Assembly (NCBI GenBank): GCA_914767715.1
Contig: OU612072.1
Location: 3,906,001-3,970,000, forward strand
Length of the DNA stretch: 64,000 nucleotides
Direction: 5' to 3'
DNA from: Membranipora membranacea
Taxonomy: Eukaryota; Bryozoa; Gymnolaemata; Cheilostomatida; Membraniporidae
Part shown: in pieces, positions 1 to 64,000 of the stretch
Layout: each line of letters starts with the position of its first letter
How positions within the stretch are numbered: the first letter of the stretch is position 1
The notes under the pieces: generated by a model
The model's input: the letters and a program-made list of their open reading frames with translations, nothing else
Told to the model about the DNA's origin: nothing
Databases searched by the model: none
Made by a program: the position numbers and the translations under genes

Positions 1-537
1 AGGTTGAGTATTTTGATAAGAGCCATTTCCACTTGATACGAAGATGTAGGTTTTATTTTATCATGGATAAAACTGTTTCTGCTTCTATCAATATTATGGG
101 ATGGTCAAATAACCAAAATATTATTGCTACCCAAGTACTAAGGTGTTATCTACCCTATGATTTACAAGAAAAAGCGCATATAGACCTAGGAATAGTGAAC
201 TAGAATAGACCTAGGAATAGTGCACTAGAATAGACCTAGGAATAGTGAACTTCACAAATACAGTTTTCCGAGATTTGCTATTTTGGAGCTCATTGTTACC
301 ATGCTCAACAAAACTTGCTATAGTGCTATCACTCAACAGAACAGAAATTGTGAATGGAACTTGGATTCTCCTGTACCACCCACCAACTGTTTAATTGATA
401 ACTTAAATTCCAACTAATACTAGATTTTCTTTTACTTCTCTAAGGCCAGAGCATATGTGTATGTCTTGAAACTGGAGTTCCTTAGTAGTTGATTCTATGA
501 AAACAATTATTACGAGCCAAGTTACCAAATTATACGG
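1..537. other. 3' flank of the PSIP1-like gene
   Basis: No coding exon is visible here. It lies downstream of the minus-strand PSIP1-like stop codon and probably holds its 3' UTR. A T-rich stretch near 51-60 reads on the minus strand as an AATAAA-type polyadenylation hexamer, a weak candidate. The only clear structure is the three-copy repeat at 181-251. Confidence 0.5.
181..251. repeat. 25-bp tandem repeat, 3 copies
   Basis: Three head-to-tail copies with period 25, each starting TAGACCTAGGAATAGTG, with one or two substitutions between copies. It lies about 290 bp beyond the PSIP1-like stop codon, probably in the 3' UTR or just past it. No function is inferred. Confidence 0.85.
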
Positions 538-3500
538 CTAAATACTTTCATGTTTATTTCCCTCTGCCCATACCTTGGTATCAGTCTCACTCTTCTGTGT
601 TGGCGGATATGCTTCCTTCTTCTGTTCCTTCTTCTTACTACTCTTCTGTTTAGTTAGTTCAGACATCGCTGACTTATCACTGGAAGCTATAGTCCTCAAC
701 TTATTACACAGAGAGTCAGCCTGAGTCATCACACCGCTGTCGGCTTTGTACTTACGGCACTGAAAATAGTAATAAATTCTTTTATCAACTATGGGAATAG
801 TAATACTGCAATAATACTAAATGAACAGTAGAAGAACTCAGGACCATATCCTCAGCATTGAAAACAAAAATTGTTATTGAAAAAAAACTGATTTAAAAAA
901 GAAAATCTAAAAAAACTCATGTTATGGTGAAGTGAGATTGGGACAGTTACAGAGAGGTAGAAAGTGGTGAGACTGTGTATACAGGAGACTAGATGAGAAA
1001 TATAGGAATAGAGGAAGAGAGATCTAGAGGCCTCTGTCATGCTTACAGCTTGTCATTTAATTACCCGATTCAGACAAGCTTTTATCCTGAGTTTTATTTT
1101 AGCATAATAAAGAACATGCTACTAATGTTTACTTATGTTTCTTTTTATGGATTTTATAGTCTGCCATCAATTATGTGTGATAAAATAACTTGCCTTGGAT
1201 TGAAACAAAATTTGAGAGGTCCTTTTTTTCATTTTCAGATGCAGAGTACTGCAATTCTGATTCTATTGTGTGATTAAATTGGTGCAGAATGCAACGCAAC
1301 ATCTTAGTGTTTACTTTAATATAGGTTACATATCTTATGAATGAGACAAAAGAGAGATTTTTTTTGCGAAATCTGAAACAAGATATTATCGAATTTTGAG
1401 CTTTAGATCAATTATTTAAGGCGACAAGTGTCCGTGTGAAAATCCGCAGAAATTTATTTCCAAAGAAAGTGGTGTCTTCTTACACATGATAAAACCTAAG
1501 TCTAAGTTTGTTATCTTATTATGCCATCAACTTTTTTGTAGCTTTACACTTTTTATATATTCACTGTAGTAAAATCTTGACATTCTCAAACTTCTGATGT
1601 AGGACTTCAGATTTCAAATGGAAGCAAATTATTTCATGAATTTTAACATGAGATATTGGTCAACACAATAAGCAGAGTTAGCAAATTATATCAGTGCTGG
1701 CTTGAGGTTAGTTCTAGACAGCCTGTTTATATATGGACTTTAAATTTGGTGTTTCAAAATTGTATAAAATGTCCAAATTGAGATTTTTTTTGTAGGATCA
1801 GTATTGTTCTTAAAAGTACATCTAAGGCTAATTTTAACCTGATTTATATCATAATCGCTGTTGTCTCATAATAACTTAGCTTGAACAAAGTTTGCCACAA
1901 TTTGGCCCTGCAAAATTTTCAATGCATATGAGACACTTGCTCCGCGTTCCGACACTTACCTTGTATTTGAAGTCGAATAAACGCCCCTCTTTACAATACC
2001 TTAACCCCCTCCCCCAACCATAACCTAACTCCCACCCCCTCTTTATTAACTCGAGGCTGTCACCAGTCTGTTCACTATATCTAGATCTCTCTGAGCGGCG
2101 GGATCGATGATGGTGATGGTGATGAATAAAGACAGTGATATCAAATATGAACAACAAGGATTGTCAGGTACATTTGGCTTCAAAGAGATTCAAACTCAGT
2201 TCATCTGATCCAAACATAAAAATATGCCAAACCTTTATTTGAATTATTATCAGTTGTACTGAATATGACTTTCACTTCATTTTGAAATTTGATTCAGATG
2301 AGTCATGTTAGTTTGTTTGTTTGAGATCAACAAGCCGAGACAGACCGCCAAAATTGTTTGTTTTTACTGTGTACCCAACAAACCCGCGCTCTGTTCACAT
2401 TTCAAGGACAAAAAAAACGCTAAGATACAATAAAAAACCGTTACACAATTCAATTTCATATAATCAAAAAATGACACATAACACTCACGCTTTGCAAAAA
2501 TTACCAAAATCACTTTGTTAAAACATCAAACTTTGGTCTGACACCATTCAAACATTTATTAGACTTGAAAAACAGCGGTCCTTTCACTAAAGCACATACT
2601 TACCATATCCCGATAATTTAAAGCCCACAATGCCGACACGATCGGTATATGAATATCTCAAACTCGATCCCGCCACTCATAGAGATATATCTAGTAGAGT
2701 ATAGTGAACAGTGTTTACATCGGTGACAGGCTGAAAATTTGTGTTTTCTATAAATATAAACTGCATGTTTAAAGTTATGTGATGCATCTTTGGGGTAGTT
2801 GGGTTGATTTTTGATTGTTGGAGGATGGGGTGAGGGGTTAAGGGGTTTGGCGCAGTAAGATGGGATGTCAGCAATAGAAAGGATCCACAAAAGATTGTTG
2901 ATGATCAGAATTCACATCAGGAGTGTTACTCCCTGTAAGAGCTGAAACTTTTTCAAAATGTCTGAAGGAATACGGCATTTCGTTCCATATTTAAGGCTCA
3001 CAACATGTACTTCTCAGATTACACATGCTTAATGGTTGAATAAAAATTATTTGCAACAGACGTGCCCAAGGGAAATCATAATGTAAATATGTTGGCAGTA
3101 ACATGAGACATTTTCCATTTGAAATTCATCGAAAACATAATCAATAATTGGGATGCGCAAAAGCTTTTTAAAAAGGTTTCAGTTTGACAAAGAAAAATAA
3201 AATCAATAAATTCAAACTAGATGTAAAAAAAGCGCAGGGCTCTTCTTGTAAAAGGAGTCATGGTATAGTGGCCTGGTAAATTTTGAACTGTTGTTGATAT
3301 TCTCAGTCACTTATATGTTTAATTACTGCCCATATTTACCGATGGCACCCTTATCAATCTGATCTGCATTGAAACCCCTAACTCTACTGGATCATGCTGT
3401 GAGCCTGGCAGCTGTCATAGACCCATTTACTGGGAATCATTTAAATCTTCAAGAGATGGTAAGCTGTGATACTTCAATTTTTGTTTGGCAGAAAAGACAC

Positions 3501-4670
3501 CAAAGCCAGATTTTTTTTCTGGCAACATACTGTCAGGTAAGTCTACTCACTTGATGATAGCGCATATGCATTAAAACAATCGAGTCGGTACAGAGCCAAA
3601 TTATGATGTCGGACTGGTCACCAATTGCCCAAGGTGATATGTGATGTATGAAAACTGAAAGCATTATTTCAATAAATCCTAATCTACATAGGATCATTGG
3701 ACGGCTATGTCTATATTCGTATGCAAAGCAAGTGATGGAGATGATAGATGGGGAGAGGACAGAACACAGAGAAGAAGAATCACCTTCTTTAGGGTATCAA
3801 TAATAGCCGGATATTTAACCAGCATAGCAGCCACTATCTCTAAACCATCCAGGTCCTTCATAGCTTCTAGACACTTAGAAACATCCTAAAATATAAGATA
3901 ATAATTTTCACATGTGCAACATTCACTATGTTTCCATGCTCCGTACAAATGGGCATAAGCGATTTTAGCCCTTCATTCGGCACATGGAAACAATCAAGTT
4001 ATTCGATTTCTTACTCATCGGGTCGTTCGCTTTCACAAACCGAATTTGGTCGGATCATATTGTTATTGTATTGTGTTTTGATTACATAACAAGACAAACC
4101 ACACATGACAGCCAAAATCTATTGGATAGGATGCGAATGATCATTCGACCCATGGAAACATAGTGATTTTATCCTCTTAGCAGTTGTAGGGTTTGAAATT
4201 TTTGTTTTGTGTAATGGGGAGGCGTGAACCAAGACCAATCATCATAGGCATCGTTACCTTGGTTAAATAATCATCAAATTTTGTTAAGTTGGTGTTGGTC
4301 GTAAAACTGCACAGTAACCTTGGTACTGCTCCAAGTTAGGATCGATATAACAACGGTAAGGCAGAATCCTTACAATACGATTCTGTTCAATGTCTTAAGA
4401 CTACACATTGACCTAGGATATGTCACCACCACTTTCACTTTATTTTCAAAGAGGAGAACAGCTCTGTGCCTCATTGGAAAGCTCACCATGCCACCAATAA
4501 AGTCATTAAATGAGTAAAATGTTGAGACCCGTCTGTCACCGGGCAATCATATCATGTAGGACAGTGACTGATCTGACTTATACAGAGAGCACTCCTCACC
4601 TTAGTACTGACAGCGAGAGATCTCTTTATCACATCATCAAGTTCTCGTATCTTCTTCTCCGTTTTCAATT
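538..4670 (-). other. Integrase-binding-type domain, exons 12-14
   Basis: Exons 4670-4600, 3885-3784 and the start of 759-538 together encode a TFIIS-N-like helical bundle that resembles the LEDGF IBD. Visible landmarks in order: KKIRELDDVIKRSL, then KCLEAMKDLDGLEIV, then IIDTLKKCRKYKADSG and LCNKLRTIA. In vertebrates this surface binds MLL-menin, IWS1, JPO2 and similar partners. A basic tail of about 40 residues follows to the stop. The last intron (760-3783) is about 3 kb. Confidence 0.88.
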
Positions 4671-7600
4671 CTACAATAAAAAAAGTGACGTGCTAATCCA
4701 GGCATCCAGACAGAAATACAATAGTTGATATAATTGAAAAGGTACATGAATTATCCTACATTATGAGTGGAGTAAATATCAGCTAGAGATTAAATTGTAA
4801 AATTGGGGGGGGGGTGACTTTATGCTAGCTAGCATCAGTTTTCGTTACCAAAGTTCTACTCTTGAATACAGTTTACTCCTCATGATAATAAAAGGACCGC
4901 AGGCTAGACATGAGTGTTGTTTTTATTGGGCAAGACAGCGTTGTATTGTTGAGTGGAATAGATAGTGATTGTTACGAAGGTTAGACAGGGTTGTATATAT
5001 GAGATGATCATACTAAGATTATGTAGCCGTTTCTTCTCTTCTTTCTTTTTACGCTCCTCATCAGCCTCCCTCTCCCTCTGTAGATGTCTCTGTCTACGCT
5101 CCTCTAACTTATCCTGTCTTCTCTTCATCTTCAGCTCTCTATGTTCCTTAGCTCTCTGCTCTAACATCTCTTCTAAGTCCTTCTCTGACTCCTTAACAAT
5201 ATAAACAGTGTAACACCAATATACACAACGTCACACCAATATACACAACGTCACACCAATATACACAACGTAACACCAATATACATAACGACACCCACCA
5301 ATATAAACAGTGTATCAGCAATATGCATCCAGTCACACCAATAAAGATAGTGTAGCACATCTAGATCTATCATTCTTTTGGTTGATAGTATAAAAATGTG
5401 TCAAATATATGTTAGTCATGTGGCATAAATATATGACATTCATATTTTTATATCCGCTCTTCCTGTTTCACGCAAATGATATTCCTGTTTCATATTTATA
5501 CTAACTACAATTCCAATTGTTTTATCTATAAAAATGGGAAAAAGCAGATACAAATTTACATGCCTGATGACAAAGTGTTTTGCACCTTGTAATGTATGTA
5601 GACCATTCGATGACCATATGTTAACATCTATGTATAAGTCAATGGCAATTGCCATGAGCACAAACGGAGGGGAGAAGCCTTTTCTTTTTTTAAATATTGA
5701 GCTGTAAAATCTTAAATTACCAGAGAGGGTTCAATGTTGGTCAGGGTTTAATTTGCCCACTTAATTTTAGCTTGCCCACTTAATTTTAGCTAGCACTAAA
5801 TTTTGGCTAGCTGAAGTGGGAGTTTAAATTAAGTGAAGAAGTTGAGTGAATGTAAACTAGCCTTAAAATTAGCTATTTCAGGCATATGAAAAATGGCATA
5901 CTTTACTGTTCTAGGATTATACAAACCTTAGGTTTATCAGCCGAGTCACTATCGCTATCACTCTCACTCAGTACTGTGTGCTTACTTCTACTCTTATGTA
6001 CTGTTGTAGCGTGTATAACTTCATCATCCTCAGCTGATGAGTTAGCCGCTGACGATGAGTTATCTCCTCCATCCTCCTCACCGCCGGCAGCGTCTGGTTT
6101 ATCTGACTTATCCTTCTTACTCTGAGTGCTGTCGTCAGCTTGGACCTTATCTGAATAGACATTCTAGAGTTATAAACACATTGGAACCACTAACTTCATT
6201 AACATATAATAGACTTCCAGGATCTTTGCAGCACTAAAAGTTGGCCTAAACAGTAAGATATATAATTATGTATTATGTATGTACAAAGTTTATGGTCAAC
6301 ACTGTGGTCACTCATGGTCACAGGTATTAGGCACATTCGATAAGGTGATGTTTCATTTAGTAAATCAGTTCAATATACTTTCCAGTTGTAGTATGGCTCT
6401 TCTCAATACTTGTTTAAGGGTTCAGTTGAATTATGCCACACCATATTATTAATGGTTGAGAGATGCCAACGAAAGCTATAGGTTTGAGTAGTCAAAAATA
6501 TAAAATAATGTAAAAAGTCTTTCTTAGTATAATTATTACTGTATGATCTTACCATCAGTAGTAGATTTGATGATATCAGTGACCTGCTCTTTACTCACAG
6601 CCAGACCTTCACTATCACCAGATGTATCGGCTGGTTTTATTACGTCAGATTTCTTCTCAGATTCTGAATAATAAATAACATAACGATAATATACGTCAAA
6701 TATTATTATTAAACATGTAATAACATCATATATGTTCATGGATGATAAATACTGTAATGACACAAAAAGCTAGCTTATATATATAGTTAATGTTGAGTAA
6801 ATTTCAGCTAGCCATAAATTTCAGGCCGCACAAAATGGCCAACATCTAAAAGACAGAGAGAAATTATTGTAGATTAATTGCAAATGTTGCATGAATAAGT
6901 ATCATCAATGTTCAAAGAAGCCCACTGTTTTTATGATCACCGATTTCGATGATTGAATCATCACTACTTCGCATGACTTATGGTACCTTTGTCTGCTGAT
7001 TTTACTTCTGTCTTAACCTCCAGTTTATCTTCTTCTTTATTATCACTTTTCTTTTCCTGTGAAGGTTTGGGGGTGTCCTCAGTGCCCGACCCAGCATCAG
7101 AGTCTGAGTTTGATGATGAGCTTGAGCTAGATGAAGATGAGCTATCTGACTTAGAACCGGATTTTTCTAAAGAAGAGCAAGAGATGATGATAATTGATAT
7201 TTCCCAACATGACATCGTCAAAGTAGTGGTAAAAATAGAATCACTAGACTCTAGAGGTAAAAATAGAACTCAACTTAAGAGTCAAACTAGGCTGATAATA
7301 CCATATATATTCAGCTGTACAGGCATTCTTTTCATCTGATAGTAAGGAAGCTAAATTTAAATTCCAACTATTACCCAATTTTTTAACAACATAAATATAA
7401 ATGAGAATGGCGACATTCCGTAATATGAATACAATGTTTTGAGCAGCTGCAGCTGTCATATGTATTGTTATACAATAGCTAAGTTTCCTAAGCTGTTATA
7501 TAGATCTACTCAATTCAGACATGATCTGGACATCAGATTATGAGTAGGGCCTTAGGCTAATTTCAATCACACCCAATTGTACCTTCCTTCATACAAAAAC

Positions 7601-10600
7601 ATTTTTATATTTGTGAAATAAAGGAGTGCCATTTGAAGCTGCTGCTCTACTATCACGGACATAGTCTCTCGGAGCAAGTTGTCTCCCTCTTTTCCCACAC
7701 ATAGACTTACCTGATCCTTTGTCTGACCCTTCTTTATCCTTATCTTCTTCCGATTCGCTCTTTGCTTTATTTTTCTTAGCTGCAGCTCTCCCACCTGTAG
7801 CCCTCTTTCCACCTCTACCCAGCCCACCTCTTGTCGGGGCCTTACTACCCTCCCCTTCTTCATCATCTGAAGCATCACTCTTATCACTTTCTACTTTAGC
7901 CTTAGATCTGGCTGTGGATGCGCGCCCGCCCCGACCTCGTTTGGCAGATTGTATTTTTTTATTGCTAGCAGCTGATTTTCTCTTGGCTGCAGGAGTCTTT
8001 TTCTTGTCACTAGAGTCTGATTTTTCAGACTCTGATTTCTCGTCACTGTCTGATTTTTCTGGCTCGCTGTCAGAGGAGTTTTGATCAGACTTATGTTCGC
8101 CGCTTGCTGCCGAGGACTCTGATTGTTTCCTCTTTTTAGCTGCTGACTTAGTTTTAGAGAGAGGTTTGCTGTCCTCGTCATCTCCACTCTCTTCTGATTC
8201 GGATTCTTTATAAGATTTCGCTGCGGCTAAAACATCAAAATAATCAAGCTAAATACCACATTGTTTACAGACTAATAAGAGACGACACACTATGAGGTGT
8301 TCTCGGAAGAAAAATATCAATAGGAACATGATCAGCAGGTCGTCGTTCTCATATACCAAGACAAATACTGGATGAAATTTTTCAGAATGTAGGATTATTC
8401 TTTAGTTAACATTAAAAACAGCCTACAAATGAGAGAGCAGTAAAATGTGTTGAGAAAACAATCTCATGTCATGGCATCCCCTCTGAAAGATGTATTAGAC
8501 TCAATGAAATATATTTTTTCAGCTACATACTCCATCAATAATACATGTGCAAGCATAAATCTCTACGATAATTGCCTCCTTGTGGTCTACAGAAACAGGT
8601 TTCTGTGAGAGTTGCAATAAATTCACATCCATAATGTCCACCTCACTCACCTTTTCTTCTGCCACCTCTAGCAGCTTGTGTGGTTTTAGCTGCAGGAGTT
8701 TTCTTGTTTGCTGCAGATTTAGCGAGTGGTTTCTCTTCTTCAGAGTCAGCATCTTCATCACTTAAAAGAGAAATAGTCACACATAATCATAAGTATGGCT
8801 TGTGATATAGAAGCTTCACATTGGTAGTGGTCAATCTATCAATCATGTCATCTGAAGGCATTCGGGAGTTTGTTTGCAATTCTTGTTTTTTGCTCATCTA
8901 AGTTGATAGAATGTTTTTCATCCTGTAGACAAAAGGTGTGTGCATCTTATGCCTTACTATTCAAACTATCATTATAGTAACACTGCAAATATCAAATCTC
9001 ACAATAATGTTAAAAGCAAGCAATGGAGGTAAACTATCCACCATCCCTGGATAAAGGGATTATTCATTGCATGATATATACAGATTATATTAGATCTATA
9101 GATTAATATAGATAGATAATTGGGAGTTATTTCATCATTGAGCTTGTTGTTCAGAGAGAGGACAACTTATAATTATTTACATAACATTACATAATTATTT
9201 ACATTTTTGGTTTCCTACTTATCCCTGCTTTCTGAGACTGCGACACACATATTGACTCTATCTTCTAACTTAATATGAGATAATATGAGACGTTGAGCAT
9301 TACCTGTCAGCTGCTTTACTGGGAGTCTTCCTGGCTGGTTTCTTGGCAGGAGTCTTTTTGGCAGGAGTTTTCTTAGACTTTGGAGCAGGTTTCGCCTGTG
9401 ATAAAAGTTAGCTGATATTAAAATTACTATTAAACAATGATAAAGAGAGATATCAAATACTGCATGCACCAAAGCCTTGATTGCCTTGGCAATGTTTTCA
9501 GGCAAAAGTAGCCGTCAATTCCCCGTTATCCCTTCCTATATGATAAGATTGTGGTGGAAACGTTCATGTAAGTTAGATGCGAATAGCCAACTAGCATACC
9601 TCCATATCTTTAACAAAATGTCTTTGTGTCTTAACCATAAAAGATCTCACATATTATTGTGCACTTACAAAACGAAACCTAGCGAATGCCACTGAGGAAG
9701 ACAGACGTATTACACATCATTGTTGCTGAGATTGAGATAATTTCTCATCACACCAAACTACTGAACACATGACTAAAGGAAGAGGGTGGGGGTATCTCAC
9801 CCTCCCTGGCTAAACGAAGGGGAGGTCGTGACTCACTCTAGCTGGTTTTTTCTTGGCTGGTTCATCACTATCAGAGTTATCGTCCTCTTTCTCCTCGCTG
9901 TCGCCTTTTTCTTCTGCTGCCTCAGACGACTTCCTCTTGGCTGCCGATGAGGCTGAAGCTGCTGTCGATGCCGCCACACTACTTCTCTGTGTGATAGAGA
10001 GGGTATCATGGGAGCACAGCACAGAGGAAAATAAAATCGATCAATTGGTTTATATCAGGAGTGAGTCAATACTAAAAGACATGATTGTGTATAATATTGA
10101 TTACCTTGAATATAAACAGACCTCCTTGCTATACTATCTCCAGCTAGAATTGATTTTGGAGAAATTATAGAAACGAGTAACATTTGTTCTATGATACCAA
10201 CACATTCTTTACTAAGAGTTTGCCAGCCTGATTTCCAATCTGCCGATCATATACTCACTCTGCTGGCCCGTCTCTTATCCCCTCCTGCCTCGTCAGTCTT
10301 AGTCTCAGTACCTGACCTGGCAGCTCGGGCTTCTACCATTGACTTCATGAATGCAGGCTTTTGAACTTTGCCGTACTTTTCCTCATATTCGAGGAAATCA
10401 AAGACATCCTGAGATTTGCAGTTAGCACTGAAAAAGAGAAAATATGCCAGTGCTATAATACCTAACCACCAAGCATACTATTATGCTTCCTTATCATCTA
10501 GAATTCCTTAAATTCATAACAATAATTCTGTGCCTGCATAATGTTCAGAAATATTAATTTCACATTAAATCCGTAGATGTTTGAGCATCGGCCAGTCGCA

Positions 10601-11556
10601 GATATTGTCTCACAAGCACTTTACATGATTGTCATAAATGCCCAGAGAAACATCCCGACCCTTCCAGGAGTTTAACTTTATACCCATAAACAAATAGAGA
10701 CAGACATAGAAGGAGAGATAGTCACTGATGACGCATAGTGAACATTATAAGAGAACTTAGCTACATCAAGGAGAACGAGTATTACACCTACCATTGACCA
10801 ATACCGGACCTGAGGATAGCATCGAAAACAAACAACACATCACGAGACATGTGTGAACTAAGCTTGTTATCAAAATGGATGTTTAACAAGCAAAGATCTT
10901 ATATGTGGCTGAGACAAGATATGCATGATCAGCATATGGGCATTTAAACCATCAATCAGGGCTTTAAATGTTCATAACAGTGTCCATTAAAACAAGGTTA
11001 CAGACACATAAATCTAAGCCGGTATGGCAGACTCACAATTAAACTGACTGTAGCAAACTGACCTTTCGTTTGTGCCGAAGAACAGAACAGGATATTTTCC
11101 TTTGCCTTCTGCTATTACCTGTAATGCAAACAATGGCTTGTTGGTCTCATACAACAACTTATACGCAAGAGCAATGAAGTGGACTCAAACCCATGTATGT
11201 ATTAGTGATAATAGTATGCCTATGATATATATCGGGACAATATTGGGACAATAACAGGAAATATCTGTTAGTCATCTAGGAGATAGTCAAGACTACCACA
11301 GTTCTTCACATATATGTTAACAGCATGTAGCCCTAGTATTGTGCATATTAAAGTAGAAGTAGTATGTGCGTGTTCCTACGAACAAAATGAGCCAATGGTC
11401 AAATACTTGCGTTATCCCTTAATTAAATATAGAGACAGGGGATTTAAGCTGCAATTAGCGATTAAGTAGGCCTACCTTGGCAGGCCATGGTGGATAGCCT
11501 TTGACTTTAGCAAAGACGACATCTCCCTCATGGAAGACTTTAGCTGATTTACTCAT
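538..11556 (-). CDS. PSIP1: LEDGF/HRP2-like chromatin reader (PWWP + IBD), 14 exons
   Basis: Nuclear protein expected to read methylated H3K36 nucleosomes through PWWP and to recruit partners through the integrase-binding domain (IBD). Exons, high to low coordinate: 11556-11476, 11118-11063, 10427-10259, 9986-9837, 9395-9304, 8760-8651, 8226-7711, 7166-6987, 6663-6553, 6150-5927, 5191-5014, 4670-4600, 3885-3784, 759-538. All phases join, giving about 753 residues. PWWP spans roughly residues 1-100 (KVKGYPPWPAK, then YPVLFFGTNER). Residues about 105-560 are Ser/Asp/Lys-rich with KRGRGGR-type AT-hook-like stretches and a poly-Ser run. A Glu/Arg/Lys-rich helix precedes the IBD (about 620-715; KCLEAMKDL, IIDTLKKCRKYK). 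The architecture and length suit HDGFL2 at least as well as PSIP1; one gene may represent the ancestor of both. The start is the first ATG before the PWWP. Confidence 0.93.
760..3783. other. Last intron of the PSIP1-like gene
   Basis: About 3 kb of non-coding sequence. It contains a short GATGGT-type simple repeat near 2105-2125, which reads as a poly-His stretch on the minus strand, and several chance ORFs below 100 codons. I see no convincing alternative exon, RNA gene or mobile element. Confidence 0.55.
5205..5345. repeat. Degenerate ~22-bp tandem repeat touching a splice acceptor
   Basis: About six copies of a unit around AACACCAATATACACAACGT, degenerating towards 5345. The array begins within about 15 bp of the 3' splice site of the PSIP1-like exon 5191-5014, so on the gene strand it supplies the T-rich tract upstream of the acceptor. 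It is intronic. Confidence 0.8.
10259..11556 (-). other. PWWP domain, exons 1-3 of the PSIP1-like gene
   Basis: Three exons encode an HDGF-family PWWP domain. The motif reads PPWP, as expected for the HDGF/LEDGF branch. The first strands include GDVVFAKVKGYP, and a later strand reads YPVLFFGTNER. The following helix (CKSQDVFDFLEYEEKYGK) closes the fold. In the family this domain binds H3K36me2/3 and DNA. Confidence 0.92.
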
Positions 11557-12905
11557 TTGTAGAGGTTGGAGTTTAAGGTGCTACAGGATTGCACAGGTTA
11601 ACTCAGATTTGTATTAGGAGATTCACTGGTTGTCAGTTCATCGACATCAGCACATATGTGGATCTTCTCATCTGCGAGTTATGGCTACAAAGAAGAATCA
11701 TAATTATAAAGGATTATTAACATTTATGTTTGCTTGTTGACCAGTTCAACCCTCAACGGAACCTTTGGTCAACTTGGGAATATTTCATTGATTGTCAGTC
11801 CTGTTTATGATAAAGCAAGGGTAGGAGGTGGCTCATTCTAGTAAGGTCACCACGCTTTATAGTGCACATGCTGAGTTTCATAGTTTGAATCCATCCCACT
11901 GCAGTGACTTGACTAGTGGCTCTTTGCCTTGATTGTTTTGGGTACGGCATTGGTGATGACCTCTTGTTGATCTTTCCCCAGTATAGGAAGTGTATATGCT
12001 CAAGCTAGGGCTTGCCGCTAAACATCAACCATCAATTTTGCTCTAGCTCGGAATTATAATAAGCATAATGCAAAAACAAACAGCATAATAAGCATAAAAA
12101 GAAGTGATTTGGTAAAGTAGGCCTAAAATTTCAATTAGAGGAGAGAGTGCATGTTTACAGTAATATGAAAAATATAGTAATAGTAATTAATATTTATATA
12201 TTTCCCATACTAATACTTACTAAACATCACATTCAAATCAATCAATGGGTCCTCAGGTAAGGCCCACTAGCTAGGTAGGGACCACATCCACAGGATACAA
12301 TGCAAGTGCAGTACTTGGTTATAAACACAAATCAGTGACTGTGATGTGCGTGTGAGTAAGACTAAGTAAGTTGTATAACTACAAACTTACAACTATCACT
12401 ACTAACTAACTAATAACTAACTAACTAACTAACCAACCTCAGACTTCAGAGTCATTGGCCCTTGGGTGCCTTGTAAGCTCCAATTGGATTTGGTAATTGA
12501 GACTGAGTTAATGAAGCTAGTTCATCAAATCTTTGGCTGTGCTTTCTTTGATAAATCCAGTCCAATACCAAACTCCTTTACAAGACAATAGCTAGTTCTG
12601 TAAAGAAGCAAAAAATATATTCCTAAAGATCTTTCTTGAGTGCAGCATTACCATAGTTTGTAGAATATGGATGGGTGTAACTGTTACCTCTTCATTCTAA
12701 TGTAGAGCTCAGGCTTCATGTTTCCGGTTTATAAATTATCAAAAGTAATGTAAAGAAATAATTTTATGTAGCCAAAAAATAAAATAAAATTATTTACTTT
12801 TTCCTTACTAATAAATGTATTTTTTTGACAACTCAGTTGTTAAAAACAACAATAAGACGAGAATGCAATTTTTTTGGTGAGTAGTGTGACGCAGTAACCC
12901 GCCAT
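11557..12905. promoter_or_regulatory. Divergent intergenic region, PSIP1-like / Claspin
   Basis: The PSIP1-like gene starts leftwards at 11556 and the first rightward candidate start codon is at 12906, so this 1.35 kb should contain both promoters. A perfect palindrome CGCCATATGGCG at 12900-12911 overlaps that ATG and resembles the YY1-type site found over start codons of many housekeeping genes. A (CTAA)n microsatellite lies near 12400-12440. A SINE-like stretch with a B-box-like GTTTGAATCC lies near 11840-11930. No canonical TATA box stands out. Confidence 0.5.
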
Positions 12906-13907
12906 ATGGCGCCAAAAACAAAAGGTAAGTGGCATAAAACTCTCAGCTCTGACAGGAAAAATGAATTTTAGTCATTTTTGCACCAAAGATAGGGAACCCA
13001 GTGATGCCATGACACTGTCAAGCTTTATCTGAACAAAACCCTGTAACCTAAGTTACCATTACAAAACTATCCCAGTTCAGAGAGATTCAACATTACATAA
13101 TTTATTATTTCCATTCCACAGACAGCAGTGAAGTGACTCAGTGAGTGACAATGACAAAATCTAAAAAAAGTTTGGCCTTGGTTGGGTGTGTTTTGTATCT
13201 ACCCTAGTCTTTTGTTTTTGGTGAGAGATGGCTGTAGGCAATGCATTATCCGATTTAGGCCTCAATACAGCCCTACATACAACGTCTTAATACTGACTCA
13301 CAGTCACAACATCTTAACACATCCCAATTCCCAAGACTGCTCTACCTACACTTACAGCATCACAAGAAAGACTGCCTAATAATATATCACAAGCCTTTCT
13401 TGCAACGTCCCAATACAGCCCAACAGCAGGTCTTATGGGCCTTCACACACCCAGTCCAGGTGTCCTTCCATAACTCAACTGATAAACAAAATTGCATTGG
13501 TTGACTAATTCCAAGCACATTCCGTAGGAGGCCGAGTCGCCTAGCTAGTGTGTTGTCTCTGGTTGGTTGGAGTTGGTTCACTCCATCCGACCATTCAGAG
13601 CCATAACATTGACTATGACTCGCCTAGCCTGCAAGAGCGCCACGCTTTGGCTACGACCCAGAAGATTGACTACTGGTGAGTCTGACTGGCTGGGTCTTCA
13701 TTTTACTTATGATAGCGTTATTATTGTATGATCTATAAATATAGATGGCCAGTGTAGTGATAAATGATGAATCCTTCTTGTATTTTAGGAAGGAGTACAC
13801 AGCATACAAACACTACAGCACACACATAGCAGAGCATGGTGGAGAGTTAGATGCAAATCTACCAGAGCCAACACAAAACACACAGCACTGCACCGTGGAT
13901 AGACAGG
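12906..13907 (+). CDS. Four upstream exons: Claspin N-terminus, separate small gene, or upstream ORF
   Basis: A chain of frame-compatible exons starts with ATG in a good context: 12906-12924 (MAPKTK), 13122-13140, 13601-13675 (includes YDSPSLQERHALATTQ) and 13789-13907 (includes YKHYSTHIAEHGGEL). Each has canonical flanking AG and GT dinucleotides. The chain leaves phase 1. It can join Claspin only through a weak acceptor at 14406-14407. With the much better acceptor at 14390-14391 it would run on 20 codons and stop inside the first certain Claspin exon in another frame. I recognise no family. Its position directly over the promoter supports real transcription. Confidence 0.5.
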
Positions 13908-14424
13908 GTAAGACTCACATAACATATTTTTGATATTATCTACTTATCATCTGTATGCTGTCACTTGATGATGTCATGCATTGCATTTTTCTCACTCTGT
14001 AATTCAGAACTAATTGTAGAATGTAGACAGCAGAACAAACTTGTTCAGTGTAACAAATTCGGGACAGGTTGGTAATCTTTGCACCATGGTGTTTTGATTA
14101 ATCGAAGTGTTTTAGAATTCTAAAACTGAAAGTATGTGTCTCTGCAATGGGAAAAATTTATCTTCCATGGTGGTGCATAATATGACATATAATGAAGATG
14201 TCAATGCATTTGTCTTCATCCGGTGTCATAGTTATAAATGATAGAGGCATGCAGAAAAATATGTTTTCACGTCTCTCAAATAGTATAATTAATTGCTACT
14301 CTCTCTCTCATTTTAGTGATCAGTTTTTCTCACATCGCTTTGAGAGAAAAAAACTGATTCTTTTTAAGTAAAGTACGCACTTAACCCACAGTGCATGCTG
14401 GCTTGAGTACAATATTGTTCTGTG

Positions 14425-17400
14425 ATGGAGGGGAAGGACTGTCATACTAAACACACAAAGGTTGATGACGACTCAGATCATGATAGTCTGAAAGAAAACC
14501 GACCACCTAACTATAAACAATCAAAAATATCCAAACAGGTATAGTTGCCGCATTATCCTGAACACTTTGAGACGGAGATGAAATATTTATAGTCATATTA
14601 GTCCAGGACATATATGAACTTTTATGTGTCCTGGCTAGTGAATAGACACTTTTTTAATTAGTTGCATTGTCTGACACATTATAAACTATTTTTGAAAAGC
14701 AGAATTCACTAATTCAGAAGGTCTCAGATTTAATTCAATAGCCATGAGTTTATAATGGTTTGTTGTTGAGTGGAAATTGGGAACTGTAAAGGTGGTAACC
14801 ATTTATTCTGACTGCTACCGCTGTATTAATCTTTGTGTTTGTGAAATGAAGTGAGATCAAATCTATGATAATTCAATTATCAGTTTGTTTAAATATACCT
14901 TATAGAATTCTGATTAGTTACATTAATTTGATATTCAATGTTATGTCTCGTAGCACTATATGTATATATATCTGATAGTCAAAGCGTAAAGTGGTGAGCT
15001 CTAGTAGCGATAACCTGAGTGATGTCCAGGAGGAGGATGAGGTTCGTCCGGCCAGCTCAGCCAGTAAGAAGTCTGCAGCTAGCAGCTCTAATAAATCAGC
15101 GGCGAGCGGAAAGTCACCGAACTCACCACAACCGCAGAGGAGGAGTAAGAAAAGTAAACTGGATATGACAGCTGATGATGTGGTGAATAACTATATCAAT
15201 GGTGACAAGAGTGACGATGATAAGTGAGTGTCAACACATATAGATATCTCAGTACATTCATGTATCAATGGTGATGATCAAAACGTACTGGCCCATGCAA
15301 TCGGATTGAATGGGCGGTGAGCATCAAAAAAGTCAACGGTATGATCTTTTGTAGGGGTGATTGTTTTGGTTACTCACAATTTCAAACAAAAACTCATTTG
15401 TCATTATGACAAGTATCTATAACCATTCTGTATTTCCCTTCAATCGTGCAATGAAAAGTTGTTGAGAGTGTTGTTGTCTGTTATGTCGATTGGTCAAATG
15501 TCTTCATGTACTTGTATTTTTGTAACATTGCTGATCATCACCGTACCGGATAATCTCGCATATTTATAATTTTATTCGCACAGTGATAAATCAGACTTGT
15601 CCAGCTCTGATTCCAGCAGTTCCTCGAGTAGTGACAGCTCCTCCTCTTCATCGTCTAGTGACAACGATCAACCCTCTCAGCGTAGTAACCAAAGCTCTGT
15701 GATAACACAACAAACTACCGAGGAGAAGGCTGGGAAAAAGGCAGCGGATATGAATGAAGATTTGGAAACTTTTTGTGATCAAGTGATGAGTGGGATTAGT
15801 AATAACGCTTCAAAAAAAGACCAGAGTGACAGTGACTTAGAACACAGTGGTAGTCGGAAAAATAAATCTAAAGCAAAGCGTAACCGAGTCGATTCAGATT
15901 CAGACAGTGAACAAAGTTCAAAATCTGTGACACAAAATTGTGATGTCAAGTCAAAAGAGAAAAGAGACAGCGATGGACAACAAAGTGACAGTCATACTGC
16001 TAAACCAGAGAGTGACTGCTCCCAAAAAGTCAAGTCAAGAAAAAAACTGAGTAAGAAAAGGAAGAAAATAAAAAAGGCTGTTGTGAGCGATTCATCAGAT
16101 GATAGTTCCTCTTCATCTGATGATGATGTTCCGGTAATGAAAGGCAAGAGAAAAAGTAAACTAAGGAAAACAATGGAAGACAATGACGCAGAGAAACAAG
16201 ATACAAATAGTCAAAAGGTAGGCCTGTATGTATCTAGACAAGCTCTTTTTATTGTATTCAAATACGGAGCTTGAAATCACAGTTATGTGCTTGATACTGA
16301 AACAAACTACTGCTAGTTTGCACCCACAGCAACAATCAGTATGAGAAACAAGGAACCCTAAAATAAAAATGCTAATATTGAGAGTAATAATACTATACAT
16401 ATCATCATGTATCCAACCAGTATACCAATGTGGTCGCGATGTGCATAGAAGTTAATGAGGTAGAAATTTGTTTAAAAAAATGATGTGATACTAAAGATGA
16501 CAAACAATACATCGTTACATAGAATTAGCTGAGTGTTTGGAACAACCAGAGCCGTTTTATGCTGTAAAGTGATTCTTTCTTGTGATGAAGACCATGTGCT
16601 TTCTGCCCTGACTGGTTTTCAGGGCTATTATGAGTTCCAGTGGCGTAGAAAACAGTAGTAATATTAGAGGAGTAGTAGGATTGCTACCAGACAATCAAGA
16701 CACCTCTTCTCTGCACTGTCTTCTTCTGCATGTATTTGATTGGATTGGAGTCTCAATAAGCATAAAATGTCATGTTTCATTCTATTTACTGGAGGGCTGA
16801 AAGTTCAATTTAAATATTCCTCCAAATGATATTTTTGGGTAGACTAGGCAAAATGCCTGTCATATCTAATATATAGCATTGCTCTGCTAGCCCTATATTG
16901 GTGTGATAGTTATGAAGTATATTGGTAATTTTGACCCTTTTGTGTTCATATTTTTCTAATAATGATCTTATTTTCTCAGATTTTACACAGTTCTGCGTTA
17001 GATCCGGATCTGTTTGATGCTGAGGGTAGTAGTGATAATGAGAGAGGAGACGCTGCCGGATCAGCTAAATCTGACTCAGAGCAGCAAAGTGACAGCGAGG
17101 AAGGAGAAACTGTCAACAAACTCAGCAAAAAGTTCTCAGGGGTCAGTTGACGTTGCCATCGATTACGTACAATTAGGTTAAACTACCAAAACACACAGCT
17201 TTGTGTGGTGTTGTGTGATATGGGATTTGGGTGAGGCTTACTGGCGTTTTTTAGTTATGGTACACCCTTCAAGTCTGACCTTTTACTCCATAGACAAAAC
17301 ACTATGTTTTACTCCTTGACCCGACATCACAAAATTGTTTCCTCTGATTCTCCTGTAATAGTTATGGTAATGATTTTTTCTCACATATTCTTCTTATGTT

Positions 17401-20400
17401 CATTACCAACATAATAATGATAAACTGTCCAATGGAAACAAAATTGTCAGACATCACCAGCAAGCCAACATAACATACCCTCGTCATATCCTGGTCTGGT
17501 TATTATTAGTCTCTGCAATTAACTCATTGATGGCGATTCATATTATTAATGAATTAGCCTACTGGATGATGCAACTTTTGGCCGTCACATAATATCAAAC
17601 AGTAAAGTAAAAAGATGAGAATAAAAATGACCGTTCATTCTGTTTTCACAAAATGCCTACTTGTCATCAGGATCTAAGGTAGTAATATTGAGTTTGTTTG
17701 CTCAGTCTGATGTTACTGCTGTATGTACAGGAAGGCTTGAATAGAGCCGTACCCCCTCGCTCCGCCCCCTACCCCCTCCCTCCGCCAATAATCAACACTA
17801 AGAGACTCGCACTGCTCTGTATTTATATCAATCTGCCAGTCACTATGTTATATTATTCTCTACTATTTAGCCGGCTTCAAAAAAGAAATCAAAGTCTTCT
17901 TCTTCATCAAAAAGGAGACAGGATGATACACTGAAGATATACAGTGAGAAACAGAGGATGCTCAGAGGTATGACCTCCTTCCTTCAAGCCGACCATTTAG
18001 CTTGGAAACCAATTGGACAGAAGTGTATGAGATCCTTTCTTAGCTGTACTACTCAAATTTCTGTTTACTTTCCCAGCTCAACAACTTTAGTTAATTATAC
18101 TTATGATATATCTTGTCATTTCAGAACAAGAAGTTACAGTTCCTGTCTACCAGCCACCAAAACAAAGCCTCCGAGAATTCTTAGCTGAACAGGCTCCACA
18201 ATTGCTTCCAGCCCTGAGACAGGGGCCCAAAGTATCTGTCCCAGCCCCATCTCCTAGAAGGAAAGCAAACCCTCAGGCTAAACACAGCAGACCTCCTAAA
18301 TACATAGAAGAGATGGATTATCTTAAGGATAACCCTCTTATGTATAGTCCAAAAAAACCTCAAGGACGTAATAAGGTCAACAAGGTAAATCCAGATCACA
18401 TGACATTATCTTTATTTTATACTTGACAGTATCATATCACAGAGTAAGGATAAGCAGAGGGGACACTTCAATGATCTTTATAGTGCCTGCGGTTTTTATC
18501 CACTGGGGGAAATTCATCAATCTGGCCACCTGCCAATTTCAGAATATATATAAGTTTCAGTGGAGTTTTGTCATGCAGACATAGCCACCTTTGATAGGTC
18601 ATAATTCACTCGTATTTATCCTAAAGACTGATTTCTAACTTTTCTGAAATGTCCAATCTTCGAGCTATACACCATATTATTGTCATTTTTTGCTAGGATA
18701 CATAGGCTATGAGTAATCCAGGTTTTTAAAATGAGTTTTATCATATAGATTTACATAGGGCTTAGGTCAATGCACGGACATTTCCTAATTTTGATGACCA
18801 GCTGTCTATCAATTGTCACATGTAAATCTATATGACAAAACTCATTTCAAAAACCTGGATTACTCTTAGCCTATGAATCCTAGCAAAAAATGACAATAAT
18901 ATGGTGTATAGCTTGAAGCTTGGACATTCCAGCAAAGTTGGAAATCAGTCTTTAGGATAAATACAGAATGAATTATGGCCCATCAAAGGTAGGGATGTCT
19001 GCAAGAAAAATGCCATTATAACATATAGAGATAATGAGTTTTTGGCATCCAGCTGTGCACAATTTTCCCCCAGTGAATCAAAAACCGCAGGCACTATAAC
19101 TATCATTGAACTGTCCCCTCTGTATATCCTTACTCTGTGATCATATCCTGTTAACGATCCTTACTAGATTGATGATAGATGGGTTTGGTGATAGTAGTTT
19201 GTTTATTGTAACACAAAACATTCTCACTCCTCAATTGCAGATAAATAGAATACATTATACGTACTGTTTCCATATATCAATGTGTTGATCTGATATTACC
19301 ACATATGGTTACTTGAATGGTTAGTAAACAGGACCAGCATAGACATGATTACATGATAGTATCTAGTATAGTACCCTGTATGATGTTTGTAGCCGGTGAG
19401 ACACCAGTCTCTCTCTGCTATAACCCTCGAGTCGACTGGTGAGCCTGTAGAACCGAGCTCCGTACTCCCTACACCGAGCGATGACGAGGATCTGCCTGAC
19501 CTACTCAGCACTGTCACTGATGACCACACAGCAAACACTGATCTCTTCGCCGCTCCTCCTACTAATAGTGATAATCTATCCTCACAGAGCCAAGGCAACA
19601 AGGTAACCCTGCCATACTTGTGTTTTCTGTCTTAGTAAAAAAAACCTAGCCGATGTGATGACTCTGATATGATTGGCTGTTTGTTTTATTTCCACCAGCC
19701 AATCGGAGCCAACACATTGGCTAGGAAAGTCTTTGCTTTCGGAATGAATTTTCTTATACATTGTTGCAATTCATATTAAGCTGAGAGGGATAACCTTCAG
19801 GTTATATCTCAGCATAGGTTACTAGTGTTACTTTACAATCGCCCAAGTCTATTCACGATCTCCACAAATGAGCAAACAAAAGAAAGTAAAATCAATGTTT
19901 AAATGAAATGCAATTGTCCTGAAATGTGGTGGTTTTGTCATAAAAAACAACAAAATTCGTTGTTTTCTAGCATGACCATCCAATTTTGCTGGATGGGGAA
20001 AGCCAAGGTGAACTCACTGAACATGCCAGAGCTCTGAACAGCAAACCATTACATAATATCCTGACTCCCCAAACATCCAACAATGAGAGCCAATCACAGT
20101 CTCTAACAGATCCAGACAGCCAATCAAGAGTCAAAACTGAGAGCCAATCAGAATTCAAGCTACCATTAGATAGCCAATCACAATCACCGTTTGAAAGCCA
20201 ATTGACCAATGATAGTCAAAGCGAGTCACAAACACTAATGGAGGATGACACCTCCAGCTCTGTTATCTCCGTGGTAAAGTGAGTAGATTGTTAGCAGTGT
20301 TCTACCTTATAAACTTCATGAGTGGCGAGGTGGTTTTGTTAATTATGGCGCCCGCCCTCAACCTGCCAACTTTAAAAGTCTATACCCATATGTCATAGTG

Positions 20401-23400
20401 ATTAGCTTTGAGCTACCTAAAACCTAAAGGTACCTCAATGCAGGAAAATGTTCAACAAATATTTGCATTTGTCTTAGACAACCCTGCTCTTCAACTATCC
20501 TGGAGTTGAAATGGATAAGCATTGTGATTTTCTTGATAATATCTCATGTATATCCATAAACATATATTATAACATTATTACATATCATATATGTTGATGT
20601 TTATATGACACTTACATTATAGGAAGAGCCCTCGTAAGCTGAGAGCAGAGAGACGAAAAGAGAAACTCAAACGTCTGTTGGGTGACTCAGTAGACTTAGA
20701 CTGTGTACCGCAGCTAAGCTGTAGTCAGGATGGGACGGTCTGCCTAGATGATTGTAAGTGCCCTCTGTGCTATTAGTCTTGGATTTGTTAAGTATTAGCT
20801 AGATATTGTAGGCAATACCTCAATATTCTAGCCAATCCCACCATCGCATGACCATGGGTATGTTCATGGGTTGGTAGCTTATTTGATGTGGACCATATTT
20901 GGAAAAAAATGCAAACTCGTAATCTGCTACCTATTTTTGCATCACCCTGTTCTGTGACATCTGTGTTGGTTTTTGTCATATCAAATTACACTGCAAGAGG
21001 TTAGGGTTGTATATTAAAGTCTCTGCTAATTATGACACGACAACCACTCTTTGTTGGGGTTCAATGTTTAAACCTAAAAGCTGTATTGTTTAACAGCTCA
21101 GGAGAAGAGCAGATTTGACATGTTTAAGGAATCTTTTGAGAAGAAAGCTGCTCGAGAGCGAGAGTTGGAGGCTGATAAAAAGAAGAGGAGAGAAGTGCAA
21201 GCTCTCAGGTTAGTCCAATATTACAGGAAATCTAACAGTGAGAAGAGCAAACCATGATGAGATAAATTTTATTTACCCCTCACATAAAGCATAACAGTAA
21301 TGGGGTGGCCATTAACTTGAGGCACATTTAAAAGAAATATGACCATAAATTAGCGAATTCACTGGATGAAACAAGCTGATAGTAATATCAGAGACTATAG
21401 ATATATCTATAGTCTCTGGTAATATGATGATAAGCTATCAAGCAGAAGCGCAGAGTCCTAGTACTCAAGCCAATAATGTGTTACTATTATATACTGAAAA
21501 TGAATTTCACAACTGTATCCAATTACAAAATTTCTCTTGGTGAATTTTGTTGAAGGCTTGATCACTGCATGGACTCCGCCCCCAACACCCCCTGCCTGTA
21601 TAAGAGATGTATATCCTTGTAGTCAGGAAGCCAAAAGCTGCATTTATACTGCACATTTTTCGGTCAGATTTGCAGGATAAATGCAGCTTTATAGCGAGGT
21701 AGCCTATGTTTTGTATTTGTACCTGTTTCCTCTATAAACATGTTGTGTTTACAGTATTGTGAGGAATTTACCGGACGGATCTCAACATGAACTTAGTATG
21801 GACACTTTTACACATAGATCTGCTGAGGAAACAGGGGGAGGTAAGAAGTCGCCTATTATTACTTGAAATTTATCATACCCTAGAGCAGCTGGATATATGC
21901 AGGGGGAAAATTTTCATCGCTACTTGTAAATTAGCATACCCTGGAGAAGTAAGACACATGTGGGAGTAAATTTTATATAGTAAAATTTGCGACTAGCTAA
22001 AATTTAACTCGACGTCGCCAAGTTATACAAACTGCCACCCGAGCATGCACAGATTGGTGCTAGCTAGCATTAAGTCACTCAAAAATCAAACTCTAACTAA
22101 TATCTGCACCTCTCTTGTTTTTTCCTCAAGCTTGAGATCTTTTTTATCATCTTCAAAATTACAGCTCAGCCTAGAAATATGACCTAAACCTAATTCAAAT
22201 TTGATCCAATTTGCCTGTTATTAGTGTTTTTCTCCCGTGGACCAGTCAGATTAGACCGACTCAAAGTTGAGGCAAATTGGATCAACTCTGATCCATTTTA
22301 AGCCTATTGCTGTAATGATGGTTTAAACTTAGTTGATAACATTATGAGCATCGTACTATGTCCGCACAGTTGATCTATGAACACCTACAGTAGCAATTAC
22401 TAACCTACATAACTTATCGCACATTTCCTCTATCCATCAGTTACATCATTGTATTAGAGGTAGACTGAGCTTTGATGTTTGATTTTATGTTTGTTCCAGT
22501 CCACAAACTGTCAGTACTAAAAGAGATCCTCAAACATAAACTAGCCGAGAAGAGAGACGAAGAAATGAAAAGAAAACAGGAAATAATCAAAATGGAGGCC
22601 ATGGAAGAAGAACTTCCCGGTGAGTATCATACGTTGGCTCAACTCCGTCGCTAAACATGTGAAATATTGGACTCTTTTGTGATTGAAATCCCAGCAGAGT
22701 CATCGATGTTATTATAGCTGTTATCTAACTATCACAGGCATCACAAACCACATGTAGGTGGTAGTGATTCTGTATGGCAATAAAGATTGCATTCGTGGAG
22801 TCTTCAGGAGTTGTCGTCTCTGTTAATGAAAAAAGACAACTCCCCGCTGTATATTCATTTTGAAATTATGATAACCAGTTGTTATTTTGTTTCAAAGAAT
22901 ATGCTTTCCCATTCGCTCCCAATACTGTTGGTAGCTAAGCAGAAGCTAGCGTGGTCTGAGAAATCTAACTGGCTGCTCATCATGTCCATAATTCCATTTC
23001 ATACCCGCTTAAGTTATGATAATAATACAGAAACTTTATCTGACTTGAAATGTCCAAACTCATTAACAGAGGATGAGATATTAGATGATGACTTCTCTGA
23101 TGAAGAGGCGGAAGAGGAGGGGGATAACTCAGATAGAGCCGAGGGGGCGGAGTCTAGACAGGAAGTAGATGATGATGATTTAGAGCCCGCCTTCCTAACT
23201 GAGGATGATAGAGAAGAGGAAGAGCAGACTGAACTAGAGAAAGATGAGATTCTTATGGTGGGTAAATTTAAATCTGTATCTCACGAGCACTGCATAATAT
23301 TGCAATCTACAAAGTGAAGTTGGACAGTCCCTACCAAGATTTACAGGCTTGTCAATGTAAATTAAGATCAAACCTCAAGGACTCAAAAATAAGCAGAAGG

Positions 23401-26400
23401 AAGTTTGGTACGAGGCGATATTTATAATATTTTACACATGGGGAATTCATAACGGCTGTTGGTAAGTTCATGCTACTTCCCAAAAAGAATTTTTGTTAGT
23501 GTCCGATGAAAATTAAGTTTACAGCATATCTAATCAGAAAATCAAACCATGTCCATTCCAACCCACAGAAATTCACAATATTGAATGTAAGATATAAATG
23601 GTTCGGAGAAACAACGAAGGTGTGGACGAATGATTCCAACTAAAATATGAATCAGGAGAAATGTATTATTAGCAGCCACACCGCCTCAAAATTAATACAG
23701 TCCTCATCAGTCAGAAGGCTGTTTTGAGCTATTCAAAGCCTCCGCTGTGCATGTTAGTTTTGTTCTGAAGATTTTGTTTTTCATTATTCGGCAACTGCCT
23801 AGAAGGTAGTTGCGCACAAAAATAGGTTATAAAGTGGGGGAAAGTTCGGGGTAAGTTGGGGAAAGTGGTTGTTAGCAACGGTTTGTTATTATCCGATACT
23901 TTCAAAACTTTAACCATGTTGATGTCATTATTAATGTTGAGAAACATGTAAACTTGGTTTAAGTTTGTTTATGGGTGAAATTTAGAGAAATTTGAAATGA
24001 TGCAAAGTTGGAGATGAAATTTTTTACGGGGCAATCACTTTGTAACACAAAGCTTGATGAAATCGCAAAGTAGTAATCCGTGGGAGATTACTACTAAAGA
24101 TGCCCGAGTTTCAAGATGTTTGATATAATTGACTGATATTGGTTGACGAAAAGAGACTGCATTTTAGCGATATTTACAGGAAAGCTTTATATGGACTGCT
24201 TTTATGGGATATTAGTAAATCTGTTTTTAGACCAGTGTAATATGACCTCGTTAAAATGATAGCCAAAATTTCATTTAGGAATCAAGAGAAGGTCCCAAGT
24301 CCATAACCTCTTAGCATCAAATACTTGAAGCTGAAATATAGAGATTGTATCAACAGCCCAGATTCAGGGCCCATCTACTTAATGTGGATTAATAATACAT
24401 TTAGCTCCAACTCCAAACTAAATCAGGGGAAAAGAATTATTAACAGCCTTGGCTCCTTAAAATTAATACTGCCCTCATTAGTCAGAAGGCTGATTTGAGC
24501 TATGAAAAGCCTCCCCTGCCTGTACTAGACTGTGATTCAGTCCAACAACTTGAAGTTATCTACTCAGGTTGGGTGTGTCGGTTTGTTGTTGTTGTGAGCA
24601 GATAAATCCACACAATAACACACCAAAATCCATCAGCCAATCAAAACAAAACCAAAACACAAGCGCATGGGCATGGACACTAACTAGTGATACATAAAGA
24701 CTTAGTTTGAGGGTAGGTTAATTATGTTAGGATTATGTTTCTTGACTTGATATCCCATGTGAGCAAGATACAGCAGGTGTAAACACTGATTTACAAGAGT
24801 TGTCATCTCTGGAAAAAAGTGGGTGTAACCCCCTTGGAATTATGTAACATTTGCAACATGGCCGATCACGTCACGTGATCATATTGTGATGACATACTAC
24901 GAGGGAATTAGCGAGCAAAGTTTTTTTCCAGCATCTCAGGAGTAGCCAATCAAAGTGTGTGAATTATAGCTCTATTTCCTCATTGATTGTAAACAAGATT
25001 GGTGAGGATGAGAATACCTCAACTCGCAATTTATTCACTGATCATTTGACATTAAAATTAAAAGTCATTCATCGACAAGAATCCAACAAAACGAGTCACA
25101 CATTCCATAGAACATTTAATTTACTCCTTGCTTTGTTATGTCTTCATCTAGTTCCTCCAGCCTTGAGGCCCTGGACAACCCTTGGGATTTGCAGCCTAGA
25201 AGAGTTGTTGCACAAAGGCTGCAAGAGAATGTTGGGCAGCAGGAAGAGCAGCAACAAGAAGAGATGCCACAGCAGGTAGGAAATAAAAATGTCACTTGAC
25301 TTGTAATTCCATTCAATAGCATACAGGGAATAAAATTTGTGGTATTGGTATGACAAAATTATTATCAACACTAAGCTTAGTAATTGGACAGGACAGAACC
25401 AATGAACTAAACCTTAGTTCATTGATTGAGGTTTAGTTCATTGACAGAACATAGACAGGGCTAGACAAAACTGTAACTTCATTATTGTTGGAGTAAATGA
25501 GCAGAGCACAGAAGGCTTGCTGTAGACTAATAGAGAGCGATCAACTATACGAAACACTGCAAGTGTTGGATGTTTGCATACAAGGAGTTACAGCTGCCTC
25601 CTTGGTGCATATACTACTGGCAGTCCATCGGTTCCGATGATGACTTCTGCTTCTGAATCAATTTGCGCTAACTCGCTCTGTTATTTGTCAGCTTCTGCCA
25701 ACCATTTGTTGGTAATGTCGAGATATTTGAGACTCCTCTTGACTGTGCCCTTGTATCGCAGCTTTGGTGTATATAATATATAATTATATATTATATCATA
25801 TCAAGGAGTAACTCCTCTATTCCTCCTTGATTATATATTATGTATATCTGTGCTGATTTTGTAGGAGCAGATGGCTGTAGATCTCAATCCAGAATGGTGC
25901 TTGTGTGGGAAGTGTCATGTGTGGCCCGATCACCACATGAATAACTGCTGTGCTACGCACAAGATTTGGGAGCAGAAGAGACCAGAGGAAGACATCAGGT
26001 GTATGGCTGACTCACAGGACGTACACGACCTCTTAAGACCTGCTCCACTGAGAGTTATGTACAGGAATTATGCCTGCCATCATCGTAAGTATAGGCAAAG
26101 AGTAACAGTAAGTTACTCCTTGGTACAGGCGCTCAGTAACTATTAGCGTAGTAATGTTGTAATAAGCAATTATTTTGCTGATCGCTCCCCAAAACAACAG
26201 TCAATTTAAATTAAACACACTAATACAGATCCAGGACTTGCCAAAACAATGCAAGTCAAAATCTGCTCATGTTTGTGTTGGGAGATAATTTTAATTGTGT
26301 GAAATCACTGGAGCACTCTTTATTGCAATGTGTGAGAGGTTTTTAAACCACTGATTACCACTCTCAATTTCCTAACTGTGTTCACTCTTCTGGCCTCTCA

Positions 26401-29400
26401 ATCAACCAAATTATTTGCTAACAGTTGAATGAAAAGGTTTCTTGTTCGATCAATGAAGGGATTTGGAAATGAGACCGGCAAGTCTCGCCAACTCAGCAAA
26501 GAGTGATCATGTAACAGAGATTTCAGAAGTTTTCAATGGAATTCAATATGAAATGTCTGAACTTAGCTTCATAATCTCACTACCAATATTTTTTTTTATC
26601 ATAGCTGAACGATATCCTGATGCGGAGACACTGGTCCCCAGTAATGTCTGGTCTGAAGACCAGATCAATAGATTAAAGAGGAGACAGCAGCGCCTAGCTG
26701 CATATAGATCAATCATCTTTTGGACGTTTCCAGAGATAAGGAAGAAAGAGAGAAGACCTCTGCCATCATGTATATACATGATGGTCAGAGCTTGCTATTT
26801 TGACACTGACTCTGATGAGGAGTTCGCCAATCATGACTTTTCTATATATATTCCCGAGACAATAAACTAAAAATCTTTTAAATTAATATTAAAATTAAAT
26901 ATTGTACCATCTGTTTAGTCAAGTTTTAAGGAGCTCATATTGTAAACCACCTTAATTTTTCTATACATGTAGATAGCATTATATCTAATTTCAATTCAAA
27001 GACTTTATTACTTTGCCAACTGAAAGTGCTAGGCATGAATACCGATGGTTAATACAAATCTTATTGTGCCAATGTATGTCCTTTAGCCACTTATGCTGCT
27101 CCAGCTTGGTTTTTACTGTGATATTATGCAATATTACTGGACATTACATTCTATTCTGACATTCAATTCCCTCAATATGTTTTGTCTGTCATAACAGGTT
27201 ACAATAATAATTTATTATAACAATTATAAATGTTCCGACTGTAACTATTTTTAGCAACCTTACACTCTTGACACTTTATGTAGCCAACTAAACCAAATGT
27301 GTGCATATTATTTGTCCACTGTACTAATCAAATTGCATCCCGTTTCTCTGTTAGTTTCTCTGTTAGCGTTAGATAGTAAGTTGTATAAACATAGTATGGT
27401 TGATAAACAGCATAATTTATTGTCTGGCTGATAGCCTTGTGAAACAGACTTTCGGACTGGCAGGTTTCCGTTAGGCTTTATGCGTTCATCCTAACATTTT
27501 GGATAGCAGGAACAATAAGCCTAGCCCATGCTGGCTATGCATAAAAAATCAAAGTATGGTTGATAAACAGCATGTCTGATTGCCTGGCTGATAGCCGTGT
27601 GGAACAGACTTTTTGACTGGCAGGTTTCCGTTAGGCTTTATGCGTTCATCCTAACAAGTTGGATAGCGGGAATAAATAAGCCAAGCCCATGCTTGCTATG
27701 CATATAAAATCATAGTAAAGTTGATAAACAGCATATTTTATTGCCTGGCTGATAGCCGTGTGAAACAGACTTTTCGACTGGCAGGTTTCTGTTAGGCTTT
27801 ACACGGTCATCCTAACAAGTTGGATAACAGGAGCAAATAAGCCAAGCCCATGCTGGCTATGACTATGGTTTCAAAATGAAAATGAACTGTGACAATAATT
27901 TCTTTGCCCTTCATCGGTGCTTTCCCCTCGGCTTTGGTTTTTTTAGAGATAACAATTACCTTACTCAACGGGAATATTTAAGCCAAGCCCATGCTGGCTG
28001 TCCTGACGAGGAAGAATTTCCCGACAATTTGATAGATAAGTAATAAGAACACTTAGTCTATTGTTTGGAATATAAGTATATAATGCACAAAACTGAAAAT
28101 CCCTTGACTATGTTTCAAAATGAAAAGTCATGATTTCTTTGACGGGGATTTGCCCTTCATCGGTGCTTTCCCCCTGGAAATGATGCAACAGCAGGTAGAA
28201 AATAAAAATGTGTAATTATATAGCGTACATGGAATAAAAATTGACTTGACTGTGTTTTCAAAATTGTTTTCACAATGAAAGTGAAAAGTCACGATGATTT
28301 CTTTGGCGGGGATATGCCCTTCATCGGTGCTTTCCCCCTGGAAATGATGCAACAGCAGGTAGAAAATAAAAATGTGTAATTATATAGCGTACATGGAATA
28401 AAAATTGACTTGACTGTGTTTTCAAAATTGTTTTCAAAATGAAAATGAAAAGTCACGATGATTTCTTTGACGGGGATTTGCCCTTCATCGGTGCTTTCCC
28501 CTTGGAAATGATGCAACAGCAGGTAGAAAATAAAAATGTGTAATTATATAGCGTACATGGAATAAAAATTGACTTGACTGTGTTTTCAAAATTGTTTTCA
28601 CAATGAAAATGAAAAGTCACGATGATTTCTTTGGCGGGGATATGCCCTTCATCGGTGCTTTCCCCCTGGAAATGATGCAACAGCAGGTAGAAAATAAAAA
28701 TGTGTAATTATATAGCGTACATGGAATAAAAATTAACTTGACTGTGTTTTCAAAATGAAAATGAAAAGTCACGATGATTTCTTTGACGGGGATTTGCCCT
28801 TCATCGGTGCTTTCCCCTTGGAAATGATGCAACAGCAGGTAGAAAATAAAAATGTGTAATTATATAGCGTACATGGAATAAAAATTGACTTGACTGTGTT
28901 TTCAAAATTATTTTCACAATGAAAATGAAAAGTCACGATGATTTCTTTGGCGGGGATATGCCCTTCATCGGTGCTTTCCCCCTGGAAATGATGCAACAGC
29001 AGGTAGAAAATAAAAATGTGTAATTATATAGCGTACATGGAATAAAAATTAACTTGACTGTGTTTTCAAAATGAAAATGAAAAGTCACGATGATTTCTTT
29101 GACGGGGATTTGCCCTTCATCGGTGCTTTCCCCCTGGAAATGATGAAACAGCAGGTAGAAAATAAAAATGTGTAATTATATAGCGTACATGGAATAAAAA
29201 TTGACTTGACTATGTTTTCAAAATGAAAAGTCATGATAATCTCTTTTACAGGGATTTGCCCTTCATCGGTGCTTTCCCCTTGGAAATGATGCAACAGCGG
29301 GTAGAAAATAAAAATGTGTAATTATATAGCGTACATGGAATAAAAATTGACTTGACTATGTTTTTTAAACGAAAAGTCATGAGGATTTTTTTGACAGAGA

Positions 29401-32400
29401 TTTGCCCTTCATCGGTGCTTTCCCCTTGGCTTTGCCTTTTTTAGAGGTAACAATTACCTGGCTCAAATTGTCATCTGCTGCAGCTGAGCTGGATCTTCCT
29501 CTACCAGGCTGTTTCTTAGGCTTTGGAGTAGCTTGCTGCTCTACTGCTTCAGCTGAGCTGGGTCTTCCTCTACCAGGCTGTTCTTTAGGCTGTGGAGTAG
29601 CTTGCTGCTCTGCTCCAGAGATATTGCCTCTGCCACGGCCGCGGCTCCGCCCTCGGCTTTCTGCATATCTTTGTGTCAGCGTAATGTGGTGAGGTTTTGC
29701 CAACCACCTCGTCTTTTTTTTTCCATTTCAGCCTCCACTTCTTCGATGGAATCGTATTGAGGTCCTTTAGACGCGAGTGTTGGAGGCTCAATATCATTGA
29801 GGAGAGGCCGTGTTCGGTTTTTTACATAACCATCCAGGCATTTGTACATGTCATCTATGTAACCTGTAACAATTAGATTGAATTAATTAACTTCTTGTAA
29901 AGTTGAGCGGACTTCCAGTCAAGTGTAGTAGGTTATCAATGTTTGCTGACTAACTACACCAGTTTGCAGTCTGAGCACTTGATGTCGGCTGGTAATGATA
30001 TTTGGGTGTTTCCGGTAGTTGTGGCTCCTCAAAATGACTAATAATACAACATTATGTTTTGGATGTTTCTGCAACTTGTTGTCTGGGGAAACTTTTTCAA
30101 TTTACCATTATTTCATCATGATAATGAATTTTGACTCACTGTATGTGGCATCCTCTCTTACAAACTGAACTGTCGGGGTTTGTTTGGTGGCTTTCGAGCG
30201 GTGTATTACTTTCCTCGGTTTGGTAGGATCACTTGCCATCATCTTTACCGACAGTTGGCAATTTTCGTTGTGTTGTAAAATGGTCAGCTGTGTTCTAAAA
30301 ATAAGTAGAGATTTATCAGATTATATTTATGAAACAACCAAGCGTGTGAATTTCGCAGTAATTTATTACTATTTTTCATGCTATAGACTACTAAGCACTT
30401 GTACAGACAGGTTTCATAAATAAAACCTGTCTGGTTCAAGTGCTTCGTTGGTGTTTAACATGAAAAATAATAAGATATTTCCGGAAATTTCAGTGTGATT
30501 CCCACGGCAATTTCAGTGTGATTCCCACGGCAATTTCAGTGTGATTCCCACGCTTGGATGTTGCAAAATCAATCACAAAATTAATCCCCAATCAAAGTAA
30601 ACTACCAAAAAGCTGTATGCTCGTGAGCCAATATATTGCAGTGTAGTTGGGTTATGTAAGTCACTAGTGGTCTCTAGTATATTTTTACATAATCCTTGTT
30701 GCTTTACTTTACTCATGGCAGTGGAATGGTGAACTTATGTTTGGCACTTTGGGATTAATCATGATTGACCAGTGGGCCTACTTACTTGGTGTTCCTAAGA
30801 TTTGTTACAACATATTACACAGGACCCACAACTATTATAGAAAAATTATCCCTGTTGTAATCCACATGCAGACGGCCATGTGTGCATACCTAGTGTGTAT
30901 AGTTAGCGCACCAGTCTGTGTAAAGTTCTTACCGTGAAAGCATTCCAGAGTAGGAAAACCCCTCCATTTTGGGTGCATTACGGTTGAGTTCGCCATGAAA
31001 GCTCTCCAACTCTCCTGTCGAGGTCCCACTGGCCATGTTTATTGCCTCCATAAACCCTTTCTCCCACAGTACCTTTCTCGTTTCCAAGTCAAGCTGCGTA
31101 TCTGTAATAAGGAATCACATGTGGCAACTTGATTCGTCTTTCAAAATAAATCATCGATTCAGAATTACGCATTTGTATGGCAAGTGCATAAGGAAACTTA
31201 TTGCAGAATTAGCCACGTTCAAGACAGGTGTCTAAATAGCACTTATTTGCTGATCTGTGGGCCTGTTTCCTTGCAAATCTGGGTGGAAAATGCATAATCA
31301 TAACAAACAGAGCAAAGGCTAATTCAAATGTCAACGAACCTGGAACAATCCACTCAACAACAAGTTCTTCCCCTTGCTCGTTGTACCGAACTTCTTCATC
31401 TGGGTGCTTACATTTTCCGATTCCGTCTCCTTCCAAGTCATGGATGTTGCAAATATGATTTGCGCATGACTTCCACCATGCCATCCGTTGGTCACCTGGA
31501 GCAGTGTTGGTGATAACATGCCATAGGTGGGCTATAATGGCTGGTATCCAGCGGCCAATTTGCTTGAACCCAACTTTCTTTGTGGACAACTTATTAAGTT
31601 TCTTCCGCAGTCCTACAACAGATTTGTTAACAAAAACATCAATAAGTAATCCATCAGATGAGGATAACTGAATTCATAGTCACAATCTATCTATTTTCAA
31701 AATTCATTGTCATTTAGTGTAGGATTACTTTTCATGTCTCCTGTCTACAGCAACAGCATTTATTTACTGCTTATTTGTGGTATTTCGACCAGGAAGAAAC
31801 CACAGTGTCATGTCTTGTTTACATTGCGATAATATGATTATGCTATGAGAGTAGGGTGCATTTATAATATTGTTATTGCGATGACTGTCTGCATGTGTGA
31901 TATGGATGGATAGATTTGGGTGATAAAATATTTACGCTGAGTTCTATTAGGATAGAAGCTTCTATAAACATGATACAGTGTTACTTTTTGAGATTCTAGC
32001 ATACCTTTTGTGAGATGCCAAGTATCAAAGTAGTGTTTGACAGCCTTCCAAGAATTCTTCATATACGCCTTCACACTGACGTGGCGGTCTGTTGTAAGCT
32101 GTTCGACAGCGACATTGTTTAGATCAAGATAGGCTCTACAGCGCTTTAGCCCCTCTAGTTCCATAGCTGAAGAGGAAGTTGTCTCTGTACACTGTGAGAA
32201 AAATAGATAGAAAAATGTGTTCATGCGCTAAAGTTTTGGCATCAAGTTATTCATAAAGCCAATGACGATCTTGTGTTATGTGTACACTGAAATAAATTCT
32301 TCTCATAGAACGGAATTATCAGGATAACCTTATACAGTTCGGACACTCAACACAGGGATTGATCTGACATTGATCTGATCGGCTGTCCCTGCTAGCATGA

Positions 32401-35400
32401 ATAATATAGCCTAGGAATTTATCTTGTTTTCAAAACTGCAAACAGTAATAAATTGCTTTCAGCGTCGATGATTTGGGCTTTTCTAGAATGCCACAGGGAC
32501 TGGCTATTTTTGCAAACCCGTTGTTGGGCAAAATAAAGGTAATTACACCACTCCAGCTATGGAGTTCAATGATTCTGTATCACACTGATGTCACCATCCA
32601 CATTTATCCAAAACAATTTAATTTTCACTGTATGATGCAAGATAACTTACCTTTACCAAACTGTTTGCAACAATTTTACTGGTTGCGGCACACATAAATG
32701 TGTAGATGCCATACATGGCACTGTGGCCAGGGGAGTCGAACCGCCCATCGCCATTCAGTTTTAGTGGCTGCTGTAGTTTGGCTCTCTCCTCCGCCATCCT
32801 CTTCTCATACACCTCCCTCACAACCTTAACAAAAGATAATTCAGACTATTAAAACCTGGAGATCCCTTAGTCAACGAAATAGCACAATGTAAATTCTGCT
32901 AAAAACCATCTCTGGCTACAGAAATCATAGATTTTTACTCTTTCAGCAATATAACATAATTAGAACTCAGAAGGCCACATCTGCCATATGTTGTAAACAC
33001 TATCACAGGTCATGGTCCATTCAGAGAACACTTAAACCAAATGAACATCGCTGACGAGTCTTCCTTGTTGAAATACATGGCTAAATATAGCTGACCTGAA
33101 TTTAAAATAACTCGGACTTCTAGGCGGCCTGTCGCCAGCCTTTTATATCTTATGTCACAACAAACAATCACTGTTATCATACACTGGTGGAGGGATATGT
33201 CAATACTTTTTGTCAATCATATGATTCCTTTTTATACATGTGCCTAATACCAATCGGTATCTTAGCTAATATCTCCAGTCATGATTATCTAGCTCCAATA
33301 TACACGCCGTAAAACCAATTCAATCTAACATTCCTGTCCTAAATGCGGTGCGTTATCTGCGTTATCGAACACAAATATTCACTTTATTTTTGACTGCTTA
33401 AATTACTCAAAATTCAGAGAGAAAACACTCAAAATAGATAGTATATCGAAACCATAAAACACAACTTTGCATTAAGGTGATGGATCTGGCTGACTTTATA
33501 AAGTTGTCTGATAGATTTACTACCATTATATACAAAATCAAATTTGTCCGCGGCCTTTGTAGACAATGAGTGCAATACATCACCATATTCGGAATGATTT
33601 ATCCCATTCCATCTCAATCCCCCTCACAAGACATAACATAATGGATCATAGCAACATGATTTCTTGGAAACTTGACTTACCCCGTGTAGATACTCCCGTT
33701 GGTATTTGAAGAATGTACCGGGGCTCACTGTGGAGACATTCAGGAAGTTGAAGGCTCGTAAAAATTTAGTCGGAAGGCAGCCAGTGAAGAGTATGGTGGC
33801 ACAGAGGAGGAGATTTAGAATGGGCACACCATTCACCTTTTCACTGTTAGCCCACTCTCTAACATGACCGCATTTGTCACTCTGGCAAGATATTTTGAAA
33901 GGCACGTAGCACCCATATGCCTGCTGCTGCTCCACCAAAGCCTCCATGCCACATCGTATACACGGCTTCAATAGTTGAAGTTCCCCTGTAAATATAAAAA
34001 AAACCTGTCAATATCCAACACAACATTGTAAGAACAATTTTCTAACCAGCTTTGTATATGTAGCTCCCTTGGAAGTGTTTACAGTTCATTTGATTTTTTT
34101 CTACAATTCATCGTTATGTTATTTCGCGACAATAAAAAAACGCAGTGTGTTATCAAAAAACATTATTTCAAATTCCCGCTACTTTTATAATGATTTTTTA
34201 TAGTAACTAGCATATTTTAAGAATTTTCGACTTTCTTTCGATCATTGTTTATTGAAGCACAAAACCATTACTTTTATCGAGGAATTTCATTTCTTGTCTG
34301 AATATATCAAATCAATAAAATAATTACACTCACAAAGTTTTGTACACTAATTCATTCTCCTCCATGTCATCTATGAACTGGACATTTTCTTCTGAGCTCG
34401 CCTCGTACTCAGAGCTGCCGTATTCATGAATCTGGTGAATACAAGGATATGCACTCAATACAGGTTTACATTTAAAACTTAGTATAGGGTATATGGAATC
34501 TTCATAAAATTGACTACATCCATAACCCGTTATTGCAGCCAAGTCCAATGATCTTCACAAGGAGTCTGGAATGACGCCCTGAGTACAAACATCTGTACAT
34601 GTGAGGGACTTAGACTAAACTGACATATTATGCTGATAGTTTAATCTGGATATCAGTGTGGCGTATAAAATCCATTTTTGAGGTTAAAAAAGGTGTCAAT
34701 ACCCTGCTGAATTTTTCACAAAGACAAAGCCAATCTTTTTGTGAGAACTCGACTGGTACTCACAGTAGGAGCTGATGATGATGATGAAGCTTTTTCTGAT
34801 GTGTCTGGGGAAGTATCTGGAGGATGATCATCAGCAGAAGGCCTAGATGGTGCAGGAACAATAACTATAGGTACTGGTTTAGCTGGCTGACTAGGAGATT
34901 TTATACTTTGTAGTCTTTTCACAGTTTTATTCTCTTCAAGTTCCTGTAGCCTTTTATCTGCTCTGGTCTCGCTGAAATTCTTTATACCAGTCCTAAAAGA
35001 AAAGTGTGGTTTCAAGTGAACCTGGTAAGTTCTTACATCCCCACTATGATGTTGGCAGACAGGATTACGTCATGTGATGTCAACTAATACAATACAAATT
35101 ATATAATAATGCATCACGCAGTGAATTGAATTAGAGCAGGGCTGCCCAACCAGTAACCCTAGGGCTGCATGCGGCCCCATTTTTATGCGGCCCTCAACCC
35201 TTTTGATAAAATCGCGTAGTAGCGAAAACAATTTTCACCCCTACGTTTATTACATTCGTCATTTGTACAATAATAAGGAAAGCTGTACATCTAGTCACAG
35301 TATTTTGAAATAAATTCCCCGCTGCAGAGATGGAATACTGCACACCCATATATGTGTGTTTAATTTATGGTGAGGTTGCGGGGGGGGGGGGGGCCCTCAA

Positions 35401-38400
35401 TGAAAAGGTTGGGCACCCAGAGTATCAATTTGACTTCATTAAACTGTGACAGTGCTTCATTCCAAAGGAGCGATGTGTTTAAATATGAATAATTAACTTA
35501 CTGATTATATTCTGTCTGTGTGTGGATATTTGCTTGTTTGACAATATCAACCTGGCAAGCTAAAAGAGATAATAATAGAAATAATAAATATAAGAACCAA
35601 ATTGAATATAGACGCAATGGGCAGGCGTAGGTAAAAAAGTTGTGTAGAAGATACAGCAGATATCAATAACAAACAGTTATCTAAATGAGAATGTAAATCA
35701 ATGCATGATGGGGAAAGCAATAACATATCACTTCATGTTCCGTAGTTTTCTATCAACTGGTTGGGTTAACATTTAGTCAGCGAGTTACAGCATTGCATGA
35801 TGCATGATTATTTTTATGAATGCTTTACTCCTCTATGGTATTAATACCTGTTATGAATACCATAGAGGAGTATCGTATTCGCATGATATAGATGCTTGAA
35901 ATTTCTAAAATTATTTCTATCAAAATTTTTCTCATCCTCTTTACTTTACGTAGACACCCACCCTAACTAACCAAGATCGATTGTTAGCTAACATTATGTC
36001 AAGGCAAGGCAAACAAATAACTTGCAGCAATATTTGAAAAAAAATCCTCGTTATGTCATCCATTCAAAATTTGTAACATAACTCCTGAGCAACCGATTAC
36101 CTACCCTGACTGTGCATGTGAACAGCACCATAAACTCTCAAAGGCACATCCACCATCCCTCTAGGTCGAGTTTGACTGTCTGTTTGTACAAGAGATCTCA
36201 AGAAGACTGGATTATCTGAAGATGGAGCAGGTGAGACTGAAATGGCGGGAGGCTGGTGAGTGGGAAGTAACATCTGTACTGGGTTGGTAGGGGTTGAAGA
36301 CGTCGGCACTGCCTCAGACAGAGTTGGTATTGTATGAACCAATACATCATCAGGCTCAACATTGGTCGGGGAAGACGGATACAAGTCCAGATTGGGCAGA
36401 CAGGGATCGGGGACTTGTGACTGCAATGGAGAGGGAAGGTCTGAGCTCATGTCAAGTGCAGGTGCAGCTATTCCAGTCACTGGGGTTAAAAGGCTAACTT
36501 CAGACACCTCAGTTGTTTCCGAGTAAGGTACTTCTGAAGGAGAGCCCGTCTGTTCTCCAATAACTAAATCGCCTCCCGTCTGCTGGTGTACATCTGACTG
36601 GCTACTTGTTCCCTCACCAAGTGCAAGCGCTCGTCGGGATTTCTTAGCTGACCTGTGATAATTTATAAGAATTTTTCATCAGAGTAAAATCATTAAAAGC
36701 TTGGAATATATTTAGTTGTGATTAATTAGCTAGTAATCAACTAGCTTAGAGGTTTCTTAGAAGGGAACCCTGCTAATAAATAAAAATATTTGCAATAGAT
36801 AAGGTGAGGGGTGGGTTTGTCTCATAATAATGGTACCGCACATTCAGCACTTTTATTAGTATTATATTAGTAAATTTTTTATATTCATATTTTTATATTT
36901 ATTATTTATCCAATCTAAAAATATCAGGCATCAGTTGGTAATAACATGTTTAGCATGTTATAAAGCTGGTATACCTCCTGATAGGCTTTGCTGTCAATGT
37001 GTTTTGATTAGCAGCTGCAGATTAATATGATTTATGTGTCAAACTTACGGCTCAGGGTCAGACAGAAGACTGCTAATGATAGACTCTCTCTCTTCCTTTG
37101 TAGGAGTAAAAACATGCTTCTTTCTTGGTGTTGGCATATCATCAGGAACCACATATCCCGGTAACACTTCCCTATCGGTGCGCAGGTACATTCTGATGGC
37201 AACAAGAAAAAAATTAAATGTTGTCAATGTGGCTATAAAAGTGCAGGTTATTCTAATAGGTGTAGTTTCCATATAGATCACTATTTTTATCAATCATAAA
37301 GGTCTAAACACACTGACAGTAGCCTTGTTCACACAGCCAGTTTTGACCAAAAAAACCGAAACCCATGGCCACGTGTACAAGGCTACACTGACAGAGGATC
37401 AGCAGACGCTTTTATGTTAGTAATGTGATGTCATGTAAACTGCTCTGCACTCTGAGGTTGCAGCTGAGGATAGGCTGAGGCTGCTGACACCAAATGCGTT
37501 AACAATGGTGACATATAGTTGTGATAACCTCTGATGTTACAACAGGTAAGTGTGTTTTGACCATGACAGGAGTTATGTGGAGAATTTCAGTCTTTGACTG
37601 TCATAAATATCAAATCCTGATGAAACGACATTCAATTCTCTAACTATGTTTTGTCTGTTATAATAATCCTTTATCATAACAATTAAATGCAATACTGTAA
37701 CTATTTTTAGAAATCTTACACCTTTCCCTCTTACAACTTGACAATTCATGTAAGCTAGCGGACTAAACCAAACGTGCGCATACTATTTTTACGATATTAA
37801 TAAAATTATATACAGTTTCTCTGCTAGTTTTAGATAGTAAGTAAAGTACAAAAATAAAATCATAGCATAGTTGATAAACAACATATTTTTAGGCCTAGCT
37901 GGTAGCCTTGTTATGAACAGACTTTTTGGCTGGCAGGTTGCCGTAAGGCTTTACGCGTTCATCCGTACAAGTTGGTGATTATGACTAATTAAGACAAGGC
38001 CATGCTGGCTATCCTAACTTGAGGTAGAATTTCCCGACAGTTAGGTGTAAAGTATTTGTATATTATATCCGTATCATATCCAAACATTCAAGAAAGCATG
38101 ACATTAAATGTAGTGTATGAAACAAAGGGGCAATGGTTTAACTGGATAAAAAAAAACCAAAGCATGTCACCGATGATGATCACTGTATAACAACTCACCT
38201 ATTCTCGGCTCCAAGAACATATCTGGTGTAATTTCTGATGTCCTCTTTGTGAAAATGTCTCCAACATAAACGACTAGTTTGGATAAGTTTGAAGTCTCTG
38301 AATGACTCACGGACCCAATCCACCCATTTTTGGCGAGTTATAGCATTGGATGGAAAAGTAAACAGGTGATGTATCTCCTCGCAGTTGGCAGCTGCACAGA

Positions 38401-41400
38401 AAAAAAACTCTTTTCTAGGCATCTGAAATAGAAAAATAATGATGGTAGTTATAACACCATAAATTTTTTATTGTTACTACTGGCATCGGGTTCCAGTGAA
38501 TAATACTTGCCAAGTCTCCCTATTTAGGTGGGACCCTCCAGATTTCACTATCACTCCAGATCTCACTATTTCCTCCAGATTGACAGTAAAACCACAGTTT
38601 TTTAGTAACTATCCAAGCACTTGTGATGTGTCCCAGGGGCCAATGTGTTGATGTAGTAAGTGCTCAGACTCGCAGGCGTAGGTTACCTGCGCAGGTTCCT
38701 GCGCCCTGGAGTATGAGCACTTAGACTCAAGTGGGCAGCCAAACCTTGTCAGACATATTGCCAAAATCCCAGGTTTTGGAGTAGACCTGCGCTCTGTGAT
38801 GGTCCCTGCTGTGCACACTAATTAATTCCAGAGCACAAGTACGACAAATTCATCATGATGAGCATTAATTGGCATTGTGTTGCTTTAAGACTAAGAACAC
38901 AGGTCTACTCCAAAATCCCAGGTTTTGGAGTAGACCTGTGACTAAGAATATAATAGTATTATCCAAGTGATGCCTAGTAGTCGTCTGGTGATACTAGTAT
39001 TTATTTATTTATAGAGATTTTCTTAAAAGTGTATAGATAACAAAAGGTAACTTGTTGACCTCTGAAAACAGAAAAAAACCTATCAAGCTTACTACCAAAG
39101 TTAAACACAATATTCACAGTATAATTCACCTCTCTTCACAATGATTGTCTTTGACTTTGAGAGAGAAGAGAGTGTAATAACAGGTTATAATCCGACAGAT
39201 TGTACCAACAAACAATAAGTGAATATGTGTTAAGTGTTAGTTCAACCTTATTTTAAAACTAGTCAGCCACATCCATGTGAATTTCTCAACACTATGACAG
39301 AGAGACGACTGCTCTTTTGATTATGAACAAATCTCCTGGGGTGCGTCACATCCGGTGCTTTATCACCGTGGTTACAAGTAAACTTTTTGACGGATGACAT
39401 CCGGCTGGTTCCCAAGGTGAAATGATGGCCATAACTCCAAAACTTCAGGACCCCACAACTTCAGTTTGTTGTGATTTCACAGGCTGTATCTTGCTCACAT
39501 GACAAATCAAGTCCTGAAAAAGAATCATAAATTAATTAACCTGCCCTCAAACAAAGTCTATAAGTAGATAACAACACAGAAGCAATATCCAACATCACCA
39601 ATAATGCAGACAAGGCCTCATTGTTGGCCCGAATCCCAGGCTACCCCTGTACATGAACATGTTAGAACTCCTGGAATCTGAAGATTAACTCACAGAGTAA
39701 GGATAGATATCCTTACTCTGTGATTATGTTTTGCTTTATTCGGCATCTGCCTAGAAGGAAGTTGCGCACAAAAATAGTTTTAAAAAAGAAGGGGGCAAGT
39801 TAATTGAGATAAATGTGTGTTATTATCCGATGCCTTCAGAACTTTCACCACGTTGATGTTATTATTGATGTTGGGAAATATCGTAAACCTGTGCCATGTT
39901 TCGTTATCGGCGAAATTTAGAGTAATTTGAATATGATGTAGTTGGTGATGAAATTTTCTGCAGGGCATTTATTTTGAAACACAGAGCTTGAAAAAATCGC
40001 AAAGTTTTTGTTTGAGGGAGGTTACTACTAAAGATGCCCCTAGTGTAAAGACGTTTGATATAATGACTGATAATTGTTGACTATATTTAACGTTATTGGC
40101 AGGAAAGCTTTATTTCATGTATTTGGTCTACTATCATCGGGCTTTGAATAGTTCCTCGTTAAAATGATAGCCAAAATTTCATAAAGAAATCAAGAAAAGG
40201 CTGGAAATCCATTCCCCCTTAGCTTCAATTGTTTGAGGGCTGAAATTGACAGATTGAATCGTCTCCAATAACAATCCAGATTCAGAAACAAACAAAAATG
40301 CAAAAAATCAGACTATTGCAATGGAATAAATAAATGTTGCAATAACACTTTTTTTAAATAACTACAGTAATGTTGATTCTCAATGCAGCGGGTAGATAAT
40401 TGACTTTGTTAAAAATTTTATACACTACACACACACATTAGAACCAATAAAAACAGAACATACTCTCCTAAAGCTATTATTGACTGATACCACTCCAAAC
40501 AAGTGCAGAACAACAAAGCGACAATACTTTTCTTGAATACTGTAATATGGGTTCTTTTTTCCCTCATCTCAATACACTTAACCTAGGAATTAGGATTGAT
40601 TGCCGAGAAATAGCAATAAACGAACTATAACTATAACTTATTTGTAGAAGAGAGTCCGCGCTGTCCTCGAATCAGATGATGAAGACGACATATCACAATC
40701 TAATGATGTCATCACAAACCGCGCACCAAATAATGATGATGTCACTAAAAATGGCGATGATGTCATCGATTCCGACAGAGCACCTGTTGATGCAGTTGAC
40801 AGTCAGGAGACTGACAGCCAGGCATGCAGTGAGACCCACACTCAGCATACTAGGATTAGAAATAACAGCCTACAGAAGGACACTAACAGGCTGGCAGGTT
40901 AGTCGCTGGTAGGACAGCATCTATATGTCAGATTCGTCCTGGATCTACCTTCCTTACAATTTTCTTTTTTACTCTTTAAAATATGGTCTATAAATAGAGT
41001 CGTTTAGTCAATGACTTATACTTTTGTCTCTTATACACAGATATACTCTGTGATAAATAACTTGTACAAACAAACTCTAGATCAAATTTTTATGGCCTTG
41101 AAATACTTTGGGTGTCTATAACTTTATTATAGCTGAGTAGAAACTTTATCAATATGTCTCCCTCTTTAAGACAAAAAAGTAAAATATGCCCGTAGTGTGA
41201 AAGCAACCTCTCTACCACTATATGTATGTTTCAGATTCTAAAATGCTGGACAGTTTAGATAGGATACTAGGGTTAAATACACAGTCCGTCTCTAACTGTG
41301 ATGATACTACCCAGCCCAGCCGCACTATGTCTGTCAGGTGAGTGAGAGGAATGAGGGAGGGGAGTAGAATGGCTATTAGCCATATACTATTAGCTGAATT

Positions 41401-44400
41401 TCTTCATTATCATTCATTCTGAATAGGCAAACTATTGAAACCCTCACCTAATATAAGGATCATTTATTAATCAATCCCATATTGTATATTACAATGATGA
41501 GTGATATACAATCTTGCCTAAGTTGTCTGATCTTCCCATGTAAGCACTTACACCATCAGCTGTAGAGAGTTGCACCTCCCCTGTTTTCACATATTTATAC
41601 AGTTATACATTATTTGTACAGGGTACCACAGGCTATAGATGAGAACGCTATGGACCTGAACAGTAAATTTGGATTCTTTGACGACTCCAGTGCTAAACCA
41701 GGTTTGTGTTAATACTAGGAGTTGTCTCATTTCATTTTAGGTATCATTTATTGCATTTATTATAGTTAATTTAACTGGCCACAGGAGCTCAGTATACACA
41801 TGTCGCAACGGAATAAATATGTGTGTCACGATATATACTCATTATTTTGATAGACAGACATGTAATCCTGAGAAGTTACTGTTGTATATGTATGCGGGCC
41901 TTGTGTGACCAAGTGATTAATGCAATATAATGATATAATTATCAAAATTGCCGCCTGCGTTAATTTAGCTTCAATTCCGTTGCCTTCCCCTTTGTGTTAC
42001 ACCATTCACCAACACTACTCAATGGACTGTATCATGTTAAGTATGGGCGGGTCTCGGTACTTCTGGTGAAAGACAAATTCCATCGATTAAGTCTGGCTGA
42101 GTGAGTTATTATCATCAATCTATGATTACAGATTCTAAGAAGCAGCCGACACCCGGAGAAGGCGATGCTGCCGCTGCCGGTACTGATGGATCTGGAGGAG
42201 GAGGAGTGTTGTTAGGATTTACACATGATATGTTTAGTACACAGCAGGCTGAAGATGAGGTATTAGGTCTCTGCTCAGGAACGTTCACTGATTCACAACA
42301 ACAGCAAAACTCCTCACAGAAGCTGAGAGAATCTCAGTGTAACAGTCAGGAGAGGTGAGGGTTAGATCAACAAGAGAGGTCTCTTACTCTATGCCTTGTT
42401 TTCTGTTTACACTCTGCTTACTAATTAGCATAACCTTATAGATTTATGGTGTTTGTTGGGAGCAAACTAAGGTTGTGAGCTCCTGCAGACGGCCATAGCT
42501 CCCTCTCATCGTATTCGGCTCCATGAGTTGTTTCCTCACACCCCTCCCACCCGCATAACCAAGCATGTCAGCATACACGGTCGAGACTGTCAAGCATCTC
42601 ATCTAATCACATCAGGGACTGATGGTACCCGGTGCTTGTCCCCTCATCCATAGTCGATAGAGCCTATGTATCGGCTGACTAATATGTGATTATGTGCATG
42701 TGATTATATGTGTGTGATAAGATGATTGGATGCCTCATCTCTTATTTATCAGTGATAACACACCACCAGCTCCATTAACTGAACCGTTCACTGTGACAGA
42801 GGAGAAGGGGGAGAGTGTCAGAGATCCTACTACTAATAACGCTAGTAATATTACTAACGGTGTAACAAAGTCCTTGTAAGTCACTATAATTGTAACTAGG
42901 CTGAATAAGTCAATCTCTATAACAGATGACCACAGTTATGCTTCTACTGGCGATCGCAACAGAATTTATGGAAAACAAATCGATCAGATAGTAGCCATAT
43001 TTGAGGCCAATGATTATTTCTGTATTGTCGGAATTCAATTTTTACATAATTTTTTCAACCTATCCATACTACTCTCACGGCGAGATTCTCAAGTTTGACA
43101 CATTGTGACCAATTAAGTCTGCTGGAAGACTATAGCGGACTCTACCAATTATGATGTTGAGCTTGTTTTAGTGCATAAACTATTGCAGCGGTGGCCGCGG
43201 TAATAATATTGAAGCAGTATTGAACCTGCATTGGATGTTTGTTGTAAAACGTAACGAATAGAATTAATTCCTTTTTTGATTTTGTCTAGTGAGGGTAATA
43301 AGAAATCAGATGACATCACCAATGATACTGACAGCAGTACTAAGATTACAGCTGCCGGAGTAACAGTAGTTAAACAGAGGCGTCAGGCTCTCAAATTCAG
43401 TGATGATGAAGAATCTGACAATGAAACTAATCAACAACAAGGTAAAGGCTATTATCTATCTGATTAAGTAAACATGGGACAATGTTAATATACCCGAGAA
43501 GAGTTAACACTGCTAGAGTTGAGATTTGATAGTTTGGGGGTCACCTGATGACGACTGGCACCGAATTTTGCTAGCTAAGGGGGAGAATAGACAATAGAAT
43601 TCAGTTGAAGCTTTTCAATTTTACTTTAACTAACATACTTATTGAAGTTCGCGCAAAACAGAGCGATTCCGTGGATTGAGCTGAGTTATCACCTCTTGGC
43701 TCGCCCTCAAGATATGCATCCATGTCCATGGACCTCAAAAACATCCGCCCATGTCGGGAGTCTTACTCTAATCTCCAGAGCTGCAGTCTTTGATGCTGAC
43801 CATGCGGGCTCGCCGTAGTTTGATCTAGCACGAGCTGAATCTTCAAGCTCAGTGCCAACCGTAAGGCATTCCCATGGTTCGCACAGCTCGGTAATTTGCT
43901 CAGTGCTCAGCTCAACCTCATAGAAACATAAAAGCCTACCACATTGTCTGACATTGGTATCAATGAAACCACATAGCAACAAGATATTGCTTATGAACAA
44001 CTTATCAAATTACAGGGGACGATGTTGATGGCGATATCGCTGATGAGTTTGATGATGATTTAGATGAGCTGGCTGATGATGAGGAAGATGATCTTGATGA
44101 GGTTTGTATAGCGTACTAAAATTTTTATTTGAACTCTCAAAGTTTCAAATCATAGCGTTGTTACATCCTTTGCTAGGATCATGCGTCTTTTGGTTGAGTC
44201 ATTGATACAGGCCGTTCAGTCATTAAGTTTTCGAAGTTGGACTAACTTAGCAAACGTTGCAACTAGATGAGATCTTATTATTGTCACTGGTTCCCTCATA
44301 TGCTTGTGTACTATCTTGAAAAATACTCATGCATGCTATAAATGTATTGCCTAGCAGAGCACAACCAAAGTTTGTGGTAGACTGGTGCTCTTATCTCTCA

Positions 44401-47400
44401 GTGTCTAGACTTGGTATCCTTATAGAGCCCGATTTCGTTTTGGTGTCCTTGTTCAGTTTTTCTTCTCATACTTCAAATGTAGCTGCATAAATACATACTA
44501 AACATCACATCAATGGTACTGCTCCATTGACCTATCAGTAGTCGTTGTGTAGCGTCTGTTCTTTTATCGCTCAATATGTCCTTCTCGTAGTTTGAGGAGA
44601 TGGATAAGCCACAGCCAGGAGGTCAGACTAAGTTTCAGACAAATAAAACTGGAAAGTTAGAGCTGGTTCTGCAGAAACCCAAACAAACAAAGAGGCAGTA
44701 AGTTACTGTAACTTATGTGTGGATGTGTGTCGATAGCCAAGCGACCGGGTGGATCGTATTCACAACAAAAGTTGAAAATATGATGTGTATTTGAATTGAG
44801 TTGTGCCTTTCCACATGAAGCCAGCTCACAAGACAAGTTCACACTTCCATATGGTGTTTTCTCTGCTAAATGTTGTCACATGTGAAGCAAAATAATTTTA
44901 TAGGTTTCCGAGCGTGCTTGCTGTATATATATGTACGCAAGTCTACAACATCTACCAGCAATATTTACCACCAAAATATAATAATGTGAAAAAAATATTT
45001 GACCCATTTCCCTCTCACATTATATTATATATATATGTATGCTCTGCACAAACAGGAAGTTGATGGGAGAGTACCTGGATGAGGAGGCGGAGTTATCAGG
45101 CTCAGAGGGCGGAGCTTCAGATGAGGATTTAGATCTAGCAGCGGAGGGAGATTTACTGGAGATAGAACAGGGAGATATGGACGACGTCGGTACAGATGAA
45201 CAGCTTCGATCACAAGTTGCTAAGGCTCATGCGTAAGTCTATATATACTGCTACAAAGTATTGGGAGTTTGTCTCATCTAAAGAGGATTATCCCAGTAGC
45301 TGATATAATATTGCAGCTGTTCTGCTTTTACCATATTGGAGGTGCCCAGAATTATCAACTCATATATAAATGTCTATTTGTATCTACTTCAACAAGCGTG
45401 TTATTCCCGCCGAGCTTGAGAAGCTTGATGTAAATTGTGTATATATGTAAATATACATAGGAGGATGGGGTGGTGGTTTGGATTTGAGCTAGACCAGGGC
45501 TGCCCAACGAATGGCATGCGGCCCTTTGACCCAATTCTATGCGGCCCCCGACCCGTCTGAGAAAATCGCGTAGTCCTGAAAACAATTTTCACCCCTATAT
45601 TTATTGCATTCCTCATTTGTACAATAATAAGGAATGCTTTACATCTAGTCACAGTATTTTTGAATTCCCCAACCATTGCATTTGAGTGAGTTCCTATAAA
45701 TAAATTCCCCAATGCAGAGATGAAAATACTGCACACCCATGTATGAATGTTTGATTTATGGCGAGGTTGCGGGCCCCCAGGGACATTGCAATATGTGGAT
45801 GCGGCCCCCTCGATGAAAAGGTTGGGCACCCCTGAGCTAGACAATCTTAGGGTCTTTGGTTCAAATCCCAGTCATTTCATCTGCTGCCAATGGAGATGAG
45901 CTTTCCATGCATTAGCCTAGCTTGCTTGTAATATGTTTCATGTCCTGTAAAGACAGCTGGAGAGCTGCTAATGAAAAGTTATTTACATTTACATTTTTCT
46001 GTACATGTATAAATGTTTATTTCTGCAGTAAGCAGAGAGTAGATGATGACGCCAGGCAGTTGATGCTGATGAAGGAGATGTTACTCCCTGATGGAGATCT
46101 GCACTCAGACTCAACAAGACAGAGGAAATTCAGATGGAGGAATGTCGGTATGTATCTGCTTCGATCACATCAGTCTTTGTCTTGTGTAGCAAAGATGATG
46201 AAGCTGAATATGGCACAATATATCACATCAGCGTCAAACTCTATAAAACCCGCTAATTCTTACTTTATTTGCCATGACTTTGTGACTGAAGAGCAAGCAA
46301 ATCTTGGGAAGGTTTGGATAATTTTTTATTTAAGGTTCAGTCATCCTTGACAGCTACCAAATTCAGACTCACTGGGTAGTCAGTCTACCATAGAGACGAA
46401 AGTCTTTAGAGTGCACTGACTACTCATATTACACGCTCAGCTGGATTAGAGCTATATAAAGATCTTTCATTCATGAGTAAACTCACATGGAATATTCACG
46501 TTCAGAGCTCAAGTAAAATTCTTAGCATAACTGAATGGGTACCACACTTGACCAACAGCCATAAAATCGATAAATCGCTGTTGACCCTGATACATCAAAG
46601 TGTATCACTGTCTATAGCCAAATTGCAGGACCAAAATATAAATGAGACTATGTTAAAGGTGGATGTTCTAGAATACATCCGGTGATTCATTGAGCTCCTT
46701 TTTTAACTTTATCCTCAAGTTTCTGTTTTCTTGTTATTCAGAGTACGGTTCAGCTGACGTATCGAGGCGGGGCGATGACTCTGACTCCGCCCACTCTTCA
46801 GATGACGGACACTTCAGTGATCCGGAGGTTAAAGCTCTACATGAGAAACTCAATAAGGAGAGAGTGGAGAGGGATGCCTGGCTCAAACAGCAGAGGGTAA
46901 GTCATCGATATGTGATTATCAGAGGGTAAGTCATCTATGTGTGATTATCAGAGGGTAAGTCATCTTTATGTGATTATCAGAGGGTAAGTCATCTATATGT
47001 GATTATCAGAGGGTAAGTCATCGATATGTGATTATCAGAGGGTAAGTCATCGATATGTGATTATCAGAGGGTAAGTCATCGATATGTGATTATCAGAGGG
47101 TAAGTCATCGATATGTGATTATCAGAGGGTGAGTCATCGATATGTGATTATCAGAGGGTAAGTCATCGATATGTGATTATCAGAGGGTGAGTCATCGATA
47201 TGTGATTATCAGAGGGTGAGTCATCGATATGTGATTATCAGAGGGTAAGTCATCGATATGTGATTATCAGAGGGTGAGTCAACGATATGTGATTATTAGA
47301 GGGTGAGTCATCAATATGTGTTTATAAACATCCTTTTTTGCTTTTTTCATAATGCTTTTTAAACATTGGACAGTCTATATATACCCTAGAGAAACAAAGT

Positions 47401-50352
47401 ATTTGCAGGAGGGAAAGTGAAATATGTAGTTGACTATCATTTACTCAACTTCAATACTTACTTTCTTTCTTATATACTTACACCTTAGCTAGTGTAAGTG
47501 TTAGTTTGGTTCTAGTGTAAGTGTGCTTCTAGCCATCCCCCTAAACCTAAACCAGCCAAACTAAACTATAGTTTATATATTGTTTTCTTGCCCAGTACTA
47601 TAACTTAGTTCTTCATGTAGCGTTTATTCATCGTTACGCTTAGCTCGGTCTCCATAATGCTATGTGAAGCTACTCTAGCCTATATCACTGATGTATATTA
47701 TATGGCTCATGTTTACAGGAGGAGAAAATACAGAGAGAGAATGAAGAATCGCTCTCCAGGTTCGCTGGTACGTATCCCATAATGCCCTTTTTATAGTTTA
47801 GTGATAATAAATAGGCAAACCTTACAAGTCTTTCAATCGCTGAATCCTCTGATAATTTGATCATTGAATAAGATCAATTACCCCTCACATCTAACAGTCG
47901 ATAGCACACTGCTAGCAGATTGACTCTGTGATACAAGCCTCTCTGCACTGTAACGACATCGCTGCAAACTGGCCCAATTGACCTATTTTCATTTTGCCTA
48001 TAAAAGCTAACTCTTTCCCAGTGCGGGTGGGGTGACATTTCAGTTTGAGAACTCAGGCACATTTGAATTAGTTCAGTCGCTACAGCGCAAAGATAACCAA
48101 CCTGAACTGATAGGTTGCGCATGCGCAAAATGAGTCAATGGTATGATACAGCTATATATGTTACCATGATGAGATAATCCTAATCCTAACCCTGTGGGTT
48201 ATCTTAGTAGAAATCAATCGCAAGAGTTTCTACGAAGAGAGATTTTCATATACTGGGAGGTCTTTCAATTAAAAACAGCCAAAATCAATGTCAATCTGAT
48301 CACTGCTAGGGTCTCGTTCCCAAATTGCTCACTCAACAACGGAACTATATGTACATCCTTAACTGATGATTTTGGAACAGATTTTGTTGTTTGACTAAAA
48401 ATTCAAATGAGAGGTAATTTTGAGCAAAGTGATAGTGATAAGGTAAAGGTATCACATTTTATAAGTTAAAGACTCCCCTGGTATTTCTGTCACAAGTTTA
48501 TATTTTTTATCCTGTATACTTTGACCCGCAGAGCTAAGAAGACGTACAGAGGAGGAGACACAGACGTCTAAAGCTGCACCAGCTACTGATCAACAGAACT
48601 TCTCATTTAATCTTAACTCCAAACCTAAGGTATGACTTCAATGGCTCCTCAGTATGTGACTGAATATGACAATATGTGACAGGATGTGTCTGTATGTGAC
48701 GGAATATGACAGTAGGTGACAGGATGTGTCTGTATGTGACGGAATATGACAGTGTTAATTTCGTCCATGTTGTTGAAGTGAGTACAGGTTTTGAAGGTGG
48801 TTGATAATTGAATGCTGCTAACAGCCACCCTAGCACATATACCTACTATGGAACCTTCCAAAGTATCTACTTCCTTAATCCTGAAAGAAAAACTACCTGT
48901 TGGGTAAGTGTCCGTTAGCCTGATTAGTCTGATTGTATCAGTGACACTTACTTATCTGTTATTTTAGAAACCTGGATTCATATTCAGTCGGAGCAGAAAA
49001 TACATAGATGACTTTAAGAAGAGACACGCTAACATTAAAACAGAGCAGAGCGGGCCGACTAACTGTAAAAATCTATTATTTACTCCTATTAGTAAAGAAG
49101 CCGCCTCTAAACAAAAAGCCAAGGTAAGTACCCTCACTGATCACGTGATACAAGGTAAGTACCCACACTGACCACGTGATGTACTATGGTACGTACCCAC
49201 ACTGATCACGTGATGTACTATCGGCCAAGGTAAGTACCCACACTGATCACATAAGGTAAATACCCACACTGATCACGTGATGTACTATCGGCCAAGGTAA
49301 GTACCCACACTGATCATGTGATGTACTATCGGCCAAGGTAAGTACCCACACTGATCACGTGATGTACTATCGGTCAATGTAAGTACCCACACTGATCATG
49401 TGTTACAAGGTAAGTACCCACACTGATCACGTGATGTACTATCGGCCAAGGTAAGTACCCACACTGATCATGTGATGTACTATCGGCCAAGGTAAGTACC
49501 CACACTGATCACGTGATGTACAATCGGCCAAGGTAAGTACCTACACTCATCACGTGATGTACTATCGGCCAAGGTAAGTACCTACACTCATCACGTGATG
49601 TACTATCGCATGTATTCCTCTGATTGATAGAGAGTGAACTAATTCACTTTGCACAAGGAATTCGGTGTGACGGCCCTAGTTCAATTTTACTAATGAGGGG
49701 CGGGTGCATGTTAGGTACTCACACTAAATTGACGATCAGAGATACACATGATGATAGTGTAGTCTTGATGTCAGTGTGGTCAGTACCACTTTGCAAATGT
49801 TGAACACGTGATCTGTTAAAGGCATACGTTTGTCTCTGCAGCATAGGTCTTTGTAGTAGTTCACCTAGTCTTGGTTACAATAGGGGAAAACTATGGAGCC
49901 TGTCATCTGAGTCTATCTGTGTCAAATAGATTTCAGGTTTCGGGTTATCCTGAATTACAAGGGTAGCCCTAGCCCTGTTCACACGGCCACTGGTGGCCGT
50001 GTGAACAGGGCTAGGGTAACCCTTCTTGATTGAAGACATCGCCACAATTGCTATGCTGCAGAAATAGTCTTATATCTCAAGACTCTCACAGACAGAATGA
50101 GACCTATGAAAAGGATAAAAATAAGAAACCCCCCCCCCCTTCCAACATTATTCCTGTCATTGAGTTAGCAGCAATCTACTCCTCCGCTTTATCATTCTAA
50201 CAATTTTAATCCCCGTTTCTAAATATGAATGTTGTGATGAGATGTAATTGTGTCTTCTCCTGTACCATGTTTGAACTGTTTTCACGCCGAGACAGTAAAA
50301 CTAACATTGTATTTTATGTTAATTTTAGATATGGGAGAACATGGGAAAGTAA
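14425..50352 (+). CDS. CLSPN: Claspin homologue, checkpoint mediator, 28 coding exons
   Basis: Nuclear fork-associated adaptor through which ATR activates CHK1. Exons: 14425-14538, 14979-15223, 15584-16217, 16980-17141, 17871-17967, 18125-18384, 19393-19602, 19971-20278, 20623-20753, 21097-21208, 21755-21840, 22500-22619, 23070-23257, 40648-40897, 41235-41337, 41622-41701, 42132-42354, 42753-42875, 43290-43441, 44016-44101, 44591-44697, 45056-45232, 46029-46147, 46742-46896, 47719-47767, 48532-48629, 48968-49123, 50329-50352. All phases join; about 1522 residues. Family landmarks: [11 protein letters not shown] (about 408-418), [28 protein letters not shown], a CHK1-binding-type [21 protein letters not shown], then ADGDLHSD-like PDGDLHSD and RKFRWRNV. 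Start: ATG with purine at -3 and G at +4, after an in-frame stop. The last 8-codon exon is the least certain. Confidence 0.93.
15584..16217 (+). other. Ser/Asp-rich low-complexity exon of Claspin
   Basis: The largest Claspin exon encodes about 211 residues dominated by Ser, Asp, Lys and Glu, beginning with long poly-Ser runs broken by Asp. It carries several acidic SDSD clusters of CK2 type and basic KKRKKIKK stretches that could be nuclear localisation signals. Vertebrate Claspin also has a charged N-terminal third, but this poly-Ser run is specific to this gene as far as I can tell. Confidence 0.8.
18437..19140. mobile_element. Foldback MITE with ~330-bp arms and 5-bp target duplication
   Basis: Two long inverted arms, about 18437-18765 and 18775-19140, pair over nearly their full length. 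The ends read TCACAGAGTAAGGATA and its complement. TCATA flanks both sides (18432-18436 and 19141-19145), which fits a 5-bp target-site duplication. No coding capacity. It sits in a Claspin intron. The same end sequence recurs at 39690-39723 and near 59564. Confidence 0.88.
19971..20278 (+). other. SQ-cluster exon of Claspin (ATM/ATR target type)
   Basis: One exon of about 102 residues carries ten Ser-Gln dipeptides between roughly residues 10 and 85, nearly all preceded by Glu or Asp (ESQ or DSQ), in a quasi-repeat of ESQSQ and DSQSQ units. ATM and ATR prefer SQ/TQ, and an SQ/TQ cluster domain marks DNA-damage substrates. The periodic spacing suggests that the exon grew by internal duplication. 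Human Claspin has SQ sites, but I do not recall so tight a cluster at this position. Confidence 0.88.
21382..21425. repeat. 30-bp perfect palindrome with 7-bp flanking direct repeat
   Basis: A perfect 30-bp palindrome at 21389-21418 (half-site CAGAGACTATAGATA) is bracketed by GTAATAT on both sides. The direct repeat looks like a target-site duplication, so this may be a transposon reduced to its two termini. It is intronic in Claspin. Confidence 0.85.
22200..22285. repeat. Short inverted repeat in Claspin intron
   Basis: Arms containing GATCCAATTTGCCT and its complement are separated by about 55 bp. The same arm occurs alone near 50927, so this is probably a MITE remnant. Confidence 0.6.
23748..24375. 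repeat. Long direct repeat A, left copy (outer flank of the element)
   Basis: About 630 bp that aligns in the same orientation to 39657-40285. Shared landmarks include TTGCGCACAAAAATAG, TTACTACTAAAGATGCCC and AAAATGATAGCCAAAATTTCA, with moderate divergence. The left copy is itself bracketed by a shorter direct repeat (about 23636-23747 and 24410-24527). Confidence 0.85.
24701..24780. repeat. Left inverted arm of the composite transposon
   Basis: This arm pairs with 39477-39557 in inverted orientation over about 80 bp with scattered mismatches and small gaps. It contains TTAA at 24718-24721. It could be terminal or subterminal. Confidence 0.7.
25138..26870 (+). CDS. Small protein with P2X7-tail (ballast-type) cysteine-rich domain, transposon cargo
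   Basis: Three exons with canonical junctions and joining phases: 25138-25275, 25865-26084, 26605-26870; 207 residues. Exon 1 encodes a Ser/Gln/Glu-rich leader. Exon 2 has [11 protein letters not shown], then [10 protein letters not shown], a further Cys in DIRCMAD, and [12 protein letters not shown]. Exon 3 has [11 protein letters not shown] and [12 protein letters not shown]. This pattern (WC-x-CG-x-C, CC, C, a YR...W stretch, then PSC...R) matches the zinc-binding C-terminal domain of the P2X7 receptor, which also occurs as a free-standing domain in invertebrates. There are no membrane segments, so this is not a receptor. It lies within the inverted arms and converges on the transposase. 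Its role is unknown; a DNA- or partner-binding accessory protein is one guess. Confidence 0.82.
25400..25443. repeat. 15-bp perfect inverted repeat
   Basis: The arms CAATGAACTAAACCT and the exact complement are separated by 14 nt. Located in intron 1 of the P2X7-tail-type gene. Confidence 0.78.
27155..28025. repeat. Internal direct repeat C, left copy, with expanded units
   Basis: This region aligns in the same orientation to 37628-38050, inside intron 1 of the transposase. Shared landmarks: ATGTTTTGTCTGT, TGTAACTATTTTTAG, GACTGGCAGGTTTCCGT-type and AGAATTTCCCGACA. In this copy one segment has been amplified (see 27390-27865). Confidence 0.85.
27390..27865. repeat. ~160-bp tandem repeat, 3 copies
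   Basis: Three units start at about 27390, 27551 and 27711. Each carries GTTGATAAACAGCAT, a CTGGCTGATAGCC block, AACAGACTTTT and GCCCATGCTGGCTATG-type ends. The single-copy equivalent lies at about 37860-38010. Confidence 0.85.
28118..29400. repeat. 152/164-bp minisatellite with alternating unit types, 8 full copies
   Basis: The landmark CCCTTCATCGGTGCTTTCCC recurs near 28148, 28312, 28476, 28640, 28792, 28956, 29110 and 29265, with related single copies at about 27905 and 29405. Units alternate between GACGGGGATTTGCC and GGCGGGGATATGCC types, a dimeric higher-order pattern. On the minus strand each unit encodes the [14 protein letters not shown] tail followed by a stop. The other half resembles the exon 1/intron 1 donor of the P2X7-tail gene (CACAGCAG then GTAGGAAATAAAAATG at 25268-25291). 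The array sits between the two convergent genes. Confidence 0.9.
29377..29703 (-). pseudogene. Out-of-frame RG-rich C-terminal tail of the transposase
   Basis: A 108-codon open frame directly follows the A-run at 29713-29721, one frame away from the transposase. It encodes SRGRGRGRG-type sequence, two imperfect copies of a block ending KQPGRGR-SS, and a basic end [14 protein letters not shown] before the stop. That end is the part copied in the neighbouring minisatellite. It was probably once in frame with the transposase and was lost by a one-base change in the homopolymer. A sequencing error there would look the same. Confidence 0.6.
29676..38422 (-). CDS. THAP-domain DDE transposase, Kolobok-like, 13 exons, one phase conflict
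   Basis: Exons: 38422-38199, 37192-37049, 36652-36105, 35559-35502, 34992-34764, 34431-34334, 33985-33681, 32824-32651, 32191-32005, 31612-31340, 31101-30933, 30294-30140, 29863-29676. The N-terminus is a THAP zinc finger ([17 protein letters not shown], then VLPGYVVP). A Pro/Ser-rich linker follows, then a Cys-rich segment ([18 protein letters not shown]). The DDE-type core has [47 protein letters not shown] and [12 protein letters not shown], so Asp, Asp and Glu are all visible. Phases join throughout except 34334 to 33985, which is one base out: either a frameshift or a missed small exon. After a nine-A run at about 29713-29721 the frame stops at 29676, while an adjacent frame stays open into an RGRG-rich tail. 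Confidence 0.8.
30393..30445. repeat. Hairpin-forming inverted repeat
   Basis: The arms AAGCACTTG and CAGACAGGTTT pair with their complements across an 8-nt loop, separated by small bulges, giving a stem of about 20 pairs. It lies in the transposase intron between 30933 and 30294. Confidence 0.75.
30485..30552. repeat. 23-bp tandem repeat, 3 copies
   Basis: Three near-identical units, TTTCAGTGTGATTCCCACGG plus CAA, with period 23. Located in a transposase intron. Confidence 0.88.
35137..35418. mobile_element. hAT-type MITE copy, degraded ends
   Basis: Starts CAGGGCTGCCCAAC and ends near GGTTGGGCACCC. It aligns to 45495-45834 over most of its length, with shared GCGGCCC, AAAATCGCGTAGT and TTTGTACAATAATAAGGAA. 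A G-run of about 14 interrupts it. I find no clear 8-bp target duplication here. It lies within a transposase intron, so it inserted into the larger element. Confidence 0.8.
35827..35871. repeat. Perfect 16-bp inverted repeat with 13-nt loop
   Basis: The arms ACTCCTCTATGGTATT and the exact complement lie at 35827-35842 and 35856-35871. The stem is too short for a typical microRNA precursor; it is probably a MITE remnant. Confidence 0.8.
37319..37386. mobile_element. Short MITE with GTAGCCTTGTTCACAC-type ends
   Basis: Left arm 37319-37338 and right arm 37367-37386 are imperfect 20-bp inverted repeats (GTAGCCTTGT-CACA-GCC). The ends resemble the 24-bp perfect palindrome at 49967-50016, so both probably belong to one family. 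Confidence 0.6.
37628..38050. repeat. Internal direct repeat C, right copy
   Basis: Lies in intron 1 of the transposase and aligns in the same orientation to 27155-28025, but without the threefold amplification. Together the two copies bracket the transposase body. Confidence 0.82.
38898..38940. repeat. 18-bp perfect inverted repeat
   Basis: The arms CACAGGTCTACTCCAAAA and the exact complement are separated by TCCCAGG. A partial copy of the right half lies at about 38758-38790. Located upstream of the transposase start, inside the element. Confidence 0.8.
39477..39557. repeat. Right inverted arm of the composite transposon
   Basis: Inverted partner of 24701-24780. The minus-strand reading shows CATGTGAGCAAGATACAGC followed by a GTGAAAT-like stretch, and TTAATTAA lies near its outer part. 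Confidence 0.7.
39657..40285. repeat. Long direct repeat A, right copy
   Basis: This partner of 23748-24375 lies outside the right inverted arm of the element. It is interrupted by a 34-bp palindromic MITE remnant at 39690-39723. Same-orientation copies outside inverted arms suggest insertion into a pre-existing repeat family or a duplication; they do not look like LTRs. Confidence 0.82.
39690..39723. mobile_element. 34-bp palindrome, terminal remnant of the 18437-19140 MITE family
   Basis: TCACAGAGTAAGGATA, two bases, then its complement. The 16-bp arms are identical to the termini of the foldback MITE at 18437-19140, so only the ends remain. It interrupts direct repeat A (right copy). Confidence 0.82.
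42132..42354 (+). other. CHK1-binding motif exon of Claspin
   Basis: The exon contains [15 protein letters not shown], close to the vertebrate repeat with core E-x-x-x-L-C-S/T-G-x-F whose phosphorylated Ser/Thr binds CHK1. About 18 residues upstream, [12 protein letters not shown] looks like a diverged second copy without the Cys-Ser-Gly core. Vertebrates have three copies, so this protein has one clear copy and perhaps one decayed copy. Confidence 0.82.
45495..45834. mobile_element. hAT-type MITE with perfect 8-bp target duplication
   Basis: 340 bp, starting CAGGGCTGCCCAAC and ending GTTGGGCACCCCTG. AGCTAGAC is present immediately on both sides (45487-45494 and 45835-45842). Eight-base target duplications and CAG...CTG ends are the hAT signature. 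It has no coding capacity. The flanks look like a tRNA-derived SINE with the B-box-like GGTTCAAATCC at about 45859-45869, so this MITE seems to have split a SINE in a Claspin intron. Confidence 0.92.
46891..47325. repeat. 29-bp minisatellite, 15 copies, each carrying a 5' splice site
   Basis: The unit starts CAGAGGGTAAGTCATCGATA and has period 29 exactly, with 15 copies. The first copy overlaps the end of Claspin exon 46742-46896, so CAGAGG before the junction and GTAAGT after it are both repeated. Every later copy keeps GTAAGT or GTGAGT. Reading past the first donor meets an in-frame TAA after ten codons, so use of any later donor would truncate Claspin. Confidence 0.95.
48650..48752. repeat. 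~41-bp tandem repeat near a Claspin 5' splice site
   Basis: Two nearly identical units (GTGACAGGATGTGTCTGTAT followed by GTGACGGAATATGACAG) plus a degenerate third. It begins about 20 bp after the donor of exon 48532-48629. Confidence 0.8.
49124..49609. repeat. ~41-bp minisatellite, 13 copies, with 5' splice sites and CACGTG boxes
   Basis: The first copy begins exactly at the donor of exon 48968-49123 (AAG then GTAAGTACC). Donor-like starts recur near 49155, 49189, 49230, 49256, 49297, 49338, 49379, 49410, 49451, 49492, 49533 and 49574. Most units also contain TCACGTGAT; nine have an intact CACGTG E-box. GCCAAG, the last six exon bases, is included in several units, so the repeat has captured the exon edge. 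Confidence 0.94.
49967..50016. repeat. 24-bp perfect inverted repeat with 2-nt spacer
   Basis: Arms at 49967-49990 and 49993-50016 (CCCTAGCCCTGTTCACACGG and onwards) are exact complements. A few further outer bases also pair. This near-perfect cruciform or hairpin lies in the last Claspin intron, and its ends resemble the MITE at 37319-37386. Confidence 0.9.
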
Positions 50353-53300
50353 AACCGATCTGTCAACAACATCCAACACACCGGGACTTACTCTGACTCA
50401 TATTATTTCTAGATTAGATTTTTATATATTCGCTACCAAAATTACAAACTAAGTGTTTATTGATTATTTATGTCTTCTTATATATTCATCATATTTTAAA
50501 CAGTCTGAAATACGGTTGATGTCTCTCCGTATTGATTGCAAATTTGTTCAGTGTTTTTAAAACTGAGCAACCCTCAATATGAGCCCGGACTAAGCTTCCC
50601 GATTGGTCAGTGTAAAACTTCCCACACAGTTATCACACACACAAATTGCTGGTAGCGATCACATGATGGAATCATGATTTTGCTGTTTATATTTAACTTG
50701 CTGGGCTTAGCTAGTGCTATTGATGTATTCGTGATTTTTATGACATAACATCCCTTGTTCGCATGTTAGAATGTTTTTCTTATCAGCCCAGATACCAGAC
50801 CATGACAATAGATGCCAATATATGTCCTTGAGATGAAATTATGATTATTTACAAAGGAGCAAAATTTAAAACTATCCTTACCTGACCCAGTTTGCTGATA
50901 GCAGCTAAGTCATAAATCAAGTATGATCCAATTTGCCTGCATTCCAGTTGTTCAGATTCTTCTTGTGTGCTGCTGCTGCTGCCGGCTCAATCTCCGGATG
51001 AAGGCACCTTGGTTCTCAATCTGAGACATCCATGGTTCAGCGTTTAAAGAACCTGGTTGGAACAATCCATTGCAATTGTGAAGAATATCACACAATGGAA
51101 TTACCCTTCACCACCAATAATTATCATTACCAGGTCTACGCCCGCCACACATTACAGTAGTAGACTTAGTTTTATGAACTACCACATCTCTTTTTATTGG
51201 ACGCGTCAAACTAAAATCCTCCATGCCTCTCAGGGTCAGCTAGAATTATTTAGATGGGGGGAAGTGATTGTAGCCTCCTCATGTATGCAGGAATTGTTAG
51301 ACAACACCCTTCTGTTTACAACTTGACTTGTCTGCTTTTCTTGCATTCGGTCCTGCATTTTGAATTGAGAAGAGAAAAAAGCATCATTTTTATAGCTTGT
51401 AGGACTTATTTCTGTGTTTTGGGTTTCTCAGCACATCTGTTGGGAAAGTTGTTAACAAATCGCAATAGTCACTTTCAGTCTCGCCGTCATGTTCTCTATC
51501 GGACGACGGCCAAATAAGGAGATTCATAGACTGTATTTTTGAACGTAATTATGAATGTATGTATGTATGAACGTACATATGTATGTATGATTTTTATTCG
51601 TCACATTTTCTGAGAAAAAAATGTTTGTATTTGGAGTTCTGATAAAACTTGTAAAATTTGATATCTCATAGTTAGGCCTACTACAAAAGTGTATGGGTAA
51701 AATATTTGTACGACTATTACTGCTGAAAAATACTATTGAAATATCTAATACAATCCCCTCTAAAGCTTTTGGTAGGGATCTGGAGTCAATGTTTGATAGT
51801 TTGGCTGCGACCTAGTCTGAGCCCCCCAGACTATTGCCCCCCCCCAGTAAATGCAGCTTACAATATACGTACACCATGAAGAACAGGTGATGGTGATTTA
51901 GCTAGGGCAAAAACATATTAAAGTTATTTTTAATATATAGCATAGATTATCTTTAATATAGTAGGCCTACATTGGAGTACTGAGATAATGGATTAATTCA
52001 AAGGTGACAAGAAGAGCATGCTCATTCCGATTAGAATTCAGATTACTGGTTAAATTTATGATTCAATCAGGCCATGGTGTATATATTTGTCTAAGTTGGA
52101 CATTTTGTATAAGGATCATCAAAGATAGAGCAAAAAGTGGCTACCGGTTGAACTGAAATTACTGATATCAGAAGTAATTTATAGAAATCATAATTTCAAG
52201 TAATGGTGATATTCTCGTATATAGTTATGATAACCCTACATACAGGGATTATCTATATAGTTATAGTATATGTATATACTTATGCTAACTCTACGTACAG
52301 GGATAATCTATGCTGTCAATTGTTCAGCTACTGATAGATTGCAACTGGTTTAATAATTAAAAAATAAGCTGATGTACTTATCCAGAATAAATGTATCCAT
52401 TTAACAAACACACTTTCAGTTGAGCTACAAAGCATCATATAAGCATCTATAAGCTCAAAGCTGTAACACATTGTGTTGCCTTGAAATATATATATTTGAC
52501 AGCCATTCTGTTTTAGGCAAACATTTTCTGTTATGATATTTTACGGTATAGTACAATAAAACATAACATAATGTAATAAAAGAAAGAAGACATTGTTATT
52601 GTTGAGTGATTACCAATAATTGATCAATTGAATCTGAATGATTTGAGCTATTTTTTAATGTCATCGCACAGGGATACTTAATATCACATTTCAGGAGCAG
52701 ACAATATAACATTTTGAGGATGTTTGATACGCAAAGAGTAAACAAAGTCATCAGCAATCTTATGGTTTCTGATATCCAATCACATCAAGGCCAGACGCAC
52801 TGAGTGCCTGTATTCCAGGCTTGTGTTATATCTGTTATCTTATGTGGCTTCTCTGTTGCAAACCTGATGAGAAGAATACAGAAAGACGACATTAACAATC
52901 CCCTATATAATATAATTTATTATATATATATATAATATATTATATATATATATAATATAACTGGCGCTGTAGTGAGTCACCAATAGCTTGACCAGCGTTC
53001 TCAACAATCAGATTTGTGTGAATTCACCAGTTTATCAAATTGTTCAGATTCCTTCTTGCAAAGCCTTCTCTGTCAGAATTTAGAGTTATTATATATGTTT
53101 GTACTCATAGGAGTCAAGAGTGGTCTGGATGTTAAGAGTAGGGACAGGTCTGTTCTGATCAGGACAATAGATACAGGAGGTCTACTGTGTGCTTGCATGC
53201 AGTATGAAAATCCCCCTCTGCCCCAATTAGAAAAAGAGTAGCCGGGAACGGGTATAGGGTACTACTCCTCACAAGCCACCTGCACTTAAGGGAGCCATTA

Positions 53301-53489
53301 AATAGGGCGAGCGTTAAATAAGAACTAGTGTTGTTTCATATCTGTATTCAGACTCCCTCTGAAACTTAGCCAAGTCACTGATACCACAGTACACCATTAT
53401 CCACCACCTCGTATTTAGTCTTAGCTGTTGATGGGATATGATACGATGGTCTTCAGTTTTCACTTTAAAAAACCATATTTTGCGGCAGT
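50353..53489. other. Convergent intergenic region, Claspin / fucosyltransferase
   Basis: Non-coding sequence between the Claspin stop (50350-50352) and the fucosyltransferase stop (53490). It must hold both 3' UTRs. A GTAT/ATGT microsatellite lies near 51555-51590 and a (TA)n palindromic tract near 52905-52960. Short ORFs at 51057-51517 have no recognisable domains. Confidence 0.55.
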
Positions 53490-56400
53490 TTACTGATAAT
53501 GTCTCCTCACTAACCTGCAAAGTTCGCAGTTCGCAGACTCCCATCTTATAACATGAGTATTTCTCCATGAGTGGTACTTGTTATATAGGGTATCATTAGC
53601 CGCTGAAATAGTTAAATCAATTTATCAGACTGGACCACTAACTAAACTAACTAACTAACTCACTAACTAAACTAAACAGCAATACAAATAACACTAGTTT
53701 CAAAAATTTGGTTTGAAATCTTTCTCTTCACATGCTGAAAATGTGTTCAACTCAAGAGCCGACTCATTGAAAAGCACTCATTCACGGCAGCAGGTGTAAC
53801 AGCAGTGGCATGGCTGTCCCTCTGCTTTGCTCCCCGTCCTTTCCTCTGGGTAACCCCCCTTCTTTGTTATCCGTCCATGTGTCACCCACCCCTGTATGAC
53901 CCCTCCTCTTTGTCACCCCCCTCTTTGTGTGACTCTTCCCCTTTTTGACCCCGTCCTCCTAGTGGCCTCTCACCTCTGTGACCTCCCCTCCTTTTGACCG
54001 ACCCCCCGGGTGGCCTTCCCCTTTCATCCTTGTCTCATCTTCCTATCAATGATTCTAACTTACCAAGTACATGGAGATATTCTGCTAGTTTTTGTGGGCA
54101 GAGAAAATCATCTACATGTATAAAAGAGTGAGGAGGAGCTACGCGCTCATACACTTTACGAGCTGCACCCATAGCTATCGGTACCTGTAAAAGTAACATA
54201 AACAAAGAAATATGAACACTGAGGATGTGATGTGTCTAAACTTGTGGGAAATCAATGTACGATGGCATTTGGAACAGCTGTGTTGCTATTTAGATCAGCG
54301 AATCTGAGTGTGAAGGTTGAATACATTTGGCTTGGACGGGGTCAAGTTTGGACGGGCCAAATTTGGACGGGGCCAAGTTGCCCCGTTTTTACACTCACAG
54401 AACTTGAACTCATGTAAAATGCAAAATTGTGATAGTTCTTTGAGATTTATTGGTTTTCCACTGACAAATTAAATAAGCCTTTCTTACCAATCCATCTGTA
54501 AGGGCTTTCCAGAATTTCTCAGTGATATACTCCTGACACAGAGAATTCTCAAAGGCGAGATAAAACTTATATTTACGCCTCATTTGCATTGTACATTTAG
54601 GTTCTCTCTGACACGGGTCACCATGTGTTTTATTACATCTCCCTACAATGTCAACCTGTATAAAAGAAACATTTCATAATAGGAACTCTGTTATAACCAG
54701 TACCCTCCACAATTGTAATGCTTTGAGTCATGTTATATATTAATCTTTGTCAGAATGTACAGAAATTTTAATTATAATACTGACAAAATATGTTTTGTTT
54801 GTTTGTGATTACTTAAATTTGTCGATCAAGATAGATATATCAATATAGAGAGGATTACCTGGATATACTTATTAAGCTCTTCCTTATATTCATTCCTTTT
54901 CCTTGACCCACAATTTGACACCGTCCATAATATGTGTCTGGACTTTTCTTTACCATAGTCTATAAAAGTAGCTCATGATTGTCAAAGTTTTGTGATTTTA
55001 TGGGGTTTTTTTGTGGACAGACTTTATGTCAGCTTTTACTCTGAACGATTACCCCGCAGTCATATTAAAGAAGATGAGCTTTCATTTTGTATATATATAG
55101 ATATCATACTATAACTGGCGGCTGACCACTCTAGGCAACTAAACACCCTCCATAATGCAATTCTTGATTTTAGTTTACCATTGTCAATAAAAGCGTGCCA
55201 GTTCAAGATTGTTAATCAGTAATGAATTTTTCATTTTTTGGGTAAGGAACACTGAATATCATACCATACCTGGCAGTTGATCACTCTTTGGGACAGGCAG
55301 TTTCTGGGTGTGCCCGTATGGATAGAATATATCAGAATCTTTTTGAAACGTTGTAGTGTAGTTAAACATGTATCTGGCAAATGCAAGCTTATCGCCGGTT
55401 AATCCTGCTGGCTGAGGCTCTCGAGCAAAGAACATTCTGACTTGATCGCTGTGTCCTCTTTCTGCAGGCCACGCTCCCCAATCTCTGGAAACGAAATATT
55501 ACTTTATTACATAATAATGAAATCCCAGCTGAGACGATAAATATTGTGGTAAGAGATGTCAGAGAAATTCCTGGAAGGCTCCGAAATTATGTTGATAGAA
55601 TAATATCATCATAAAGTATGTCTACACTTAGCCTCTTCAGCTCTAGAACATCTAGTAGTAAATCAACTAAGATAAAAAATTATTTCGGCGAATATGTTGG
55701 GACCTATGTTACTGAGCTCAAAATATTACTGCATGACACTCTCATTCAATCGCTCAATCAGACAAAAAATTATTGCCTTTTAATTCTAGCACCCTTATAT
55801 GGCCTTAGTTTGACTCACCGGAAATATTCTAGGTATATTGTACCGTTCTCGCGTTTTTTGATGAATCTCGGAGCTTCAAACATAAGCATATCAGCGTCTT
55901 TAAATCTCGCCTTATCATTTATAACCTGGCATTGATGGGGACAGTGTGAGAAATCGGCTTCATTCATCTTAAACCACCAGTTTGGGCGGTCGTGAAGTTT
56001 GTGATAGAGTAATATAGTTACTGGTTTAAGGGGAGTTGTCTCAACTTGTTTGGTGACAGTCTGGTCGGACTGTGACTGAGACTGGGAGGTTACATTGGTC
56101 AGCATGCGAATGTCTGTAACACAATTAGTACAGTTATAAGTCTCTAACTAAATTATGTTTTCAGTTGATGTATTTGAATTTGGGAAGCTCCAGCAGAGAT
56201 TGTGGAAAAACAGACACGCCTCCATAAAGGTGAGATGAAAAGCGTACAGAGCTGTGGTACTTTCAAAACTCTTCTATTGAGCTGAAGCGTGGATGATATA
56301 CAGGTGACAAGTGAAAAACTGTGCTTTCATGATGAGACAACTGAAGGACATAATGAGTGTAAAGTGGTATGACAAAATCACAAATGAATAATTGAAATGA

Positions 56401-57601
56401 TGAACTTGCCGTGTATGGCAGATGTTCTCATTGAAAGGAACCTGAGATGGTTAGGCCATGTGCATAGAAACGAAAATGACTAGTTCCGGAGGCAACTGCT
56501 GCACTCCCAGCTGAAGTAAGGGTAAAGAAATCAGGGAGGGCATAGACTCAGATTTAGAGATTTAGCTAAAAGAAACATGAAATGGAGAGAGATCAACCTG
56601 GGTTCCTGACAAACCATGATAAATAACAGAGTTGCGTGGATGACTGCAACTAAAGCAAAGCACAAACCATAAAAAGGTCTGCAAGAGAGGGAGAGAGAGT
56701 TTAAACTTATCTTCTCTTTAGTTACGTGGGCACAACTCACGTACATCGACCTGGAAAAACATATACTTCCATAGCATCACCCGGTTTGAAAGTGAAATAA
56801 ATATATGTATTGTTTTATCATTGAACTCCTGCAGTTGACAGTTTGACAGAAATTGTGGTTGACTTGCTGTTTAGTAAGAAACAGAAGATTGGGCTGCCCC
56901 TAAAGAGGAACGCAAGGTGCCCTAAATCCTCATACTGAGAATGTGATGCATTCTAGAAAACTAGAATGCACCCTAGAGGTGAGGCCATAGAAGACCTCAT
57001 AATCGTGGGTGTGCAGCAAGCTGTCAAAACTGAACTGGCACTAATCGGCCATCGACACTTTGATCTTCGCCAATAGGCCGAGAAGCTGACTTTTTGGGGT
57101 GCGAGGTTTGGTATAATCTTCATCATAGGACAAGTCAAAACAGGTGGGAGTTAAAACAAATTGGGGGAAATAATATTCATGTGGGCAGTAGCATCTGATA
57201 TGCTTTGGCACGAGATCCTATCAGACAGCTGACTTCCTGTGGTTACCTGTTCATGTGTTGAAGAGTCCCAAACCTCTGGTATTCTTCAGTCAGGCAAAAA
57301 CTGACTCGATGGAAATTATCAGACTTTTGAATCAGGAGATGACTTTCTTTTTCCAAGTTATAGTAATCCAATATGTCATCACTTCATTAAACGAGACACA
57401 AGAATTAAATTAAATAGATCGAGGCGGCAAAATAGGCTTAACCTTACAATTCTACTTACCTATAGAATCAATGTTCATATCGCTGGGAGTTCTGGTGTAG
57501 GGAGAACTCCATCTCATTGTAAGACAGAGCAGTGATACACACAGCACCACTAGACCCATCAGGTAAGGAATAAGAATCTTTGATCGTGACTTCATCTTCA
57601 T
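53490..57601 (-). CDS. Alpha-1,3-fucosyltransferase, GT10 family, 7 exons, complete
   Basis: Golgi type II membrane enzyme transferring fucose from GDP-fucose to GlcNAc of glycans. Exons: 57601-57460, 56113-55819, 55484-55270, 54959-54859, 54655-54488, 54184-54064, 53602-53490; all phases join, about 384 residues, typical for the family. Residues about 6-30 form a single membrane anchor (ILIPYLMGLVVLCVSLLCL) after a basic start. The stem is Thr/Gln/Ser-rich. Catalytic landmarks: ILLYHKLHDRPNWW, DADMLMFEAPRF, KDSDIFYPYG, LWTVSNCGS, VDIVGRCN, YKFYLAFENSLCQEYITEKF, then PPHSFIHVDDF and a C-terminal YHSWRN with two Cys. The gene converges on Claspin. The first of two Met codons is taken as the start. 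Which vertebrate FUT it matches best cannot be decided here. Confidence 0.94.
53815..54020. repeat. Degenerate C-rich tandem stretch
   Basis: Irregular repeats built on TGTCACCCCCCTCTTTGTGTG-like units, about 20 bp each and strongly diverged, in the last fucosyltransferase intron (between 54064 and 53602). No function is apparent. Confidence 0.6.
56180..56700 (+). mobile_element. 3' remnant of a LINE reverse transcriptase
   Basis: Plus-strand translation, with several frameshifts and stops, gives the C-terminal pattern of non-LTR endonuclease/reverse-transcriptase proteins: RLWKNRHAS, AYRAVVLSKL, RQLKDIM-VKWYDKITN, then RWLGHVHRNEND and RRQLLHSQLK, and a final KRNMKWREIN. This is the segment after the RT catalytic core. 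It is broken and antisense in intron 1 of the fucosyltransferase gene. Confidence 0.8.
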
Positions 57602-59603
57602 TCAGTACACTTAGCCTATACACGATTTCTAGTCCATGGCACTGATTATGAGGATGTTTGGAAGATCTGCTTCTGGGAAGAAATTAAAGCTGCCAAATTC
57701 CTACTTACATTTCTTCTGCTATTATTTACTCAGATTCATGTCAGTCAAATGACAGCAAAATATCAACTGATAACAAAGCAGCAATAATTAAGAAAAGTTA
57801 AGCAGTTGCTTTCTTTTGAATCGATGAACAAATAAAGGGAGAGTTAATTATCTTGGATTAAAACAATAAACGATCATTAAACACATAATTGCTGAACTTT
57901 GTTGAACCTATCAGAGACAGTTTTCATTGTTGTTAGGCTTTTGTAACCGTGGGAGTTGCGCTTGGCTTTAGGGGTCTGGTAATCGGTGTTATAGCAATGG
58001 CAATGCCCACCATTGTCTAAAACTGCATTCATGATGTTTTTACTGCTTTATCTAAGAAGCTTTCTTACTGTGAGTCATCGCTTTCAATACAACGGTGAAA
58101 GCTTTTTCACCAATTTAAAGCTTGTCACCTTTTCAACCATTTACTGTCACTAGTCACCCAGACATTGGAAAGGATACATCTTTTAGCCAAGAGCTCTAAT
58201 CAATATTGTAAGTGGTTCTTACTTTTATATTCCTACAGTTTGATAACTTACTGATACATGCATTACATTTCATCTCATTACATCACATGTGGACTTTGTT
58301 TTCTGTGGTATCAGATATTCATTTCAGTTGCATTCTTCAGACATACTATTATAATTTTGGCATTCTTATTTTAGCTAGATGTAATCCCGACTAGTCACCA
58401 TTCATAATTGCTCACTATTGCTCACTATCGGATTTTCTATTCCCCCATAATGTGTGAGTTTTGTATCAATTTTAATGTTCAAAGTTAATTTTGTGTCTAT
58501 GTAATACCATAACTTTTCCATACAATGCCATTATGATCTCGTCTTTGCATAATGTCAATCTTGTTGCAAACGCTTATACCTTTCAAACATGTCTTATAAC
58601 GAATCAATCCATGTTACAGGATTACCAGATTATTGGAGTAAATAAAATTCTTTGCACTCTTACACCTGCGTCATTCACGGGATAAAACGGAAGTATCTGA
58701 TACAGCTTTTGTTATGATATATTGAGACTGTGAGACTTTGTCTGTAAAAAGCCAGGCCTCAGTGCATTAGCAACATGAAAGGTTAGGTAGAAATTTATGT
58801 CAGTTCTCATTGGCTAAGAAAATTCTGCTGTCAGTACATTTTCATTTTTCAACGGACTAACCCTTATTTTACAGATGTTCACATTTTGAATATTGTGAAT
58901 ATAACTCCACCAACTTCCCCTTCGCTGCCGCCGGCAACGATATAACTCGATCGCATGAACCATGCCAAACCATGAACCAGCCAAACTGGTGGTGCAAAAT
59001 GAAGATTTAAAAACTGTCCTCATCAGTGTTGGGTTAACAACAATCGGTCAAAATTTGACGAAGAAAAAGCACCAAGATTTATCAAAAAGCAGGAAAACGA
59101 TAGGATATATTAGGAGTACTTCGGTATGTGAGTTTGAAAGTTATCTCGGCAAATTTGACAATATACTGCTGCTTTTCACAACTTGATTAATATGAGCGGC
59201 AACAATGAGCTTAATACTATGAATTATTGTTACCTTTATTTTGATCTATTGGGTTACATGCATCAAGTCTTATTTTATATCTAATGATTATTATCATGTG
59301 GCGATAAAAATTTACCACATGCATTCTGAGTACTCTGAGACTAATGATATTTCAAACTACAATATCAATGTCATGATTGTCCTGCATGAAAAAAATTATA
59401 GAAGCTTTGATGGCTCTTCACATTGCGTTATCGCTTTGGTCTAAAATTGTAAACAGCGTGTGAGGATTTGTGTGAAGTTATTAAAAGTATTGTAAAAATA
59501 TGTAGTACTACAATATCCTAAAAAAATGTTACGCAGTGAATGGATGGGATCGTCTAGTACTTTCACAGAGTAAGGATACAGTCTCATATATGGATATTAA
59601 TCC

Positions 59604-59690
59604 CACATAATAAATTAGTTGTAGAAAGCGTCAACCCAAAAGCTACTAAAGACTTGACTTTCAGTCAATCACCTTAGTAGCAATTTATGA
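59604..59690. repeat. Duplicated block with conserved hairpin, copy 1
   Basis: It contains GCTACTAA and TTAGTAGC 40 bp apart, with an inner TTGACT/AGTCAA stem, giving a hairpin at 59642-59681. The block recurs at 62025-62110 with few changes. The sequence that follows here (GGATTTGATATGGATGTGGG) recurs separately at about 63105, so the second locus has been interrupted. Confidence 0.75.
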
Positions 59691-60010
59691 TTATTTAGTT
59701 ACTTAGTACGTTTGGATTTGATATGGATGTGGGTAGTACGGTAAGTGGGAATTAACAAGCCAGCTTGTGAACTGTTGCAAAAATACACCAAAATGACTAG
59801 ATTTTAGAGACTTTTATTACTACGCCAAATCTGGTCCAGAGGTATATCAGGCAAAAACCATGAATGGTTGGATTTAGTCTGTTGTATTAATTTCTGTCGG
59901 AGAAATTAATTTCTATGACTCTCATAAATTGAGATATTGTCGGATCAGTGTATCGATATTGACAAGCATAAAGACCCTATTGTGCCTAAGATAAGTTTAG
60001 TAAATACTGC

Positions 60011-60306
60011 TAAGGCTGCGTTTACAAGTCCGACAAATCGGCTAATAATAACAACTCCGACACAGATTATCAATCATGTCTAACTGATTTCAACACAAAC
60101 TTCCAACCCAACTTGTCTCTGATCGGCTAGTGAGACAACTAGTTAGTTTATTGGCTAATCCATTCATAATCGTTAAGATTTTGAACTTTACAGATTTAAA
60201 CACCGATTTGAACACAGATTCACTGTTTACATGGTCAGTCAAATCAGTGACCTGCGTCGGAGTTGTTATTTTTAGCCGATTTGTCGCATGTGTAAACGCA
60301 GCTTAA
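60011..60306. mobile_element. MITE with ~50-bp inverted ends
   Basis: The ends read AAGGCTGCGTTTACA and, inverted, TGTAAACGCAGCTT. Pairing continues inward through CCGACAAATCGGCTAA and ATAACAACTCCGAC. CTAA/TTAA flanks suggest a TTAA-like target. No ORF. Confidence 0.85.
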
Positions 60307-60770
60307 AGCTGCGTTTACATTGTCAACTAATCTGCCTATTTGAACAACACCGACATCCAACACTGACAAATCTTCTAATGTAAACATTGTGTCGGTGCAG
60401 ACTAATCGGAGTTCAATGAGATTGTTGCTCTGTGATCATGTCACAGAATGAACGACACAGGGTCCGATTCCATTGATACATGGCCAATTAAAACACAGAT
60501 ATGTAGGTCATTCAGGTCAACAGGTCAGAATACCATGTGTGTCAATGTCAAGGTTTTTTACCTAGTACTACCATTACTAGCTGTAGCTATTGTACAGGGG
60601 TAATATTGTCGCAAAATGGTAGCTGATTGGTCAATATATTAGACCGACAAATCTAGTGTAAAAGCAAAATCGTTATAACCTATATTACACCGACATTTAC
60701 TGCCGACAGTTATGGTATGTCGGTGTTGTTCAATTATGCAGATTAGTTGACAATGTAAACGCACCTTTAG
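60303..60770. mobile_element. Second MITE directly abutting the first
   Basis: The left end AAAGCTGCGTTTACATTGTC pairs with GACAATGTAAACGCACCTTT at the right end. Inner arms share ACTAATCTGC and AACAACACCGACAT. The outer 12 bases match the neighbouring MITE but the interiors differ, so these are two related families sharing a TTAA at the junction. Confidence 0.82.
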
Positions 60771-61129
60771 AATTATAATCTGGAAGCTTAATGTTTCGTA
60801 TATAATTCAGAATCTCAGCCCCCTACAAGTGCAGTACACATTTTATGAACGTGAATAATAATTATCTCTATCGCTCAAGACAGAGTAGACTCGGAGCAAT
60901 CCAACTACACCTTGTTGTGTACACGGGCCAATCTGCCTCTCACATAGCTATCAGTATGTGAATTTGAAAGCTGTCTTTTTTCAAGTCAAATCAAACATTG
61001 AACACTATTGTTGTTATGGCTGCATGATATAAGGGTAGTCTTTTTGTACTCCTGAACATCGACTGTACGCCAGAACATCGACAAAATACTGGTCTATAAA
61101 GCCTCTTCGTTACCAAAACTTTGATAATT

Positions 61130-61215
61130 AAACAGGGCGACGTTTCAACCAGAAACTCGAAAAAAATGGGGATTGAACCCATATCGCCCTCTTCAACCGT
61201 CTACTGAGCCCCGGG
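61130..61215 (-). other. tRNA-like remnant or SINE head
   Basis: On the minus strand it shows an A-box-like GCTCAGTAGACGG and a B-box-like GGTTCAATCCCC with roughly correct spacing, followed by a T-run. Acceptor and anticodon stems do not pair convincingly, so a functional tRNA gene is unlikely. Confidence 0.5.
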
Positions 61216-61496
61216 AATAATGTTTGTGAAAGGCAGGAAAATGATATTTGATTAAGGTTTGTGTATGGTATTAGGTTTTGCTAGGTATGCTGTGACCGAC
61301 TCACCACAAATTCTCATGCAGACAGCGATTGCCTGAACACACACTAGCGACAGAAAAGGTTGTCCCGTGGCTCACCAAAGGATTCATGTCCCCTGTTTTA
61401 AATACAAATATCAATTCCGTGTTTTTTCTGAAGATTGTCAAAGCTCTCCTCAATAAACCACATTGACCTAAGCAAACCTTGTCAATTCAGACTCAC

Positions 61497-63547
61497 CCGA
61501 TATATTCTAAGTATACCGTATCGTTCTCCTGTTTTTTGATGAATCTCGGAGCTTCAAACATAAGCATATCGGCATCTTTAATCCTCGCCTTATCGTTGAT
61601 AACCTGGCAGTGGTAAGGACAGTGTGCGAAATCTGTTTCATTCATCTTGAACCACCAGTTTGGGGCGGCGTGTAGCTTGTGATAGAGTAATATAGTCACT
61701 CGTTTGTGAGGAGTAGTATCATTTGACTGAGTAGCAACATTGGACAGCGTAGTTGGCATGCCTGCAACATTTAAATTTCATAAATGTTAGACCAAAACTA
61801 AAGCTTTTGTTCCAGTCATGAGGGCAAAACTCAGGAAGATGGTACCAGCCAGTACATAAACCATTATCATGCAAAAAAACTGCATAAACATTCTCAGTTT
61901 CCAGCATCACCAATGGTGAAAGGTGAGATATGTAGCGTATTAGAAATGAACTCTCAATGTTGATTGTTCTGTGTGACTGGTTGTAGCTTTCTTATACGAC
62001 TCGCTCACAGAGTCATTAATCACACATAATAAATTGGTTGTAAAAAGAGTCAACCCAAGAGCGACTAAAGACTGGACTTTCAGTCAATCACCTTAGTAGC
62101 AATTTATCCACAAAACTTCAGTTTAAATTTATGATAAATGCATGTGTATATATCGTAAAGGAAACCCATTCCCAGTGCCTCAAAAACCTTTTTCCAAAAG
62201 TGTTTTCAAGAAAATAGAAGAAATGGCTGAATCAAAGTCCTGTCTTCAACCACATGTGTGTAGTAAAACCAATTGAGAGTGTGCATTTAATATATATTAA
62301 ATTCTTTTTGCCTGTTACATGCCCTAAAAACTTTAAAAGAAAAGAAATATTAAGCAAAATTATACAACAGCTAACTTTATCCATCCATCTCTGATTTAAA
62401 TCTGTGAAATTCAGCGGGCAGGCGTGGCTGCTCTATCACAGATCAAGAGGCCCAAGTTCAATTCCTGTTCTGAGTCAGAAAAAAAAGCAAGGAGGTGCAT
62501 GGGTACTACTCGTTGTTTTTATAAATTTGACCACAATTATAACATGCTTGTTGCGCGAGAGGCCCGAGGTCAAATCCTGATGAAGGCAGATTTTATTACA
62601 TAATATCATCTCTTTTACTACCTGGTGGTTTAACTGTTTTGTTACGATACCTTTTTATTACTCCTTACACCCACACATTGATAACTTTGCACTGTGGGTG
62701 AGCGGTTAGAGTGTTTGATCTCAGTGCAAAAGGCCTGAGTTCAAATTTCAGTGAGGCCAGATTAAAAAAAACAAGGAGGAGCATGGGGAGGACCCCTTAT
62801 TTTATATAATATGTATAAATTTACCACAATTATAATATGTTTGTAGCGCTATATTCTATGGTTGTATTCGCTGAGAATGATTGTGGGGGAGTTCTGCAAT
62901 ATAATAGGACAACAATTACTCTGTCTACCTCATAGGTTGTATGGAAAGGACAGCCATTTTAATTGCACTTATAATGACATTGCCAATTGGTCATCCAACA
63001 TAAACTCAGTCGACAACCTGAGTGTCATCCACACCCTTGAAGTTTTTTGGCATTTATGATCCGTCATTTCCAGCATGATTACTAGTTACTTAATACGTCT
63101 GGATTTGATATGGATGTGGGTAGTACTGGTAATCACATTCAGTTAAATTTTTGATGTGGATACTTTTAAGGCAGACTTTTGGACTCAAACTGTCCCAGGC
63201 AAAAAATACCACATACCACTCAATGAGTATAGTAATCTATATAATAACACAGTGTGTGTATCATGGCAATACATCAGTGTTCATGTGTTAACTACATTTA
63301 CTAATTGTTTGTGAACTAAACCATTTAGATCCTTCACCAGAAGTGATGTGTTATCAGACATGAAATGGATCAGGAATGCAGAGATAGACTGAACCTTACA
63401 GTTCTACATACCTAAGGTATTGATGATCATATCACGGGGAATGCTGGTGTAGGGAGAACTCCATCTCATCGTAAGAGAGAGAAGTGATATAGTCAGCACC
63501 GCTACACCCATCAGAAACAGAATAAGAATCTTTGATCGTAACTTCAT
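61497..63547 (-). CDS. Duplicated 5' cassette (exons 1-2) of the fucosyltransferase
   Basis: Two exons, 63547-63412 and 61761-61497, parallel the first two exons of the gene at 57601-53490. Exon 1 encodes a basic start, a membrane anchor (ILILFLMGVAVLTISLLSL) and MRWSSPYT. Exon 2 encodes VTILLYHKLHAAPNWWFKMN and KDADMLMFEAPRFIKK. Both frames are open, splice sites are canonical, and exon 2 ends in phase 2 exactly like its counterpart. No further copies of the catalytic exons occur downstream in this window. It could therefore splice into the shared exon at 55484 as an alternative N-terminus, or be a truncated duplicate. Intact frames favour the first or a recent origin. Confidence 0.8.
62025..62110. 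repeat. Duplicated block with conserved hairpin, copy 2
   Basis: Same orientation as 59604-59690. Most differences lie in the outer left arm (GCGACTAA). The continuation of the duplicated unit reappears at about 63080-63130. The 62111-63080 insert contains the SINE-like copies. Confidence 0.72.
62405..62600 (+). mobile_element. tRNA-derived SINE copy 1
   Basis: It contains a B-box-like AAGTTCAATTCCTG, an A-run, then a tail with CAAGGAGGTGCATGGG and ATTTGACCACAATTATAACA. The tail matches that of copy 2. A further B-box-like GAGGTCAAATCCTG follows near 62565. Confidence 0.65.
62690..62852 (+). mobile_element. tRNA-derived SINE copy 2
   Basis: An A-box-like GGGTGAGCGGTTAGAG and a B-box-like GAGTTCAAATTTC are spaced as in tRNA-derived SINEs. 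An A-run and the shared tail CAAGGAGGAGCATGGGG with ATTTACCACAATTATAATATG follow. It lies in the intron of the duplicated fucosyltransferase cassette. Confidence 0.7.
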
Positions 63548-64000
63548 CTTCACACTTTCGTTGCCATATTTTATTAATCTGGTCACTCATTAAGCGTTTG
63601 GATCAACCTTGTCTACCTCTTTGTCTGCCTGTTCCTGTAAAATAGGCAGCAACCATCAATTAATAAGAGAGCAGCATTAATATTTAACAGACACAAAAGT
63701 AAACAAACTTAATCCTTCTCAGAGCATCACTCAGGCTGAATCCTCTGTGCAATGGGCTAGAGTTATATACTGAATCTCCAACATTTACATTTTAAAGCAG
63801 ATACATATATCCAAAGTTCTCAAATCATTGCGAAGCAGGTTTCTTGGTATGAAAAGGTTTTGCGCATTCATGTCTGTAGACCTGCGATTAAAATGGAATT
63901 ACGTTCATTACATTCCTGCAAATACAAATATCTATCCGTTGATGTTAATCTCGCCTAAAATAGAACTGCAGATAAAAATAGCTTTTAGAGATTATGGTAG
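63548..64000. other. Region upstream of the duplicated cassette
   Basis: Probably the promoter or 5' UTR of the duplicated fucosyltransferase cassette. I see no exon, repeat or promoter element that I can support. Confidence 0.4.

Follow-up and report, generated by a model that had tools for sequence, protein, structure and literature searches.

A gene for a free-standing domain of the P2X7-tail (ballast) type lies beside a THAP-DDE transposase gene, between inverted arms, in the 64,000-nucleotide stretch of chromosome 8 of Membranipora membranacea analysed here (the window), and the question is whether this gene (KolX) belongs to a transposon or to the host. The gene around the element is presumably Claspin, judged from protein motifs only (e.g. 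a 10-residue motif near position 42272), and the element probably sits within one of its introns. Before other copies were inspected, position at this one locus was compatible with a host gene that lay in the Claspin intron and beside which a transposon had landed. Our best overall explanation is that the window very probably holds a recently mobile, two-gene Kol0-type Kolobok carrying KolX, in the probable Claspin intron.

Positions 24698-39559 form a DNA transposon of 14,862 bp with the ends AGACTTAGTTTG...CAAACAAAGTCT and imperfect terminal inverted repeats of about 90 bp; a repeat comparison within the window gave arms at 24691-24786 and 39471-39566 that are 81% complementary. The element with inverted arms and two convergent multi-exon genes, as described by the sequence-only reading, was thus recovered with its ends, its target duplication and gene models in which all introns are GT...AG (Table 1). 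That reading also expected TTAA target duplications. A comparison among copies, rather than of filled and empty alleles, showed TTAA flanking both sides of each of the other ten whose full length was read, but the window copy has a 4-bp ATAA duplication at both ends (10/11 TTAA). The AG...CT termini (RR...YY) are present in all 11 copies read.

Table 1. Coordinates of the window copy of the element and of its two genes.
Feature	Position	Strand	Remark
Left target-site duplication ATAA	24694..24697	.	TTAA in ten other copies read
Left terminal inverted repeat, begins AG (RR)	24698..24788	+	inner limit approximate
KolX / P2X7-tail coding exon 1, 46 codons	25138..25275	+	boundary from GT donor, not transcript
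KolX exon 2, zinc cluster CxCGxC...CC...C	25865..26084	+	
KolX exon 3, C-terminal half of ballast domain; stop 26868-26870	26605..26870	+	
Repeat arrays, ~161-bp and 164/152-bp units	27354..29506	.	
Transposase exon 13, basic GRGRG/KGK tail	29377..29863	-	1 base shorter than in 9/10 other copies
Transposase exon 12	30140..30294	-	
Transposase exon 11, probable catalytic E (GELESFHGE)	30933..31101	-	assignment inferred
Transposase exon 10, HLWH...CANH zinc-finger-like block between DxxH and E	31340..31612	-	
Transposase exon 9, probable second D (TTDRH) and DxxH motif (DTWH)	32005..32191	-	
Transposase exon 8, probable first D (RFDSPGHS)	32651..32824	-	
Transposase exon 7, 305 nt vs 352 nt elsewhere	33681..33985	-	47-bp deletion, frameshift
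Transposase exon 6	34334..34431	-	
Transposase exon 5	34764..34992	-	
Transposase exon 4	35502..35559	-	
Transposase exon 3	36105..36652	-	
Transposase exon 2	37049..37192	-	
Transposase exon 1, THAP domain	38199..38422	-	
Right terminal inverted repeat, CT (YY) end	39470..39559	-	inner limit approximate
Right target-site duplication ATAA	39560..39563	.	

At least 14 loci carry both ends, with matched end pieces 91-100% identical, far above chance (a lower bound, with 40 candidates scored in each of two end searches). In 13 of these 14 copies, most of them on chromosomes other than that of the window copy, KolX exon 2 and/or 3 is enclosed by the two ends, and the KolX gene therefore belongs to the element, as had been proposed from position. 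The host-gene reading, rejected because KolX is repeated along with the element, retains virtually no probability, and the pattern that the sequence-only reading had named as its refutation, transposase copies that never hold a P2X7-tail gene between the same arms, is not what the genome presents. Four of 11 copies have both reading frames open, and on sequence grounds the element was probably mobile recently. The repeat arrays that separate the two genes differ in length among copies, and their 164-bp units contain a duplicate of the terminal stretch of transposase coding sequence.

The description of the two genes as intact-looking holds for KolX (three exons on the plus strand, 207 codons, all open in the window copy) but not for the transposase (minus strand, 13 exons, THAP and DDE), since its exon 7 measures 352 nt in each of the ten other copies read but has lost 47 bp in the window and is frameshifted. 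For any movement, the window copy would depend on transposase made by other copies. In the Pfam test the C2 copy stood in for the window copy, and the first 933 residues of its transposase matched THAP (PF05485; 29.6 bits, cut-off 23.9) and PF20700, named 'Mutator' (37.9 bits, cut-off 26.5). The motifs follow in the order DTWH, HLWH...CANH and GELESFHGE, and the probable catalytic acidic residues are the D of RFDSPGHS, the D of TTDRH and the E of GELESFHGE.

KolX matched the Pfam model P2RX7_C (PF20478) with 28.7 bits against a cut-off of 23.5, which bears out the identification of a free-standing P2X7-tail domain. Seven of its nine cysteines (C58, C60, C63, C74, C75, C92 and C175) fit the ballast pattern by eye, with the middle ones placed differently in alignment A1. 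Invariant in that alignment are R149 and R181, aligned with R546 and R578 of rat P2X7, the two GDP-contact residues, called conserved in invertebrates in passages of Rump et al. 2020 (PMC7016195). Features that KolX appears to share with the P2X7 ballast and with ZCD proteins such as nanor, as described in that paper, are zinc-binding cysteines, the equivalents of R546 and R578 and the C-terminal position, whereas P2X7 is a membrane channel and KolX, at 207 aa, a transposon-encoded protein. The match to P2X7 itself was obtained with a four-sequence profile, three rows of which are other genes; the window KolX by itself matched no P2X7 chain in the PDB. In the protein database it had a single match (P0001), so that this search says little about animal relatives.

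The element combines the Kolobok traits (TTAA duplication, RR/YY termini, THAP, and DxxH with a zinc-finger block before E), as the sequence-only reading had suspected from Kolobok-like blocks, with the Kol0 trait of a second protein, KolX, similar to the P2X7 ballast. KolX-bearing Koloboks having been published, we assign it, by features rather than by a tree, to a new family of Kol0-type Kolobok. The portions of Kojima & Bao 2022 (PMC9587614) concerned describe KolX as a second Kolobok protein and derive P2X7 from it; our data agree with an origin of the domain in such mobile elements, an idea already in print there and hence not new. Kol0 (Kolobok-1_XT type) is there given a DDE transposase, a KolX with ballast similarity, TTAA, RR...YY, DxxH and a zinc finger between DxxH and E, all as in our element; differences are the ATAA of the window copy and its long tandem arrays between the genes. 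The hosts named as examples there are vertebrates, annelids, cnidarians and sponges. The bryozoan element is thus an independent confirmation, in a phylum unnamed among those examples, that transposons carry the P2X7 tail domain as a gene of their own. Xenopus Kolobok elements (PMC6004289) likewise have a THAP, DDE and H2CH transposase, AG termini and TTAA, with listed lengths of 6.8-13.9 kb and one listed copy with ATAA on one side; the passages describing them mention no second gene, whereas ours has KolX. KolobokP (PMC9587614) belongs to the same superfamily and has an accessory gene downstream of the transposase on the complementary strand, a convergent arrangement as in the window. It is there described as encoding a His-Me nuclease and as having, at its termini, long direct repeats of ~450 or ~660 bp; our element showed neither: no such repeats stand at its ends among the 20 of 23 repeat families listed, and neither KolX nor the transposase (first 933 residues) matched a His-Me family in Pfam.

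Membership of another THAP/DDE group (P), or of the piggyBac group, is a most unlikely alternative to Kolobok: piggyBac also uses TTAA, and the best-scoring Pfam transposase model bears the name Mutator, but RR...YY, THAP, DxxH and the H2CH-like block are Kolobok traits in what PMC9587614 and PMC6004289 describe. No piggyBac match (PF13843) lies inside the element, and the nearest to any of the 52 PF20478 places of the genome is 52.9 kb away (58 of 95 matches used, one per locus). A piggyBac carrier for P2RX7_C genes without a nearby PF20700 or window-type transposase was rejected for these places on that distance. Among 22 further KolX-like places, two come closer to a piggyBac match, one at 8.5 kb and one at 26 kb.

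Genome-wide, a Kolobok-type transposase tail lies no more than 10 kb from 26 of the 52 P2RX7_C places (the farthest at 3.7 kb), and all 26 pairs are convergent, against a mean of 0.19 and a maximum of 3 in 1000 random placements with the same limit (all 52 P2RX7_C matches and 40 of 43 tail-query matches were used, second pieces of a locus being dropped). By tail identity the pairs fall into about four groups, of 10, 5, 7 and 4, and as copies within groups they are not 26 independent events. The convergent pair occurs in at least three diverged families of the genome; in the second, the genes are paired at five places, all convergent, with transposase pieces 56-64% and KolX pieces 42-69% identical to those of the window family. 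The other 26 places have no Kolobok-type tail within 10 kb. Five of them have a THAP match within 15 kb, four convergent and one divergent, two sharing one match (random mean 0.44, five reached in 0/1000 trials; of 283 THAP candidates 150 were scored, and all 150 were used). In a first tally only 2 of 47 Pfam-only places had a detected transposase less than 20 kb away, each at 17.2 kb; it took 55 of 96 KolX matches, one or two per locus, giving 54 places, and set them against 112 places merged from rows chosen per locus in two other searches. Many places in that tally are copies of one family. Reading the Pfam-only places as lone genes was abandoned as largely a failure of detection: the diverged Kolobok tail matches no Pfam model, and the tail query found many partners. 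Passages of Rump et al. 2020 (PMC7016195) report an 'ancestral synteny' of free-standing P2X7-tail genes from sponge to sea urchin. Tentatively, and with less than even confidence, we suggest that such invertebrate genes are as a rule half of a fixed convergent pair with a Kolobok transposase, and that the reported synteny is that pair, picked up as neighbouring markers. The ballast would in that case be an old cofactor of transposition, binding nucleotides and zinc, whose fusion to a P2X4-like channel came later.

Between two families, KolX exon 3 (84 codons) has pS 0.91 (saturated) and dN 0.28, the second-family copy compared having stops in KolX exon 2, and two transposase exons (91 and 116 codons) have pS 0.81 and 0.76 and dN 0.26 and 0.34. 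Eight recent copies give pN/pS values of 0.72 (KolX) and 0.62 (transposase), which imply little or no constraint at that time scale, and recent KolX pairs differ on average at 0.25 silent and 0.75 replacement sites. This near-neutral pattern, together with a KolX broken in 4 of 11 copies, would suit a host gene that one transposon picked up and now carries as a functionless passenger; we think this very unlikely, given the same orientation in at least three diverged families and a dN far under the saturated dS between two. KolX is also broken in 3 of the 7 copies with an open transposase, so that it is perhaps unneeded in cis, or these copies decayed after insertion. The same copies, its own convergent transcription unit and a between-family constraint that suits any useful role would fit an element gene acting on the host (e.g. 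dampening silencing or sensing nucleotides) outside the transposition reaction, to which we give a minor share of belief, pairing in fixed orientation across diverged families suiting a direct partner at least as well. We lean slightly towards KolX taking part in transposition as a cofactor that binds zinc and perhaps guanine nucleotides, rather than being a passenger. By analogy with the families concerned, the THAP domain would bind the element ends and an RNase-H-fold DDE core would excise at AG...CT and insert at TTAA by cut and paste, while KolX, with zinc and perhaps a guanine nucleotide bound, may assist assembly or regulation of the transposase-DNA complex. The young copies, some with both genes open, and the diverged convergent families form a clean set in which a role of KolX in transposition is directly testable. 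One P2RX7_C family (L049) has the domain without the N-terminal cysteine cluster.

The element is a single mobile unit of the genome, ending in imperfect terminal inverted repeats of ~90 bp, with AG as its first bases and CT as its last. It carries two genes, and from its family the THAP/DDE transposase would be expected to cut and paste at TTAA. TTAA flanks all ten of the other copies that we read, while the window copy has ATAA on both sides. PMC6004289 lists a Xenopus Kolobok copy that also has ATAA, on one side.

Features of the element and its surroundings (window coordinates)
Feature	Position	Strand	Remarks
Element	24698-39559		14,862 bp
Flanking ATAA	24694-24697, 39560-39563		
KolX (P2X7-tail gene)	25138-25275, 25865-26084, 26605-26870	+	three exons, 207 aa
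THAP + DDE transposase	within element	-	13 exons
Direct repeats either side of element	23770-24328, 39722-40236		79-88% identical, offset 15908-15952
Internal direct repeats	27158-27999, 37627-38012		about 74-90% identical, on both sides of transposase body
Tandem units	28101-29506		between the two genes; each repeats the final coding segment of the transposase (12 residues)

The gene whose exons enclose the element is probably Claspin, judged by motifs such as one of 10 residues near 42272. Since left-flank sequence recurs to the right of the element, the latter lies within or beside an older repeat. The right internal repeat is probably an unrelated dispersed one, given that part of it (37800-38040) has matches at dozens of other places in the genome. 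The tandem array between the genes varies from copy to copy and, as its units hold copies of the transposase end, seems to be an outgrowth of the transposase 3' end.

Many places in the 339.3 Mb genome (the window copy being on chromosome 8, C8) are near-identical to the left 2 kb or the right 1.8 kb of the element, searched separately; 40 candidates were scored in each search, so that copy counts are lower bounds. Pairing left and right matches yields at least 14 two-ended loci, that of the window copy among them. All 14 also contain the transposase core (nearly whole at 13, in pieces at C7:5319674), and 13 of them KolX exon 2 and/or 3, the fourteenth (C7:23258808) having exon 1 only. The P2X7-tail gene is therefore part of the element, as the sequence-only reading had supposed from position; the opposite pattern, a transposase between the same arms and never a P2X7-tail gene, was looked for among these 14 loci and the outcome favoured membership.

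Eleven of the 14 copies (the window copy and ten others, the latter 13.1 to 18.0 kb long) were read end to end. KolX is open in 7/11, the transposase in 7/11 (1032 aa, 1009 in one copy) and both in 4/11. The genes of the window copy had been described as intact-looking, which holds for KolX, an open frame, and fails for the transposase: 47 bp present in all ten other copies are missing from its exon 7, and its exon 13 falls one base short of the length seen in nine of the ten, so this transposase is broken. The KolX protein scores above the Pfam cut-off for P2RX7_C (28.7 bits vs 23.5), and the transposase of the C2 copy (first 933 aa tested) passes those for both THAP and PF20700. Mean coding divergence among eight copies is low (0.16% for KolX, 0.31% for the transposase), which indicates that the family was mobile in the recent past.

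Elements of this kind have been described. Kolobok elements of the Kol0 lineage code for a second protein, KolX, which resembles human P2X7 residues 476-595, and P2X7 is proposed to derive from a P2X4-like gene that became fused to KolX (Kojima & Bao 2022, PMC9587614, in the literature searched the only account joining Kolobok and KolX and one of two joining Kolobok and P2X7). The sections of that article covered here gave no statement on how the Kol0 genes are oriented to one another. In KolobokP, treated in the same article, a downstream accessory gene lies on the complementary strand, as KolX does here, so there is a precedent for a second gene in convergent orientation. For Xenopus Kolobok, THAP, H2CH, AG termini, TTAA and sizes of up to 13.9 kb are reported (PMC6004289). 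Given these published features, we class the element as a new family within a kind already described. Rump et al. 2020 (PMC7016195, Figure 6 for the markers) report two markers linked to P2X7-tail genes across a range from sponge to sea urchin, as well as an Ixodes protein in which the ballast domain is joined to a domain spelt 'TAHP', presumably THAP. The reported ancestral synteny may be the transposon's own transposase counted as a neighbouring marker.

The pairing extends beyond this family. A second family, whose pieces are 56-64% identical for the transposase and 42-69% for KolX, has both genes in convergent orientation at five places. A tally placed 28/54 KolX-like places <20 kb from a place with a transposase, where uniform scatter would give about 1.3%; many of the 28 are copies of the window family. 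The figure for places found by the Pfam model alone was 2/47. This low value is largely explained by diverged transposase tails that escape Pfam models, as is the case at one such place, L049 (neighbour L051). The tail there, 1.2 kb off, matched no Pfam model and shares 34% identity with the tail of the window-type transposase over 47 aa (E 1e-8, for a single comparison). A search with this tail found it <10 kb from 26/52 P2RX7_C places (farthest 3.7 kb), all 26 pairs being convergent, whereas random placement with the same 10-kb limit gave a mean of 0.19 pairs and a maximum of 3 over 1000 trials. These pairs are not independent events, and the random control ignores copying as a unit: by tail identity they form about four groups (10, 5, 7 and 4 pairs), within each of which the pair moves as a unit. 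In the L049 family the P2RX7_C frame is a single exon, has no N-terminal cysteine cluster and converges on a Kolobok-type transposase tail; C6:14082200-14084700, which holds L051 and L049, and 13 other near-full copies make up another mobile family.

The convergent pairing with the transposase suggests a partner function for KolX. Between the two families, silent change in KolX exon 3 is saturated and dN is 0.28, similar to two transposase exons (0.26 and 0.34). By eye, seven of the nine KolX cysteines match the ballast pattern, an alignment setting the middle ones differently, and KolX retains counterparts of rat P2X7 R546 and R578, which PMC7016195 names as GDP contacts. Counting against a partner function, KolX shows little constraint in recent copies (pN/pS 0.72) and is broken in 3/7 copies with an open transposase. 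A transposition cofactor acting in trans would be compatible with all of these observations.

Of the remaining 26/52 P2RX7_C places, at least five have a THAP match <15 kb away (four convergent, one divergent); those with neither tail nor THAP nearby may have undetected transposases or be tamed genes. Candidates for tamed KolX genes are four ballast-domain genes near which no transposase was found: L047 (C1:36470200-36471200) and L050 (C8:25402000-25403000), each a single open frame, C8:25361374 and C8:25571910. Three of them sit within 211 kb on C8. At C11:4821473-4822154 and C11:4888648-4889296, 26-29 bp separate the end of a PF20700 match from a KolX-like match that follows it in the same orientation; the two may be fused or stand in tandem, a layout that differs from that of the convergent pairs.
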